The position numbers and the translations under genes are program-made. The notes beneath the pieces are model-generated. The model did no database searches. It was not told the DNA's origin and saw only the letters and a list, made by a program, of their open reading frames with translations. 54,404 nt of DNA from Teichococcus aerophilus (lineage in GTDB: Bacteria; Pseudomonadota; Alphaproteobacteria; Acetobacterales; Acetobacteraceae): NCBI RefSeq assembly GCF_014490485.1, contig NZ_JACTVA010000039.1, positions 1 through 54,404 on the forward strand, given 5' to 3'. Positions 1 to 54,404 of the stretch are shown one piece after another (within the stretch, counting starts at the first letter, position 1; each line of letters opens with the position of its first letter).

Positions 1-1033
1 CAGCGGCGGCGCGCGGCGCAGGGGTGCGGGCAGGGGCGGCGATGGCGGGGCGGCTGACGACGCGGCGGACAGAGCCACCGGCCGGCGGCGGTGCCTGCAA
101 GCGCGCCAGGGCGGAAGCCGGCGCCGCGTTCGCGGTGCCAACGAGGGAGGGGCCGTTGCGGCGCCCGGCCATCATCATGTCGGTCGGCGGGCCACCGCGG
201 CCGCGCTCGGCGAAGCCACGGTCCAGCAGCGCCATGACATGCGAGTCGCGCTCCCAGCTCGACGCACCGCCGAACACCACGGCGATCATCCGCACGCCGT
301 CCCGCATGGCACTGGCGGCCAGGTTGAAGCCGCTGGCATTGATGAAGCCGGTCTTGATGCCGTCGGCGCCGGGGTAGTTGTCCAGCAGCCGGTTGTGGCC
401 GCTGATGGTGGTGCCGCGCCACTCGAAGGACTGCACGCTGAAATAGGAGTAGCGCTGCGGGAAGTCGCGCACCAAGGCCTGGCTGAGGATCGCCATGTCC
501 CGCGCCGTGGTCACCTGCTGCGGGTCCGGCAGGCCGGAGGCGTTGCGGAAAGTCGTGCGGCTCATGCCGAGGGACCGGGCACGCGTCGTCATCATGCGGC
601 CGAACGCGGCCTCGGTGCTGCCGGAGAGATGCTCGCCCAGCGCGGCGGCGGCGTCGTTGGCGGATTTGGTGATCAGCGCCAGGATGGCGTCGCGTGCCGT
701 GATGGTGCTGCCGGCCCGCAGGCCGAGCTTCGAAGGCGGCCGTGCTGCGGCGGCCTGGGAGACGCGGATGCGTGTCTCCGGGGACAGGCGGCCGCGATCC
801 ATCGCCTCGAACGCCATGTAGAGCGTCATCATCTTGGTCAGGGAGGCGGGGTAGCGCCGTTCGTCCGCCGCGATGGAGACGATCGGCTCGTTGGTATTGG
901 CGTCCATGACGAAGGCGGCGTATCGGTCACTGCCGATCTGTGCGCGGGCTGGCGCTGCGGTGAAGAAAGACAGAATAACCGCGAGCAGCGCGAAGGCGCA
1001 GGCGCGGCATCCGGCGAGGCCGTGATGCGGCAT
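1..1033 (-). CDS. D-alanyl-D-alanine carboxypeptidase (peptidase S11, DacF/PBP5-like), 3' part missing
   Basis: Serine-type carboxypeptidase that trims the terminal D-Ala of peptidoglycan pentapeptides in the periplasm. The ATG at 1033 follows a strong AGGAGGGGAG site 8-10 bases upstream. An N-terminal signal peptide ends near residue 31 (APARA-Q). All three penicillin-binding motifs are present: SLTK (Ser64, Lys67), SAN (124-126) and KTG (227-229), in normal S11 spacing. The C-terminal part is proline/alanine-rich and runs off the left edge after about 344 residues, so the anchor and true end are not seen. It is divergent from the PrpD-family gene, with 734 bp between the starts. Family assignment is firm; the exact paralog (DacA/C/F) is not decided. 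Confidence 0.93.
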   Translation of the reverse strand, partial: MPHHGLAGCRACAFALLAVILSFFTAAPARAQIGSDRYAAFVMDANTNEPIVSIAADERRYPASLTKMMTLYMAFEAMDRGRLSPETRIRVSQAAAARPPSKLGLRAGSTITARDAILALITKSANDAAAALGEHLSGSTEAAFGRMMTTRARSLGMSRTTFRNASGLPDPQQVTTARDMAILSQALVRDFPQRYSYFSVQSFEWRGTTISGHNRLLDNYPGADGIKTGFINASGFNLAASAMRDGVRMIAVVFGGASSWERDSHVMALLDRGFAERGRGGPPTDMMMAGRRNGPSLVGTANAAPASALARLQAPPPAGGSVRRVVSRPAIAAPARTPAPRAAA

Positions 1034-1767
1034 GATGGCAGCTCCCCTCCTGCGCGCGGACATCCCCCCCGGGCACCGCGCGCATCCCTCCCGCCCATCT
1101 CCGATCCGGACAGGGCGGGGCGTACCAGCACTCCCCCCACAGGCGTGGCGGTACGTGGCCGCACAATGCAGGCTCGGGCCGGTGGATGGAAGCGCCGGAT
1201 GCCGCTTTTGTGGAGAAAAATTCATTCTCCATTCGAAGCGGCAATGAACCCGGTGGAAGACGGAGAGGGGCCGTGTCCGGGCGGCAAGCCTGAGCTTCAC
1301 GCGAGAGGGCATGCGGCGGCAAGCGCGATTCTTCCAGGCGCCGGGAGGTGTGTGGCCAGCGATGTCGCCACGCGAGATGGCGCTGCCATGTGCCGCGGTA
1401 GCGAACGGACGGCATGCCTCTTGTGCCAGCGCGCGCCGGTTCGCGACACAGCGGTGGCTGCAGGTGCTGCGCGCCCATTCGCGATCAGGCTGCGTGAGTG
1501 CGCCCGGTGGCACACGGGATGCCGGGGGCGTGAGCGGCGATGCCTTCATGCGCGCGTCCATGCCCGCCACGCTGCCTTGGTCGCCGCGCCGGAGATCCGC
1601 CGGCAGGAACAGGCGGCGCCGCCGAGCGTCCGTCACCCATCCGGTGATGTCTTCCTGCAACCCTGCACGGGCCGTGGCGGCGGCTTCGCGACAGGCGCGA
1701 TGGACGCCGCCGCACTTGCAGCGCAAAATCCTGCATAAGCATGAACGCAGCAGGAGGAACGCCGCGC
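1034..1767. promoter_or_regulatory. 734-bp divergent intergenic region with an AT-rich 7-7-7 inverted repeat
   Basis: No convincing gene is seen here: the open frames crossing it lack ribosome-binding sites and family motifs. The one distinctive element is an AT-rich island in otherwise GC-rich DNA, where TGGAGAA (1211-1217) and TTCTCCA (1225-1231) form a perfect inverted repeat around a 7-base spacer. It lies about 180 bp upstream of the carboxypeptidase start and about 540 bp upstream of the PrpD-family start. It could be an operator or part of a promoter; no regulator is identified. Confidence 0.4.
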
Positions 1768-3291
1768 ATGAAACTGCATCCCGTCAAAGTCCACCCGTCC
1801 AAGGCGCTGTTGAAGCGCGAGGACCAGCTGGCGTGGAAGATCGCCGGCGTCGCCGCCGACAAGGTGGCCGTGCAGAAGCCGGTCGCCGACATGATCATCA
1901 ACCGCATCATCGACAACGCCGCCGTCGCCGTGGCTTCCGTCAACCGCGCGGCGCCGACCTCGGCGCGCGCCATGGCCATGGGGCATGCGCGCAAGGGCGG
2001 CGCCGCCATCTTCGGCCTGCCGGGCACGAAGGGCTTCAGCCCGGAATGGGCCGCCTGGGCGAACGGCACGGCGGTGCGCGAGCTGGACATGCACGACACC
2101 TTCCTCGCCGCCGACTACTCGCATCCGGGCGACAACATCCCGCCGGTGCTGGCGGTGGCGCAGACGATGGGCAAGTCCGGCCGGGACCTGATCCGCGGCA
2201 TCGCCACCGGCTACGAGATCCAGGTGAACCTGGTGCGCGCGATCTGCCTGCATGAGCACAAGGTGGACCACATCGCCCATCTCGGGCCTTCGGCGGCGGC
2301 CGGGATCGGCACGCTGCTGGGGCTGAAGCAGGAAGTGATCTTCCAGGCGGTGCAGCAGGCGCTGCACACCACCATCACCTTCCGCCAGAGCCGCAAGGGC
2401 GAGATCTCCACCTGGAAGGCCTTCGCGCCCGCCCATGCCGGCAAGCTGGCGGTGGAGGCGGTGGACCGCGCGATGCGCGGCGAAGGCGCGCCGAGTCCGA
2501 TCTACGAAGGCGAGGATTCCGTCATCGCCTGGGTCCTCTCCGGCCGCAGCAACCGCGACGACGTCTATGGCCCGACCTATTACGAGGTGCCGCTGCCGGA
2601 GAAGGGCGAGGCCAAGCGCGCCATCCTGGATACCTACACCAAGGAGCACTCGGCCGAGTACCAGAGCCAGGCGCTGATCGACCTCGCCTTCCGCATGCGG
2701 GGCAAGATCAAGGACCAGGCGGCGATCGAGAAGATCATCCTGCACACCAGCCACCATACCCACTACGTCATCGGCACCGGCGCCAACGACCCGCAGAAAA
2801 TGGACCCGAAGGCGAGCCGGGAGACGCTGGACCACTCCATCATGTACATCTTCGCCGTCGCCTTGCAGGACGGCGGCTGGCACCATGTGGACAGCTACGC
2901 TCCAGCCCGTGCCGGGCGCGCCGATACCGTGCGGCTGTGGCACAAGATCGAGACGCGGGAGGATGCGGAGTGGACGCGCCGCTACCATTCCACCGACCCG
3001 GCGGAGAAGGCCTTCGGCGCGCGCGTCGAGGTGCTGTTCAAGGACGGGACGTCGCTGGTCGATGACATGGCGGTGGCCAACGCCCATCCGCTGGGTGCCA
3101 GGCCGTTCGGGCGGGAGGACTACATCCGCAAGTTCGAGATCCTGACGGATGGCATCCTGGCGCCACGGGAGAGCGCGCGGTTCCTGGAGGTGGTGCAGGA
3201 TCTGCCGAAGCTGGCCGCAGGCGAATTGCACCTGCTCAATGTCGCTGTGCCGCGCGGTGCGCTGGCCGAGGGCAAGCCGGGCATCTTCTGA
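1768..3291 (+). CDS. prpD: MmgE/PrpD family protein, probable 2-methylcitrate dehydratase
   Basis: PrpD-type dehydratases convert 2-methylcitrate to 2-methyl-cis-aconitate in the propionate methylcitrate cycle; the wider MmgE/PrpD family also includes other citrate-like dehydratases. The 507-residue protein carries the family signature DYSHPGDN (116-123) and a C-terminal half with the [12 protein letters not shown] region. An in-frame ATG 27 bases upstream (1741) was rejected because the AGGAGG site lies between the two and is spaced correctly only for 1768. Length fits PrpD (about 480-510 residues). No prpB, prpC or acnD lies nearby, so the substrate is inferred from family alone. A 10-bp-stem hairpin follows the stop. 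Confidence 0.8.
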
Positions 3292-3303
3292 CCCGCCCGG
3301 CCC

Positions 3304-3332
3304 GGCGGGAAGGTTTCCAAATCCTTCCCGCC
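3304..3332 (+). terminator. hairpin downstream of the PrpD-family gene
   Basis: A perfect 10-bp stem (GGCGGGAAGG / CCTTCCCGCC) with a 9-base loop begins 13 bases after the stop codon. There is no T-run after it, so intrinsic termination is uncertain; it may only stabilise the 3' end of the transcript. Confidence 0.45.
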
Positions 3333-3808
3333 ACCACCGGCAAGATGCCGGAGCGAGGGTCTGCCGTTCTTCTGCCATGATGCGCGTCGAGAAACGGGCT
3401 TCGCGATGACTTCGCGAAACCCGAAATGCAACGCTCGCGCGCGGATTTCGTTGACAAGAGGATTGCGCGTGAAGATAGCGTGTTCCGCGTGCACATCAGC
3501 GGGTCGCGATTCGCGGAAAGCCTGTCAAGACGGCAACCGCGATGAGGTCGTAGCAACGGTGTGGAAGCGACGGGCGGAGTTATTCGGGAAGCGATGATCG
3601 GCCGTCCGGCCAGCAGGTTCGCCAGTCCAGGCGCGGGAATGTGGCAAGCCACATCCGGCGATGCAGGACATCGGCGGGGGCTGGGGAGGCGGGAGGCAGC
3701 TTCCCGGGCGGACGGCCCGGCGCGGCGAAGTTTTTCTAGATTGAACACGACACGGCTTCGTCACTGCCCTGGGACGGTGCGGGGCGATTTGGCAAGGAGA
3801 GCCAGTAC
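3333..3808. other. 476-bp non-coding stretch before the H1-like gene
   Basis: No supported gene. A TTGACA hexamer at 3451-3456 has only a poor -10 partner 17 bases on, so no promoter is called. Short frames on both strands (for example 3406-3597 on the plus strand) have no family resemblance and no good ribosome-binding site. The leader immediately before 3809 carries AAGGAGA at 3794-3800 and presumably belongs to the H1-like gene. Confidence 0.4.
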
Positions 3809-4852
3809 ATGAGCGACGACAACGAAACCGGCACGGGCCGCGCGCAGCCGATGGCGGTGAGCACCAGCCGCCGCACCTCCGGCACCCGCAAGGCCAGCAC
3901 GGCGGGCCGCAAGCCCGCCGCGACCAAGGCCGCGGCTGCGCCGAAGAAGGCGAGCACGGCGAAGTCCGCCACCGCGAAGAAGGCGCCGGCCAAGAAGGCC
4001 ACGGCGACGACGACGCGCAAGGCGGCCGGCACGCGCACCGCCGCGGCGGCTAAGAAGACCACCACCGCGCGCAAGCCGGCGGCGGCGAAGAAGGCTGCCG
4101 CTGCGCCGAAGAAGGCGACCGCGACGAAGTCCGCGACCGCCCGCAAGACCGCCGCGCCGAAGGCCGCCGCGAAGAAGACCACCGCTTCCACCGCGCGCAA
4201 GGCGACCAGCACGCGCACGGCGGCCGCCGCCAAGAAGACGACCACCGCGCGCAAGCCGGCGGCGCCGAAGAAGGCGACGGCGACGAAGGCGGCGACGACC
4301 CGCAAGGCCGCGACCACCAGGAAGACCGCCGCGCCGAAGTCGGCCACCGCGAAGAAGACCGCGGCGCCGAAGAAGGCGGCGACCAGCCGGACCGCCACGG
4401 CCAAGAAGGCGACGACCGCGCGCAAGCCGGCCGCCGCGAAGAAGGCCACCACGACCCGCTCGGCCACCGCGAAGAAGACCGCGGCGCCGAAGAAGGCGAC
4501 GACGACGAAGGCGTCCTCCACCCGCAAGGCAGCCGCGCCGAAGAAGGCGGCGGCGACCACCCGCAAGGCGGCCGCGCCGAAGAAGGCCGCCGCGACGCCG
4601 AAGAAGGCGACGACGGCGCGCAAGCCGGCTGCCCCCAAGAAGGCAGCCGCGGCGCCGAAGAAGGCCTCCACGCCGCGCAAGCCGCGCGCCGAGAAGGTGA
4701 CGGAGGCCCCCGCCGCCGCGACGCCCGCGCCGAAGAAGACCGCGACGCGCGCCCGCAAGAAGGTGGACTCCGTCCTGCCGCCGGTGATCGACATGGAGCC
4801 CGCTCCCGTCGTGACGCCGGAGCCGCAGTCGGAAGAGATGACCGGCAACTGA
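3809..4852 (+). CDS. histone H1-like, Ala/Lys/Thr-rich repeat protein
   Basis: A 347-residue, strongly basic protein resembling bacterial H1-like nucleoproteins (Hc2, AlgP/PHB-associated types), which bind DNA non-specifically through disordered AK-rich tails. After a short leader (MSDDNETGTG...) almost the whole sequence is built of irregular units such as AAPKKAT, TARKPAA and TTTRSATAKK up to about residue 305. It ends in an acidic, proline-rich tail (EPAPVVTPEPQSEEM). The start is fixed by AAGGAGA 8 bases upstream of ATG. No folded domain is visible. A perfect intrinsic terminator follows, so it is a single-gene unit. DNA binding is inferred from composition; a storage-granule-associated role is an alternative. 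Confidence 0.85.
   Translation: MSDDNETGTGRAQPMAVSTSRRTSGTRKASTAGRKPAATKAAAAPKKASTAKSATAKKAPAKKATATTTRKAAGTRTAAAAKKTTTARKPAAAKKAAAAPKKATATKSATARKTAAPKAAAKKTTASTARKATSTRTAAAAKKTTTARKPAAPKKATATKAATTRKAATTRKTAAPKSATAKKTAAPKKAATSRTATAKKATTARKPAAAKKATTTRSATAKKTAAPKKATTTKASSTRKAAAPKKAAATTRKAAAPKKAAATPKKATTARKPAAPKKAAAAPKKASTPRKPRAEKVTEAPAAATPAPKKTATRARKKVDSVLPPVIDMEPAPVVTPEPQSEEMTGN
3930..4700 (+). repeat. internal degenerate tandem repeats of the H1-like gene
   Basis: Stretches such as GCGCCGAAGAAGGC and CGCGCGCAAGCCGGC recur many times with small changes, encoding the KKA/RKPAA units. The array is prone to copy-number change and to assembly collapse. It also keeps several antisense frames open across the gene. 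Confidence 0.75.
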
Positions 4853-4872
4853 GGCATCCGCCTCCCGGTTCG

Positions 4873-4906
4873 AAAGGGCGCCGCTGGCAACAGCGGCGCC
4901 CTTTTT
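4873..4906 (+). terminator. intrinsic terminator of the H1-like gene
   Basis: Perfect 14-bp stem (4873-4886 with 4891-4904) closed by the GNRA-type tetraloop GCAA and running into five T (4902-4906). It starts 20 bases after the stop codon. This is one of the clearest rho-independent terminators in the window. Confidence 0.92.
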
Positions 4907-4971
4907 CGTGCCCGGGCTGGCTTTGCAGCCCCCGATCCATCGCCTAGCCTGGATGCATCGGGAGAAACGAC

Positions 4972-5961
4972 ATGAGCGATAATGTGCGGCGCGTCCTCTA
5001 TCTCAGCCACGCGCCGGAGAAGGTCTACGCACTCTGGCATGCCCGCATGCCGGAGGGGACGGAGCTGCTGACCCTCTCTTCCAACGACGATGCGGAGCGG
5101 TTGGAGAAGCTGGCGGTCGCCGATGCGGTCATCGTCGCCCCCGCCGTGCTGAAGCCCGAATGGGTGGCGCTGGCGCCGCGCCTGAAGCTGGTGCAGCACC
5201 AGGGCGTGGGCTGGGAAGGCGAGACGCCGATCGCCGCCCTGCGCGAGCGTGGCATCCGCCTGGCGATCAATCCGCTCGGCACGCCTGATGTCGTCAGCGA
5301 GCACGCGCTGGCGTTGATGTTCGCCTGTCTGCGGCACATCCCGCGCGCCGACGCCGCGATGCGGCGGGGCGAATGGCTGGGCACGGCCATCCGCCCGATC
5401 TCGCGCAATCTGCGGGGGCGCACGGTGGGCATCGTCGGCATGGGGCGCATCGGCTCCGCCGTCGCGGCGCTGCTGCAGCCCTTCAATGTGCGCGGGCTCT
5501 ATACCGACCCGGCGGTAAAGCTGCCGGAGGGACTGGAACTGGCGCTGGGCTTCCGCCGCGTGCCGATGGACGTGCTGCTGCGCGAATCCGACATCGTCAC
5601 GCTGCATCTGCCGGCCACTGCCGCCACCCGCCACATCATCAACGATGCCTCGCTGGCGACGATGAAGCCGGAAGCCATTCTGGTGAACTGCGCCCGTGGC
5701 GCGGTGGTGGACGAGGCGGCGCTGGCCCGCGCGCTGGCCGCCGGCACCATCCGCGCCGCAGGCATCGATGTGTTCGACCCGGAGCCGCCGCGCCCGGACA
5801 ACCCGCTGCTGGGGCTGCACAACGCCGTGCTGACGCCGCACGTCGCCGCCGGCACGCTGGATGCGATGATGTCCAAAGTGGAAGGCGCGACGGCGAATCT
5901 CGGCCGCTTCTTCCGCGACGGCTCGCTGGAGGATGAGATCGACCTGTCGCTGCTGCCATGA
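4972..5961 (+). CDS. D-isomer-specific 2-hydroxyacid dehydrogenase
   Basis: NAD(P)-dependent oxidoreductase of the D-2-hydroxyacid dehydrogenase family (SerA/phosphoglycerate dehydrogenase superfamily), 329 residues. The Rossmann motif GMGRIG (156-161) sits mid-protein as expected. The catalytic triad is recognisable: Arg in NCARGAVV, Glu in DVFDPEPP and His in LTPHVAAG. GGGAGA about 9 bases upstream supports ATG 4972. It lies alone between the H1-like terminator and convergent genes, so its substrate (glyoxylate, hydroxypyruvate, phosphoglycerate or another 2-keto acid) cannot be set by context. It lacks the C-terminal ACT domain of full-length SerA. Confidence 0.9.
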   Translation: MSDNVRRVLYLSHAPEKVYALWHARMPEGTELLTLSSNDDAERLEKLAVADAVIVAPAVLKPEWVALAPRLKLVQHQGVGWEGETPIAALRERGIRLAINPLGTPDVVSEHALALMFACLRHIPRADAAMRRGEWLGTAIRPISRNLRGRTVGIVGMGRIGSAVAALLQPFNVRGLYTDPAVKLPEGLELALGFRRVPMDVLLRESDIVTLHLPATAATRHIINDASLATMKPEAILVNCARGAVVDEAALARALAAGTIRAAGIDVFDPEPPRPDNPLLGLHNAVLTPHVAAGTLDAMMSKVEGATANLGRFFRDGSLEDEIDLSLLP

Positions 5962-6173
5962 GGAACCGGCATGCCATGGGCTGGACCGGCAGGTAGCGCA
6001 CGGCATGTCAGCAAGGCGAGGGCGTGCCCGCTGCATGGTTTGCGGCGGACACGACCTGGCGAAATCGGGAAGGCCACCTTCTCCCGTCGGTGCCGGAATC
6101 TCCATTCGGCGTCAAGCGCCGCGATACCTGAGCGAAGCAAAGTTGAGGCAAGGGGGTATCCCATGCCTCCGCT

Positions 6174-6650
6174 TTACTCCTCTTGCGCGGCGGCCTTGTT
6201 GCGGCGGAGCGGGCGGGAGAAGCGCAGGGACGTGTCGGCAAAGCCCTGTGCGCGGTAGAAGTCGTGCGCTTCCTTGCGGCGCAGGCCGCTGGTCAGTTCC
6301 AGTGTGTCGCAGCCCGCCTGCCGCGCCGCCTGCGCGCCCGCCTTCAGCAGGATACGCCCGATGCCGCGCCCGCGTTCCTGCTCATCCACCACCAGGGTGG
6401 TGATGCGGGCGACGGGCCTTGCCTCCTGCAGCATCGGGCACCAATGCAATGCGATGACGCCGACGACGGGGCCGTAATCCGCCGCCACCAGCAGGCTGCC
6501 CTGGCCGTCGCGCATCACCATCGCCAGCCGGTCGGCGGCGTCCTGCGGCGGGATGGGGTAGCCAAGCTGGCCGATCAGCCGGGCGATGTCGGCGGCATCG
6601 GCGGGTACGGCGCCCCGGACCTCGACACCCTGGCGTGGACCGTGCGCCAT
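6174..6650 (-). CDS. GNAT family N-acetyltransferase
   Basis: A 158-residue acetyl-CoA-dependent acyltransferase. The acetyl-CoA pyrophosphate loop RGRGIG (93-98) and the FYRAQGF segment late in the protein (motif B region) are typical. The start ATG at 6650 overlaps the stop of mgsA by one base (TGATG), so the two are translationally coupled; the longer upstream extension of this frame is antisense-free noise inside mgsA and was rejected. Substrate unknown. Family certain, role open. Confidence 0.88.
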   Translation of the reverse strand: MAHGPRQGVEVRGAVPADAADIARLIGQLGYPIPPQDAADRLAMVMRDGQGSLLVAADYGPVVGVIALHWCPMLQEARPVARITTLVVDEQERGRGIGRILLKAGAQAARQAGCDTLELTSGLRRKEAHDFYRAQGFADTSLRFSRPLRRNKAAAQEE

Positions 6651-7030
6651 CAGCGGCGCAGCAGCCCGCCAGCGACCAGCAGGTCCGCCGTGGCGGGGCT
6701 GAAGGCGCAGGGCACGTCGTATACCAGGGCAATCCGCAACAGCGCCTTCACGTCGACGTCGTGGGCCTGGGGTGCCAGCGGGTCGGGGAAGAAGATCATG
6801 CCCTGCACCCGGCCCTCGGCGATCATGCCGCCGATCTGCTGGTCGCCGCCCAGCGGGCCGCTCTTGACCGTGGTGACGTTCAGGTCCGGGTTGCGGTCCT
6901 GCAGCACGCCGCCGGTGGTGGCGGTGCAGATCAGCGCGTGCGGTGCCAGCTCCTCCGCATGGCGCGCGGCCCATTCGGCCAGCGCCGGCTTCATGCGGTC
7001 ATGCGCCACCAGGGCGAGGGTGAGGGGCAT
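6650..7030 (-). CDS. mgsA: methylglyoxal synthase
   Basis: Converts dihydroxyacetone phosphate (DHAP) to methylglyoxal and phosphate in the cytoplasm. All residues known from E. coli MgsA are present at matching spacing: His10, Asp11, Asp63 (GGDQQ), Asp83 (FPDPL), His90 and Asp93. At 126 residues it lacks the last ~20 residues of the E. coli enzyme. An in-frame ATG at 7069 exists, but GGAGG lies 7 bases before 7030, which is therefore the start. It is coupled to the GNAT gene and lies 285 bp downstream of otnC-otnK, which make DHAP. Confidence 0.93.
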   Translation of the reverse strand: MPLTLALVAHDRMKPALAEWAARHAEELAPHALICTATTGGVLQDRNPDLNVTTVKSGPLGGDQQIGGMIAEGRVQGMIFFPDPLAPQAHDVDVKALLRIALVYDVPCAFSPATADLLVAGGLLRR

Positions 7031-7226
7031 CGGGCATCCTCCAGAGCATGGCGGGCAGAGACCGGCCACGCGGTCAGACCAGTGTCAACGCCCCCACCCT
7101 GGCGGCCGATGCGTCGGCGGATCTCAGCACGATCATCCGAGGCGACAACGGCGAAGGCTGGCGTCGCGTGAGCAGGCGGCGGGCCAGTACATGTTCGCCG
7201 CATCGAACCGTGGCGCGCAAACCCCG

Positions 7227-7318
7227 GAGCGTGACGGTTTGCGGTCGAAGCTCGAAAAGCCCGTATCACGCGATCTGACAAAGCCGTAGAGCACGGCGCG
7301 CGAACGGAGCACGCTCTA
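7227..7318 (-). repeat. family 2 palindromic repeat (TAGAGC element), copy 1
   Basis: A ~92-bp element read from 7318 on the minus strand. It begins TAGAGCGTG, contains CCGTTCGCGCGCCGTGCTC and then GCGTGATACGGGCTT, and ends with a GCTC-type inverted terminus. It matches the copies at 19862, 20357 and 47821. Its first three bases are the TAG stop codon of otnC. Internal inverted segments (GCGTGA / TCACGC) predict a long stem-loop. Confidence 0.65.
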
Positions 7319-7948
7319 GCCGAAGGTGGAGAGAAGGTCGTCCACCTGCGCCGGCGTCAGTTCCCGCGCCGGCTGGCCGCGTAGCATCAGCGCCAATTTC
7401 GCGGATTCCTCAAGTTCCTCCGCGGCATAGACCGCGTCGGTCAGCGTCTTGCCGGAGACGACGGGGCCGTGATTGGCCAGCAGCATGGCGCGGGAATTCT
7501 GCGCCGCGGCGAAGACCGCCGGTTCCATCGACGCATCGCCCGGGCGGTAATACGGCACCACCGGCAGGCGCCGGCCAACGCGCATGACGAAATAGGGCGT
7601 CAGCGGCGGGATCGGCGCATCCTCCCCCGGCTCGGCCAGGCAGCCGATGGCGGTGGCATAGGTGGAATGCAGGTGCACCACCGCGCCGGCTTCCGGCCGC
7701 GCCGTCAGCACCGCGCGGTGCAGGAAGACTTCCTTGGACGGCTTGTCCCCGCCCACATGCCGCCACTCCGTGTCCAGCTTGCTGATGCGCGCCGGGTCCA
7801 GCTTGCCGAGCGACGAATTGGTCGGCGTCATCAGGTAGCCATCCGGCAGGCGCACGCTGATGTTGCCGGCGCTGCCGACCGAGTAGCCACGCTGGAACAG
7901 GCTGGCACCGAAGGCGGCCAGCTGCTCGCGCAGGTCCTGCTCGGTCAT
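7316..7948 (-). CDS. otnC: class II aldolase/adducin family, 3-oxo-tetronate 4-phosphate decarboxylase
   Basis: In the D-erythronate/threonate pathway OtnC decarboxylates the 4-phosphorylated 3-oxo-tetronate to DHAP. The 210-residue protein has the class II aldolase metal site His92-x-His94 (HLHST) and His160 (NHG), plus Glu73 (SKEVFLH), the same pattern as fuculose-1-phosphate aldolase. Its ATG overlaps the otnK stop by 4 bases (ATGA), and that pairing with a DUF1537 kinase is what identifies it as OtnC rather than a sugar aldolase. The stop codon is part of a dispersed repeat. Confidence 0.87.
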   Translation of the reverse strand: MTEQDLREQLAAFGASLFQRGYSVGSAGNISVRLPDGYLMTPTNSSLGKLDPARISKLDTEWRHVGGDKPSKEVFLHRAVLTARPEAGAVVHLHSTYATAIGCLAEPGEDAPIPPLTPYFVMRVGRRLPVVPYYRPGDASMEPAVFAAAQNSRAMLLANHGPVVSGKTLTDAVYAAEELEESAKLALMLRGQPARELTPAQVDDLLSTFG

Positions 7949-9198
7949 GGCTGGAACGCCTTGAGGAAGAAGTCGCGCGCACCGAAATTGCCGGATTTCA
8001 GCGCCAGGTGCAGCCCGGCCGGCTCCGCATAGGTCCAGGGCACGCCAGGGTCGATCTGCGGGCCGATGCGCAGGCTGGTGATGCCCAGCGCCTGCACCAC
8101 GGCGCCGGAGGTCTCGCCACCCGCCACGACCAGGCGGCCGACGCCGCGCGCCACCAGCTCGGCCGCCACGGCGGCCAGGGTGTGCTCCACCAGCATGCCG
8201 GCGGCATCGCGTCCCAGCTTCTGCTGCAACGCCGCCACCTTGTCCGGCGCCGCGCTGCCGACGATGACGACGGGGCGTTCCTCGTTCAGCTTGCCGTCCA
8301 TCCACGCGCGCGCCTGCTGCGCCAGTGCCTTGGCATCCGGCGTGGCCAGCGCATCGAGTTCCAGCACCGGCACATGGTCCCGCGCCAGCCCGATCTGCCC
8401 CAGCGTGGCGCGGGAGCAGGAACCGACGACCACCGCCATGGCACCCTTGGCTTCCGGCAGGCTGTCCGCGTCACCCCGGTCCGGCAGCAGGCCCTGGTTG
8501 CGGAAGTTCTGCGGCAGGCCCATGGCGATGCCGGAACCGCCGGTGATCAGCGCATGGTCGGCGCAGGCGGCGCCGATGGCGTGCAGGTGCTCGTCCGTCA
8601 CCGCATCGGTGATGGCGTAGCGGCGCCCGCCATCCCGCAACTGGTTGAAGGCGCGGCGGATGGCGGATTCCCCCTGGTCCACAACGGAGAACGGGACGAG
8701 CCCGACGCCTGCTTCCGTCTGGCGGGACAGCACGCGCACCAGATTGGCGTCGCGCATCGGGGTCAGCGGGTGGTTCTCCATCCCGCTCTCGTTCAGCAGC
8801 GCGGTGCCGACGAACAGGTGGCCCTGGTAGATGCTGCGCGCATTGGCGGGGAAGGCCGGGCAGGCGATGGCGAAGCCGGCCTGCAGCCGCTTCATCAACG
8901 CATCCGCCACCGGGCCGATATTGCCTTCATCCGTGCTGTCGAAGGTGGAGCAGTACTTGAAGAAGATCTGCTTCGCGCCACCCGCCAGCAGCGCATCGCA
9001 GGCCGCCAGGCTCTCGGCCACCGCGTGGGTGACGGGCGCGGTGCGGGACTTCAGCGCCACCACCACCGCATCGGCGTCCGGCAGCGGGCCTTGCGGAACG
9101 CCGATGACCTGCACGGTCCTCATGCCGTGGGCGACGAGCATGGCCGCCAGGTCGGTGGCGCCGGTGAAGTCGTCGGCGATGCAGCCGAGGATGGGCAT
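7945..9198 (-). CDS. otnK: four-carbon acid sugar kinase (DUF1537), 3-oxo-tetronate kinase
   Basis: ATP-dependent kinase that phosphorylates 3-oxo-tetronate, feeding OtnC and yielding DHAP. The 417-residue protein starts MPILGCIADDFTGATD, the N-terminal signature of the DUF1537 family. It carries a C-terminal nucleotide-binding segment (VAGGETSGAVV). ATG 9198 is preceded by a GGGGGAAA site; the frame is open further upstream but without family sequence. It is followed by otnC with an ATGA overlap. The dehydrogenase (ltnD) and isomerase (otnI) of the full pathway are not in the window, so the precise starting sugar acid is unknown. Confidence 0.9.
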   Translation of the reverse strand: MPILGCIADDFTGATDLAAMLVAHGMRTVQVIGVPQGPLPDADAVVVALKSRTAPVTHAVAESLAACDALLAGGAKQIFFKYCSTFDSTDEGNIGPVADALMKRLQAGFAIACPAFPANARSIYQGHLFVGTALLNESGMENHPLTPMRDANLVRVLSRQTEAGVGLVPFSVVDQGESAIRRAFNQLRDGGRRYAITDAVTDEHLHAIGAACADHALITGGSGIAMGLPQNFRNQGLLPDRGDADSLPEAKGAMAVVVGSCSRATLGQIGLARDHVPVLELDALATPDAKALAQQARAWMDGKLNEERPVVIVGSAAPDKVAALQQKLGRDAAGMLVEHTLAAVAAELVARGVGRLVVAGGETSGAVVQALGITSLRIGPQIDPGVPWTYAEPAGLHLALKSGNFGARDFFLKAFQP

Positions 9199-9533
9199 GG
9201 TGGTATTTCCCCCGAATCTTCCTGGGCGCGCTTGGCACACAGGGCGCGAAGCACGCAGTCCGTTAGAAGCTAGAACCTGTTCGCCACGGCGGCTAGAGCG
9301 CGCCCACCGAACCGGTGCGGCCGGCCTCACCTTCAGCGCGCGTTTCAGGTCCCGACTTGCAAAGATCGCGCACCGGTGGCCGGACACCGGATTGCTGTCA
9401 GGCCGCGCGCGTCACATCCAGCCTATCGCCATCAGAGAGTGTCCGCCCGCCGCAGACGGATGCGGCGGCCAGGCTCTGTCCACACCTCAACCTGCGTAAA
9501 GCCTAAGGGAAATACGCTGGCTGCCGTGGCGGG
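9199..9533. other. 335-bp gap upstream of otnK
   Basis: No gene supported. It must hold the otnKC promoter on the minus strand. A CTAGAGCGCG stretch at about 9291-9300 resembles the end of the family 2 repeats, but the rest does not align. No clear operator or terminator is visible for the methyltransferase gene that ends at 9534. Confidence 0.35.
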
Positions 9534-10427
9534 TCAGTTGATGGTCAGCGCGGTCTTGGCCACCGATGGCGGCAGCGCCAGCAGATCGGCATGGCCGACC
9601 CGGGCCACCAATGCGCCACGCGCCGCCTGCAACTGGCGTGCGCGCCGCCAGGCCTCGATCCGCGCCCGCAGCACGGGCGGCAGGCTCTTGCCGGCGGCAT
9701 CGGCATGGCCGTCGGCCAGGGCCTCCGCCATGTTCGGCGTCGCGGCCGGGATGTGCCACGGGCTGGGCGCGGTGACGACGCGGAAGCCTTCGGCCCGGAA
9801 GGCACGCGCCATCTCGCGCGGGGCGTCCGGGCCCAGGGCGCGGCCGCCGAAGCCCTTGTCCCGCCGCTGGTCCTGCCGGAAGCCGCGGGCAATCAGCCGG
9901 TCATCCGCATGCGGCGGGTAGAAGCCCTCATGCCCGTTCACGTTCAGCGCGGCATAGAACGGCACGCGCAGCGTGGCCGCCATGCGGGAGACCCAGGGGC
10001 GGGAGACCAGGTCGCACAGCGCCGTGCTGACCACCGCATCCGCCTGATCCAGCTTCAGGTTGCCAGGCGCTTCCGCTAGGTCGGCCAACTGCGCCTCGAC
10101 CCGCCAGACGCCGACGGGGGTATGGATCAACATCACCTGCCGCTTGGGCAGCGTGACGATCCAGCCGACCTGCTCGGCGGCTTCGCCGATGTCGTTAAAG
10201 GCGCGCTCCAGCAGCCGGGCGTCGGCATCCACCAGAGTCCAGATCTGCGTGCGGCCGATATAAGGCGCCAGCCAGCGGAACAGCGCGCCGGTGCCGGCGC
10301 CGAGGTCGAGGATGCGCGGCCGCACCGGCAGCGCTTCCGCCAGCAGCAGCGCCAGGGGGACGGAGCGGGCGCGGGAATCGAACTGCTCGCGCAGCTGCAG
10401 CCAGTCGCCGTCGAAATCGTCGCTCAT
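9534..10427 (-). CDS. class I SAM-dependent methyltransferase
   Basis: A 297-residue methyltransferase with a clear SAM motif I, DLGAGTG (41-47), and an acidic motif II (VDADAR, from about residue 66). It is the last gene of a minus-strand run. Its ATG overlaps the glycosyltransferase stop by 4 bases (ATGA). The substrate is unknown; since the preceding genes are a glycosyltransferase, a PTPS homolog, a dehydrogenase and a RibD_C reductase, it probably methylates the product of that pathway. The C-terminal third has a basic, Arg-rich stretch (RARIEAWRRARQLQAARG). Confidence 0.85.
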   Translation of the reverse strand: MSDDFDGDWLQLREQFDSRARSVPLALLLAEALPVRPRILDLGAGTGALFRWLAPYIGRTQIWTLVDADARLLERAFNDIGEAAEQVGWIVTLPKRQVMLIHTPVGVWRVEAQLADLAEAPGNLKLDQADAVVSTALCDLVSRPWVSRMAATLRVPFYAALNVNGHEGFYPPHADDRLIARGFRQDQRRDKGFGGRALGPDAPREMARAFRAEGFRVVTAPSPWHIPAATPNMAEALADGHADAAGKSLPPVLRARIEAWRRARQLQAARGALVARVGHADLLALPPSVAKTALTIN

Positions 10428-11464
10428 GACGTGGTGTCCATCTCGGCCAGGAAGGCGTCCGCGCGGTCCGGCCAGCGGGGCAAGGCCTGCCCGGCCTTCC
10501 ACGCGGCCTCCGCCATCTCCGCCCGCAGCGCCGTGTCGAAGATCGGCCGCCGCATGGCGCGGGAGAGGGAGGTGACGTCGCCGGGCGGCGCGATCACCCC
10601 CGCCTGGCGCGGCACCACGTCGGCGATGGCGCCGCCGGCGGTGATGGCCACCGGCAGGCCGCGCGCCAGCGCTTCCGCCGCCGCCATGCCGTAGCCTTCC
10701 CAATGCGTCGCCAGCGCGAACAGGTCGGCGCCGGCATAAAGCTGTTCCAGCTCCGCCTGCTGCACCTCGCCCGCGAAGGTGACGCGGTTGGCGATGCTCA
10801 GCTCCTCCGCCAGGGCTTGCAGGCTCTGCGCGTGCACCGGGTCCCGCGGCCCGCCGGCGATGGTCAGCGTCCAGTCCAGGTCGGTCAGCTTCGCCAATGC
10901 GCGCAGCAGCACGTCATGCCCCTTGCGCGGCACCAGCACGCCGACGGCGAGGATGGCGCAGCCCGGCCCGCCGGAACCCTTGCTGCGCGGGGCCGGGTCG
11001 GTCCCCGGCTCCACCACGCCGATCTTCGCCGCGTCCACCGGGAATTCCTGCGGCAGCCGGTCGGCGGTGAGGCGGGATGTCGCGACCAGCCGGGCCATGC
11101 GCGGGAACAGCAGGCTTTCCAGTTCCTTGAGCCGGGCGCGGTCGGCTTCCAGCACGCCGGGCTCGATGGCGGTGGGGTGGTGGATCAAACCGACGGCGCG
11201 GCGCTGTACCAGCTCATCCGCCAGTGGCGCGAAGGCGGGCAGGCCGAGACCGTCGATGATGATGCGCGTGTCCGCACCGATCCCCGCCAGCGCCGCTTGG
11301 GCGGAGGCCTCGGCGGCGTCATCCGGCAATGGGTGACGGCCTGCCAGCTCCACCACCTCCACCGCGTGCCCGGCGGCGCGGAAGCCTTCCACCAGCCGCC
11401 GGTCGTAGCCATAGCCGCCGGAAATAGTGCCGAACGGCCCCGGCACCAGCAAGGCGAGCTTCAT
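10424..11464 (-). CDS. glycosyltransferase family 4 (GT-B fold)
   Basis: A 346-residue retaining GT-B glycosyltransferase. It shows the N-terminal glycine-rich loop (FGTISGGYGYDRR, 11-23), VPRKGHD (178-184) at the start of the donor domain and the E-x7-E donor motif (Glu256, Glu264 in HWEGYGMAAAEA). The start ATG overlaps the PTPS-like stop (TAATG) and its end overlaps the methyltransferase start (ATGA), so all three are translated together. Most GT4 enzymes act on lipids or exopolysaccharide; the neighbours here suggest a small-molecule acceptor instead. That is inference. Confidence 0.88.
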   Translation of the reverse strand: MKLALLVPGPFGTISGGYGYDRRLVEGFRAAGHAVEVVELAGRHPLPDDAAEASAQAALAGIGADTRIIIDGLGLPAFAPLADELVQRRAVGLIHHPTAIEPGVLEADRARLKELESLLFPRMARLVATSRLTADRLPQEFPVDAAKIGVVEPGTDPAPRSKGSGGPGCAILAVGVLVPRKGHDVLLRALAKLTDLDWTLTIAGGPRDPVHAQSLQALAEELSIANRVTFAGEVQQAELEQLYAGADLFALATHWEGYGMAAAEALARGLPVAITAGGAIADVVPRQAGVIAPPGDVTSLSRAMRRPIFDTALRAEMAEAAWKAGQALPRWPDRADAFLAEMDTTS

Positions 11465-11862
11465 TAAAGCGCGGCCTCGTAAGCCGCCCAGGCCAACGGG
11501 CTTTCACGCAGCAGCACCTTGATGGACTGCACCGCCTTCGCGGCCTCGCCCAGCCGCCCGGCCTGGATGACCTCGACCAGCTTGCCGTGGATGTAGGAAC
11601 ACAGGAACTCGGTGCTGGTGTTCTGCCCGGCGAATTCGCCCATGTCGTCCAGGTTGTTGTAGTCGAACCCATCGAGGATGCGGCGCAACTCGACACGCGC
11701 GGCGGCGATGTCGATCAGCAGGTTCAGACGGTCGAGCTTCTCGGCGCGGAACTCCGCCTCCACCACGAAGGTGGCGCCGTGCACGCGCTGGGCCGGGCCG
11801 AATTCCTCGCCCTTGAAGCTGTGGGCGACCATGACGTGGTCGGCGACGGTCAGGCTGTACAT
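11464..11862 (-). CDS. 6-pyruvoyl-tetrahydropterin synthase/QueD-like protein lacking the catalytic Cys
   Basis: A 132-residue member of the T-fold PTPS/QueD family. His14 (VAHSF) and His28 (VHGAT) match two of the three zinc ligands. The canonical C-x3-HGH is replaced by GPAQRVHGAT: the catalytic cysteine and the third zinc histidine (Ala30 here) are missing. The TSTEFLC and RESP-x-A-x-A-x-YEA segments keep the C-terminal family pattern. It is therefore not a standard QueD even though a queuosine cluster lies upstream. It is 34 bases after the dehydrogenase and overlaps the glycosyltransferase start by one base (TAATG). Activity, if any, is probably altered. Confidence 0.85.
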   Translation of the reverse strand: MYSLTVADHVMVAHSFKGEEFGPAQRVHGATFVVEAEFRAEKLDRLNLLIDIAAARVELRRILDGFDYNNLDDMGEFAGQNTSTEFLCSYIHGKLVEVIQAGRLGEAAKAVQSIKVLLRESPLAWAAYEAAL

Positions 11863-11896
11863 GCGGCGTGTTCTCTCGGGAAAAACGGATGATGGC

Positions 11897-12856
11897 TCAA
11901 TAGGTGACGACGGGGCAGAGCGGCGCAACCTCTCCCGGCGCTGCCGGGCCAAGGAGTTTTGCCATGCGGGCCGGCAATTCGTCGAAGCGCAGCACCGGGC
12001 CGCACAACGCATCCAGCACCGGATCCTTCAGCAGGGAGAGCGCCAGCGCCATCCGCTCCGCATAGCTGCGCCGTCCGCACATCGCCGGCGCGACGCTGCC
12101 GACCTGGGTGGAAAGCAGTTGCAGCCGTTTCACATGGAAAGCCTCGCCCAGCGGCAGCGCCACCTGCCGGTCGCCGTGCCAGGAGGCTTCCAGGATGCGC
12201 CCCTCGAAGGCAGCGCAGTGCAGCGCCTGGCGCAACCCGGCCTCGGTGGCGGAGGTATGCACGATCAGCTCCTGCTCCAACGGCGCCTCGTCCGGCGTGG
12301 CGAAGTTCAGGCCCAGCAGGTCCACCACGGCGCGGCGGGACAGGTCGGTATCCACCACCGTCACCACCGTGCCGGGGATCCGCCCCAGCAGCCAGGCGGC
12401 CAGCAGGCCGACGACGCCGGCGCCCAGCACCAGCACCCGCTCCCCCGGCAGCGGCCGCGCATCCCACAGGATGTTCACCGCCGTCTCCATGTTGGCGGCC
12501 AGCACGGCGCGCTGCGTCGGCACGCCTTCCGGCACGGGGATGCACATCTCGCGCGGCGCCAGGAACAGGTCCTGATGCGGATGCAGCACGAAAACCCGGT
12601 GGCTGTCCGCCAGCGTGCCGACCGCCGCGTAGCCGTATTTCACCGGGTAGGAGAACTCGCCGGCCTGCAGCGGCGCCCGCATGGTGCCCCACTGGCTGGG
12701 CGGCACATGACCGTTGAAGACCAGCCGCTCGGTGCCGCGCGAGATGCCGCTGGCCAGGCAGCGCACCAACACCTGGTGCGGACCGGGGGTGGGCAGCGTT
12801 TCCTCGCGGATCTCGCCCTGGCCGGGGGCGGTGGCCCAGAAGGCGCGCGCCCTCAC
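11897..12856 (-). CDS. MDR-family dehydrogenase, BchC-like, in the pterin-like operon
   Basis: A 319-residue medium-chain dehydrogenase/reductase. The nucleotide-binding motif is GAGVVG (145-150). The classical zinc site is not present: the usual GICGTD is GISRGTE (37-43), followed by a YPVKYGYAAVG segment. This pattern is characteristic of the BchC-like subgroup (bacteriochlorophyllide dehydrogenases and relatives), but no bch genes are near. The start is a GTG at 12856 that overlaps the RibD_C stop by 4 bases (GTGA); an alternative GTG at 12871 would add five residues. The substrate is unknown; oxidation of a hydroxyethyl-like side chain is possible by analogy only. Confidence 0.85.
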   Translation of the reverse strand: MRARAFWATAPGQGEIREETLPTPGPHQVLVRCLASGISRGTERLVFNGHVPPSQWGTMRAPLQAGEFSYPVKYGYAAVGTLADSHRVFVLHPHQDLFLAPREMCIPVPEGVPTQRAVLAANMETAVNILWDARPLPGERVLVLGAGVVGLLAAWLLGRIPGTVVTVVDTDLSRRAVVDLLGLNFATPDEAPLEQELIVHTSATEAGLRQALHCAAFEGRILEASWHGDRQVALPLGEAFHVKRLQLLSTQVGSVAPAMCGRRSYAERMALALSLLKDPVLDALCGPVLRFDELPARMAKLLGPAAPGEVAPLCPVVTY

Positions 12857-13728
12857 GCACGGCCCTCGCACACGGCGGGGCGGGCACGGTGCAGCGCGAT
12901 GTCGAACAACACGTCATCCCCCAGATTGTGCACGCCCCATTCGAAGCGCAGCCCATCGGCGATGCGCGCCGCTTCCGGCAAGGTGAAGGCCGGGATGCCG
13001 GAGCCCAGCAGCACCGGCGCGACGGTCACATGCAGCCTGTCCAGGCACCCTGCCGCCAGGAAGCGGGAGACGGTGAGGCCGCCGCCCTCGACGAAGATGC
13101 GCGTCAGCCCACGCGCCGCCAGCAGCGGCAGCAGGGCCTGGATGTCCAGCCCACCGATGGCGGCACGGGGCACGCGCAGCACATCCGCCGCGCCATGCGT
13201 CTCGCCACCGCCCGAATCGTCGGCGCAGACCAGCAGGGTGGGCGGGCCGCCCGCGGCGAAGATGCCGTAGTCGGGCCCGAGGCGCCGGTCGGTATCCAGC
13301 ACCACCCGCACTGGGCTGGGGCCGCAGCATTCGCGCGTGGTCAGGCGCGGGTTGTCGTGCTTCACGGTGCCGGCGCCGACCACGACGGCATGGCACAGAG
13401 CGCGCAGCCGGTGGGTGTGCAGGATATCCCCCCGCCCGCCGATCCACTGGCTGGAGCCGGAGGTGGTGGCGATGCGCCCATCCAGCGTCTGCGCCAGCCG
13501 GCCCAGCACCATGCAGCCATCCGCTGCGCCGGGGGGCGCCAGCACCGGCGCGAACAGCCGCGCCAGCGCGCAGCCCGCTACCACCGGGGGCGTGGCCGCG
13601 ATCGCATCGGGCAAGGGCGTCCGGCCCGGCGCATCGCGCAGCGCCAGCAGGCTGGTCCAGGCCAGGTCGTCGGGCGTGTCCCCGGATGTATCCAGGGGGG
13701 GCGTGTCCAGCGGGGGCGCATCCATCAT
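12853..13728 (-). CDS. stand-alone RibD C-terminal (pyrimidine reductase) family protein
   Basis: A 291-residue protein whose residues from about 72 onward match the RibD_C/dihydrofolate-reductase-like reductase. It has AQTLDGRIAT (79-88), GAGTVKHDNPRLT (118-130) and FVEGGG (212-217). The N-terminal 70 residues lack the HAE and PCxxC deaminase motifs of full RibD, so it is a reductase only. The start has two adjacent ATGs (13728, 13725) and a weak ribosome-binding site. An N-terminal PPLDT-PPLDT duplication is encoded by a short DNA repeat. It begins the five-gene overlapping block. Riboflavin synthesis itself is unlikely without ribA/B/E/H neighbours. Confidence 0.85.
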   Translation of the reverse strand: MMDAPPLDTPPLDTSGDTPDDLAWTSLLALRDAPGRTPLPDAIAATPPVVAGCALARLFAPVLAPPGAADGCMVLGRLAQTLDGRIATTSGSSQWIGGRGDILHTHRLRALCHAVVVGAGTVKHDNPRLTTRECCGPSPVRVVLDTDRRLGPDYGIFAAGGPPTLLVCADDSGGGETHGAADVLRVPRAAIGGLDIQALLPLLAARGLTRIFVEGGGLTVSRFLAAGCLDRLHVTVAPVLLGSGIPAFTLPEAARIADGLRFEWGVHNLGDDVLFDIALHRARPAVCEGRA

Positions 13729-13757
13729 GGAGAGCCTAACGCAAGAAACGCCCCCAG

Positions 13758-13806
13758 GATATCAAGCCGGATATCAAGCCGGAGCGCAGGCGCGGATATC
13801 AGGCGG
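13758..13806. repeat. 12-bp direct repeats between VUT and RibD_C genes
   Basis: GATATCAAGCCG occurs twice in tandem (13758-13769, 13770-13781) and a third, imperfect copy (GATATCAGGCGG, 13795-13806) overlaps the VUT stop codon. Each begins with the palindrome GATATC. They lie in the 70-bp gap just upstream of the RibD_C start and may be a regulator site, or simply slippage. Confidence 0.55.
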
Positions 13807-14356
13807 GAAGGATGCCCCGCCGCTCATCCGCACGGCGCACCCAGGCCACCAGCGGCAGGGACAGCAGCACCATCCACAGCTTGCCCAGCACCTGCCCGGG
13901 CAGGAAGGACAGGTCGCCGAACGCGATCCACAGGAAGGCTAGGCTATCGACCACCAGCCCGACGACACCGGAGGCCAGCACCGCCAGTACCAGGTTGCGC
14001 CGCTGCAGCGGGGTATAGACGGCGAGGTCCGCCGTCTCGCTGATCAGGAAGGCGGCGGCGGAGGCCAGCACCAGCGCGGAGGGCGCCAGGGTGGCGGAGA
14101 TGACGGTGCCGGCCAGGATGGCCATCCAGGCATAGCCCAGGCCCAGGCGGCGCTGCACCATGTCCCGCAACACCAGGGCCAGGCCGATCATCAGCACGCC
14201 GGAGGGCGCCATGACGCCAGGGGCGACCGGGATGAGGCAGGGGCCCTGCGGCACGCACACGGTGCCGGCATGGCCGATCAGCCAGTTGGCGGCGGGGATG
14301 GTCAGCCCGAAGGCAACGAGGGCGACGAAGCCCTCCAAACGGCGGGTATCGGTCAT
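13799..14356 (-). CDS. VUT family (YhhQ-like) transporter, probable queuosine precursor importer
   Basis: A 185-residue membrane protein with about six hydrophobic segments and the VUT/COG1738 pattern (SETADLAVYTPLQRR, VVDSLAFLWIAFG). YhhQ members import queuosine precursors such as preQ0/preQ1. It lies 61 bp downstream of queC on the same strand, which supports a link to queuosine. The ATG at 14356 was chosen because the family sequence starts there; the frame upstream runs into the queC tail. Together with the de novo genes it would let the cell salvage precursors. Confidence 0.83.
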   Translation of the reverse strand: MTDTRRLEGFVALVAFGLTIPAANWLIGHAGTVCVPQGPCLIPVAPGVMAPSGVLMIGLALVLRDMVQRRLGLGYAWMAILAGTVISATLAPSALVLASAAAFLISETADLAVYTPLQRRNLVLAVLASGVVGLVVDSLAFLWIAFGDLSFLPGQVLGKLWMVLLSLPLVAWVRRADERRGILPA

Positions 14357-14417
14357 CTGCGAGTTTTCCCAGGAGGGGCGGGTGCATCCGCGTTCCGGGG
14401 CGCAGCGGATCCGCGCC

Positions 14418-15119
14418 TCAGGTGGGCGCTTCGTAGTCCATCCATCCCTTCTCGCGCAATGCGCAAGCCGGGCAGGTGCCGCAGCCATAGCCCCAGGCGT
14501 AGCGGCGGGAACGGTCCCCCAGGTAGCAGGTGTGGGTGTCCTCGACGACATCCTCCACCAGCGTCCGGCCGCCGAGCTGCTCCGCCAGCGCCCAGGTTGC
14601 GGCCTTGTCGATCCACATCAGCGGCGTGTGGAGCACGAAGCGCTTCTCCATGCCCAGGTTCAGCGCCACCTGCAGTGCCTTGATGGTGTCGTCCCGGCAA
14701 TCCGGGTAGCCGGAGAAATCCGTCTCGCACACGCCGGTGACGATGTGGCGCAGGCCGCGGCGGTAGGCGAGGGCGGCGGCGAAGGTCAGGAAGATCAGGT
14801 TGCGGCCGGGGACGAAGGTGTTGGGCAGCCCGTCCTCCCGCATCGCGATCTCCACCTCGCTGGTCAGCGCGGTGTCGGACATGGCGCCGAGCGCGTCCAG
14901 CGCCAGGGTGTGGTCCGGGCCGAGCCTGCCGGCCCAGCGGGGGAAGTGGCGCGTGATGTCATCCCGGAAGGCCTCGCGGCATTCCAGCTCCACCTTGTGG
15001 CGCTGGCCGTAGTCGAAGCCGATGGTCTCCACCCGGCCGAAGCGCTCCAGCGCCCAGGCCAGGCAGGTGGCGGAATCCTGTCCGCCGCTGAACAGCACCA
15101 GGGCGCCTTCGTTCGTCAT
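14418..15119 (-). CDS. queC: 7-cyano-7-deazaguanine synthase
   Basis: ATP-dependent conversion of 7-carboxy-7-deazaguanine to preQ0. The 233-residue protein has the PP-loop SGGQDS (11-16) and the C-terminal zinc cluster Cys198, Cys213, Cys216, Cys219 (CGTCPAC). ATG 15119 overlaps the queG stop by 4 bases (ATGA). queE, which makes its substrate, is not in the window. Confidence 0.96.
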
Positions 15120-16156
15120 CTCGTCTCCAATCGTGAAACGGCCCAGCGGGCCGCGTCGGCCACCACGTCGGCCGGGTCGTCGCAGAGTGAAACGGCCACC
15201 TCCCGCAACGCCGGCAGGCCGGAATTGCCGATGGCGACCAGCACGTTCCGCACGAAGCGGTCCCGCCCGATGCGCTTGACCGGGGAGCCGCTGAACAGGG
15301 CGCGGAAGGTCGCATCGTCCAACCTGGCCAGCTCCGCCAGCCGGGGCGCGTTCAGGTCCTCCCGCGCCACCAGCCCCGGCTCCTTGCCGTGGCTGGCAAA
15401 TTTGTTCCAGGGGCAGACGGAGAGGCAGTCGTCGCAACCATAGATGCGGTTGCCCATCGCCGCGCGGAATTCCTCCGGGATGGGGCCTTTATGCTCGATG
15501 GTCAGGTAGCTGATGCAGCGGCGGGCATCCAGCTTGTAGGGGCCGATGAAGGCGTCGGTCGGGCAGGCGGTCAGGCAGCGCGTGCACTTGCCGCAATGGT
15601 CGGTGTCCGCCGCATCGGGCGCGAGGTCGAGCGTCGTGTAGATCTCGCCCAGGAACAGCCAGGAGCCGAATTCGCGGGAGACGATGTTGGTGTGCTTGCC
15701 CTGCCAGCCGAGCCCCGCCTGCTGCGCCAGCGGCTTCTCGGCCACCGGGGCGGTATCGACGAACACCTTGAGCGCGCTGCCGCGCCATTCCTCGACCATC
15801 CAGCGCGCCAGCATCTTCAGGCGCTTCTTGACGATGTCGTGGTAGTCCTTGTGGCGGGCATAGACGCTGATGCCGCCCCGGTCCGGCTGGCCGAGGATCG
15901 AGAGCGGATCGCTCTCCGGCCCATAATTCATGCCGAGGGCGATGACGGAGACCGCTTCCGGCCACAGCCCCTGCGGGTGGGCGCGCTGTTCCACCCGGTC
16001 GGCCATCCAGCCCATCTCGCCGTGCATGCCGGAGGCCAGGAAGGCGTCCAGCCGGGCCCGCACCTCCGGCCCCAGATGCGCCGGCGCGAAGCCGACCGCA
16101 TCGAAGCCGATCTCCAGCGCTTTCGCGCGGATGAGGGCGGCGTTACCCGCGGCCAC
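15116..16156 (-). CDS. queG: epoxyqueuosine reductase (4Fe-4S)
   Basis: Cobalamin-dependent reductase that turns epoxyqueuosine into queuosine in tRNA. The catalytic Asp134 is in [13 protein letters not shown]. The ferredoxin-type motifs are Cys188/191/194/198 ([11 protein letters not shown]) and Cys241/244/248 (CDDCLSVC). At 346 residues it has full length for the short form. The start is GTG at 16156, overlapping the queF end by 14 bases; no ATG lies near the family start. Order in the operon is queA-tgt-queF-queG-queC. Confidence 0.94.
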
Positions 16157-16607
16157 GGTAGTTGGGCACGTCCTGCGCCGGAATCCACACGCCGTCCGGC
16201 GCCGTGCCGGTCTGCCAGAACACGTCGATCGGGATGCCGCCGCGCGGATACCAGTAGCCGCCGATGCGCAGCCAGACCGGGGAGAGCGTCTCCACCAGCC
16301 GCTGGCCGATGCCCACCGTGCAGGCCTCGTGGAAGGCGCCGTGGTTGCGGAAGGAGGTGAGGAACAGCTTCAGGCTCTTGCTCTCGACGATCCACTGGTC
16401 CGGCACGTAGTCGATGACCAGGTGGGCGAAGTCCGGCTGGCCGGTCATCGGGCAGAGCGAGGTGAACTCGGGCGCGGTGAAGCGGACGCAGTAGCGCAGC
16501 CCGGCATGCGGGGTGGGCACGCGCTCCAGCACCGCTTCCTCCGGGCTGGCGGGCTGCTGCGTGTTCTGGCCCAACATGGTCAGGCCGGAGACATCATGGC
16601 TGCTCAT
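16143..16607 (-). CDS. queF: NADPH-dependent 7-cyano-7-deazaguanine reductase, type I
   Basis: Reduces preQ0 to preQ1. The 154-residue protein is the unimodular (YkvM-type) form, with catalytic Cys52 and Asp59 in [11 protein letters not shown] and the NADPH motif ESKSLK. The ATG at 16607 overlaps the tgt stop by 4 bases (ATGA). Confidence 0.95.
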
Positions 16608-17728
16608 GCGGCGATCTCCTGTTTGACGGCCCATTTCGCCTGGATGGATTCGGCCTCCTGGTCGAACCGGCCGGCGAGGATGGCGGCGCGCAGGCGCGCC
16701 ATCAGGGTCTGGTAGTAACGGATGTTGTGCCAGGTCAGCAGCATCGGCCCCAGCATCTCGCCCGCCTTGAACAGGTGCAGCAGGTAGCCGCGCGAGTGGC
16801 GGGTGCAGGCCGGGCAATCGCATTCCGGGTCCAGCGGGCCGGTATCCTCGGCGTGCCTGGCGTTGCGGATGTTCAGGATGCCCTGGCTGGTATAGGCGCG
16901 GCCGGTGCGGCCGGAGCGGGTGGGGATGACGCAGTCGAACATATCCACGCCGCGCCGCACGGCGCCGATCAGGTCGCTCGGCGTGCCGACGCCCATCAGG
17001 TAGCGGGGGTGGCTTTCCGGCAGCATGTCCACGCAGAAATCCAGCGTGCGGAACATCTCCTCCTGGCCCTCGCCGACGGCCAGGCCGCCGATGGCGTAGC
17101 CCTCGAAGCCGATCTCCGTGAGCGACTTCGCGCTCTCCGCCCGCAGATCCTCGAAGGTGCTGCCCTGCTGGATGCCGAACAGCCCGTAGCCCTCCCGCGG
17201 CACGAACGCGTCGCGGGAGCGCCTGGCCCACGCCATGGAAAGCCGCATGGCGCGGGTGGCTTCCTCATGGCTCGCCGGGTACTCGATGCATTCGTCGAAG
17301 CACATGGTGATATCGGCATCCAGCAGGTGCTGGATCTCGATGCTGCGCTCCGGCGTCAGGCGGAACTTCTCGCCGTTGATGTGGCTCTGGAAGGTGACGC
17401 CGTCGCTGTCCATCTTCCGCAGCTTGGACAGCGACATCACCTGGAACCCGCCGGAATCGGTCAGGATCGGGCCGTGCCAGTCCATCATCTTGTGCAGGCC
17501 CCCGAGGCGGCCGACGCGCTCGGCCCCCGGGCGCAGCATCAGGTGGTAGGTGTTGCCCAGCACGATATTGGCGCCTGTGGCGCGTACCGCATCCGCCGTC
17601 ATGGCCTTCACCGTGCCGGCGGTGCCGACCGGCATGAACACCGGCGTCTGCACCGCGCCATGCGCGGTGTGCAGCGTGCCGGCACGCGCCTTGCCGTCAT
17701 GGCACTGGCAGCTCCAGGACAAGGTCAC
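16604..17728 (-). CDS. tgt: tRNA-guanine transglycosylase
   Basis: Exchanges G34 of GUN-anticodon tRNAs for preQ1. The 374-residue protein has [21 protein letters not shown], the nucleophile region [10 protein letters not shown] and the zinc ligands in CDCPACTRH plus a His about 25 residues later (TWHN). The start is GTG at 17728 in a GTGA overlap with the queA stop, so translation is coupled. Confidence 0.96.
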
Positions 17729-18849
17729 TTCGCGTTCTCCCGGAACAGCAGGCTGGCATCGCCATAGGAATAGAACCGATAACCGGCATCGACGGCATGG
17801 GCATAAGCCTGCCGCATCCGCTCCATGCCGGCGAAGGCGGAGACGAGCATGAACAGGCTGGACTTCGGCAGGTGGAAATTGGTCAGCAGCACATCGGCCG
17901 AATGGAAGCGGTGGCCCGGCAGCAGGAAAATGTCCGTCAGCCCCTGGAAAGGATGGACAATGCCGTTGTCATCGACCGCGCTTTCCAGCAGGCGCAATGC
18001 CGTGGTGCCGATGGCGACGATGCGGCCGCCCTTCACACGCGTGGCATTGATGGCCGCCGCCGCCTGCGGCGTGATCTCGCCCCACTCGGCATGCAGCTTG
18101 TGCGCGCGTGGGTTGTCGGTGCGGATCGGCAGGAAGGTGCCGGCGCCGACATGCAGCGTGACCTCGACCTGCGAGACGCCGCGCGCCGCCAGGGCTTCCA
18201 CCAGCGCGGGCGTGAAATGCAGGCTCGCAGTGGGGGCGGCGACCGCGCCGGGCTGGCGGGCGAACAGGTGGGTGTAGTCCTCCCGGTCCTGCTCCGTCGG
18301 GCCGTCCGGGCGGGCGATGTAGGGCGGTAGGGGCACTTCGCCCGCCTTTTCCAGCGCCGCCGCCAGCAGTGCCTGGTCCGGGCCGAAATCCAGCAGCACG
18401 GCGCCGCTATCCTGGCGCTCCACCACGCGCGGGGCGAGCTCGGGCGCGCCCTCAATCGCCAGCACGTCGCCAGCGCGCAGCTTCTTGGCGCCACGCACCA
18501 GCGCGTGCCACTGGCCGCCGGCATCGGCGCGGTTCAGCATGATCTCGACCCGCGCCTCGCCCCGGCGCGCATGCAGTCGGGCGGGGATGACGCGGGTGTC
18601 GTTCACCACCATCAGGTCGCCGGGCTGCAGCAGGCCTGGCAGGTCCGCCACGCCCATATCCCGCGTGCCGTCCGCGCCCACCACCAGCAGCCGCGCGGAA
18701 TCCCGCGGCCGGGCCGGCGCCTGGGCGATCAGCGCCTCGGGCAGCGCGAAGTCGAAATCCTCGGCCCGCAGCTCGGGCAGGCCGGTCCCGGTGGGGCCTG
18801 GCTCGGTGAGGCCGGGCTCGGAGGGGGCTTGGGTGTCTGACTGGGTCAT
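17725..18849 (-). CDS. queA: S-adenosylmethionine:tRNA ribosyltransferase-isomerase
   Basis: Transfers and isomerises the ribosyl group of SAM onto preQ1 in tRNA, giving epoxyqueuosine. The 374-residue protein has [30 protein letters not shown] and [10 protein letters not shown], all QueA signatures. It is the first gene of the run. An N-terminal [12 protein letters not shown] stretch is an unusual proline/glycine insertion encoded by GC-rich direct repeats, before the normal domain start. The promoter should lie in the 154 bp shared with the divergent SDR gene. Confidence 0.95.
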
Positions 18850-18944
18850 GGGAATCCGCGGGCGGTAGCGGAGGGGGGCGCGGAAGGCAAGCAGAGCCTT
18901 GTCGGGCCAGCGTTGCGCACGGTCTTGCCCGGCCGCCGGGGCCA

Positions 18945-18989
18945 GCGCAGGCTGGAGCAAAACCACCGGCGCAGGCTGGAGCAAAACCA
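18945..18989. repeat. 24-bp-period direct repeat upstream of the SDR gene
   Basis: GCGCAGGCTGGAGCAAAACC occurs at 18945 and again at 18969. It lies 15 bases before the SDR start, in the divergent promoter region shared with queA. It may be a tandem duplication of a leader or operator. Confidence 0.6.
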
Positions 18990-19003
18990 AGGGGGGAAGC
19001 TCA

Positions 19004-19774
19004 ATGATCCGCTACGACTTGCAGGGGAAGCGCGCGCTGGTGACGGGCGGTGCCTCCGGCATCGGGCTGGCCACGGTGCGGATGCTGGCCGGGGCGGGCG
19101 CCCGCGTCGCGGTGAACCACCTGCCCGGCGATGCCCGAGCCGAAGCCGTGCTGGCCGATTTGCGCGCCGAGGGCCATGACGTGCTGGCCGCCCCCGGCAA
19201 TGTCGGCGATGCCACCGAAGGCCCGCGGATGGTGGAGGCGGCGGTGGCGGCGCTGGGCGGGTTGGACTTCCTGGTCAACAACGCGGGCACGCCCGGGACC
19301 TCCAGCCTCATCCCACCCACGGCGCTGGACCGGCTAACGGATGAGCTGTGGGAGACGGTGCTGCAGGTGAACCTGCTGGGCGTGTTCCGCTGCGCCAAGG
19401 CCGCCGCGCCGGCGCTGATGGCGGGCGGCGGGGCGGTGGTGAACGTCGCCTCGATCGCCGGGATCGACAGCCCCGGCAGCTCCATGGCCTACGGCGCCAC
19501 CAAGGCGGGCGTCATCAGCCTGACCAAGAATCTGGCCCGCGCCCTGGCGCCCGGCGTGCGCGTCAACGCCGTGGCCCCCGGCGCGGTGGACAGCCCCTGG
19601 ATGGTGGAGTGGACCGAGGAACGCCGCGCCGCCTCCGCCGCCAAGGCGTTGCTGAAGCGGCGTTGCCAGCCGGAGGACCTAGCCGAGGTCATCCTGTTCC
19701 TGCTGGCCGGCGCCGGCATGGTGACGGGCCAGACCCTGGTGGTGGATGGCGGGCTGACGCTGGAAGCGCGGTAG
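19004..19774 (+). CDS. SDR family oxidoreductase
   Basis: A 256-residue classical short-chain dehydrogenase with the cofactor motif TGGASGIG (near residue 15), NNAG, and the catalytic Ser...Tyr-x3-Lys (VASIAG, YGATK). The C-terminus DGGLTLEAR is typical of FabG-like members. The start at 19004 follows a GGGGGGAAG site. Substrate unknown. It is transcribed away from queA and ends beside a family 2 repeat. Confidence 0.92.
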   Translation: MIRYDLQGKRALVTGGASGIGLATVRMLAGAGARVAVNHLPGDARAEAVLADLRAEGHDVLAAPGNVGDATEGPRMVEAAVAALGGLDFLVNNAGTPGTSSLIPPTALDRLTDELWETVLQVNLLGVFRCAKAAAPALMAGGGAVVNVASIAGIDSPGSSMAYGATKAGVISLTKNLARALAPGVRVNAVAPGAVDSPWMVEWTEERRAASAAKALLKRRCQPEDLAEVILFLLAGAGMVTGQTLVVDGGLTLEAR

Positions 19775-19861
19775 CACCCCGGCCTTTCGTTCGGGCCGGT
19801 GATCCAGGCCGCAGGTTGGCCCGACCTGCGGCGATCACGCCCGGTGGCCGGCCCGCGCGCC

Positions 19862-19965
19862 TAGAGCATGAAGCGTTCACATCCGTTCACGCACCGTGCT
19901 CCATGCGTTGGTCTGGTCGCGTGATTCGGGCTTTCGGTGGTTCCACCTCAAGCCACCATGCTCTA
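19862..19965. repeat. family 2 palindromic repeat (TAGAGC element), copy 2
   Basis: A 104-bp element with perfect terminal inverted TAGAGC / GCTCTA. It shares GTTCACGCACCGTGCTC, TCGCGTGATTCGGGCTTTC and CCACCTCAAGCCACCATG with the other copies. The segments GCGTGAT/ATCACGC, GGCTT/AAGCC and GGTGG/CCACC nest into a stem. On the minus strand its last three bases are the TAG stop of ridA. Confidence 0.75.
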
Positions 19966-20343
19966 CCCCACCGCCGCCACGCATTCGATCTCCAGCAGGA
20001 AATCCGGCACCGGCAGCGCCTTCACCACCGCGGTGGTGCGGGCGGGGTATGGCGGCGCGCCCAGCCACGCTGCGTAGAGGCGGTTCATCTCGGCGATGTC
20101 CTGCTCCCGCGTCAGCAGCACGTTGGTCTTGACGATGCGGCTGCGGTCCGTGCCCGCTTCCGCCAGTACCTTATCCAGGCAGGCCAGCACGGTGCGCATC
20201 TGCGCCGGGAAGTCGTCCCTGGCGATGCGCCATTCCTCATCGAACGGTCCCATGCCGGAGACGAACAGCAGATCGCCCACCCGCACGGCGAGCGAGAGCG
20301 GCGGCATCTTCTCCGGCTGCGGCGGTGGGAAATGGGTGATCAT
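19963..20343 (-). CDS. RidA family (YjgF/Rid) protein
   Basis: A 126-residue Rid protein. RidA members hydrolyse reactive enamine/imine intermediates. Family motifs include LLFVSGMGPFD and the C-terminal PARTTAVVKALPVPDFLLEIE, which carries the Arg and Glu used in imine hydrolysis. GGGAGG 8 bases upstream fixes ATG 20343. It is divergent from an M20 amidohydrolase, suggesting a shared nitrogen-compound degradation role. The stop codon lies inside a family 2 repeat. Confidence 0.9.
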   Translation of the reverse strand: MITHFPPPQPEKMPPLSLAVRVGDLLFVSGMGPFDEEWRIARDDFPAQMRTVLACLDKVLAEAGTDRSRIVKTNVLLTREQDIAEMNRLYAAWLGAPPYPARTTAVVKALPVPDFLLEIECVAAVG

Positions 20344-20356
20344 GGCGCGGCCTCCC

Positions 20357-20460
20357 TTGAGCGTGATGGCTGGCGGTGAATCATCGAGAAGCCTGAATCA
20401 CGCGACCCAACGACAGCACTCAGCATGGTGGGTGAACGAAGGTGAGCGCAACATGCTCTG
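20357..20460. repeat. family 2 palindromic repeat, copy 3, between divergent genes
   Basis: A 104-bp copy, the same length as copy 2, beginning TTGAGCGTGATGG and ending CATGCTCTG. It holds GCCTGAATCACGCGACC and GGTGAACGAAGGTGAGCG, matching the reverse complement of copy 2. It fills half of the ridA-M20 divergent promoter region and starts 14 bases upstream of the ridA start codon. Confidence 0.7.
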
Positions 20461-20565
20461 GCATGCGCGCGCATGCTGGCACTGTGGCGCAGATGCGGGA
20501 AGCCGTCTTGCCCGCCCACGGCGGACGGCGCAGCATCGCATCTTCCCCACCGCCGGAGCCGCCTG

Positions 20566-21768
20566 ATGCCGCAAGCCGATACCGCCCGCTTCCTCCAGGA
20601 CCTTCACGACCTGCGCAAGATTGGCGCCTTCAAGACCGGCGTGCATCGGCCGACCTACAGCCCGCAGGATATGGAATCCCGCCAATGGCTGATGGACCGG
20701 ATGCGGGAGATCGGCCTGGAGCCAAGCATCGACGGCATCGGCAACGTGTTCGGGCGGCACACCGGCCCCGGGCCGCATGTGCTGGCCGGCAGCCATATCG
20801 AGAGCCAGAACGAAGCCGGCTGGCTGGATGGCGCGCTGGGCGTGGTCGGCGCGCTGGCCATGGCGCGGGCCGGGCTGCCCGTGGATGTCTGCGCCTTCGC
20901 CGATGAGGAAGGGCATTTCGAGGGCGGCTTCCTCGGCAGCAAGTCCATCATCGGCGAACTGCCGGAGGAGGAGATCGACCGCAGCCGCAACCGCACCGAC
21001 GGCACGCCTTTGCGCGATGCGCTGACGGCCGCCGGCCTGGCCGGCAAGCCGCGCATGCAGATCGATCCGTCCCGCTACAAGGGGTTCTTCGAGATGCATA
21101 TCGAGCAGGGGACCCAACTGGAGAGCGCCGGGCTGCGCCTCGGCGTCGTCACCGGCATCGTCGCCATCTGGCAGTACCGGCTGGTGGTCGAGGGGCAGCA
21201 GGACCATGCCGGCGGCACCACCATGGCGGAACGCAAGGATGCCGGGCTGACGGCCGTGCGCCTGCTGGCCGCCATCGACCGCGAGTTCCCCCGCATCTGT
21301 GGTGAGCGCAGCGTCTGGACCACCGGCCGCATCGCGCTGGAACCCGGCGCGCCCAGCATCATCCCCGGCCGGGCCGAGGTGTTGTTCCAGTTCCGCGATG
21401 TCTCGACCGACGTGCTGCGTCGGATGGAAGCCGCCTTGCAGATGCTGGTGCGGGAGAGCAACCGGCGCGAACGCTGCCACACCACGCTGGAGATTGTCAG
21501 CCGCGCCACGCCGGCGCTGTGCGACCCGGCGATGATGGCGGCGCTGGATGCCGCCGCGGAGGCCCATGCGCCCGGGAAGTGGCAGCGCATGCCCAGCGGC
21601 GCCGGGCATGACGCGCAGTACCTGGCGAAGCAGATGCCGGCGGTGATGCTGTTCGTCCCCTCCATCGGCGGCATCAGCCACCATTGGAGCGAGAATACCA
21701 GCGACGAGGACCTGGCCCTGGGTTGCCAGGTGCTGGTGGATGGCGCCGCGCGCTTCCTGGCGGGGTGA
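20566..21768 (+). CDS. Zn-dependent M20 amidohydrolase (allantoate/N-carbamoyl-amino-acid hydrolase type)
   Basis: A 400-residue metal-dependent hydrolase of the hydantoinase/carbamoylase (M20F-like) group. These enzymes cleave N-carbamoyl or ureido groups. Metal ligands are visible: His77 in GSHIES, Asp88 in WLDGALG, Glu114/Glu115 in FADEEGH, His178 in MHIEQG and the C-terminal GISHHWSEN. The ATG at 20566 follows GGAG; the frame continues upstream without family sequence. It is divergent from ridA. The exact substrate (allantoate, ureidoglycolate, N-carbamoyl-beta-alanine) is unknown. Confidence 0.87.
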   Translation: MPQADTARFLQDLHDLRKIGAFKTGVHRPTYSPQDMESRQWLMDRMREIGLEPSIDGIGNVFGRHTGPGPHVLAGSHIESQNEAGWLDGALGVVGALAMARAGLPVDVCAFADEEGHFEGGFLGSKSIIGELPEEEIDRSRNRTDGTPLRDALTAAGLAGKPRMQIDPSRYKGFFEMHIEQGTQLESAGLRLGVVTGIVAIWQYRLVVEGQQDHAGGTTMAERKDAGLTAVRLLAAIDREFPRICGERSVWTTGRIALEPGAPSIIPGRAEVLFQFRDVSTDVLRRMEAALQMLVRESNRRERCHTTLEIVSRATPALCDPAMMAALDAAAEAHAPGKWQRMPSGAGHDAQYLAKQMPAVMLFVPSIGGISHHWSENTSDEDLALGCQVLVDGAARFLAG

Positions 21769-21783
21769 GGCTCAGGGAGAGGG

Positions 21784-21835
21784 AGGAAGGCTGGGGAAGG
21801 AATTCCCCAGGCCCCTTCTTCTTTCTATCAGTTTA
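21784..21835 (+). repeat. family 1 terminator-like repeat, copy 1a
   Basis: GAAGGCTGGGGAAGGAATT followed by CCCCAGGCCCCTTC and a T-rich flank, 16 bases after the hydrolase stop. The stem pairs GAAGG with CCTTC and CTGGGG with CCCCAG. With copy 1b it forms a 207-bp inverted pair between two convergent genes. Confidence 0.8.
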
Positions 21836-21931
21836 GCGGCACGTCGGCGGGCAGAGGCCGGCCCGCCGATCATCCGCCGGAGGCTATGATCCTGGCCGGC
21901 TGCCACACCGCACCGGCCTCCAGCCCCACGC

Positions 21932-21990
21932 CAAACTCGAAAAAAGAAAAGAAGGGGCCCGGGGAATTCCTTCCCCGGCCTTCTTCCAAA
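21932..21990 (-). repeat. family 1 terminator-like repeat, copy 1b
   Basis: Inverted relative to copy 1a; read on the minus strand it has GAAGGCCGGGG, the AAGGAATT centre, CCCCGGGCCCC and TTCTTTTCTTTTTTCG. It lies about 19 bases downstream of the stop of the minus-strand hydroxylase gene. The stem uses CCGGGG/CCCCGG, a compensated pair change from copy 1a. Confidence 0.8.
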
Positions 21991-22008
21991 CGCCGCAGGG
22001 ACGTCGCG

Positions 22009-22689
22009 CTACATCTCCACCCATTGCCGCAGCAGGTTGTGGTAGGCAGCGGTGAGGGAGAGGACGCCGGGGTGGTCGTCCGGCAGATCGGCCCGCGTCT
22101 GGCGGATGCCGTTATCCAGTTCGTAGAGCAGGCGGCGCTGGCCGTCGTCCTTCACCATAGATTGGGTCCAGAAGAAGCAACCCCAACGGCTGCCGCGCGT
22201 CACCGGCGTTACGCTGTGCAGGCTGGTGGCGGGATAGAGCACCAGGTCACCGGCGCCCAGCTTCACCGCCTGGGTGCCGTAGGTGTCCTCGATCACCAGC
22301 TCCCCGCCATCGTACTCCTCCGGCGGGGTGAGGAAGAGGGTGGAGGAGACGTCGGTGCGGAGGCGCCCGCCGCCCGGCACGTGGCGGATGGCGTTATCCA
22401 CATGCGCACGGAAGGTCATGCCGGTGTCATAGCGGTTGAACATCGGCGGATAGACCCGCAGCGGCAGCGCGGCGGAGGTGAAGGTCGGGTTGCGGCCCAG
22501 GGCACGCATCACCACCTCGCCCAGCTCCCGCGCCTGGGCGGAGTTTTCCGGCACCTGGAGGTTCAGCTTGGCTTTGGCCGATTGCTCGCCGGCGGTGGCG
22601 CGGCCGTCGATCCACTGCGCCGCCTCCAGCACCTGGCGGCAATGCGCGACCTCGGCCGACGTGAGAAGCTGGGGGATGCGGATCAGCAT
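22009..22689 (-). CDS. Fe(II)/2-oxoglutarate-dependent PKHD-type hydroxylase (PiuC/YbiX)
   Basis: A 226-residue dioxygenase. The iron ligands His96-x-Asp98 (HVDN) and His158 (LHSV) and the 2-oxoglutarate Arg168 are spaced as in YbiX/PiuC. PiuC homologs are usually encoded next to a TonB siderophore receptor, as here; their substrate is not established. ATG 22689 was chosen at the family start MLIRIP; the ATG 33 bases upstream has no ribosome-binding site. Two hairpins separate it from the receptor gene, so its level may be tuned separately. Confidence 0.9.
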
Positions 22690-22721
22690 GCGCGGACTGC
22701 CCTGGCGAGATGAAAACGGCA

Positions 22722-22741
22722 ACGGGGCCTCGCGGCCCCGT
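22722..22741 (-). terminator. hairpin ahead of the PKHD hydroxylase gene
   Basis: Perfect 8-bp stem ACGGGGCC / GGCCCCGT with a 4-base loop. On the minus strand it is followed a few bases later by GTTTTC, so it could act as a partial terminator or attenuator just 33 bases before the hydroxylase start. Confidence 0.5.
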
Positions 22742-22751
22742 GGTAGCGGCA

Positions 22752-22781
22752 GGTGCCGCCATGCCGGGGCATGGCGGCACC
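22752..22781 (-). terminator. strong hairpin after the TonB receptor gene
   Basis: GGTGCCGCCATGCC pairs perfectly with GGCATGGCGGCACC (14-bp stem, 2-base loop as written). It lies 4 bases after the receptor stop. It lacks its own T-run, so it may mainly protect the receptor mRNA 3' end. Confidence 0.55.
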
Positions 22782-22785
22782 AGTC

Positions 22786-24993
22786 TTAGAACTCGGCGTT
22801 GACCGAGACCAGCACGGTACGGCCCGGGGAGGGCAGCACGCGGGTGCCGAAAAGTGCGTTGTAGTTACGCTCGTCGGTCATGTTGTAGCCATTGACCTGC
22901 ACGCGCAGGCTGTCGTTGATGCGGTGGGACGCCATCAGGTCGATGGAGAAGTTCTGCGGCGCCTGCGCGGTGTTGGCCGCGTTCAGGTACACCTTGTCGC
23001 GCCAGGTGAAGCCGCCGCCCAGCGTCAGGTTCCAGGGCTCGTTGCGGTTGATCTCGTAGGAGGTCCACAGCGCTGCGGCGTGCTCGGGCACATACTGCAC
23101 CCGCTTGCCCACATTGGCGGCGGTGCCGGAGCTGCGGGTCTCGCTATCCATATAGGTGTAGTTGGCGTTGATGGTCCAGGCCGGGGTGATGCGGCCGGTG
23201 ATGCCGATCTCCGCGCCCTGGTTCCGCTGCTCGTCGGAGGATAGGGTGGCAATGCCGGTCAGCGGGTCGACATCCTGTGCGTTTTCCTTCTCGATGCGGA
23301 AGATCGCGCCGTACACGCCCAGGCGGTCCTGCGGCAGCAGGCTGACCTTGCCGCCCAGCTCATAGATCGTGTTGCGTTCCGGATCGTAGTTATCGCGGAA
23401 GCCGCCCACGGTGGAGGGCTGGGTGAAGAACAGCGAGCCCGGCGGGGTCGAGGAAGTGGAGTAGCTGGCGTAGTAGGTCTGCTGCGGCGTCGGCTGCCAG
23501 ATCAGCGCGGCGCGCGGGTCGACCGAGGTGGTCTCGCCGCTCAGGTTGCTGGTCAGCGGCTGGCCCGGCGTGCCGGCGGTGTACTCGACCTCGTAGCGGG
23601 TGACGCGCACGCCGCCGAGGATGGAGAGTTCCGGCAGCAGCCACACGCGGTCGGCCAGGAAGGCGCCATAGGCGGTCGTCTCACCATGGCGCTTGTTGCT
23701 GGCGCCGGTCAGCGCGCGCTGCAGGTCCTGGTCCGTCGGGCGCATGCTGGTCACGCGGGTGGTGGTGTAGCCATAGCCGGTGCGGTCGGTATCCTCGTGC
23801 CAGATATCGATGCCGCCGGTCAGCTCATGCCGCAGCGGGCCGGTGGTGAAGCGCGCGGTGGCGGTGGTGACGTTCTGGATCGCCCAGCTCTGCTGCGAAT
23901 ACGGGTTGCCGGCGCCGCTGGGCGTCACGGCCGGGTTGCCGCCGCGGACGAAGCTGGTGGCGCAGGCGGCATCGCAGCCCGGGATGGCGTAGGCGAAGTC
24001 CCGGTCCACCCAGGTGGCGCGGGTGTCGTTGCTGATGGTCAGCCAGTCATTGGCCTCGTGGTTCAGGCGGGCGGTGACGCGGTCCACCTGCACCTGGTCC
24101 CGGTCGTTCATCGAGCCGTACCAGGTGCTGCGCGGCAGGCCGTACTCGGTGGCCGGGCGCCCGATGGTCTGGCCCTGCGGGGTGATGACCGGGATGCCGG
24201 CATCGCTCGGCACGTCGTATTCGTAGTGGACGTACTCGACCGAGAAGGTGGTGTTGGTGCCCAGGCCGAAGGCGATGGAGGGCGCCACGCCCCAGCGGGT
24301 GCCGTTGGGCGTGTCGCGGTCCACCGTGCGGCTGGACTGGCCCATGATGTTCAGGCGGATCGCGGTGCTCTCGCCGATCTGCTGGTTCAGGTCCAGCGTG
24401 CCGCGCGCGAAGGGACCCATGCCGCCGGTGACGTTGCCGCCATAGCTGTTACCCAGATGCGGCGTGCGGCTGCCGATGGCCACGGCGCCGCCGACCGAGC
24501 CGGTGCCGAAGGCGAAGCCGGACGGGCCCTTGATGACCGAGACATCTTCATAGGTGAAGGCATCGCGCTGGTAGGCGCCGAAGTCGCGCAGGCCATCCAC
24601 GTAGATGTCGTTCTGGGCGCTGAAGCCGCGGATGCGGATCTGGTCGCCGTTGACGCCGCCATTGCCCTCGCCGATCGAGACGGTGATGCCGGGGACATTG
24701 CGCAGCGCCTCTTCAAGCGTCGTGACGTTCTGCTGCTCCAGAACCTCGCGCGGGATGACGTTGATGGTCTGGGGCGTGTCCTGCACGCTGCCGGGCATGC
24801 GGTTGACGGGGGCGGCGCGGCGCAGCGTGTTGGCCGGCGCCTGCGCCTGCACGTCCACCGTGGGGAGGGTGGTGACGGTGCCGTCGGAGGCCGGGACACC
24901 CTGGGCGGATGCGCCGCCTGGCAGCGTCATGGCGATGCCAGCCATCATGGCGGCGGGGGATACGCCCCGCGCCAAGCCCTTACGAACGGTCAT
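22786..24993 (-). CDS. TonB-dependent siderophore receptor
   Basis: Outer-membrane gated barrel for ferric-siderophore uptake, 735 residues. It has a signal peptide ending near GGASAQ, a TonB-box-like segment (LPTVDVQAQAP), a plug domain with IRIRGFSAQNDIYVDGLRD and a C-terminal barrel ending in phenylalanine (VSVNAEF), as required for Bam insertion. Of two in-frame ATGs (25005 and 24993) the second has GAGG at 7 bases and was chosen. A Fur-like dyad sits just upstream. It is followed by the PiuC-like hydroxylase, the arrangement seen for Fiu/PiuA catecholate receptors; catecholate specificity is inference. Confidence 0.93.
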   Translation of the reverse strand: MTVRKGLARGVSPAAMMAGIAMTLPGGASAQGVPASDGTVTTLPTVDVQAQAPANTLRRAAPVNRMPGSVQDTPQTINVIPREVLEQQNVTTLEEALRNVPGITVSIGEGNGGVNGDQIRIRGFSAQNDIYVDGLRDFGAYQRDAFTYEDVSVIKGPSGFAFGTGSVGGAVAIGSRTPHLGNSYGGNVTGGMGPFARGTLDLNQQIGESTAIRLNIMGQSSRTVDRDTPNGTRWGVAPSIAFGLGTNTTFSVEYVHYEYDVPSDAGIPVITPQGQTIGRPATEYGLPRSTWYGSMNDRDQVQVDRVTARLNHEANDWLTISNDTRATWVDRDFAYAIPGCDAACATSFVRGGNPAVTPSGAGNPYSQQSWAIQNVTTATARFTTGPLRHELTGGIDIWHEDTDRTGYGYTTTRVTSMRPTDQDLQRALTGASNKRHGETTAYGAFLADRVWLLPELSILGGVRVTRYEVEYTAGTPGQPLTSNLSGETTSVDPRAALIWQPTPQQTYYASYSTSSTPPGSLFFTQPSTVGGFRDNYDPERNTIYELGGKVSLLPQDRLGVYGAIFRIEKENAQDVDPLTGIATLSSDEQRNQGAEIGITGRITPAWTINANYTYMDSETRSSGTAANVGKRVQYVPEHAAALWTSYEINRNEPWNLTLGGGFTWRDKVYLNAANTAQAPQNFSIDLMASHRINDSLRVQVNGYNMTDERNYNALFGTRVLPSPGRTVLVSVNAEF

Positions 24994-25007
24994 GGGAAGC
25001 CTCATGG

Positions 25008-25024
25008 ATGAGAATGTTTCTCAT
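25008..25024. promoter_or_regulatory. Fur-box-like inverted repeat
   Basis: ATGAGAA-TGT-TTCTCAT is a perfect 7-3-7 palindrome in a short AT-rich patch, and its core TGAGAATGTTTCTCA resembles the 7-1-7 Fur consensus TGATAATNATTATCA. It lies 15 bases upstream of the receptor start at 24993, a position that would block transcription or translation initiation when iron is plentiful. Confidence 0.6.
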
Positions 25025-25378
25025 TATGAGTTGCAATTGAACCTACGGCAACGGCTCCGCTGCATCTCGCGGCGGGTGTCACCGCAGGGCAACACTGGGC
25101 ATCTATCCAGCGCAGGGCAGGGGATATCCGGTGCCGGCGCGCAACGACAGGCCGCATCGGCCATCATGCGTCCGGCGGCCAAGGTCGCGCTCTGAAGCGG
25201 CAGGGCGTGGTGATGTGGGAATCGGCGCGGCGGGCGGCGGGCTCTTCACGGGATGTTCGGCCTGCGCTGGCATCTTGTCGCATGATAGGACAGGCTGTCC
25301 GCCGCCGAGACCGCACCGCCAGATCCCGCCCACCGCCCGCCGGAAGGTGCTGCCCGCCTTCCTGGAGTTGCCCCTTCG
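25025..25378. promoter_or_regulatory. 354-bp divergent control region, TonB receptor / imelysin
   Basis: Non-coding region between two iron-related genes read outward. Apart from the dyad at its left border I see no second Fur-like box close to the imelysin start. The stretch 25015-25050 is the most AT-rich part and probably holds the receptor promoter. Confidence 0.5.
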
Positions 25379-26455
25379 ATGCACCGCCGCCACCTGCTGC
25401 TCGCCGCGCCTGCCCTGCTGCTGGCGGCGCCTGCCCGCGCCGCGCCGGATGACGCCGCCTTCCGCGCGCTGAACAAGGCGGTGGTGGAGGGATCGATCCT
25501 GCCCGGCTACCGCGCCTTCGCCACCGCGACCACCAGCTTCGCCGGCGCCCTGGCCGCCCTGGCGAAATCCCCGGCCGAGCCGGCGGCGCTGGCCGGCGCG
25601 CGCAAGGGCTTCACCGAATCCATGCTGGCCTGGCAGGGCGTGCAGCACCTGCGCTTCGGCCCGGCCGACCTGTTCAGCCGCCACCAGCGCGTGCAGTTCT
25701 GGCCGGACCCGGAGGATACGATCGGGCGCGACCTGGCCGAAGCCATCGCGCGGCGGGACGCCACCTTGCTGGACGTGCGGCCGAATGCGCTGACCAACGT
25801 GACCACGCTGGGCCTGCCGGCGGCGGAGCGCCTGCTGTTCGGGGAGGAAGCCGCCGCGCGGCTGGCCGCCGCCGATGCGGAGGCCGCCTATCGCGCGGCG
25901 CTGCTGGGCGCCATCGGCGGTACCCTGGCCGCCATTGCCCGGGACACGATGGAAGGCTGGACCAGCGGCGAGAACCCCTATGCCGCCGTGATGATCGAGC
26001 CCCGAGCCCCCTATGCCGAGCCGAAGGACGCCACGGTGGAACTGGCACGCGCACTGTTCTGGGCGGTGGAAGGCGTCGCCGGCCGCAAGCTGGCGCGGGC
26101 GCTGGAGGCCGGGCAACCGCGCCTGCTGGAATCGTGGCGCAGCGGCCTCTCCGGCCAGAACCTCGCCGTCAACATGGCGGCGGCGCGGCAGGCCTATGCC
26201 CCCGGCTTCGCCACGGCGCTGGAGAAGGCCGGGCAGAAGGACCTGGCCGCCCAGCTGACGGCGGGGTTCGAGGCCGCCGTGGCCGCAGCCAATGCCCTGC
26301 CCCTGCCGCTGGAAGGCATGATCGCTGACCCGGCGCGGCGCGAACCGGTCGAGGCGCTGCGGCGGGAGGCGGAGGGGCTGAAGGCGCTGCTGGGCCAGCC
26401 CTTAGCGGCGGCGTTGGGCATCCCGCAGGGCTTCGGGGCGCTAAGCCAGGATTGA
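25379..26455 (+). CDS. imelysin family (M75) periplasmic protein
   Basis: A 358-residue exported protein of the imelysin/EfeO-like family, which is linked to iron uptake but whose reaction is not settled. The signal peptide is MHRRHLLLAAPALLLAAPARA. Helical repeats with TESMLAWQGVQHLRFGP early on and ALFWAVEGVAGRK in the second half match the duplicated imelysin fold. GGAG lies 11 bases before the ATG. It is divergent from the TonB receptor, so one iron-responsive region probably controls both. Confidence 0.87.
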   Translation: MHRRHLLLAAPALLLAAPARAAPDDAAFRALNKAVVEGSILPGYRAFATATTSFAGALAALAKSPAEPAALAGARKGFTESMLAWQGVQHLRFGPADLFSRHQRVQFWPDPEDTIGRDLAEAIARRDATLLDVRPNALTNVTTLGLPAAERLLFGEEAAARLAAADAEAAYRAALLGAIGGTLAAIARDTMEGWTSGENPYAAVMIEPRAPYAEPKDATVELARALFWAVEGVAGRKLARALEAGQPRLLESWRSGLSGQNLAVNMAAARQAYAPGFATALEKAGQKDLAAQLTAGFEAAVAAANALPLPLEGMIADPARREPVEALRREAEGLKALLGQPLAAALGIPQGFGALSQD

Positions 26456-26722
26456 AGCGGAACCGCCAAGCGCGGCATTGGCCACGGCCGGGCCACGGTT
26501 GAACGCCACCACTGTATGAACGGCGCGGGGGTGGCTTCACCCCAGCCATTGCTGCTGGCGCATGGCACCGCGCCGGGCACCGCCCTTTTCCTGGCCGGTG
26601 GCGTGTTCTAGATCGCGCTGGTCTCCAGAGACCGCGTCCGACCCTGGGCGGAATGCCCCCTGGCATCCGCCGCATCGGCGCGGCTCCGGCGACAGTTTCG
26701 CATTTCGCAGGAACAGATGGTC

Positions 26723-27349
26723 ATGGCACAGCAGGATTCCGGCTTCGAAGCCCTCGTGGCTGGCTACCACCAATTCCGCGAGGATGTCTGGCCCGAGCGG
26801 CGCAAGCTGTTCGAGGAACTGGCGCAGAACGGCCAGAAGCCGCGCGCGCTGGTCATCTCCTGCTCCGACAGCCGGGTGGACCCTGCCATGGTCTTCGGCG
26901 CCGCCCCCGGCGAGCTGTTCATCATCCGCAACGTCGCCAACCTGGTACCGCCCTACGAGCCGGACGGGCAGTACCACGGCACCTCCGCCGCGCTGGAATT
27001 CGCGGTCCGGGTGCTGGAGATTCCGCGCGTCATCATCCTCGGCCACGCCATGTGTGGCGGCGTACACGCTTTGTTGAACGGATTTCCCAGCACGGCGAAG
27101 GATTTCGTCGCGCCGTGGATGCAGATCGCCAACACCGCCCGTGCCCGCGCGCTGGCCTGCGACCGGGGAGATGCGCAGACGGCGTGCGAGGAGGAGACGG
27201 TGAAGCTCTCGCTCCGGAATCTCGTGACTTTCCCGTGGGTGGCGGAGCGGGTAGCGGAGGGCCGCCTCTCGCTGCACGGCGGCAGCTTCGATATCCGCAC
27301 CGGCGTTCTCTCCATGCTGGGCGATGATGGAAACTTTCGCCCAGCTTGA
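26723..27349 (+). CDS. beta-class carbonic anhydrase
   Basis: Zinc enzyme interconverting CO2 and bicarbonate. The 208-residue protein has the ligands Cys47 (CSDSR, with Asp49), His108 and Cys111 (GHAMCGG). Of two ATGs six bases apart, 26723 has AGGAA at a workable 9 bases, whereas for 26717 the site would be only 3 bases away. A terminator follows at 27364. The 267 bp upstream hold no gene. Confidence 0.94.
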   Translation: MAQQDSGFEALVAGYHQFREDVWPERRKLFEELAQNGQKPRALVISCSDSRVDPAMVFGAAPGELFIIRNVANLVPPYEPDGQYHGTSAALEFAVRVLEIPRVIILGHAMCGGVHALLNGFPSTAKDFVAPWMQIANTARARALACDRGDAQTACEEETVKLSLRNLVTFPWVAERVAEGRLSLHGGSFDIRTGVLSMLGDDGNFRPA

Positions 27350-27363
27350 GCATTGCTTTAGTG

Positions 27364-27389
27364 GCCTGCCGTATTAACGGCGGGCTTTT
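27364..27389 (+). terminator. intrinsic terminator after the carbonic anhydrase gene
   Basis: Nine-bp stem (27364-27372 with 27377-27385, one G-U pair) with loop ATTA, followed by TTTT. It starts 15 bases after the stop codon. Confidence 0.8.
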
Positions 27390-27449
27390 GCCGCAACTTC
27401 GCCCTGCGCCGCGAGTTGGCTGGCAGCCTGAGAGAGGGGTCCCATCGAC

Positions 27450-28979
27450 GTGAATCGCCGCAACGCATTGCTGGCAACTTTGTCGCTTTCCACCATCTTC
27501 CTGGCGGAGGAGACAGCGCATCTGTCCGAGGCCCACGCGGCTGCCCCGGGGGAGATGCCCTTCGACGCCGGTACGGTGCGGGAGGCGGCGCGCGCCCTGG
27601 CCAACGCCCCCTACAAGGCGCCCGGCGAAAGCCTGCCCGGCCCCCTGAGCGACCTGAGCTACGACCAGTACCGTAACATCCGCTTCCGCCCGGACCAGGC
27701 CCGCTGGCGGCCGGAAGGCCTGCCCTTCCAAATGCAGATGTTCCACCGTGGCTTCCTCTACAAGCCGCGGGTGGAGATGTTCGAGGTGTCGGAGGGGATC
27801 GCCCGCCCCATCCCCTACAGCCCCGACCTGTTCAATTTTCAGGACGTGCCGCGCGCGCCGAACGAGGATCTGGGCTTCGCCGGCTTCCGCCTGCACGGCC
27901 CGATCAACCGGCTGGACTACTATGACGAGATCTGTGCCTTCCTCGGCGCCAGCTATTTCCGCGCGCTCGGCAAGGGGCAGATCTACGGCTTGTCCGCACG
28001 CGGCCTGGCGCTGAACACGGCGGATGCGAAGGGCGAGGAATTCCCGCTGTTCCGCAGCTTCTGGGTGGAAAAGCCGCGGGAGGGCGTCAACGCCATCACC
28101 GTGCACGCGCTGCTGGATAGCCCTTCCTGCGCCGCCGCCTTCCGCTTCGCCATCCGCCCCGGCGTGACCACGGTGTTCGACGTGGAATCCACTGTGTTCC
28201 CGCGCACCGATATCACCACTGTGGGCGTGGCGCCGCTGACCAGCATGTTCTGGTTCTCCCCGCTGAACTCCACCGGGCGCGACGATTGGCGCCCGGCGGT
28301 GCACGACAGCGACGGCCTGCTGATGCTGACAGGGCGGGGGGAGCGGATCTGGCGTTCGCTGAACAACCCGCGTGACCTGCAGATTTCGGTGTTCGGGGAC
28401 GTCAATCCGCGCGGCTTCGGCCTGATGCAGCGCCGGCGGGACTTCCATAGCTACGAGGATCTGGAAGCCCGCTACGAGAAGCGCCCTAGCCTGTGGATCG
28501 AGCCCATCGGCGATTGGGGCGAGGGCGCGGTGCACCTGATCGAGATCCCGACCAACAGCGAGATCCACGACAACACCGTGGCGTTCTGGCGGCCGAAAGA
28601 CCCGCTGAAGGCCAAAGGCGAGTATCGCTACACGTTCCGCATGCACTGGTGCAGCGAGGCGCCGGTGGACCCCGCCATTGGCCGCATTACCTCCGCGCGC
28701 TCCGGCGCCGGGCCGCAGCAGGGCACGCGCTACGTGGTACTGGATGCCGAAGGCGGCGCGCTGCGCGACCTGCCGGCCGATGCCACCCCGCGATTGCTGG
28801 TGACATCCAGCCAGGGCGAGATCCGCAACCCCGTGGCCTATCGCAACCCGGAGACCAATGGCTGGCGCATCGCCTTCGAGCTGGCACCCGGTGACGCACG
28901 CTCGATCGAGCTGCGGGCCGAGCTGAAGGGCGGGCCCGCCGCCCTGGCCGAGACCTGGCTGTATCGATGGACGGCGTAA
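27450..28979 (+). CDS. glucan biosynthesis protein, OpgG/OpgD family
   Basis: Periplasmic protein required for osmoregulated periplasmic glucan (OPG) backbone branching. The 509-residue protein has an export signal with a twin-Arg-like start (MNRRNALLATLSL), which is more OpgD-like. It also has family segments such as SYDQYRNIRFRP, NEDLGFAGFRLHGPIN, TSMFWFSPLNSTGRDDWRP and NEIHDNTVAFW-like EIHDNTVAFWRP. The start is GTG 27450 preceded by GAGAGGGG. It overlaps opgH by 13 bases, giving a translationally coupled opgG-opgH operon. Confidence 0.92.
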   Translation: MNRRNALLATLSLSTIFLAEETAHLSEAHAAAPGEMPFDAGTVREAARALANAPYKAPGESLPGPLSDLSYDQYRNIRFRPDQARWRPEGLPFQMQMFHRGFLYKPRVEMFEVSEGIARPIPYSPDLFNFQDVPRAPNEDLGFAGFRLHGPINRLDYYDEICAFLGASYFRALGKGQIYGLSARGLALNTADAKGEEFPLFRSFWVEKPREGVNAITVHALLDSPSCAAAFRFAIRPGVTTVFDVESTVFPRTDITTVGVAPLTSMFWFSPLNSTGRDDWRPAVHDSDGLLMLTGRGERIWRSLNNPRDLQISVFGDVNPRGFGLMQRRRDFHSYEDLEARYEKRPSLWIEPIGDWGEGAVHLIEIPTNSEIHDNTVAFWRPKDPLKAKGEYRYTFRMHWCSEAPVDPAIGRITSARSGAGPQQGTRYVVLDAEGGALRDLPADATPRLLVTSSQGEIRNPVAYRNPETNGWRIAFELAPGDARSIELRAELKGGPAALAETWLYRWTA

Positions 28980-31117
28980 GCGGCCAGCCTGCCTGGCGGG
29001 CCCTGCCGCCGGAAGCGCCGATGGAGATGCCGGTGCAGTCGCTGCGGGCCCGCCCGCAGCGGCGCGCCGGCGGCATGCCCTCCCGCCCCATGGCCAGTTG
29101 GCTGCGGCGATTCATCGTCATCGGTGGCGCCATCCTGCTGACGCTGTTCGCGGCGCGCGAGATGTCGCTGGTGTTGAACAGCGGCAAGCCCACGGCGCTG
29201 GAAGCCATCGTGCTGGTGCTGTTCGTGGTGCTGTTCGCCTGGATCGCGCTGTCCTTCGTCAGCGCGCTCTGCGGCTTCGTGCGCCTGCTGCTGGGGCCGG
29301 ACCGCCGCCTGGGCATCCAGCCCGACGGGCCGCCGCCGATCCCACAGGGCGTCACCGCCCTGCTGATGCCGACCTATAACGAGGACCCGTCCCGGGTGAT
29401 GTCCGGGCTGCAGGCCATCCATGCCTCGCTGGTCGCCGCCGGGGCGTCGGACCGCTTCCATATCTTCATCCTCAGCGACAGCACCGACCCCGCCGCCTGG
29501 GTGGCGGAGGAAGCGGCCTTCCTGGATTTGCGCCGCCGCACGGGCGACGAGCAGCGGATCTTCTACCGCCGCCGCCCGAAGAACCTGGAGCGCAAGGCCG
29601 GCAACATCGCCGAATGGGTGCGCCGCTGGGGCGCCGCCTATCCGCAGATGCTGATCCTGGATGCCGACAGCGTCATGGAAGCCGACACCATCCTTCGCCT
29701 AGCCGATGCGATGGAGCGGCACGAGGATGTCGGGCTGATCCAGACCCTGCCGATCATCACCGGCGGCAACACGCTGTTCGCCCGCATGCAGCAATTCGCT
29801 GGGCGGGTGTACGGGCCACTGATCGCCGAGGGCATCGCCTGGTGGCATGGCGCGGAAGGCAATTACTGGGGCCACAACGCCATCATCCGCACGGAGGCCT
29901 TCGCGAGCGCCGGCGGCCTGCCGGACCTGAAGGGCCGCAAGCCCTGGGGCGGCCACATCATGAGCCACGACTTCGTCGAGGCCGCGCTGATGCGCCGCGC
30001 CGGCTGGGCCATCCACATGGTGCCCTGGCTGCGCGGCAGCTACGAGGAAAGCCCGCCCTCGCTGATGGACCTCGCGGTGCGGGACCGCCGCTGGTGCCAG
30101 GGCAACCTGCAGCACATGGCGGTGCTGCCGACGCGCGGGCTTCATTTCGTCAGCCGGCTGCATCTGCTGACCGGTATCGGCAGCTACATCACCGCGCCGA
30201 TCTGGCTGTTGTTCTTGCTGGCGGGCGTGCTGCTCTCCCTGCAGGCGCGCTTCATCCGGCCGGAATATTTCCCGGCCGGGCCCAGCCTGTTCCCGGAATG
30301 GCCGACGGTCGACCCGGTGCGCGCCATGTGGCTGTTCATCGGCACCATGTCCCTGTTGCTGGCGCCGAAGCTGCTGGCCTGGATCGCGCTGCTGTTCCAT
30401 CCCAGTGACCGGCGCGGCTGCGGCGGTGCCTTCCGCACCCTGGTCTCCATGCTGCTGGAAACCCTCATCGCTGGCCTGCTGGCGCCGGTGACGATGCTGA
30501 CGCAGTCCTACGATGTCGTCTCCATCCTGATGGGGCGCGATTCCGGCTGGTCGGCGCAGCGGCGCGACGATGGCAGCATGCCCTTCGGCCAGATCGTTCG
30601 GCTGTACTGGCGGCATACGATGTTCGGCCTGGTGTTCGGCGGTATCGCCTGGCTGGTTTCGCCCTACTTGGCGCTGTGGATGTCGCCGGTTGTGCTGGGC
30701 CTGGCGCTGGCAATCCCGCTGGCGTCGCTGACCGCACGCTCCAGCCTCGGGCTGGGGCTGCGCCGCATGGGCCTGCTGCTGGTGCCGGAGGAATCCGCGA
30801 CGCCGCGTGTGCTGACCGACGCCGTCGCCTTCCGGCGGGAGCGGGACTCTGCGCCGCCGCTGCCCACTCCTGCCGCGCTGTTTGAGCAGCCGACGCTGCT
30901 GGAGGCGCATCGCAACATGCTGCCCCCACCGCGCCGGCCGCGCCAGGACCCGTTCGACGCCACGCTGCTGGTTGGCCTGGCGAAGGTGGAGGAGGCGCAG
31001 AGCCTGGATGAAGCGCTGCACCATCTCGGCCGTGCCGAACTGGCGGCCGTGCTGGCCGATGCCGGCGGCGTCGCCCGGCTGGAAGCGCTAAGTGGACAGG
31101 CGCTCACCGCCGGCTGA
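28967..31117 (+). CDS. opgH: glucans biosynthesis glucosyltransferase OpgH
   Basis: Inner-membrane GT2 glucosyltransferase that polymerises glucose from UDP-glucose for OPGs. The 716-residue protein has two N-terminal membrane segments (about 48-66 and 75-100). The catalytic domain shows TYNEDP, DADSVMEADT, SHDFVEAALMRRAG and RDRRWCQGNLQH (the Q/RxxRW-type site), and further membrane segments follow. It is somewhat shorter than the E. coli protein (about 850). The start lies inside the opgG end. A perfect terminator follows at 31163. Confidence 0.94.
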   Translation: MDGVSGQPAWRALPPEAPMEMPVQSLRARPQRRAGGMPSRPMASWLRRFIVIGGAILLTLFAAREMSLVLNSGKPTALEAIVLVLFVVLFAWIALSFVSALCGFVRLLLGPDRRLGIQPDGPPPIPQGVTALLMPTYNEDPSRVMSGLQAIHASLVAAGASDRFHIFILSDSTDPAAWVAEEAAFLDLRRRTGDEQRIFYRRRPKNLERKAGNIAEWVRRWGAAYPQMLILDADSVMEADTILRLADAMERHEDVGLIQTLPIITGGNTLFARMQQFAGRVYGPLIAEGIAWWHGAEGNYWGHNAIIRTEAFASAGGLPDLKGRKPWGGHIMSHDFVEAALMRRAGWAIHMVPWLRGSYEESPPSLMDLAVRDRRWCQGNLQHMAVLPTRGLHFVSRLHLLTGIGSYITAPIWLLFLLAGVLLSLQARFIRPEYFPAGPSLFPEWPTVDPVRAMWLFIGTMSLLLAPKLLAWIALLFHPSDRRGCGGAFRTLVSMLLETLIAGLLAPVTMLTQSYDVVSILMGRDSGWSAQRRDDGSMPFGQIVRLYWRHTMFGLVFGGIAWLVSPYLALWMSPVVLGLALAIPLASLTARSSLGLGLRRMGLLLVPEESATPRVLTDAVAFRRERDSAPPLPTPAALFEQPTLLEAHRNMLPPPRRPRQDPFDATLLVGLAKVEEAQSLDEALHHLGRAELAAVLADAGGVARLEALSGQALTAG

Positions 31118-31162
31118 CGACGACGGCGCCGGGGATGTGTCCCGGCCACGCCATCAGGAACC

Positions 31163-31194
31163 AGAAGGCCGGGACATCGCTGTCCCGGCCTTCT
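31163..31194 (+). terminator. intrinsic terminator of opgGH
   Basis: Perfect 14-bp stem AGAAGGCCGGGACA / TGTCCCGGCCTTCT with loop TCGC, followed by a T-rich TGTATTT. It is also positioned to end transcription of the convergent small gene at 31201. Confidence 0.85.
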
Positions 31195-31200
31195 TGTATT

Positions 31201-31482
31201 TCAGGCGGCCACCCGTTGCGCTGCGTTATTTGCGGCCGCGACAGTCGCGCCATAGGCCTGCTGCACCGCCTGCACCACGATGCGGGATACGGCGCCATCC
31301 TGCACGGGCGTTGCGGGCGCCGCGATGGCGGGCAGGTGCGTCATGCCGGACGGCGCCGCGCGCTGCGGCTGGGCGACGGCGGCGACCGCCTGTTCCGCCT
31401 GCCGCGCACTGGCATGGTAGCCCTGGATGGCGGAGAGGCAGGCTGACATCAGCCCGCCGGGGGTACTGGCGCTCGCGATCAT
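31201..31482 (-). CDS. small Ala-rich protein of unknown function
   Basis: A 93-residue frame with a good ribosome-binding site (AAGGA about 9 bases before ATG). I do not recognise the family. The protein is alanine/glutamine-rich and mostly amphipathic helix (AEQAVAAVAQPQRA, VVQAVQQAYGATVAAANN), with no signal peptide or membrane segment. It is convergent with opgH and divergent from the amidohydrolase at 31660. Real coding is likely because of the start site and low overlap, but not proven. Confidence 0.6.
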   Translation of the reverse strand: MIASASTPGGLMSACLSAIQGYHASARQAEQAVAAVAQPQRAAPSGMTHLPAIAAPATPVQDGAVSRIVVQAVQQAYGATVAAANNAAQRVAA

Positions 31483-31659
31483 GCTCGTATTCCTTCACGA
31501 TATCCCGGCCCGCTCTCGCTGCGTGATCCGTGTTTCCAAAATACGGGACAATCCTTAAGGCATGGTAAATTGGGCTGCCCCCGCCTCGACAAGCCCGGCC
31601 GACGGACGCACTTTGCTGCGGCACCCCTGCCTGCCCTTCTTGTCCAAGAGGAACGTCCC

Positions 31660-33081
31660 ATGCGGAACACCGAAGAAATCTGGCGCCTGGTCGATGAACG
31701 CCAGCAGCCTTTCATCGAGCTGAGCGACACCGTCTGGGGCATGCCTGAACTGGCCTATAATGAGCACCAGTCGGTCGCCGAGCATAAGAAGGTGCTGGAC
31801 GCCCAGGGCTTCCGCATCACCGAGAACGTCGCCGGCATCCCCACCGCCATCATGGGCGAGGCGGGCGAGGACGGTCCGGTCATCGCCATCCTCGGCGAGT
31901 ACGACGCGCTGCCCGGCCTGTCCCAGGAAGCCGGCGTGGCCGAGCACCGGCCAATCCCCGGCGATGGCCACGGCCATGGCTGCGGCCACAACCTGCTCGG
32001 CTCCGGCGCCATGCTGGCCGCCGCGGCGGTGAAGGACTACCTCGCGCAGAACGGCATCAAGGGCCGCGTCCGCTACTACGGCTGCCCGGCCGAGGAAGGC
32101 GGCGCCGCCAAGGCGTTCATGGTGCGCTCCGGTGCCTTCAAGGACGTGGATATCGCCATTTCCTGGCACCCGGCGCCGTTCGCGGCGGTGAACGAGGCCA
32201 ACTCGCTGGCCAATACCCGTATCGATTTCACCTTCGTCGGCCGTTCCTCCCACGCCGCCGCCGCGCCGCATCTGGGCCGCTCCGCGCTGGATGCGATCGA
32301 GCTGATGAATGTCGGCGTCAACTACATGCGCGAGCACATGCCGAGCGACGCGCGCATCCACTACGCCTATCTCGATGCTGGCGGCATCGCGCCGAACGTC
32401 GTGCAGGGTAAGGCCACCATCCGCTACCTGGTCCGCTCCAACGACCTGCCCGGCCTGCGCTCGCTGGTCGAGCGCGTCCGCAAGATCGCCGATGGCGCCG
32501 CGTTGATGACGGAGACCACCGTCACCACCAAGACCGTCTCCGCCGTCTCCAACCTGCTCGGCAACACGCCGCTGGAGCGGGCGATGCAGAACAACCTGGA
32601 CCGGCTCGGTCCGCCGCCCTTCGACGATGCCGACCGCGCCTTCGCCGCCGAGATCCAGAAGACCCTGAGCGACGAGGACATCGCCAGCGCCTTCAAGCGC
32701 ATGGGCGTACCGGTGCGGAAGGGCGTGCCGCTGGCCGACGAGATCATCCCGCTGGAAGCCAAGGGCGCGGCCATGGTCGGCTCCACCGACGTGGGCGACG
32801 TCTCCTGGGTCGTGCCGACGGTACAGGCGCGCGGCGCCACCTACGCCATCGGCACGCCGGGCCATTCCTGGCAGCTGACGGCGCAGGGCAAGTCGCCGCT
32901 CGCGCACAAGGGCATGGTGCATGTGGCCAAGATCATGGCCGGCGTCGCCGTCGATGCGCTGACCGACCCGAAACTGATCGAGGCGGCGCAGGCCGACCTC
33001 GCTGCCCGCACGGCCGAGAACCCCTATGTCTGCCCGCTGCCGGACGACCTGCAGCCGCCGATCCACATGGGCAAGAAGTAG
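31660..33081 (+). CDS. M20 family amidohydrolase, AbgB-like
   Basis: A 473-residue metallo-amidohydrolase resembling p-aminobenzoyl-glutamate hydrolase subunit B. It has the metal-site motifs GEYDALPG, GHGHGCGHNLLG and PAEEGGAAK, and the dimerisation-domain GRSSHAAAAPH. The ATG at 31660 follows AAGAGGAA. No abgA or abgT partner is adjacent, so it probably works as a homomeric aminoacyl- or aminobenzoyl-amide hydrolase; substrate unknown. A family 1 repeat lies 108 bases after the stop. Confidence 0.88.
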   Translation: MRNTEEIWRLVDERQQPFIELSDTVWGMPELAYNEHQSVAEHKKVLDAQGFRITENVAGIPTAIMGEAGEDGPVIAILGEYDALPGLSQEAGVAEHRPIPGDGHGHGCGHNLLGSGAMLAAAAVKDYLAQNGIKGRVRYYGCPAEEGGAAKAFMVRSGAFKDVDIAISWHPAPFAAVNEANSLANTRIDFTFVGRSSHAAAAPHLGRSALDAIELMNVGVNYMREHMPSDARIHYAYLDAGGIAPNVVQGKATIRYLVRSNDLPGLRSLVERVRKIADGAALMTETTVTTKTVSAVSNLLGNTPLERAMQNNLDRLGPPPFDDADRAFAAEIQKTLSDEDIASAFKRMGVPVRKGVPLADEIIPLEAKGAAMVGSTDVGDVSWVVPTVQARGATYAIGTPGHSWQLTAQGKSPLAHKGMVHVAKIMAGVAVDALTDPKLIEAAQADLAARTAENPYVCPLPDDLQPPIHMGKK

Positions 33082-33188
33082 GCGGGGCAGGGACTCGAGC
33101 CTGCCAACACGAGTCCTGGACAGGCGGCTACCGTGCCCTGATCTGGGCTCAAGCGCTTGGGAGGCTAGGCGCCGCTCACCTGGACAGG

Positions 33189-33240
33189 GGAAAGGCCGGG
33201 GGAAGGAATTCCACCGGACCCCCATTTTTTCTGCGAGTTG
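33189..33240 (+). repeat. family 1 terminator-like repeat, solitary copy 2
   Basis: GGCCGGGGGAAGGAATTCCA then CCGGACCCCCATTTTTTCT and GCGAG. The copy follows the amidohydrolase gene in its orientation and has the best T-run (six T) of the family. No inverted partner is found before the convergent SMR gene. Confidence 0.78.
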
Positions 33241-33378
33241 GGCGGGGCCACGCACTGCAATGGCGGAGGCGGAGGCCAGGGCCTTGGGTGAGCGATGTCT
33301 GCCGAAGCGTCGGGCTGAAGCATCCAGAGCCTGGAAGGACCGCGGCCGTGGAGACGCTGTCTCCGGCTGCCGCAGCCG

Positions 33379-33714
33379 TCAGTGGCTGGCGGTCTTCGAG
33401 AACAGGTTCACGATCAGCACGCCAACCAGGATGAAGCTGAGGCCGACCACCGCCGGCAGGTCCAGTTTCTGCCCGAACACCACCCAGCCGATGATCGAGA
33501 TCAGCACGATCCCCAGCCCGCTCCAGATGGCATAGGCCACGCCGACCGGGATGCCCCGGAGCGCGAGAGAGAGGAAATAAAACGCTCCCGCATAGCCCAC
33601 CGCCATCAACACCGTCGGCCCCAGCCGGGTGAATTGCTGCGACGCCTGCAAGGCGGAGGTCGCCATCACCTCCAGCGCGATGGCGGCCAGCAACGGCAGG
33701 TAGATCTTCAGCAA
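33379..33714 (-). CDS. small multidrug resistance (SMR) family transporter
   Basis: A 111-residue, four-helix inner-membrane proton antiporter subunit (EmrE/SugE type). Glu15 in AIALEVMATS corresponds to the essential EmrE Glu14. Other conserved parts are YAGAFYFLSLALRGIPVGVAYAIWSGLG and the last helix (GVLIVNLF). No ATG occurs near the family start; a TTG at 33714 with GGAA 10 bases upstream is the best start. It lies 82 bases downstream of tRNA-Leu on the same strand and may be co-transcribed with it. The EmrE/Gdx substrate class is not determined. Confidence 0.88.
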   Translation of the reverse strand: MLKIYLPLLAAIALEVMATSALQASQQFTRLGPTVLMAVGYAGAFYFLSLALRGIPVGVAYAIWSGLGIVLISIIGWVVFGQKLDLPAVVGLSFILVGVLIVNLFSKTASH

Positions 33715-33796
33715 GGGGGATGTTCCAGAAGCGGGCGGCGGGAAGCGACGGTTGGCTCTGTGCCGCCTGGCGGCCGCGTCTTCACTGGAGAAAAGG

Positions 33797-33880
33797 TGGT
33801 ACCCGTGGCCAGACTCGAACTGGCATGCCGTTAAGCAAACGATTTTGAGTCGTTCGTGTCTACCATTCCACCACACGGGC
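33797..33880 (-). tRNA. tRNA-Leu (anticodon CAA)
   Basis: The minus strand begins GCCCGTGTGG and ends CACGGGTACCA, giving a seven-pair acceptor with a G-U end pair, discriminator A and an encoded CCA. The anticodon stem is AACGA / TCGTT around loop CTCAAAA, so the anticodon is CAA. A long variable arm, as in class II Leu tRNAs, and a T arm with GTTCGAGTC complete the fold. Length is 84 bases with CCA. Confidence 0.93.
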
Positions 33881-34160
33881 AAGTGCTGGAGCGCACGGTA
33901 CCCGGCTGAGCCCGGCAACGCGCGGTGCCGATTTACGCTGCCCGCGCTCAGTTCGCAAGCCATGCGACCCGCCTTTCCAACGCCGAAGGCGTCTGCGATG
34001 AATCAGGCTCACGGCACCGACACGCCGGCAATAAACGCGCAGATTCTGGCGAACTGTTAAGAAAAAGCAGTATTGCGGTGTGGACCACTGCTTGCCGTCA
34101 ATATCGTCCCATGCGAAGACTTGGGCGTAATTGATGCGTCATCGAACCAACAGGCAGGCT

Positions 34161-35231
34161 ATGGGTCGAGAAAACGGGTTTACGGCTCTGCGGCTCTTCG
34201 CTGCGATCCTAGTGCTGATCACGCACAGCTACAGCCTGGCTGCCGAGGCACAGGACCCGGTGATGAAGCTGACCGCGCTGCTCCCTGCCAGCACCTTGGG
34301 CGTGGACATGTTCTTCGCCATCAGCGGCTTTCTGATCTGCGCTTCCCTCAAGCGCCAGCCTACCTACGGCAGCTTCCTGAGGAACCGCCTGTTGCGGATC
34401 ATGCCGGCGCTGGCGGTGCTCTGCGTCATCACCGTTTTTGTGGCCGGGCCGCTGCTCACCAACTCCAACCGCTATTGGCACGACGAGCAGACCTTGGCCT
34501 ATCTGTGGAATGCCACGATCTATGTGTGGCAGCCCTTCCTGCCCGGCGTCTTTACCGGGAACCTGACGCCTGTCGTCAATGGCTCCCTCTGGACCCTGGC
34601 AATGGAGGCCACCTGCTATCTTGTGCTGTTGCTCTTCGCATGGTCAGGGGCGCTCAACCGCCGCGGCCTGGCCGTGCTGCTGGCCGCCACCTATATGTTG
34701 CATGTCTATGAGGTATTCCCGCGGGGGCTGATCCTCTTCGGCTATTCCGGCGGCATGGAGGTGTATCACCTCAACCGCTTCCTGCTGCTGTTCGCCGGCG
34801 GGGCCTTCATTAGCCTGATCGGGCGCTCCTGGGCCGTGTCCTGGCCGGTTACCGTGATCACCGGCGCGCTGGTGCTGCTCGCGTTCTATCGTGGGCAGGA
34901 GGATTGGCGGAACTTCATGCCCATCTACCTGCCGGTCTGGCCCTGGTTCGTCATCAGTCTGGCCTACCGCCTGAAGCGCCTCAGCCGGCTGGATGGCTTC
35001 GATGCATCTTACGGCATCTACCTCTACAGCTTCCCGATCCAGCAGGCCTTCGTGCAACTCAGCCACCAGACGATCACACCCGGTATGCTGACCTTGCTGG
35101 CGCTGCCACTGACCCTCGTATTCGCCTTCCTCTCCTGGTTCCTGGTGGAAAAGCCTGCCCTGTCCCTGAAGGGCGGATTGCCTGCACCGCCGAGGCCCGC
35201 CGTCCCGCCGACGACGGCCCTGGCTTCCTGA
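34161..35231 (+). CDS. acyltransferase family 3 (OafA/NodX-like) membrane protein
   Basis: A 356-residue integral-membrane O-acyltransferase with about ten hydrophobic segments. It has the family start FTALRLFAAILVLITHSYS (the catalytic-type His) and VDMFFAISGFLICASLKRQ, and ends in SWFLVEKPALS. Such enzymes acylate polysaccharides or lipids. The start 34161 was preferred to 34134 because the conserved domain begins at once and GGCAGGCT lies just before. GC in and before this gene is visibly lower than in the neighbours, and it lies beside a tRNA, which hints at horizontal gain. Confidence 0.88.
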   Translation: MGRENGFTALRLFAAILVLITHSYSLAAEAQDPVMKLTALLPASTLGVDMFFAISGFLICASLKRQPTYGSFLRNRLLRIMPALAVLCVITVFVAGPLLTNSNRYWHDEQTLAYLWNATIYVWQPFLPGVFTGNLTPVVNGSLWTLAMEATCYLVLLLFAWSGALNRRGLAVLLAATYMLHVYEVFPRGLILFGYSGGMEVYHLNRFLLLFAGGAFISLIGRSWAVSWPVTVITGALVLLAFYRGQEDWRNFMPIYLPVWPWFVISLAYRLKRLSRLDGFDASYGIYLYSFPIQQAFVQLSHQTITPGMLTLLALPLTLVFAFLSWFLVEKPALSLKGGLPAPPRPAVPPTTALAS

Positions 35232-35383
35232 GGGGTGGAGCCATGACCAAGCGGCCATTGTATGGCCCGGGCCAGGACATGCTATAGGGCGGGCAAGGGA
35301 CTTCGCGTCCATCCGGCCCTGGCTGCCCGCATCGTCCGCTCGCGACGCGGGGTTGTCCGGTCCGCCCCCAAAAGGCTGCCGCC

Positions 35384-36217
35384 ATGACCAAGCACGCGCC
35401 GCACGAACCCGAGACCGAGATCCATGCCTCCGGCATGGCGGCGCTGGACCCGGTCTGGAGCCGTATCCGTCGCGAGGCTGAGGACGCGGCACGGCGCGAG
35501 CCGGAGCTGGCCGGCTTCCTGCACGCCACCCTGCTGCAGCACGAGACACTGGAAAGCGCCCTGGCCAGCCGCGTCGCCGACCGGCTGGACCATTCCGACT
35601 TGCCCGCCACGCTGCTCCGCCGCAGCATGGAACGTGTGCTGGCCGAGGCCGGGCACGGCCTGGCCATCCGCGCCGACATCATGGCGGTGCTGGACCGGGA
35701 CCCGGCCACCCAGCGGGCGCTGGAGCCGCTGCTGTACTACAAGGGCTTCCACGCCCTGGCGACGCACCGCCTGGCCCATTCCCTGTGGAACGAGGGGCGG
35801 CGGGACTTCGCCTTCTGGCTGCAATCGCGCTGCTCCGTGGTGTTCCAGACCGATATCCACCCAGCGGTCCGCATTGGCCGTGGCATCTTCCTCGACCACG
35901 CCACCGGGCTGGTGGTGGGGGAGACGGCGGTGATCGAGGACGATGTCTCCCTGCTGCAGGGCATCACCCTCGGAGGCACCGGCAAGGAGCATGACGACCG
36001 CCACCCCAAGATCCGCCGCGGCGTGCTGATCGGCGCCGGCGCCAAGGTGCTGGGCAATATCGAGGTCGGCGCCTGCGCCCGCATCGCCGCCGGGTCCGTC
36101 GTGCTGAAATCGGTGCCCTCGGGCTTTACCGTGGCCGGCGTGCCGGCGCGGGTGGTGGGGCAGGCGGGCTGCGCGGAGCCCTTCCGCTCCATGGACCAGA
36201 CCCTGGACGGGGTTTAA
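35384..36217 (+). CDS. cysE: serine O-acetyltransferase
   Basis: First committed step of cysteine synthesis: acetyl-CoA plus L-serine to O-acetylserine. The 277-residue protein has the N-terminal helical domain and a left-handed beta-helix (hexapeptide repeats from about residue 150). The catalytic region is FLDHATGLVVGE, with GGTGKEHDDRHPKI further on. The ribosome-binding site is weak. It is followed 48 bases later by dsbB; a functional link through thiol chemistry is possible but not shown. Confidence 0.93.
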   Translation: MTKHAPHEPETEIHASGMAALDPVWSRIRREAEDAARREPELAGFLHATLLQHETLESALASRVADRLDHSDLPATLLRRSMERVLAEAGHGLAIRADIMAVLDRDPATQRALEPLLYYKGFHALATHRLAHSLWNEGRRDFAFWLQSRCSVVFQTDIHPAVRIGRGIFLDHATGLVVGETAVIEDDVSLLQGITLGGTGKEHDDRHPKIRRGVLIGAGAKVLGNIEVGACARIAAGSVVLKSVPSGFTVAGVPARVVGQAGCAEPFRSMDQTLDGV

Positions 36218-36265
36218 CCGCAACGCATCTTGCCCCGGCCACGGCGTGGGGCGAGAAAGCGGGTC

Positions 36266-36727
36266 ATGCCCATCCTCATCGCCCTGCTGGCCGCCGCCGC
36301 TCCGCTCTTCGCCATGGCGACGGAACGCTGGGGCGGGCTGAATCCCTGTCTGCTCTGCCTGTGGCAACGCTGGCCCTATTGGGTGGCGGCGGGGCTTGCC
36401 GTGCTGGCGCTGGTGTTGCCGCGCCGGCTGATGCTGGCACTGGCCGGGCTGGCGGTGCTCGTCTCCGGCGCCTTCGCCGTGGTGCATCTGGGCGTGGAGG
36501 CGAAGTGGTGGCCATCGCCCCTGCCGGGCTGCATGGCGCCGAATGCCAGCCCCGGCCAGACGATCGACCAGATGATGGCCAGCCTGGCACCGCGCCCCGC
36601 CAAGCCGTGCGACGAGCCGACCTACCTGATCCCCGGCCTGCCGGTGACGATGGCCGGCATGAACCTGATCTACGCGCTGGGGCTGGGCGGCTTCGCCTTC
36701 TGGGCGGCATCGCGTCGCAAAGGCTGA
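36266..36727 (+). CDS. dsbB: disulfide bond formation protein B
   Basis: Inner-membrane quinone reductase that reoxidises DsbA. The 153-residue protein has four membrane segments and two periplasmic cysteine pairs: Cys28/Cys31 (NPCLLC) and Cys89/Cys115 (GCMAPN, KPCDEP). ATG 36266 is preferred over an upstream TTG. It is followed after 32 bases by a lipoprotein gene, probably in one operon. Confidence 0.88.
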   Translation: MPILIALLAAAAPLFAMATERWGGLNPCLLCLWQRWPYWVAAGLAVLALVLPRRLMLALAGLAVLVSGAFAVVHLGVEAKWWPSPLPGCMAPNASPGQTIDQMMASLAPRPAKPCDEPTYLIPGLPVTMAGMNLIYALGLGGFAFWAASRRKG

Positions 36728-36759
36728 CGGCGGGCGCCAAGCCTGCCAGGATGGACGTC

Positions 36760-37401
36760 ATGTCCATTCCGTATCGTCTTTTGGGCTGCCCCCTGCCGGT
36801 CCTCGGCCTGCTGCTGCTGGTAGGCTGCGCGCAGCGTCAGGACCCGATCAACGCCGTCGCGCCCCTGGCGGCGCGGCTGCCGGAACAGCTGGCGGAGTTC
36901 CAGCGGGTCGACATCACCCAGGTCGCCACCCTGCCGCCCTCGCTGGGCGTGCGTTACCGCCACCCGCAGACCCAGACCACGGTGGCGGTGTTCCTGCGCC
37001 AGGGTGCCGATGGCCCCTGGCCGGATGGCGCGGAGTCGCCGGAGGTGCAGATGGAGATCACCGCCAGCACGCTGGCGATGGTGGCCCTGCTGGGCAATGT
37101 GCCGGTGGCCCGCGTGCCCGATTATGCGCTGACCCCGGCCGGCGAAACCGCCCCCGCACTGCGCTGCACCACAGTGCTGGTGCCGTTGCAGCAGCAGATG
37201 GTGCGGCGGGAGACAGTCTGCGCCACCGGCCTGAACGGCACGTTGGTGAAGGTGCATGTCAGCGGCCTGCACCCGCGGGACCGGACCGACCAGGCCTTCC
37301 AGTTCTTCTCCAGCACCGCCTTGCAGGCCCTGTTCGCCCTGCGCGCCGATGGGCCGGTGGTGGCACCGCGCGATGCCAGCGGGCCGGTGTTCCGGCTCTA
37401 G
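36760..37401 (+). CDS. putative lipoprotein of unknown function
   Basis: A 213-residue exported protein with a signal peptide and a lipobox (LLLLVGC-AQ), so it should be lipidated at Cys24. I do not recognise a domain. The mature part has DITQVATLPPSLGVRYRHP and later ETVCATGLNG, and looks like a beta-rich periplasmic fold with two cysteines (in RCTT and VCATG) that could form a disulfide, in keeping with dsbB upstream. The second of two nearby ATGs is used because AGGA lies 8 bases before it. Confidence 0.7.
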   Translation: MSIPYRLLGCPLPVLGLLLLVGCAQRQDPINAVAPLAARLPEQLAEFQRVDITQVATLPPSLGVRYRHPQTQTTVAVFLRQGADGPWPDGAESPEVQMEITASTLAMVALLGNVPVARVPDYALTPAGETAPALRCTTVLVPLQQQMVRRETVCATGLNGTLVKVHVSGLHPRDRTDQAFQFFSSTALQALFALRADGPVVAPRDASGPVFRL

Positions 37402-37464
37402 CGCGTCGTCGCCACGTCTTCGGGCGGTGGACCTCCAGGCCCTATCGGTACCGGCGTTGAGGCG

Positions 37465-37512
37465 AAGACACGGCCGGGGAAGGAATTCCCCGGATCCCAT
37501 CTTCTTCGCGTG
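37465..37512 (+). repeat. family 1 terminator-like repeat, solitary copy 3
   Basis: CGGCCGGGGAAGGAATTCCC followed by CGGATCCCATCTTCTTCG. The stem CCGGGG/CCCCGG is intact and the flank is T/C-rich. It lies between the convergent lipoprotein and HNH genes. Confidence 0.75.
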
Positions 37513-37575
37513 AGGCAGTAGGCGCTAAACCGTCTGACTTCTGCCGCAGGGCGTAGCCGGGGAGCCTCGCCCGCC

Positions 37576-38151
37576 TCAGGCTTCCAGTTCGCTGTCCCAG
37601 TACAGGTAGTCGCGCCAGCTCTTGTGCAGATAGTTGGGCGGGAAGGCGCGCCCGTTCTCCTGCAATTCCCAGCTGGTCGGCTGCCGGGCGATCTCGCGCG
37701 GGAACATCTTGATCTCACGCGGCAGCTTGTTCGCCTTCCGCAGGTTGCACGGCCCGCAGGCGGTGACGACGTTGTCCCAGCTGGTGCGCCCGCCGCGGGA
37801 GCGGGGGATGACGTGGTCGAAGGTCAGCTCGTGCGTCGGGCCTTCCTCGTTGCAATAGACACAGGAGAAGCGGTCCCGCAGGAACACGTTGAAGCGGGTG
37901 AAGGCCGGGCGCCGCGCGGAAGGAATGTACTCCTTCAACGCGATGACGCTGGGCAGGCGGATGGTGTGGTTCGGCGAGTGGACTTCGGTGTCGTATTCCG
38001 ACAGCACGGACACGCGGTCGAGGTACACCGCCTTAACCGCGTCCTGCCAGGACCACAGTGATAGCGGAAAGTAGGACAGCGGACGGAAGTCCGCATTCAG
38101 CACCAGGGCGGGGAAGCCCTGGCCTCCTACCGTTAACATCCCGTCAGGCAA
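37576..38151 (-). CDS. HNH endonuclease family protein
   Basis: A 191-residue protein with a complete HNH zinc-finger nuclease motif: Cys97/Cys100 (CVYC), Asp112-His113 (FDHVIPRSRGG), Asn127 (WDNVV) and Cys132/Cys135 (CGPC). The N-terminal 80 residues (VLNADFRPLSYFPLSLWSW) are typical of a conserved, chromosomally encoded alphaproteobacterial group whose role is unknown. The start is probably TTG 38151, since AAGGAG lies 7 bases before it; ATG 38139 is too far from that site. No defence or phage genes are adjacent. Confidence 0.88.
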   Translation of the reverse strand: MPDGMLTVGGQGFPALVLNADFRPLSYFPLSLWSWQDAVKAVYLDRVSVLSEYDTEVHSPNHTIRLPSVIALKEYIPSARRPAFTRFNVFLRDRFSCVYCNEEGPTHELTFDHVIPRSRGGRTSWDNVVTACGPCNLRKANKLPREIKMFPREIARQPTSWELQENGRAFPPNYLHKSWRDYLYWDSELEA

Positions 38152-38185
38152 GCGGCGCTCCTTTTCTGGGCGCGCGCCTCAACGG

Positions 38186-38215
38186 CTGGGGCTCTACCGA
38201 ACGGACAAGCCCCAG
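38186..38215 (-). terminator. possible hairpin after the esterase gene
   Basis: CTGGGGCT and AGCCCCAG form an 8-bp stem with a 14-base loop, in the 150-bp gap between the esterase stop and the HNH start. There is no T-run, so this is weak. Confidence 0.3.
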
Positions 38216-38301
38216 ATGTCGTGGCGCCGTCGGTGTGCCTGGATTCATGGCAGGAAGCCGGGGCCCGTGCAATATCGGGCCTCGCCTGTTTCACATGGCT
38301 G

Positions 38302-38967
38302 TCACGCCGCCACGAACGGCGCCGCCACCCGTTGCAGGAACAGCGCGCCGGCGGTGAGCCCGGCATCGTCGATGCCATGGCCGAGATGGGGGGAATACAC
38401 CGACTCCACCGGCACGTTCGCCGCCGCCAGGGCCGATTCGGCTTGGTGGCTGGCTTCGGCGGGTACCACTTCGTCCGCCTCGCCATGCACCAGCAGCACG
38501 GGCGGGCGGCCGGCGATCTCGGCGGCCAGCGTGTCGGCGCCGATCAGCATGCCGGAGAAGGCGAGGATGCCCGCCGGCTCCACCGCCCGGCGCAGGCCGG
38601 TATAGAGCGCGGTCATCGCCCCCTGGCTGAAGCCCATCAGCACCACCGCCGATTCCGGCAGGTTGGCGGCGGCGCATTCGGCGGTGATGGCGCCATCGAG
38701 CACCGGCTGCGCCAGCCGCACCCCCGCCAGGCGGTTGACCGGCGTGCGGTCCGACAGGCTGAACCACTGGCGGCCATAGGGGGCACCATCATGCGGCTGC
38801 GGCGCGTGCGGGGCGATGAACAGTGCATCCGGCACCGCGCTGGCCCAGTAGGGCGCCAGGTCGATCAGGTCGTTGCCATCGGCGCCCAGGCCATGCAGCA
38901 GGAAGACGATCAGCTTCGGCTTGCCGCCGCTCTTCGGCCCCCAACGCGGTCCATCCAATGCGGCCAT
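38302..38967 (-). CDS. phospholipase/carboxylesterase family alpha/beta hydrolase
   Basis: A 221-residue serine hydrolase of the YpfH/acyl-protein-thioesterase-like group. It has LLHGLGADGNDLIDLA (oxyanion region), nucleophile Ser114 in GFSQG, Asp165 (HGEADEVV) and His197 (HLGHGID). GAGGGG 9 bases upstream fixes ATG 38967. It is divergent from gluQ with 54 bp between starts. Substrate unknown. Confidence 0.9.
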   Translation of the reverse strand: MAALDGPRWGPKSGGKPKLIVFLLHGLGADGNDLIDLAPYWASAVPDALFIAPHAPQPHDGAPYGRQWFSLSDRTPVNRLAGVRLAQPVLDGAITAECAAANLPESAVVLMGFSQGAMTALYTGLRRAVEPAGILAFSGMLIGADTLAAEIAGRPPVLLVHGEADEVVPAEASHQAESALAAANVPVESVYSPHLGHGIDDAGLTAGALFLQRVAAPFVAA

Positions 38968-39021
38968 CGGGCGCTGCCCCTCTTGCTGTGATGCGGGCCT
39001 CTCCGCTACGCGCGATCGGGC

Positions 39022-39873
39022 ATGGCCGCAACCACCGTCACGCGCTTCGCCCCCAGCCCCACCGGGCGGCTGCATCTGGGCCACGCGCACTCCGCCCTGC
39101 TGGGCTGGCAGGCCGCCCGCGAGGCCGGCGGCCGCTTCCTGCTGCGCATCGAGGATATCGATCCGGTGCGCTGCCGCCCGGAATACACCGACGCCATCTT
39201 GCACGACCTCGCCTGGCTGGGCCTGGACTGGAACGCGCCGCCGCGCATCCAGTCCCGCCACCTGCCGGAATACGGAGCGGTGCTGAAGAGGCTGTCCGGC
39301 ATGGGGCTGCTATACCCGTGCTTTTGCACCCGGGCGGACATCGCGCGGGAGGTCGCCGCCATCGGCCATGCCCCGCATGGGCCGGATGGCCTGCTCTATC
39401 CCGGCACGTGCCACCGCCTGTCCGCCGAGGCGCGCGCCGCCCGCATCGCCGCCGGCGAGCCCTACGCGCTGCGTCTGGACATGGCGGCCGCCCTGGCCCG
39501 GCTGGCGGCACCGCTATCCTTCGAGGAGCAGGGCAGGGGCCGCCTGCGATGCGACCCCGCCCGCTTTGGCGATGTCGTGCTGGCGCGGAAGGATACGCCG
39601 GCCTCCTACCACCTCTGCGTTACCCACGACGACGCGCTGCAAGGCGTGACGCTGGTGACGCGGGCGGAGGATCTGCTGCCGGCGACCGATCTGCACCGGC
39701 TGCTCCAGGTGCTGCTCGGTTGGCCGGAACCCCGCTACCGCCACCACCCATTGCTGCTGGGCGCCGATGGCAAGCGGCTGTCCAAGCGCCACAACGCGCC
39801 CACCCTGGCGGCGCTGCGGCAAGACGGGCACAGCCCGGCCGCGGTATGGACGATGGCGATGGGGCACGGGTGA
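39022..39873 (+). CDS. gluQ: glutamyl-Q tRNA(Asp) synthetase
   Basis: Truncated GluRS paralog that attaches glutamate to queuosine at position 34 of tRNA-Asp. The 283-residue protein keeps the catalytic domain: RFAPSPTGRLHLGHAHS (HIGH-like, His18/His21), zinc ligands in PCFCTRAD and YPGTC, and GKRLSKRH (KMSKS-like). It lacks the anticodon-binding domain, as expected. It acts downstream of the que genes at 14418-18849, though in a separate locus. Confidence 0.93.
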   Translation: MAATTVTRFAPSPTGRLHLGHAHSALLGWQAAREAGGRFLLRIEDIDPVRCRPEYTDAILHDLAWLGLDWNAPPRIQSRHLPEYGAVLKRLSGMGLLYPCFCTRADIAREVAAIGHAPHGPDGLLYPGTCHRLSAEARAARIAAGEPYALRLDMAAALARLAAPLSFEEQGRGRLRCDPARFGDVVLARKDTPASYHLCVTHDDALQGVTLVTRAEDLLPATDLHRLLQVLLGWPEPRYRHHPLLLGADGKRLSKRHNAPTLAALRQDGHSPAAVWTMAMGHG

Positions 39874-39995
39874 GTTGACGGGGCGCTGCGCCGCCAACCT
39901 TCCCTTGCAGGAGGGTACGACCTTCTACACCCACTCGGCCTGACCGCAGCGCTTTCACCGATGAGGCGGGGCGCCGCGCCGGCCGATGCTCGCCG

Positions 39996-40613
39996 TCAGC
40001 GGGCCGGCGGGTTCTGCAGCTTGCCGATGTCGAAGCGCTTCATCAGGTCGACGAGGATATCAGTGTTCGGCAGCCCGTTGCCGCTCAGCTTGATGGCGAC
40101 GTTGCCCCGCACCAGCGTCAGCTCCGCATCGTCGCTGCCCTGTTCCCGCTGCAGAACCGCGTTGTCGTTGCCGATGCGGACGCGGCGGGCGCCGCTGCCC
40201 AGCATGGCCGGGTTGTTCACCATGCTGCTGAAGGCCTGGATCATCGGGTTGTCGATGAACACGCTGGCCTCAATGCTGCCCTCGCCGCCGTCCCGCGTGT
40301 AGTTGCGCTCCACCAGCACGCCACCGCCCAGGATCTGCGCCGCGACGGCCCCGCCGCCGCTGTTAACGGTATCCGCAGGCTCCAGCGTCCAGCCGGCCGG
40401 CGCGGCCGGGAACAGCGCGGCGTAGATGGCGGCGCGCTTCTGGAACAGCGCGTTCAGGGCAAAGTTCGTCTCGGTGACGGCACCACCGAGGTCGCCCTTC
40501 TCATAGAGCTGGCGCGCCCGTTCCAGCCCCTCGGTGATCTCATCGGCCTGCACGGCGGCCGTGGCGCCCATGAGCGCGAGGCCCAGCGCGGCGATGCGGA
40601 GATGACGGTGCAT
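39996..40613 (-). CDS. periplasmic protein of unknown function
   Basis: A 205-residue exported protein. The signal peptide MHRHLRIAALGLALMGATAA is cleaved near VQA-DE. After a helical segment (GLERARQLYEKGDLGGAVTETNFAL, TPR-like in look) comes a beta-rich C-terminal part with GGGVLVERNYTR and a final DLMKRFDIGKLQ. No catalytic motif is seen and I do not recognise a named family. GGGAGA 4-9 bases upstream fixes ATG 40613. It lies downstream of manC on the same strand, separated by a hairpin. Confidence 0.7.
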   Translation of the reverse strand: MHRHLRIAALGLALMGATAAVQADEITEGLERARQLYEKGDLGGAVTETNFALNALFQKRAAIYAALFPAAPAGWTLEPADTVNSGGGAVAAQILGGGVLVERNYTRDGGEGSIEASVFIDNPMIQAFSSMVNNPAMLGSGARRVRIGNDNAVLQREQGSDDAELTLVRGNVAIKLSGNGLPNTDILVDLMKRFDIGKLQNPPAR

Positions 40614-40729
40614 GGAGGTCTCCCGTGTCCTGCCCCTGCCGAATAAACGGCGGACGGGGCGGGAAACAGGGGCCGCGGGGCCGCGCGGCGTCACAACCGC
40701 GATAGCCGTGCTTTGGCTTGCCCACGTTC

Positions 40730-40755
40730 CCGGCCAGGCCACGGGGCCTGGCCGG
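40730..40755 (-). terminator. hairpin after manC
   Basis: CCGGCCAGGCC / GGCCTGGCCGG, a perfect 11-bp stem with loop ACGG, 15 bases after the manC stop. It has no T-run on the minus strand, so termination would be weak or factor-dependent. Confidence 0.5.
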
Positions 40756-40770
40756 TGGCGTCATGCGGCA

Positions 40771-42204
40771 TCAGGTGCGGCCGTAGGTGTCCTCGAAGCG
40801 GACGATGTCGTCCTCGCCCAGGTAGGAGCCCGACTGCACCTCGATCAGCGTCAGCGGGATCATGCCGGGGTTCTCCATCCGGTGGACGCAGCCCAGCGGC
40901 AGGTACACGGACTCGTTCTCCCGCAGCAGGATGCGCTCGGCATCGCGCTCGACGATGGCGGTGCCGTTCACCACCACCCAGTGCTCGGCCCGGTGGAAGT
41001 GCTTCTGCAGGGAGAGCTTCTGCCCCGGCTTCACCTGGATCTTCTTGACCTGGAAGCGGTCGCCCTGGATCAGGCCCTCATAGTGGCCCCAGGGGCGGTA
41101 GTTCCGGCGGTGCTCGGTCGCTTCCTTGTACTTCGCCTTCTTCAGCTGGCTCAGCAGGGTCTTCACGTCCTGCGCGCGGTCCCGGTGCATGGCGAGCACG
41201 GCATCGTCGGTGACGACGACGACCACGTCCTCCAGCCCGACCACGGCGGTCAGAATGCCTTCGCTGCGGACGTAGCTGTTCTTGCTGTCCAGCAACTCCA
41301 CCGGGCCATAGGTCGCGTTGCCGGCGGCGTCATGCGGGGCGATTTCCCACAGCGCGCTCCAGGACCCGACATCGGACCAGCCAATAGAGGCCGGCACCAC
41401 GGCGGCGCGGTCGGTCTTCTCCATCACGGCGTAGTCGATGGAGATGTCTGGGGCGGAGGAGAAGGCGGCGACGTCCAGCCGGACGAAGTCGAGGTCCCGG
41501 GTCGAGTTCGCCACGGCGGCGCGGACGGCCACCAGCAGCTCCGGCGCCAGGCGCTCCAGCTCCGCCACCAGCGTCGCCGCGGTGGCCACGAACATGCCGG
41601 AATTCCACAGGTGCCGGCCACCGGCCAGGAAGCCCTCGGCCGTCGCGGCGTCCGGCTTCTCGACGAAGCGGGCGATGGCGGAGACGCCTTCCAGTCCATC
41701 CAGCGGCGCGCCGGTCTCGATATAGCCGTAGCCGGTCTCGGGCGCGGTGGGCTGCATGCCGAAGGCGGCGATGCGGCCGGCGCGGGCGGCGGCGGTGGCG
41801 CGGGCCAGGGCGGCGGAAAGCGCGGCGTCATCCGCGATGGCGGCATCGGCGGCCATCAGCCACAGCACCGCGCTCGGGTCCTGCTCATGCGCCAGCAGGG
41901 CGGCCGCGGCGATCGCGGGGGCGCTGTTGCGGGCCACCGGCTCCAGCACGATGGTCGGGTTCACGATCTCGGCCGACTGCAGCTGCTCGGCCACCATGAA
42001 GCGGTGGGCCTGGTTGCAGACGATGATCGGCGCGGCGAAGCCGCTGCCGGTGGCGCGCGCCACCGTGTCCTGCAACATGGTGTGGCCGGAAACGAGCGGC
42101 CAGAACTGCTTCGGATAGCCTTCCCGGGACAGGGGCCAAAGCCGGCTACCGGTGCCCCCGCAGAGAACGACCGGAACAATCTGCTGGGAACTGGCTTCGA
42201 CCAT
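40771..42204 (-). CDS. manC: mannose-1-phosphate guanylyltransferase / mannose-6-phosphate isomerase
   Basis: Bifunctional type II enzyme that makes GDP-mannose for polysaccharides. The 477-residue protein has the nucleotidyl-transfer loop LCGGTGSRLWPLSREGYPKQF near the N-terminus, FVEKPDAATAEGF mid-way and the cupin isomerase motif near the C-terminus (PGQKLSLQKHFHRAEHW, then NESVYLPLGCVHRMENPG). The ATG 42204 is the first that gives the normal family start; an ATG 39 bases upstream is possible. A strong terminator for tctA lies upstream, so manC has its own promoter in the 117-bp gap. Confidence 0.94.
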   Translation of the reverse strand: MVEASSQQIVPVVLCGGTGSRLWPLSREGYPKQFWPLVSGHTMLQDTVARATGSGFAAPIIVCNQAHRFMVAEQLQSAEIVNPTIVLEPVARNSAPAIAAAALLAHEQDPSAVLWLMAADAAIADDAALSAALARATAAARAGRIAAFGMQPTAPETGYGYIETGAPLDGLEGVSAIARFVEKPDAATAEGFLAGGRHLWNSGMFVATAATLVAELERLAPELLVAVRAAVANSTRDLDFVRLDVAAFSSAPDISIDYAVMEKTDRAAVVPASIGWSDVGSWSALWEIAPHDAAGNATYGPVELLDSKNSYVRSEGILTAVVGLEDVVVVVTDDAVLAMHRDRAQDVKTLLSQLKKAKYKEATEHRRNYRPWGHYEGLIQGDRFQVKKIQVKPGQKLSLQKHFHRAEHWVVVNGTAIVERDAERILLRENESVYLPLGCVHRMENPGMIPLTLIEVQSGSYLGEDDIVRFEDTYGRT

Positions 42205-42265
42205 GCTGCTTTTCGGACCCTGTTGGTTCTCTGGCCTGACCATAAGCTGCGGGATGCGCAAAGAA

Positions 42266-42296
42266 AAGCCGCCCCGGTGTGACACCGGGGCGGCTT
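42266..42296 (-). terminator. intrinsic terminator of tctBA
   Basis: Perfect 14-bp stem (AAGCCGCCCCGGTG / CACCGGGGCGGCTT) with a TGA loop. On the minus strand it runs into TTTTCTTT. It starts 25 bases after the tctA stop. Confidence 0.9.
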
Positions 42297-42320
42297 GTAG
42301 CGACGTCGATGCCGAGTGGG

Positions 42321-43832
42321 TTACTCGGCCATCGCCGCCTCCTTCTTCTTCCGCAGGGCCGGCGACAGCATCAGGCCAAGCGTCAGGGCGCAGATGACGA
42401 GCAGCGTGGCGCTGATCGGCCGGTTCGCGAAGTCGATGAAGATGTACGGATCACCGCGGGAGAGCAGCATGGCGCGGCGCAGATGCTCTTCCATCATCGG
42501 GCCAAGCACGAAGCCGACCAGAAGCGGCGCCGGCTCCATCTTCAACTTGTTGAACACGTAGCCCAGGATGCCAAAGAACACCGTGGAGTACACGTCGAAC
42601 ACGTTGTTGTTGATGGAATACACGCCGATCGCACAGAAGGTGAGGATCGCCGGGTACATGTACTTGTAGGGAACCTGCAGCAACTTCACCCACATGCCGA
42701 TCATCGGCAGGTTGATGACGAGCAGCATCAGGTTGCCGATCCACATGGAGCAGATCAGGCCCCAGAACAGGTCCGGCTGGCTTTCCACCATGCGCGGGCC
42801 AGGCTGGATGCCCTGAATGATCAGCGCGCCCACCATCAGCGCCATGACGGCGTTGGAGGGGATGCCGAGCGTCAGCAGCGGGATGAAGCTGGTCTGCGCC
42901 GCCGCGTTGTTCGCGGCCTCGGGACCGGCCACGCCTTCGATGGCGCCGTTGCCGAACTCATGCCGGCCCTTCGACATCTTCCGCTCCATCATATAGGAGC
43001 CGAAGGAGGCGAGGGACGCACCGCCGCCCGGCAGGATGCCGAGCGCGGAGCCGATGATGGTGCCGCGCAGCACGGACGGGGTGGCGCGCTTCCACTCCTC
43101 CCGGGTCAGCATTAGGCTGCCGACCTTGGCGGTCAGCACGCTGCGGACTTCCGGCTTTTCCAGGTTCAGGATGATCTCGGCGATGCCGAAGACACCCATC
43201 GCCATGGCGGCGAAGTTCAGGCCGTCAGAGAGCTCCGGCACACCGAAGGTAAAGCGCTGCTGGCCGGTCTGCACGTCCGTGCCCACCAGGCCGAGGGCCA
43301 CGCCCAGCGTCACCATCGCGATGGACTTCACCACCGAGCCCTGCGCGAGCACGGCGGAGATGATGAGGCCCAGCAACATGAGCGAGAAGTAATCCGCTGG
43401 CCCGAAGGACAGCGCCACCTGCGTCAGCAGCGGGCCCGAGGCCGCGACCAGCAGGGTAGCGACGGAACCCGCGAAGAACGAGCCGACGGCCGCGATGGTC
43501 AGCGCGGCACCGGCCCGGCCGTTGCGGGCCATCTTGTAGCCCTCCAGCGTGGTCACAACCGATGACACTTCGCCGGGTAGGTTCAGAAGGATGGCAGTGG
43601 TGGAGCCACCATACTGCGCGCCGTAGTAGATGCCGGCGAGCATGATGATGGCGGTGGTCGCGGGCTGGCCGAAGGTGATGGGCAGCAGCAGTGAAATGGT
43701 GGCAACCGGCCCGATGCCCGGCAGCACGCCGATGGCGGTGCCGATCAGCGCGCCCAGCAGGGCGAAGAGCAGGTTGTCGAAGCTCATCGCGACGCCGAAG
43801 CCGTGCGCGAGATTGGAGAGGAGAAGTTCCAT
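42321..43832 (-). CDS. tctA: tripartite tricarboxylate transporter large permease (TctA family)
   Basis: Large membrane subunit of a TTT transporter for citrate-like or other carboxylates. The 503-residue protein has about twelve membrane segments and both glycine/proline signatures: [20 protein letters not shown] near residue 31 and [20 protein letters not shown] in the second half. It follows tctB by 20 bp. No periplasmic binding protein (tctC) is next to it; these genomes often carry many orphan ones. Confidence 0.94.
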
Positions 43833-43852
43833 GGTCGTTCCTACTTACCCGC

Positions 43853-44446
43853 TCAGAAGGTCGGCCAGATGTTCACGCGGATATCGAGCTCGTAGATGAA
43901 CACCCACCAGCAGAGCGCGATCAGGAAGACGACGCAGCCCGCGACGCCCAGGGGACGGTGATCCTTGTCCGCGAACGCCGCGACGACGACCATCGCGGCG
44001 ATGGCGAGGAACAGACCGCCCGCATCCAGCAGCACGCCGAAGATGTTCATGCCGGCCAGCACCAGCGCCAGCACGCGCCAGCCAGGGCTGACGGCCAGGA
44101 TGAACAGGCCGATCGTGCTGGAGATACCGAGGGCGTACCAGTTGCTCTCCAGCCCCGGCACCGCCGCCAGCAGCGGGTAGGCCACGAGCGTGACGGCGAT
44201 GGCGATGGCCAGCGTCACGAAGTCCAGCTTGGTCCACTTCTCCAGTGAATCAGGACCGCTGAAGAACGCGATCCCGAGCACGATCAGGCCGAAGCAGAAC
44301 TCCAGCCCGAACACCAGCATCGGCATGTAGCCCGGCCCCATGCGGCGCGCGCTGCCGAGCGTATGGTCCGTGTTGAGCCAAAGGCCCACCGCCGCCAGCA
44401 CCAGTAGAAAGATGCCAGAGGCAAGGTCTTTCGCGTTGATTTTCAT
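43853..44446 (-). CDS. tctB: tripartite tricarboxylate transporter small permease (TctB family)
   Basis: Small, four-helix membrane subunit pairing with TctA. The 197-residue protein begins MKINAKDLASGIFLLVLAAV and has LGSARRMGPGYMPMLV, the typical TctB loop. AAAGGA lies about 7 bases before ATG 44446; the longer upstream frame was rejected. It is the first gene of the operon, with its promoter in the AT-richer region to the right. Confidence 0.9.
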   Translation of the reverse strand: MKINAKDLASGIFLLVLAAVGLWLNTDHTLGSARRMGPGYMPMLVFGLEFCFGLIVLGIAFFSGPDSLEKWTKLDFVTLAIAIAVTLVAYPLLAAVPGLESNWYALGISSTIGLFILAVSPGWRVLALVLAGMNIFGVLLDAGGLFLAIAAMVVVAAFADKDHRPLGVAGCVVFLIALCWWVFIYELDIRVNIWPTF

Positions 44447-44822
44447 GCCAATCCTTTCTTGAACCTCCGCGTGCCACCGGCACGCCCCACGCACGTCACT
44501 CGTAGTCCTTGTACGATGTCGGATAGCATCGCCCCAGCGGTTCCCGAACGGCCAGATCCGGGCACCAGACGATCATCGCATGTCCCAGCACCCCCAACCG
44601 CCGGTCAGACCGTCGGTCACTTAGAAGCCCTGGTCGCATGCACGCCAGTTTGGCTGGCGCTTCCATCTCCTCCGAATCACAAAAGTTAGGCAACCTATGT
44701 CATCGGCACCGGAAACGGCAATAAGCTAGCTCACGATAACGAGACCTTCATAAGCCGGTTCACGCAAGAAAATTGCTGTTTCTTGGTTCACCACATTAAG
44801 TCCAGTACAGGATGTTGCTAAA
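44447..44822. promoter_or_regulatory. 376-bp divergent control region, tctBA / M20-panE
   Basis: No gene is seen. Its right-hand half (about 44690-44822) is markedly AT-richer than the surroundings and carries an inverted repeat AAGAAA-(7)-TTTCTT at 44767-44785 plus the direct pair GGTTCAC (44758) and GGTTCACC (44787). These could be operator half-sites for a regulator shared by the transporter and the amidohydrolase operon. No regulator gene is adjacent. Confidence 0.5.
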
Positions 44823-46010
44823 ATGCCCGATACAACCCGGATCAACGACACCAACCGCCATTTGCAAGACGCCGCCCGCGCCCTGGCGCCCGGCCTGATC
44901 GAGATCCGCCGCGACATTCACGCCCATCCGGAATTGGCATTCGAGGAAGTCCGCACCAGCGGCATCGTGGCGGCAGAGTTGGCACGGCTCGGCATCCCGC
45001 ACCGCACCGGCGTCGGCGGCACCGGCGTGGTCGGGTTCATCGAGGGCGGGCGGCCCGGACCCAACCTGGCCATCCGTGCTGACATGGACGCGCTGCCGAT
45101 CCATGAGGAGACCGGCCTGGCCTTTGCCAGCCAGGTGGACGGCAAAATGCACGCCTGCGGGCACGACATCCACACCGTCACCCTGCTCGGCGTCGCCGCC
45201 GTGCTGAAGGACCTGGCGCCCCGGCTGGCCGGCCGCATCGCGCTGGTGTTCCAGCCGGCGGAGGAGACGCTGGAAGGCGCCGAGGCCATGATCAAGGACG
45301 GCGTCATGGACGGCGTGGACCTGGCGCTGGGCTTCCACAACCACCCGCATCAGCCGGTCGGCAGCTTCGCCTATGTCCGTGGCGCCTGCCTGGCGGCGGC
45401 GGACCGGTTCGACCTGATCATCCGCGGCAAGTCCGGCCACGCCGCCCACCCTTACGCGGCGGTGGACCCGATCGTGGCGGCGGCGCATTTCGTCACCCAG
45501 GCACAGACCGTCGTGTCGCGGGAGCTGCGGCCGCTGCACCCGGCCGTCGTCACCATCGGCCAGTCCATCGGCGGCACCACCTACAACATCATCCCTGAGC
45601 GGGTGCACCTGAAGGGCTCGGTCCGTACCCTGCACCCGGCGGCGCGGGACACGGCCGAGGCAGCGCTGCGGCGGCTGGCGGACGGCATCGCCCTCGGCAT
45701 GCGGATCGAGGCGATCATGGACTACCAGCGCAAGGTGCCACCGCTGGTGAACGACGACCGCGTGCTGAACCCCGCCATCGCCGCGCTGACCGACCAGTTC
45801 GGCGACATCCTGATCGAGGGCGAGCCCAGCATGGGGTCCGAGGATTTCTCCGCCTTCGCCACCCGCGTGCCGGCGATGCAGCTGGGGATTGGCTCCGGCG
45901 CGCCGGGACGGCATGATGCCCTGCACAACGCCAATTATCAGCCCGATGAAGGCTGCATTCCGCTTGGGGTGGAAGCGCTGTCCCGTATCGCGCTCGATTT
46001 GCTGAAGTAA
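44823..46010 (+). CDS. M20 family amidohydrolase (hippurate hydrolase/IAA-amino-acid hydrolase type)
   Basis: A 395-residue metallo-amidohydrolase cleaving N-acyl amino acids. Metal ligands are in MHACGHDIH, PAEETLEGA, FHNHPH and the C-terminal LHNANY. A dimerisation domain has GKSGHAAHPYAAVDP. AGGA lies 9 bases before ATG. It is followed after 15 bases by a ketopantoate-reductase-like gene and is divergent from tctBA, suggesting that the transporter imports an amide or its acid product. Substrate unknown. Confidence 0.9.
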   Translation: MPDTTRINDTNRHLQDAARALAPGLIEIRRDIHAHPELAFEEVRTSGIVAAELARLGIPHRTGVGGTGVVGFIEGGRPGPNLAIRADMDALPIHEETGLAFASQVDGKMHACGHDIHTVTLLGVAAVLKDLAPRLAGRIALVFQPAEETLEGAEAMIKDGVMDGVDLALGFHNHPHQPVGSFAYVRGACLAAADRFDLIIRGKSGHAAHPYAAVDPIVAAAHFVTQAQTVVSRELRPLHPAVVTIGQSIGGTTYNIIPERVHLKGSVRTLHPAARDTAEAALRRLADGIALGMRIEAIMDYQRKVPPLVNDDRVLNPAIAALTDQFGDILIEGEPSMGSEDFSAFATRVPAMQLGIGSGAPGRHDALHNANYQPDEGCIPLGVEALSRIALDLLK

Positions 46011-46025
46011 AGTCAGGGACAGCCT

Positions 46026-47006
46026 ATGAAGATCTGTGTTTTCGGCGCCGGCGCCATCGGCGGCCATGTCGCCACGCGCCTGGCGCTGGGCGGGGCGGAG
46101 ACCTCCGTCGTCGCGCGCGGCGCGCAGCGTGACGCGATTGCCGCCCATGGCCTGACCGTCAGCGCCAAGGATGGCGTGCACACCGCCCGCCCGCGCGTCG
46201 GCAGCCCGGCCGAGCTGGGCGTGCAGGATGCCGTCATCGTCACGGTCAAGGCGCCGGCCCTGCCGGGCGTGGCGCAGGCGATCGGCCCGCTGCTGGGCCC
46301 GGATACCACCGTGGCCTTCGTGATGAACGGCATCCCCTGGTGGTATTTCGACCGCCATGGCGGCCCGCTGGAAGGCCGCCGCCTGCCCGAGATCGACCCC
46401 GGCGAGGCCATCCGTAAAGCCGTGGGGCCGGAACGGACGCTGGGCGGCGTGGTCTATTCCGCCTGCACCGTGACCGAGCCCGGCCACATCCACGTGGAGA
46501 ACCAGGTCAACCGCGTCATCCTGGGCGAGCTGGATAACAGCGCCAGCCCGCGTGCCGAAGCCATCGCCGCCTACCTGACCAAGGGCGGCATGAGCGGCGA
46601 GGTGTCGCAGGACATCCGCCGGGACGTCTGGACCAAGCTGGCCAGCAACCTGGCCTTCGGGCCCTTCGCCATCCTCGCCCGCATGGGCTCCGGCGCCGCG
46701 ACGCACGATCCGGTGGTGCGGACAGCCATGGTGCGCGGCATGAAGGAGGTGATCGCCATCGCCGAGGCCCTGGGCCAGCCGGTGGACCTGGATGCGGAAA
46801 AGCGTGTCGCCGCGATCTCCTCGTCCGGCCACAAGGCCTCCATCCTGCAGGACCTGGAGCTGGGTCGGCCGATGGAAGTGGCCGCCATGTTCCGCGCCCC
46901 GCTGGAACTGGCGCGCATGGCGGAAGTGGAGACGCCGACCCTCGACCTCGCCGTGGCCCTGGCGACGATGCAGGCGAAGGGGGCGGGGCTCTACGAGGCT
47001 GCCTGA
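46026..47006 (+). CDS. ketopantoate reductase family (ApbA/PanE-like) oxidoreductase
   Basis: A 326-residue NAD(P)-dependent 2-oxo acid reductase/dehydrogenase. It has GAGAIG (7-12) at the N-terminus, a lysine in DVWTKLASNLAFGP like the PanE catalytic Lys, and SSSGHKASILQDLELGRPMEV at the C-terminal domain, which matches the family's S-x-x-x-D site region. Pantothenate synthesis is unlikely here; coupling to the M20 gene suggests catabolism of a branched 2-oxo or hydroxy acid. AGGGAC lies just before the ATG. Confidence 0.87.
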   Translation: MKICVFGAGAIGGHVATRLALGGAETSVVARGAQRDAIAAHGLTVSAKDGVHTARPRVGSPAELGVQDAVIVTVKAPALPGVAQAIGPLLGPDTTVAFVMNGIPWWYFDRHGGPLEGRRLPEIDPGEAIRKAVGPERTLGGVVYSACTVTEPGHIHVENQVNRVILGELDNSASPRAEAIAAYLTKGGMSGEVSQDIRRDVWTKLASNLAFGPFAILARMGSGAATHDPVVRTAMVRGMKEVIAIAEALGQPVDLDAEKRVAAISSSGHKASILQDLELGRPMEVAAMFRAPLELARMAEVETPTLDLAVALATMQAKGAGLYEAA

Positions 47007-47012
47007 GGGGAA

Positions 47013-47063
47013 GAGGAAGGCTGGGGAAGGAATTCCCCAGACCCCTTCTTTTCTGCGAGTTTC
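47013..47063 (+). repeat. family 1 terminator-like repeat, copy 4a
   Basis: GGAAGGCTGGGGAAGGAATT, CCCCAGACCCCTTC, TTTTCTGCGAGTTTCG. It starts 6 bases after the PanE-like stop and is the left arm of a 249-bp inverted pair with copy 4b. Confidence 0.82.
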
Positions 47064-47205
47064 GCGTCGTGCTTCAGGACTGGGGGCGGGCGCTGCTTGA
47101 TGATTCAAAGATGAGCCACGCGGGCTGAACGGTCAGCCGCCGGAGGTCCAGGATCTCAGGCGTGCCCAGCCGTCTCTCGGCTCCGACCCATCAACAGTTC
47201 CATCC

Positions 47206-47261
47206 GAAACTCGAAGAAAGAAAAGAAGGGCCCCGGGGAATTCTTTCCCCGGCCTTCCTCC
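47206..47261 (-). repeat. family 1 terminator-like repeat, copy 4b
   Basis: Read on the minus strand: GGAAGGCCGGGGAAAGAATT, CCCCGGGGCCCTTC, TTTTCTTTCTTCGAGTTTCG. It matches copy 4a over about 50 bases in inverted orientation. There is no minus-strand gene upstream of it, so here it is the partner of a pair rather than the end of a gene. Confidence 0.82.
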
Positions 47262-47301
47262 ACCTGTCACCCTGCAGCCCCCAGGGAAGGAGAAGCCCTT
47301 C

Positions 47302-47823
47302 ATGCGCTACACCCGCACCGCGCGTACCCTGCATTGGCTGACGGTGGCGGCCTTGCTGGTTGTCGGCACGCTGGGGCTTTGGCTGGGCTGGGCGGCGCCA
47401 GAGGACGAGGCGCTGAAGCTGCGCCTGTACAACATCCATGAAAGCATCGGCCTGCTCCTGTGGCCGCTGACGCTGTTCCGGCTGTTCTGGCGCTGGGGGA
47501 ACCCGCCGCCGCCCGCACCGCCGCAGCCGGCCGTGCTGAACGCGGTGGCGGGGGCAGTGCATGCGGGCCTGTATGGGCTGCTGCTGACCATGCCGATCGT
47601 TGGCTTCCTGGCCACCAATGCCTGGGGCTTCCCGCTGCGCATCTTCGGCCTGGTGCCGGTGCCCAGCCCATTGGGGCGGGACGAAGCCTGGGCACCGGCG
47701 TTGACGGAACTGCATGGCTGGATGGCGCTGGGGCTCGGCCTGCTGGTGCTGGCGCATGCCGGTGCGGCGCTGGTCTGGCACGGCGCCATCCGCCGCGATG
47801 GCCAGCTGCAGCGGATGCTATAG
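47302..47823 (+). CDS. cytochrome b561 (CybB-like)
   Basis: A 173-residue, four-helix inner-membrane di-heme cytochrome that passes electrons between quinol and acceptors. Candidate heme ligands are His11 (LHW), His46 (NIHESIG), His87 (VHAGLYG), His138 and His152. GGAAGGAG lies 9-10 bases before ATG. The TAG stop is the first triplet of a family 2 repeat. No partner redox gene adjoins it. Confidence 0.9.
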   Translation: MRYTRTARTLHWLTVAALLVVGTLGLWLGWAAPEDEALKLRLYNIHESIGLLLWPLTLFRLFWRWGNPPPPAPPQPAVLNAVAGAVHAGLYGLLLTMPIVGFLATNAWGFPLRIFGLVPVPSPLGRDEAWAPALTELHGWMALGLGLLVLAHAGAALVWHGAIRRDGQLQRML

Positions 47824-47906
47824 AGCGTGATGGCTTGAGGTGGCACCGCCGGAAGGCGTGAAACGCGCAGTCGGCAAAGGCGGTGAGCGTGAGCGGATCA
47901 CGCTCT
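47821..47906. repeat. family 2 palindromic repeat (TAGAGC element), copy 4
   Basis: Begins TAGAGCGTGATGGCTTGAGG at the cytochrome stop codon and ends GAGCGGATCACGCTCT. It is about 86 bp, a shortened form of the 104-bp copies, with the same inverted termini. Confidence 0.7.
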
Positions 47907-47909
47907 CGG

Positions 47910-47943
47910 CCGAGCCCGCCGCATGCAGATGCGGCGGGCTCGG
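47910..47943. terminator. perfect 15-bp hairpin after cytochrome b561
   Basis: CCGAGCCCGCCGCAT / ATGCGGCGGGCTCGG with loop GCAG, directly after the family 2 repeat. There is no T-run on either side. It may block exonucleases or act with the repeat as the 3' end of the cytochrome transcript. Confidence 0.55.
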
Positions 47944-48010
47944 TCTCAGGGCCGCCCCAGGCCGATCAGCCCTTGGCCGCCCGGGGTCATCCAGGCCGGC
48001 TGGCCGCGGG

Positions 48011-48238
48011 TCAGAGCGGCTTGGTGGCCTTTTCCATCAGCCGGGCAAAGAAGCCGGGCTTCTTGGCAGGCTGCGGGGCCGTCCTGGCGGCGGCGGCGGC
48101 CAACAGGGCCTCGCGCTCCTGCCCCTTCAGCTTCAGCCACTGTTCCAGGGTCTTGCCCGCCTTGGCGGCGCGCTTGGCTTCGTAGCTACGCTGGCCCTCG
48201 CTCATCCGCGGGGCGGTGGTCTCGGTCGTCTTCGCCAT
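48011..48238 (-). CDS. small conserved-looking charged protein
   Basis: A 75-residue, Lys/Ala-rich cytoplasmic protein (MSEGQRSYEAKRAAKAGKTL, then KKPGFFARLMEKA). I do not recognise a family name. The frame has a plausible start with GGGGA and AAGGA upstream, and its codon use fits the neighbours. It is divergent from the DUF1491 gene. Function unknown. Confidence 0.6.
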   Translation of the reverse strand: MAKTTETTAPRMSEGQRSYEAKRAAKAGKTLEQWLKLKGQEREALLAAAAARTAPQPAKKPGFFARLMEKATKPL

Positions 48239-48359
48239 CGGTCCTTGGTCCCCTGCCGGCCCGTCCCGGGGGCCCGCGCCCCCCGCAGATGCCCGCTGCG
48301 GGCCGCCGCATCAAGAGGGGGGTTGCACAGGCACCGTGCCTGCCGCTTCCCTGCGCCGC

Positions 48360-48692
48360 ATGGAACCGAGATTGAAGGCCGGCCTCTGGGCCAGCATGGC
48401 CATCCGCATGGCGGACCAGGCTGGGCGCATGGCCATGGTGCTGAAGAAGGGCGACGAGGATGCCGGCGGCATCCTGTGCGTGCTGCGTGGCCGCCAGGGA
48501 TGCGTCGTGCTCAGCCAGACGCGGGATGCCGAGGGCCGTCCCGCCTGGCTGCGCGGCACCGGCAATGACCCGGTGCCGGAGCCGGAGGCCGACGCCTATG
48601 TCGCCCGGCAGACGTCGCGCGACCCCGACTTGTGGGTCCTGGAATTCGAGACGCCGGACCTTGTGCCTCCCTTCGAGGCACGGCTGATCTAG
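48360..48692 (+). CDS. DUF1491 family protein
   Basis: A 110-residue protein matching the alphaproteobacterial DUF1491 pattern: RLKAGLWASMAIRMADQAGR, VLKKGDEDAGGILCVL, and EADAYVARQTSRDPDLWVLEFE. Function is not known for the family. The start at 48360 is set by where the family begins; the ribosome-binding site is weak. A WYL regulator starts four bases after its stop, so the two are likely one transcript. Confidence 0.85.
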   Translation: MEPRLKAGLWASMAIRMADQAGRMAMVLKKGDEDAGGILCVLRGRQGCVVLSQTRDAEGRPAWLRGTGNDPVPEPEADAYVARQTSRDPDLWVLEFETPDLVPPFEARLI

Positions 48693-48696
48693 CGTC

Positions 48697-49374
48697 ATGT
48701 CCCGCTCCGCCCGCCTGTTGGCGCTGATGCAGACGCTGCGCCGCCGCCGCCGCGCCGCAACGGCCGAGGAACTGGCGGGTGAGCTCGGTATCTCCACCCG
48801 CACCCTCTACCGGGACATCGCCACCCTGGTGGGGGAGGGCGCGCCGATCGAGGGTGCCGCCGGGCTGGGCTACGTCCTGCGCCCCGGCTTCTTCCTGCCG
48901 CCGCTGATGCTGGGGGAGGAGGAAGTGGACGCCTTGTTGCTCGGCCTGAAGCTGGTGGGGCAGCGTGGCGACGCGGCGCTCTGCCGGGCGGCGGAGGACG
49001 CGCTGGCCAAGATCATCGCCGTGCTGCCGCCGGAGCGGGAGAACGCGACCGATAGCGGACTGATGGTGCCGTCCGAGCAGCCGGACGGCACCGCGCACAT
49101 GGCGGTGTTGCGCCAGGCCATCCGGCGGGAACAGCGCCTGCACCTGCGCTATACGGACCTGAAGGGGCAGGAGAGCACGCGCATCGTCTGGCCCGTCGCC
49201 ATCGGCTTCTTCGCGGCGGTGGAGGTGATGATCGCCTGGTGCGAGACGCGGGAGGATTTCCGTCATTTCCGCCTGGACCGCATCGCCATGGCCGCGCCTT
49301 CAGAGGGCCGTTACCCGCGCCGCCGCCGCGTGCTGCTGGCGGAATGGCGGGCTCAGCTCGGCATCGGCTCCTGA
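48697..49374 (+). CDS. YafY-like transcriptional regulator (HTH_11 + WYL domain)
   Basis: A 225-residue DNA-binding regulator. The N-terminal winged helix has ATAEELAGELGISTRTLYRDI and the middle/C-terminal WYL domain includes LRQAIRREQRLHLRYTDLKG and FRHFRLDRIAMAA. WYL domains sense nucleic-acid or small ligands. It is 60 bp ahead of a VOC protein; YafY-type regulators are commonly paired with glyoxalase-fold proteins, which may be the regulated partner. Confidence 0.9.
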   Translation: MSRSARLLALMQTLRRRRRAATAEELAGELGISTRTLYRDIATLVGEGAPIEGAAGLGYVLRPGFFLPPLMLGEEEVDALLLGLKLVGQRGDAALCRAAEDALAKIIAVLPPERENATDSGLMVPSEQPDGTAHMAVLRQAIRREQRLHLRYTDLKGQESTRIVWPVAIGFFAAVEVMIAWCETREDFRHFRLDRIAMAAPSEGRYPRRRRVLLAEWRAQLGIGS

Positions 49375-49434
49375 CGGAAACTGTCACGGCAGGTGGGTAA
49401 GCCAGGGCATCCGCGCAGCAGAGGAGCCCTCGCG

Positions 49435-49797
49435 ATGACCCAACCCACCCTGTTCATCCTGTATGTCGACCAGCCGCTGGCCAGCGCCGCCTTCTATGCG
49501 ACGCTGCTGGGCTGCGAGCCGGTGGAGGCGCAGGAGACCTTCGCCATGTTCCGGCTGGATTCCGGCGTGTCCCTCGGCCTGTGGTCCCGCCACACGGTGG
49601 TACCGGCGCCCGGCGCGGCGGCCGGCGGCGGCGAACTGGCCTTCCATGTGGAGGATGTGGACGCCGTCTATCGGGACTGGGTGGCACGCGGCCTGCCCAT
49701 TCTGCAGCAACCCGCCGAGATGGATTTCGGCCGCACCTTCACCGCCCAGGACCCGGACGGGCATCGCTTGCGCGTTTACCGAATGGCGCGGGCCTGA
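49435..49797 (+). CDS. VOC superfamily (glyoxalase/bleomycin-resistance fold) protein
   Basis: A 120-residue protein with two beta-alpha-beta-beta-beta modules: TLFILYVDQPLASAAFYATL at the start and ELAFHVEDVDAVYRDWVARG in the second half, ending DPDGHRLRVYRM. GAGGAG lies 9 bases before ATG. It may be a dioxygenase, isomerase or binding protein; the metal ligands are not clear. Probably co-transcribed with the WYL regulator. Confidence 0.86.
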   Translation: MTQPTLFILYVDQPLASAAFYATLLGCEPVEAQETFAMFRLDSGVSLGLWSRHTVVPAPGAAAGGGELAFHVEDVDAVYRDWVARGLPILQQPAEMDFGRTFTAQDPDGHRLRVYRMARA

Positions 49798-49821
49798 CAG
49801 CGGCCGGACGCCAGAAAGTGT

Positions 49822-49867
49822 AAGGTCGGGGGGAATTCCCGGACCATTCCTTCTGCTGGCGAGTTTC
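49822..49867 (+). repeat. family 1 terminator-like repeat, copy 5a (degenerate)
   Basis: AAGGTCGGGGGGAATTCCCG, GACCATTCCTTCTG then GGCGAGTTTC. The stem has lost part of the AAGG loop. It lies 25 bases after the VOC stop and is inverted to copy 5b, giving a 256-bp pair. Confidence 0.7.
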
Positions 49868-50027
49868 AGATGTACGGGAGGGCTTTCCGGCGCCCCGCAG
49901 CTTCGGCTGGCCATCGCCGGGTCGAGCAGCACGGCGAGCGGCAGCGCTATTAGTTGCCGGTCCGAATCCTGCGCCGCTCAGGCCTGGGGCGCTCGGGGCT
50001 GGGGGCGCTGTCCGACCACACCCGAGC

Positions 50028-50077
50028 TCACATCAGAAAGATGGGGGTCTGGGGGAATTCCTTCCCCCAGCCTTCGC
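50028..50077 (-). repeat. family 1 terminator-like repeat, copy 5b
   Basis: Starts directly after the dehydrogenase stop on the minus strand: GCGAAGGCTGGGGGAAGG, AATTCCCCCAGACCCCC, ATCTTTCTGATG. The stem is CTGGGGG/CCCCCAG, one pair longer than in the other copies and still compensated. Confidence 0.78.
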
Positions 50078-51046
50078 TCAGCAGACGAAGTCGTTCTCCG
50101 CCACCTTCTCGCCCTGGGCGACGCGGTGGATGTTGCCCCACATCTGGTTGATGGTGCTGACGAAGTTATCCGCCGCCATCGCCGCGATGTGCGGGGTGAC
50201 CACGGCGTTGTCCAGCTTCAGCAGCGGGTGGTCCGCCGGCACCGGCTCCTGCTCGTACACATCCGTCGCGGCGCCAAGGATTTCCTTGGCCTTCAGCGCT
50301 TCCACCAGATCGCTCTCGATCACCACGCCGCCGCGGGCGCAGTTGATCAGCACGGCCTTGGGCTTCATCGACTGCAGCGCCTTGCGGTCGATCATGCCGG
50401 CGGTCTGCGGCGTCATCGGGCAATGCAGGCTGACGATGTCGGACTGGGCCAGGATCTCGGCCACCGTGGCGAAGGTGACGCCCTGGGCGGCTTCCTCGGC
50501 AGCGGAGAGCGGGCGGGTCTTGTTGTAGAGCACCTTGCAGCCGAAGGCCTTCACCATGCGGGCCACGTTCTGGCCGATGGCGCCGTAGCCGATGATGCCG
50601 ACGGTCTTGCCGGAGATCATCAGGCTCTCCTTCGGCAGCGTGGTGGTGCGCCAGGAGCCGTCGGCCCGCAGGGTGGCATGGCCGAAGGCCAGGTTGCGCA
50701 GCAGGGCGATCATCAGCCCCACGGCGAATTCGGCGACGGGGACGGCGTTGCTGCCGGTGGTGCGGGCCACGGTGATGCCCTGGGCCTTGGCGGCCTCCAG
50801 GTCGAAATTATCGACGCCGACGCCCCATTTATGCAGGACCTTGGCCTTCTTTGCCGCCGCCAGCAGGCTGGCATCCACGGCGATCTGGCCGGAGATGATG
50901 TAGTCGGCGTCCGCCACCAGCGCCGCCAGCTCGGCCGGGTCGCGGCTCGTGGCATGCTCCATGGTCAGGCCGGGGGGCAGCAGGGCGCGCATCCGGTCGG
51001 CCGTGCTGGGGGTGATGGGGTCGAGGACGACGATCTTTTCGCTCAT
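50078..51046 (-). CDS. D-isomer-specific 2-hydroxyacid dehydrogenase (phosphoglycerate dehydrogenase-like)
   Basis: A 322-residue NAD-dependent dehydrogenase, clearly a different paralog from the one at 4972. It has GIIGYGAIGQ for NAD binding, Arg in NCARGGVV, Glu in DVYEQEPVP and His in VTPHIAAMAA. KWGVGVDNFDLEAAKAQGI resembles SerA-type enzymes, but no ACT domain follows. The region before ATG 51046 has no strong ribosome-binding site. Substrate unknown. Confidence 0.9.
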   Translation of the reverse strand: MSEKIVVLDPITPSTADRMRALLPPGLTMEHATSRDPAELAALVADADYIISGQIAVDASLLAAAKKAKVLHKWGVGVDNFDLEAAKAQGITVARTTGSNAVPVAEFAVGLMIALLRNLAFGHATLRADGSWRTTTLPKESLMISGKTVGIIGYGAIGQNVARMVKAFGCKVLYNKTRPLSAAEEAAQGVTFATVAEILAQSDIVSLHCPMTPQTAGMIDRKALQSMKPKAVLINCARGGVVIESDLVEALKAKEILGAATDVYEQEPVPADHPLLKLDNAVVTPHIAAMAADNFVSTINQMWGNIHRVAQGEKVAENDFVC

Positions 51047-51131
51047 GCCATAGGCATAAGACGGAATTCCGATTCGGAAAACGTCCGAAACAGCTATCTA
51101 TCTCGGCGGACGCATTAATTTCAGGCAGGCT

Positions 51132-52769
51132 TTATCGGTCAGTGAGACGAAGCTCGATCCGGCGGTTGCGCGCCAGGGCTTCGGGGCTGTCACCTGGGTC
51201 CAGCGGCTGGTTGTCGCCGAAGGCGGTAGCACCGACGCGGTTCGCCGGCAGCCCTTCGGAGATCAGCACCTGTGCCACCGCGATGGCGCGGGCGGAAGAG
51301 AGTTCCCAGTTGCTGGCATAGCGGCCGGTGCCGCGCAGCGGGCTGCGATCCGCATGGCCATCGACGCGCAGCAGCCAGGGCAGGTCGGCCGGGAAGCGGC
51401 GGCTGACATCCAGCAGCACGCGGGACAGCTCCCGCAATTGCTGGGTGCCGGAAGCGGAGAGGTCGGCGCTGCCGACCGGGAACAACACTTCGCTCTGGAA
51501 CACGAAGCGGTCGCCGACGATGCGGACCTCCGGCCGGTCCCCCAGCACGTCGCGCAGGCGGCCGAAGAAGTCGCTGCGGTAGCGCTGCAGTTCCTCCACC
51601 CGGGCGGCGAGGGCGGCATTCAGCCGCTGGCCGAGGGCGCTGATCTGCGCGTCCTTGTCCCGGCCGGCGTTCTCCTCCGCCTCCAACACGGCGGCAATGC
51701 GGGAGAGCTCGGCCCGCAGCGCGGTGATCTGCTGGGTCAGCAGCGCCACCTGGGCGCGGGCGCTCTCGGCCAGCCGGGTCTGCTCGCCAGTGGCGGCCTC
51801 GGCGGTGCCGCGGCCCTCGGCCTCGGCACGGGCCTGGGCTTCGGCCGCGGCGCGGCGCTCCGCTTCAGTGCGCGCCTGGACCTCGGCGGCGGTACGGGCC
51901 TGTTCCTGGCTGCCGGCGCGGTCCAGCGCCGCCTGGGCCCGGCGCTCCATTTCATCGCGCAGGGCGGTCAGGGCGCGCACCTGCTCGTTCAGCCTTGTGA
52001 TGTCGGAGAGGCGTGCCTCGATGGTGGCGCGGTCGGTGGTCACCTGCCGGTCCAGCGCCGCCATCTGCTGCCGCATCGCCTCCAGCGCCTGCCGGCTGCG
52101 GTCCAGCTCAGCGCGGGCGGTGGCCAGATCGGCGGTCACGCGGTCTCGCTGGCCCTCGGCGCTGCCGGCACGGGCCTGCTGCTCGGCCAGCTGCTGGCGG
52201 GCGGTGGCCAGGGCGTCACGCTCGGTGGCCAGGGCACGGCGGGTCTCGGTCAGGTCGCGCACGCTGGCGGCGGCATCGCCGCCACGCGCCTCGGCGCGGG
52301 AGAGGGCATCGGCCAGCCGCTCTTCCAGGCTGGCGATGCGCCCGGCGGCGCCGCGCGAGGAGGCTTCCAGGTCCGCGAGGCGTGCGGCCAGGCGGTCCCG
52401 GTCCGCGCGCAACGTGTCGCGCTCGGTCCCCTGGCGCTCCTGCTGGTCCCGCAGGGTGCCGAGCTGCGCCAGCGCGCTGTCCCGCGCCCCGGTGGCGGCG
52501 CGGAGTTCCTCGGTCATGCGGCCCAGGCGGCCCCGCAGTTCCTCGCCCTGGCCGCGCTCCAGCGCCAGCAGGTCGGCCAGCTCGGACACCTGCCGGTTCA
52601 GCCGGTCCAGCGCCTGATCGCGGGAGGAAAGGGCGACCGAAAGGAAGCCCTGCGCCAGCACGAACACCAGCAGGACGAAGATCAGCACCATCAGCAGGGT
52701 GGACAGCGCGTCCACATAGCCGGGCCAGGCGTTCAGCCCCTCCCGGTTGCCGCCCCGGCGCAGCGCCAT
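51132..52769 (-). CDS. MotB/OmpA-like peptidoglycan-binding protein with long coiled coil
   Basis: A 545-residue inner-membrane/periplasmic protein. An N-terminal membrane helix (about 17-43) begins with YVDALSTLLMVL, its Asp20 matching the ion-carrying Asp of MotB-type stators. Residues about 50-385 are Arg/Glu/Ala/Gln-rich heptads predicting a very long coiled coil. The C-terminus is an OmpA peptidoglycan-binding domain (VDGHADRSP, NWELSSARAIAVAQVL, RNRRIELRL). It is 18 bases downstream of the MotA-like gene. It should span from inner membrane to cell wall as a proton-driven stator partner. No flagellar genes are near. Confidence 0.9.
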   Translation of the reverse strand: MALRRGGNREGLNAWPGYVDALSTLLMVLIFVLLVFVLAQGFLSVALSSRDQALDRLNRQVSELADLLALERGQGEELRGRLGRMTEELRAATGARDSALAQLGTLRDQQERQGTERDTLRADRDRLAARLADLEASSRGAAGRIASLEERLADALSRAEARGGDAAASVRDLTETRRALATERDALATARQQLAEQQARAGSAEGQRDRVTADLATARAELDRSRQALEAMRQQMAALDRQVTTDRATIEARLSDITRLNEQVRALTALRDEMERRAQAALDRAGSQEQARTAAEVQARTEAERRAAAEAQARAEAEGRGTAEAATGEQTRLAESARAQVALLTQQITALRAELSRIAAVLEAEENAGRDKDAQISALGQRLNAALAARVEELQRYRSDFFGRLRDVLGDRPEVRIVGDRFVFQSEVLFPVGSADLSASGTQQLRELSRVLLDVSRRFPADLPWLLRVDGHADRSPLRGTGRYASNWELSSARAIAVAQVLISEGLPANRVGATAFGDNQPLDPGDSPEALARNRRIELRLTDR

Positions 52770-52787
52770 GGCCTAGCGCCCCACCAC

Positions 52788-53939
52788 TTAGCGGGGACCT
52801 TCATCGGCCAGGGCGGCGATGGTGCGGGCGAGAATCTTGATCTCGCCGCGGATCTCCGCCGTCGCCTGGGCGCGGCCCTGGGAGACGTCCTCGACCAGCC
52901 GGGCCAGGTACAGTTCCAGGTTGCGCAGGTGGCCGCGGGAGGCGTCGTCCAGCGCGCCGTGGGACTGCACGTCGGCCAGCCGGGCCAGGGTGGGGGCCAG
53001 GGCGGATTGCCCTTCCGCCACGCGCTGCATCAGCACCTGGCTGGCGCGCATCTGGTCCGCCAGGATGGAGAGCCGGTCGGTCAGCGTCACCAGCGCCTGG
53101 GCGGAGGCCGCGCGGCCTTCCTCGCCGCGCGTGATGATGCGCTGCAGGTTCTCCAGGTTCTCCGCCGTCTGCTCCAGCAGCGCCTGCACATAGGCGGGCA
53201 CGGAACCACCGCCGCCTTCGCCGCCGGCATCGCCGAGCACGCCGGAGGAGAGGCGGGTGACGCCCGCCAGCCATTCCTCCAGCTCGTTGTAGAAGCGGGT
53301 CTGCGCCTGCCCCGCGGTCAGGTCCAGGAAGCCCAGCACCAGTGCGCCGGCCAGGCCGAGCATGGAGGAGGAAAAGGCGACGCCCATGCCGCGCAGCGGC
53401 TGGGTCAGCCCGGTCTTCAACTGGTTGAACAACTGGTTGATGTCGCCCGAGCCGACGGACATCGAGGAAATCACCTCGGCCACCGAGCCGATGGTCAGGA
53501 TCAGGCCCCAGAAGGTGCCGAGCAGGCCGAGGAAGATGGACAGGCCGGTGACGTAGCGGGACAGCTCCCGGCTCTCATCAAGGCGGGAGGCGATGCCGTC
53601 CAATACGCTGCGCATGGCGGGGGCGGAGAGGGAGAGACGGTCCCCCCGTTTGGTGGCGAACATCGACGCCATCGGGCCCAGCAGGCGCGGTGCCGGGCGG
53701 GCGGGCGCGCCGGGGCGCGATTCGCGGAAGCCTTCCAGCCATGCCACCTCGGGGTTCAGGCTCACCACCTGGCGGATGTTCCAGGCGATGCCGAGCAGCA
53801 GCACCATCAGGATCACCGCGTTCAGCACCGGGTTGGCGCCGAAGGCCTGCATCAGCTCGCCCGACAGCACGGCGGCCAGCACGAAGACGGCCACCAGGAA
53901 GCCCAGCATCCGCAGCAGGTAGTGGTTGGGGCGTGTCAT
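52788..53939 (-). CDS. MotA/TolQ/ExbB-like proton channel protein
   Basis: A 383-residue membrane protein. Two N-terminal helices (about 8-30 and 38-60) are followed by a cytoplasmic part, then two conserved channel helices (around 125-150, LSIFLGLLGTFWGLILTI; and around 190-215, GMGVAFSSSMLGLAGALVLG), which match the MotA_ExbB domain. The C-terminal 130 residues are helical with GGEGGGGS as a linker. ATG 53939 overlaps the OmpA-like gene stop by 4 bases (ATGA). With the downstream MotB-like protein it should form an ion-driven complex. Confidence 0.9.
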   Translation of the reverse strand: MTRPNHYLLRMLGFLVAVFVLAAVLSGELMQAFGANPVLNAVILMVLLLGIAWNIRQVVSLNPEVAWLEGFRESRPGAPARPAPRLLGPMASMFATKRGDRLSLSAPAMRSVLDGIASRLDESRELSRYVTGLSIFLGLLGTFWGLILTIGSVAEVISSMSVGSGDINQLFNQLKTGLTQPLRGMGVAFSSSMLGLAGALVLGFLDLTAGQAQTRFYNELEEWLAGVTRLSSGVLGDAGGEGGGGSVPAYVQALLEQTAENLENLQRIITRGEEGRAASAQALVTLTDRLSILADQMRASQVLMQRVAEGQSALAPTLARLADVQSHGALDDASRGHLRNLELYLARLVEDVSQGRAQATAEIRGEIKILARTIAALADEGPR

Positions 53940-54404
53940 GGGCGTGGGGCGGCCTGTTCAGCTTGCGGGCCCAGGCTGGGGCTAGGAATGCCCGGTGGCA
54001 ACACCTCGATCATGTCCACGCCGTTGGCGGTGCGGCCCAGGGGGCGCAGGTCGATGCGCGTGCCGGGCAGGCCACCGGCTTCCAGCAGCCGGCGTACGGT
54101 CTGCGCATTGGCCAGGGAGGCACGGCGGCCGATGGAAAGATCGTCGGTGGGCGCCGAGACCTGCGCCACGATGGTGACGCGCCCGGCGGTGCGGTTGGCG
54201 AGGTAGCGGCCGATCTCGGCCAGGGTGTTGGTAGTGGCGGTATCCACCTTGCCCGTGGCGCTTTCCCCACCGATGCGCCAGCCGCCGGCAGGCAGGTTCT
54301 GCATGCTGGGAGAAAGAGCAAACTGGGGCAGCGGCGTCGGTGGCGTGGCCGGGCGAGGCGGCCGGGTCAGGTCCGCCGGCGCGGGCGGCGCGGCGGCGGG
54401 GTCC
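53936..54404 (-). CDS. OmpA-like domain protein, N-terminal part beyond the window
   Basis: The open frame continues past the right edge, so the ATG at 54304 is not taken as the start. The visible 156 residues begin in a proline/alanine-rich linker (PAAAPPAPADLTRPPRP). They then enter an OmpA-like domain: ATTNTLAEIGRYLANRTAGR, VTIVAQVSAP and RRASLANAQTVRRLLEAGGL. Unlike classical OmpA domains the NxxLSxxRA region is SIGRRASLANA. It is the first visible gene of the operon with the MotA- and MotB-like genes and is translationally coupled to the former. Confidence 0.8.
   Translation of the reverse strand, partial: DPAAAPPAPADLTRPPRPATPPTPLPQFALSPSMQNLPAGGWRIGGESATGKVDTATTNTLAEIGRYLANRTAGRVTIVAQVSAPTDDLSIGRRASLANAQTVRRLLEAGGLPGTRIDLRPLGRTANGVDMIEVLPPGIPSPSLGPQAEQAAPRP

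Follow-up and report, generated by a model that had tools for sequence, protein, structure and literature searches.

A five-gene locus of Teichococcus aerophilus as a probable local form of a conserved gene cluster around the PTPS-IV subfamily

Organisation of the locus

What do five tightly packed genes around a Cys-less PTPS homologue encode in Teichococcus aerophilus, and do they belong together? The genes occupy positions 9534..13728 of contig NZ_JACTVA010000039.1 (assembly GCF_014490485.1), the window being the whole analysed stretch of 54,404 nt. Their reading frames are all open on the minus strand and are arranged head to tail. They encode a RibD_C-type pyrimidine/pteridine reductase without a deaminase domain (12853..13728, 291 aa, ATG start), a zinc-less MDR dehydrogenase, distantly BchC-like (11897..12856, 319 aa, GTG start), a T-fold protein of the PTPS-IV subfamily, which is the Cys-less PTPS homologue (11464..11862, 132 aa, ATG start, PTPS Pfam E 2.9e-20), a GT4 family glycosyltransferase (10424..11464, 346 aa, ATG start, PF00534 Glycos_transf_1, E 8.8e-31) and a class I SAM-dependent methyltransferase, MT (9534..10427, 297 aa, ATG start). 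As the initial annotation described, the genes overlap by GTGA (RibD_C/MDR), TAATG (PTPS/GT4) and ATGA (GT4/MT), and a 34-base gap separates MDR and PTPS. The MT match to Methyltransf_25 (E 8.2e-06) was just below the Pfam cut-off, 26.9 bits against 27, and the NCBIfam profile search returned no family for this protein. Directly upstream of the five genes, on the same strand, lie queA-tgt-queF-queG-queC-transporter genes.

Residues 77-249 of the RibD_C protein matched PF01872 (E 1.1e-36). Pfam gave no deaminase match, so the protein is not a bifunctional RibD with an N-terminal deaminase, which agrees with the earlier remark that the deaminase half is missing. Its closest solved relative by sequence is the 2,5-diamino-6-ribosylamino-pyrimidinone phosphate reductase 6p8c (E 2.9e-24).

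The MDR dehydrogenase had been called BchC-like. BchC (TIGR01202) is its best NCBIfam match, but the score of 47.4 bits is far from the cut-off of 291, and we rejected its assignment as a bacteriochlorophyllide dehydrogenase. In Pfam it matched only two nucleotide-binding models, both under their cut-offs. The structure predicted by AlphaFold2 (pLDDT 92.7) had its best Foldseek matches in 4ejm, 2d8a and 4ilk, and the profile matches were RspB, L-iditol 2-dehydrogenase and L-idonate 5-dehydrogenase. The invariant residues S39, G41, T42 and E43 stand where 4ilk has GIC-GSD. Polyol and alcohol dehydrogenases account for many of the closest solved relatives; C=C reductases are also among the Foldseek matches, and certain zinc-less MDRs reduce C=C bonds and do not oxidise alcohols.

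The PTPS homologue belongs to PTPS-IV

According to the excerpted text of PMC5445326, PTPS-IV is a subfamily of COG0720 with an FGPAQ signature and with RibD_C and PF00925 neighbours, and a network cluster of 561 sequences is assigned to it. The window protein carries FGPAQRVHGA and hence the signature, and a RibD_C (PF01872) gene adjoins it at 12853-13728. GTP cyclohydrolase II (GCHII, PF00925), a frequent and non-obligatory neighbour of PTPS-IV, was not found near the window gene. The window protein has the same fold as 3d7j, with 52% identity, and the FGPAQ motif in the alignment leads us to read 3d7j as a PTPS-IV member. Between the window protein and PTPS-IV (SCO6650, PDB 3d7j), which share FGPAQ, the fold and the RibD_C neighbour, we found no separating feature. 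The cluster is thus a copy around an already named subfamily, where the initial annotation had seen no match to a known pathway.

In comparison with E. coli QueD, the window protein has Ala at Cys27, Ala at His33 and Tyr at His71, so the catalytic Cys and one zinc His are indeed missing, as had been noticed. The T-fold, His16, His31 and Glu110 are common to PTPS-IV and QueD (PTPS-I, 6-carboxytetrahydropterin synthase). In contrast, Cys27 and His33 are replaced by Ala and His71 by Tyr or Phe in all 17 aligned PTPS-IV sequences, with Glu110, the residue that anchors the substrate, retained in each. As judged from this alignment, the PTPS-IV active site is distinct, uniformly conserved and unlike that of QueD. 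Of 98 loci, 96 carry the FGPAQ signature, all but L060 and L170, and none has the QueD motif CxxxHGH; the window protein reaches 40 bits against a cut-off of 89.25 on the NCBIfam QueD model TIGR03367. PTPS-IV is not a typical QueD. The five plasmid records examined label PTPS-IV as 6-carboxytetrahydropterin synthase, four of them adding a queuosine GO term.

Conservation of the cluster

Near PTPS-IV, the 98 loci hold MDR in 93, GT4 in 91, MT in 82 (some loci end at contig ends) and RibD_C in 65. Twenty further loci, left out of model building, gave 20, 20, 14 and 17, respectively. The gene order MDR-PTPS-GT4-MT is repeated in three phyla. Among 172 genomes of the window's class, strong MDR matches (E <=1.6e-50) occur in 18/18 genomes with PTPS-IV and in 0/154 without; the coincidence of both sets of 18 among 172 genomes corresponds to log10 P = -24 with relatedness ignored. 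Below that strength (E 3.7e-9 and up), MDR matches are more widely spread, and 73/172 genomes have a match of some kind. MT accompanies PTPS-IV in 17 of the 18 class genomes, and in the last one (G053) PTPS lies 153 bases from a contig end. The five genes are one conserved unit: the homologues recur together near PTPS-IV and are not scattered, as the co-occurrence check proposed in the initial annotation revealed.

The unit varies at its edges. In G035 the MDR gene is not adjacent and a 209-aa ORF adjoins PTPS instead, GT4 is absent from Rhodobacteraceae SC52, and PTPS-IV is also found without partners (L188, L192 and L240). Neither GT4 nor MT is present everywhere, so the glycosylation and methylation put forward in the initial annotation may come late in the pathway and be dispensable. 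RibD_C is present in 4/30 actinobacterial loci and absent from 26/30, although some loci end at contig ends. All eight tested genomes without RibD_C in cis have RibD_C homologues elsewhere. In four of the eight the homologue adjoins another, Tyr-type GCHII, so that its role may be in riboflavin synthesis.

The complete cluster comprises more than the five genes first described. Fuller versions also carry genes for GCHII, for a hydrolase of the creatininase family, for a CDP-alcohol transferase and for a membrane protein resembling YbhN; together with MDR, GT4 and MT, the last three are additional to the neighbours given in the excerpted text of PMC5445326. The transferase is found in 28, the YbhN-like protein in 27 and GCHII and creatininase in the same 24 of the 30 actinobacterial loci. 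The 66 loci counted as proteobacterial hold seven transferases and no YbhN-like gene, and the 20 further Pseudomonadota loci hold 10 and 9. The transferase motif DG.DG..AR is present in 26/37, and strong matches to the cluster's transferase subfamily (E <=5.4e-25) occur in 8/18 alphaproteobacterial PTPS-IV genomes and 0/7 without PTPS-IV.

We take it as the mark of FAPy-forming GCHII (SCO6655 type, SCO6655 presumably having this activity) that position 105, in the numbering of E. coli GCHII, is not Tyr. The switch Tyr, which decides the product, is lost in every one of the 24 GCHII genes of actinobacterial clusters (Met in 17, His in six, Gln in one), whereas it is kept in 18/19 other GCHII matches of nine of those genomes. 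GCHII lies within 9 kb in 6/66 loci counted as proteobacterial and in 8/20 further Pseudomonadota loci; being seldom nearby and of the Tyr type, it may be a mere housekeeping enzyme there. One actinobacterial creatininase matched the model of ArfB (FAPy deformylase) weakly (1.4e-09, far below the cut-off), and the creatininase scores much better on MftE and creatininase models. It also accompanies Tyr-type GCHII (L242, L244, L248), and creatininase-family genes are missing from 2/18 PTPS-IV genomes.

The window genome has two PF00925 genes, on contigs C123 and C64. The full GCHII (L082/L209, on C123) is of the Tyr type, hence not FAPy-forming by the above mark; in the other match, the divergent domain L212, the switch position does not align. 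The genome also has two genes of the creatininase family, both away from the window's contig, and the genome search found no member of the cluster's transferase subfamily.

Proposed pathway

We consider it probable, on the grounds of sequence and gene neighbourhood, that the five genes represent, in Acetobacteraceae, a widespread, patchy biosynthetic cluster centred on PTPS-IV, and that this cluster encodes a pathway to a vitamin-like, pterin-type small molecule derived from GTP. The input is most likely GTP, given the GCHII and other genes of the fuller clusters. GCHII would act on GTP directly or, in Actinomycetota, via formylated FAPy and a deformylase, and the RibD_C enzyme would reduce the resulting 2,5-diamino-6-ribosylamino-4-pyrimidinone phosphate. 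As there is no deaminase, the 2-amino group would stay and could be gripped by the conserved PTPS Glu.

In the archaeal route, the order is GCH III, ArfB (a creatininase-family FAPy deformylase) and ArfC (a RibD_C reductase). The actinobacterial clusters likewise pair a non-Tyr GCHII with a creatininase-family enzyme and, in 4/30 loci, include RibD_C. They have GCHII where the archaeal route has GCH III, and their creatininase scores far below the ArfB cut-off. We know of no counterpart of MDR, PTPS-IV, GT4 or MT in that route.

The later steps are more tentative. The zinc-less, polyol-dehydrogenase-like MDR might oxidise the neighbouring C2' hydroxyl, and C1' reduction with C2' oxidation could give a ketone identical to that of the GTP cyclohydrolase I Amadori step, after which PTPS-IV might help to close a ring of the dihydropterin type. 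Decoration by GT4 and the methyltransferase would follow, and the CDP-alcohol phosphatidyltransferase and YbhN-like protein, where present, may link the product to the membrane or move it there. That these steps make up a GTP cyclohydrolase I-independent pterin route (GCHII, the Amadori shift by RibD_C and MDR, closure by PTPS-IV), with a glycosylated, methylated product that is membrane-lipid-linked in some taxa, seems unlikely in this full form. Lipid placement by the dedicated transferase would concern Actinomycetota, Gemmatimonadota and some Pseudomonadota. To our knowledge, no such pterin lipid is known. One candidate for the product is a glycosylated pterin, akin by description to the cyanobacterial pterin glycosides (cyanopterin etc.) covered in the excerpted text of a review (PMC13259868).

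Alternative explanations

The loss of the catalytic Cys/His and one zinc His from PTPS-IV would also suit a binding or isomerase protein that is no cyclase, the product then being a diaminopyrimidine that is reduced, modified, glycosylated and methylated without closure to a pterin and, in many taxa, is joined to lipid by a phosphodiester. The transferase and YbhN-like genes, frequent in actinobacterial and further Pseudomonadota loci, and the DG.DG..AR motif speak for this. However, both are scarce or absent in the loci counted as proteobacterial, the search of the window genome gave no member of the transferase subfamily, and the retained T-fold anchor Glu fits pterins too; we regard such a product as possible but doubtful. 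A flavin or lumazine analogue, in which the RibD_C product leads to an isoalloxazine-type molecule, is very unlikely: GCHII and RibD_C are riboflavin-pathway families, but RibD_C here comes without the deaminase domain, and an unsystematic scan of the neighbours named none as a lumazine or riboflavin synthase.

Participation in cofactor F420 biosynthesis is suggested by the excerpted text of PMC5041015, in which PTPS-IV is assigned to archaeal F420 synthesis from unpublished work, and by CofH in both actinobacterial genomes tested. CofH was above cut-off in only 3/18 alphaproteobacterial cluster genomes, though, and the profile search of the window genome returned no match, which makes this role highly improbable. 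Still less credible is a reading in which the PTPS protein serves the adjoining queuosine operon as its QueD and the remaining genes are independent neighbours. The upstream que genes favour it, as does the sole other PTPS homologue found in the genome, which has Tyr at the Cys position, so that no canonical QueD was found there. Nevertheless, that homologue reaches 70 bits on the QueD model, above the window protein, CxxxHGH is missing from every locus, and among the compared loci que genes are shared only by close kin (L131, L137) and by G035, unlike MDR and GT4, which recur across phyla. An active QueD, which would have overturned the initial annotation, is not what the sequence of the window protein indicates, as it lacks the QueD motif.

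Significance

The initial interpretation is partly supported. Its core, a single small-molecule pathway on GTP-derived pyrimidines or pterins, has good backing from the conserved cluster and still more from GCHII and creatininase in fuller relatives; its suggestion of a pigment or modified base precursor gained no support, for either a pigment or a modified tRNA base. For the named subfamily PTPS-IV, these partners reduce the search for a function to a concrete list of enzymes, with GTP as the likely first substrate and FAPy or diaminopyrimidinone as likely first intermediates, and the product can therefore be sought directly. A lipid-linked or FolE-independent pterin would, if true, be new biochemistry.

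Gene content of the window cluster

The initial annotation described five genes at 9534..13728, encoding RibD_C, a zinc-less dehydrogenase (MDR), a PTPS homolog, GT4 and a SAM methyltransferase (MT), and its genes, coordinates and junctions match the window sequence, where all five lie on the minus strand. Pfam and NCBIfam backed the PTPS and GT4 family assignments, as well as the claim that RibD_C has no deaminase domain. The MDR is an MDR-type dehydrogenase with matches below every cut-off in both collections, and MT is a class I methyltransferase slightly below the Pfam cut-off. The PTPS homolog belongs to PTPS-IV, an already named subfamily with an FGPAQ signature.

Upstream on the same strand (13799-18990) lies a queuosine operon, made up of genes that from their translations we take to be queA, tgt, queF and queG, together with queC and a Vut_1 transporter-like gene, both named from Pfam/NCBIfam matches. 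This que neighbourhood is common to two loci, L131 and L137, from Pseudoroseomonas oryzae and P. cervicalis. The QueE model TIGR04508, which matched 8 of 14 control genomes, had no match in the window genome (99.9% complete). Downstream, also on the same strand, the genes at 7316-9387 were named by Pfam/NCBIfam as 3-oxo-tetronate kinase and 3-oxo-tetronate-4-phosphate decarboxylase.

Conservation of the gene neighbourhood

The comparison set of 98 loci consisted of the window, 17 loci in class genomes and the 80 matches listed in a wider contig search, in which at least 589 stretches encode a relative. Two weak PTPS matches (L066 and L067) were excluded. The closest loci among the matches listed come from Roseomonas-type Acetobacteraceae, the best four PTPS matches being 76-78% identical. 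The families that the initial annotation had joined in one pathway do neighbour PTPS: within 9 kb we found MDR in 93, GT4 in 91, MT in 82 and RibD_C in 65 of the 98 loci, several of which are cut by contig ends. These counts are no independent test, because these very loci also served to build the profile models.

The fuller partner set includes GCHII (GTP cyclohydrolase II), a creatininase-family protein and a CDP-alcohol transferase, all named by Pfam scans of representatives, and a multi-spanning membrane protein, presumably YbhN-like. At a threshold of 100 bits, the 30 actinobacterial loci contain the transferase in 28, YbhN-like in 27, GCHII in 24, creatininase in 24 and RibD_C in 4. Transferase, YbhN-like, creatininase and RibD_C are each present in both Gemmatimonadota loci. 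Going by the titles of the records and the scope of the search, the remaining 66 loci were counted as proteobacterial; RibD_C is present in 59 of them, transferase in seven, GCHII in six, creatininase in two and YbhN-like in none. The 3-oxo-tetronate kinase (41/98 loci) and decarboxylase (32/98) are found in no actinobacterial or gemmatimonad locus, and may represent a lineage-specific neighbour or an extra pathway step. In Amycolatopsis eburnea, a second copy of the cluster GT4 lies a few genes downstream (L173:17133-18191).

In the class sample (172 genomes, the window genome counted in), PTPS gave 18 strong matches (E <= 5e-30) and two weak ones (6e-4 and 7e-4). Strong MDR matches (E <= 1.6e-50) occur in exactly these 18 genomes, the next match being at 3.7e-9. 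MT was matched in 17 of the 18, and weakly (5.3e-4) in one genome that lacks PTPS-IV; the one PTPS-IV genome with no MT match has its PTPS gene 153 bases away from the end of a contig. In one genome (G035), MDR is on a different contig from PTPS, which is adjoined by an unassigned 209-aa ORF. The transferase subfamily is strong (E <= 5.4e-25) in 8/18 alphaproteobacterial PTPS-IV genomes versus 0/7 without PTPS-IV, with weak matches in 2/18 and 1/7, respectively; the window genome has no match.

Among the 398 genomes of the phylum sample, 27 have strong PTPS matches (E <= 1.2e-27), the next value being as weak as 1.6e-11. In this draw, a further five members of the window's family have no PTPS match, so the distribution of PTPS-IV is patchy. 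Twenty of the 27 genomes provided further loci unused in model building. Using 60 bits and allowing a partner anywhere within the 11-18 kb locus, we recovered MDR in 20, GT4 in 20, RibD_C in 17, MT in 14, transferase in 10, YbhN-like in nine, GCHII in eight and creatininase in four. Three of these loci (L242, L244 and L248) each combine transferase, MDR, PTPS, GT4, YbhN-like, RibD_C, GCHII and creatininase, and L248 has MT too.

Of five plasmids, out of 20 records found, four carry the cluster (one without GT4) and the fifth (L240) carries PTPS only. In these records (L236-L240) PTPS-IV is labelled '6-carboxytetrahydropterin synthase', in four with a queuosine GO term, despite the missing QueD motif. 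Three Streptomyces loci, two on contigs (L188 and L192) and one on a linear plasmid (L240), had no partner gene detected near PTPS-IV.

Active sites of PTPS-IV and MDR

We aligned 17 PTPS-IV proteins using E. coli QueD as the reference; residue roles are those known for QueD and PTPS. His16, His31, Glu86 and Glu110 are kept in all 17, Cys27 and His33 are replaced by Ala in all 17, and His71 is always Tyr or Phe. So uniform a pattern speaks for an altered reaction, not for decay. The Asp70 position holds Asn in ten, Asp in four, Ala in two and Gly in one. The missing Cys alone is not special, as three other aligned PTPS homologs have Tyr or Ser there but keep HGH and His71.

The sole other PTPS homolog found in the window genome (L068, contig C56) keeps HGH and has Tyr at the Cys position. 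The alphaproteobacterial proteins of L066 and L067 (genomes G063 and G066) are QueD-like: they retain HGH but have Tyr or Ser in place of Cys27, and in the alignment they lack Glu110 as well.

In MDR, S39, G41, T42, E43 and KYGY are invariant in 22 sequences, the S39-E43 segment falling where RspB (4ilk) carries GIC-GSD. GHE is present in 2 of 93 MDRs.

Proposed pathway

Spoonamore and colleagues (2006) reportedly found that S. coelicolor SCO6655, with Met at the E. coli GCHII Tyr105 position, makes FAPy, the formylated GCHII intermediate. The 24 Actinomycetota cluster GCHIIs have Met (17), His (6) or Gln (1) there. In nine of these genomes, all nine cluster copies have one of the three, and 18 of the 19 other GCHIIs have Tyr, the 19th being a divergent match. 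Pseudomonadota cluster copies have Tyr in 6/6 cases of the 98-locus set and 8/8 of the 20 further loci. Since the residue differs between the two groups, the first step appears to come in two versions. Of the 30 actinobacterial loci, the 24 that encode GCHII are also the 24 with the creatininase-family gene, a pattern that fits FAPy deformylation by the predicted creatininase-family enzyme. However, creatininase also lies beside Tyr-type GCHII in L242, L244 and L248. The family has no match at all in 2/18 alphaproteobacterial PTPS-IV genomes; in the window genome it has two members, both off the window contig.

From gene association, family and residue conservation we infer every reaction of a putative pathway, the last redox and ring-closing steps more tentatively. 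The GCHII product would be the starting compound, RibD_C would reduce at C1', MDR would oxidise at C2', and PTPS-IV, a T-fold protein, would be the site of ring closure. Methylation and glycosylation would be next, with lipid attachment where the genes exist. Against this scheme, RibD_C is missing in 26 of the 30 actinobacterial loci. All eight genomes tested encode RibD_C homologs elsewhere, but these may belong to riboflavin synthesis, because in four of the eight, all Streptomyces (L230-L233), the reductase adjoins a second, separate Tyr-type GCHII.

The initial annotation was correct in outline, and we add to it a larger set of partners, the finding that MDR and PTPS-IV coincide exactly across the class genomes sampled, and the contrast at the Tyr105 position of GCHII. 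The cluster is a real, coherent and widely shared predicted pathway around the already named PTPS-IV subfamily.
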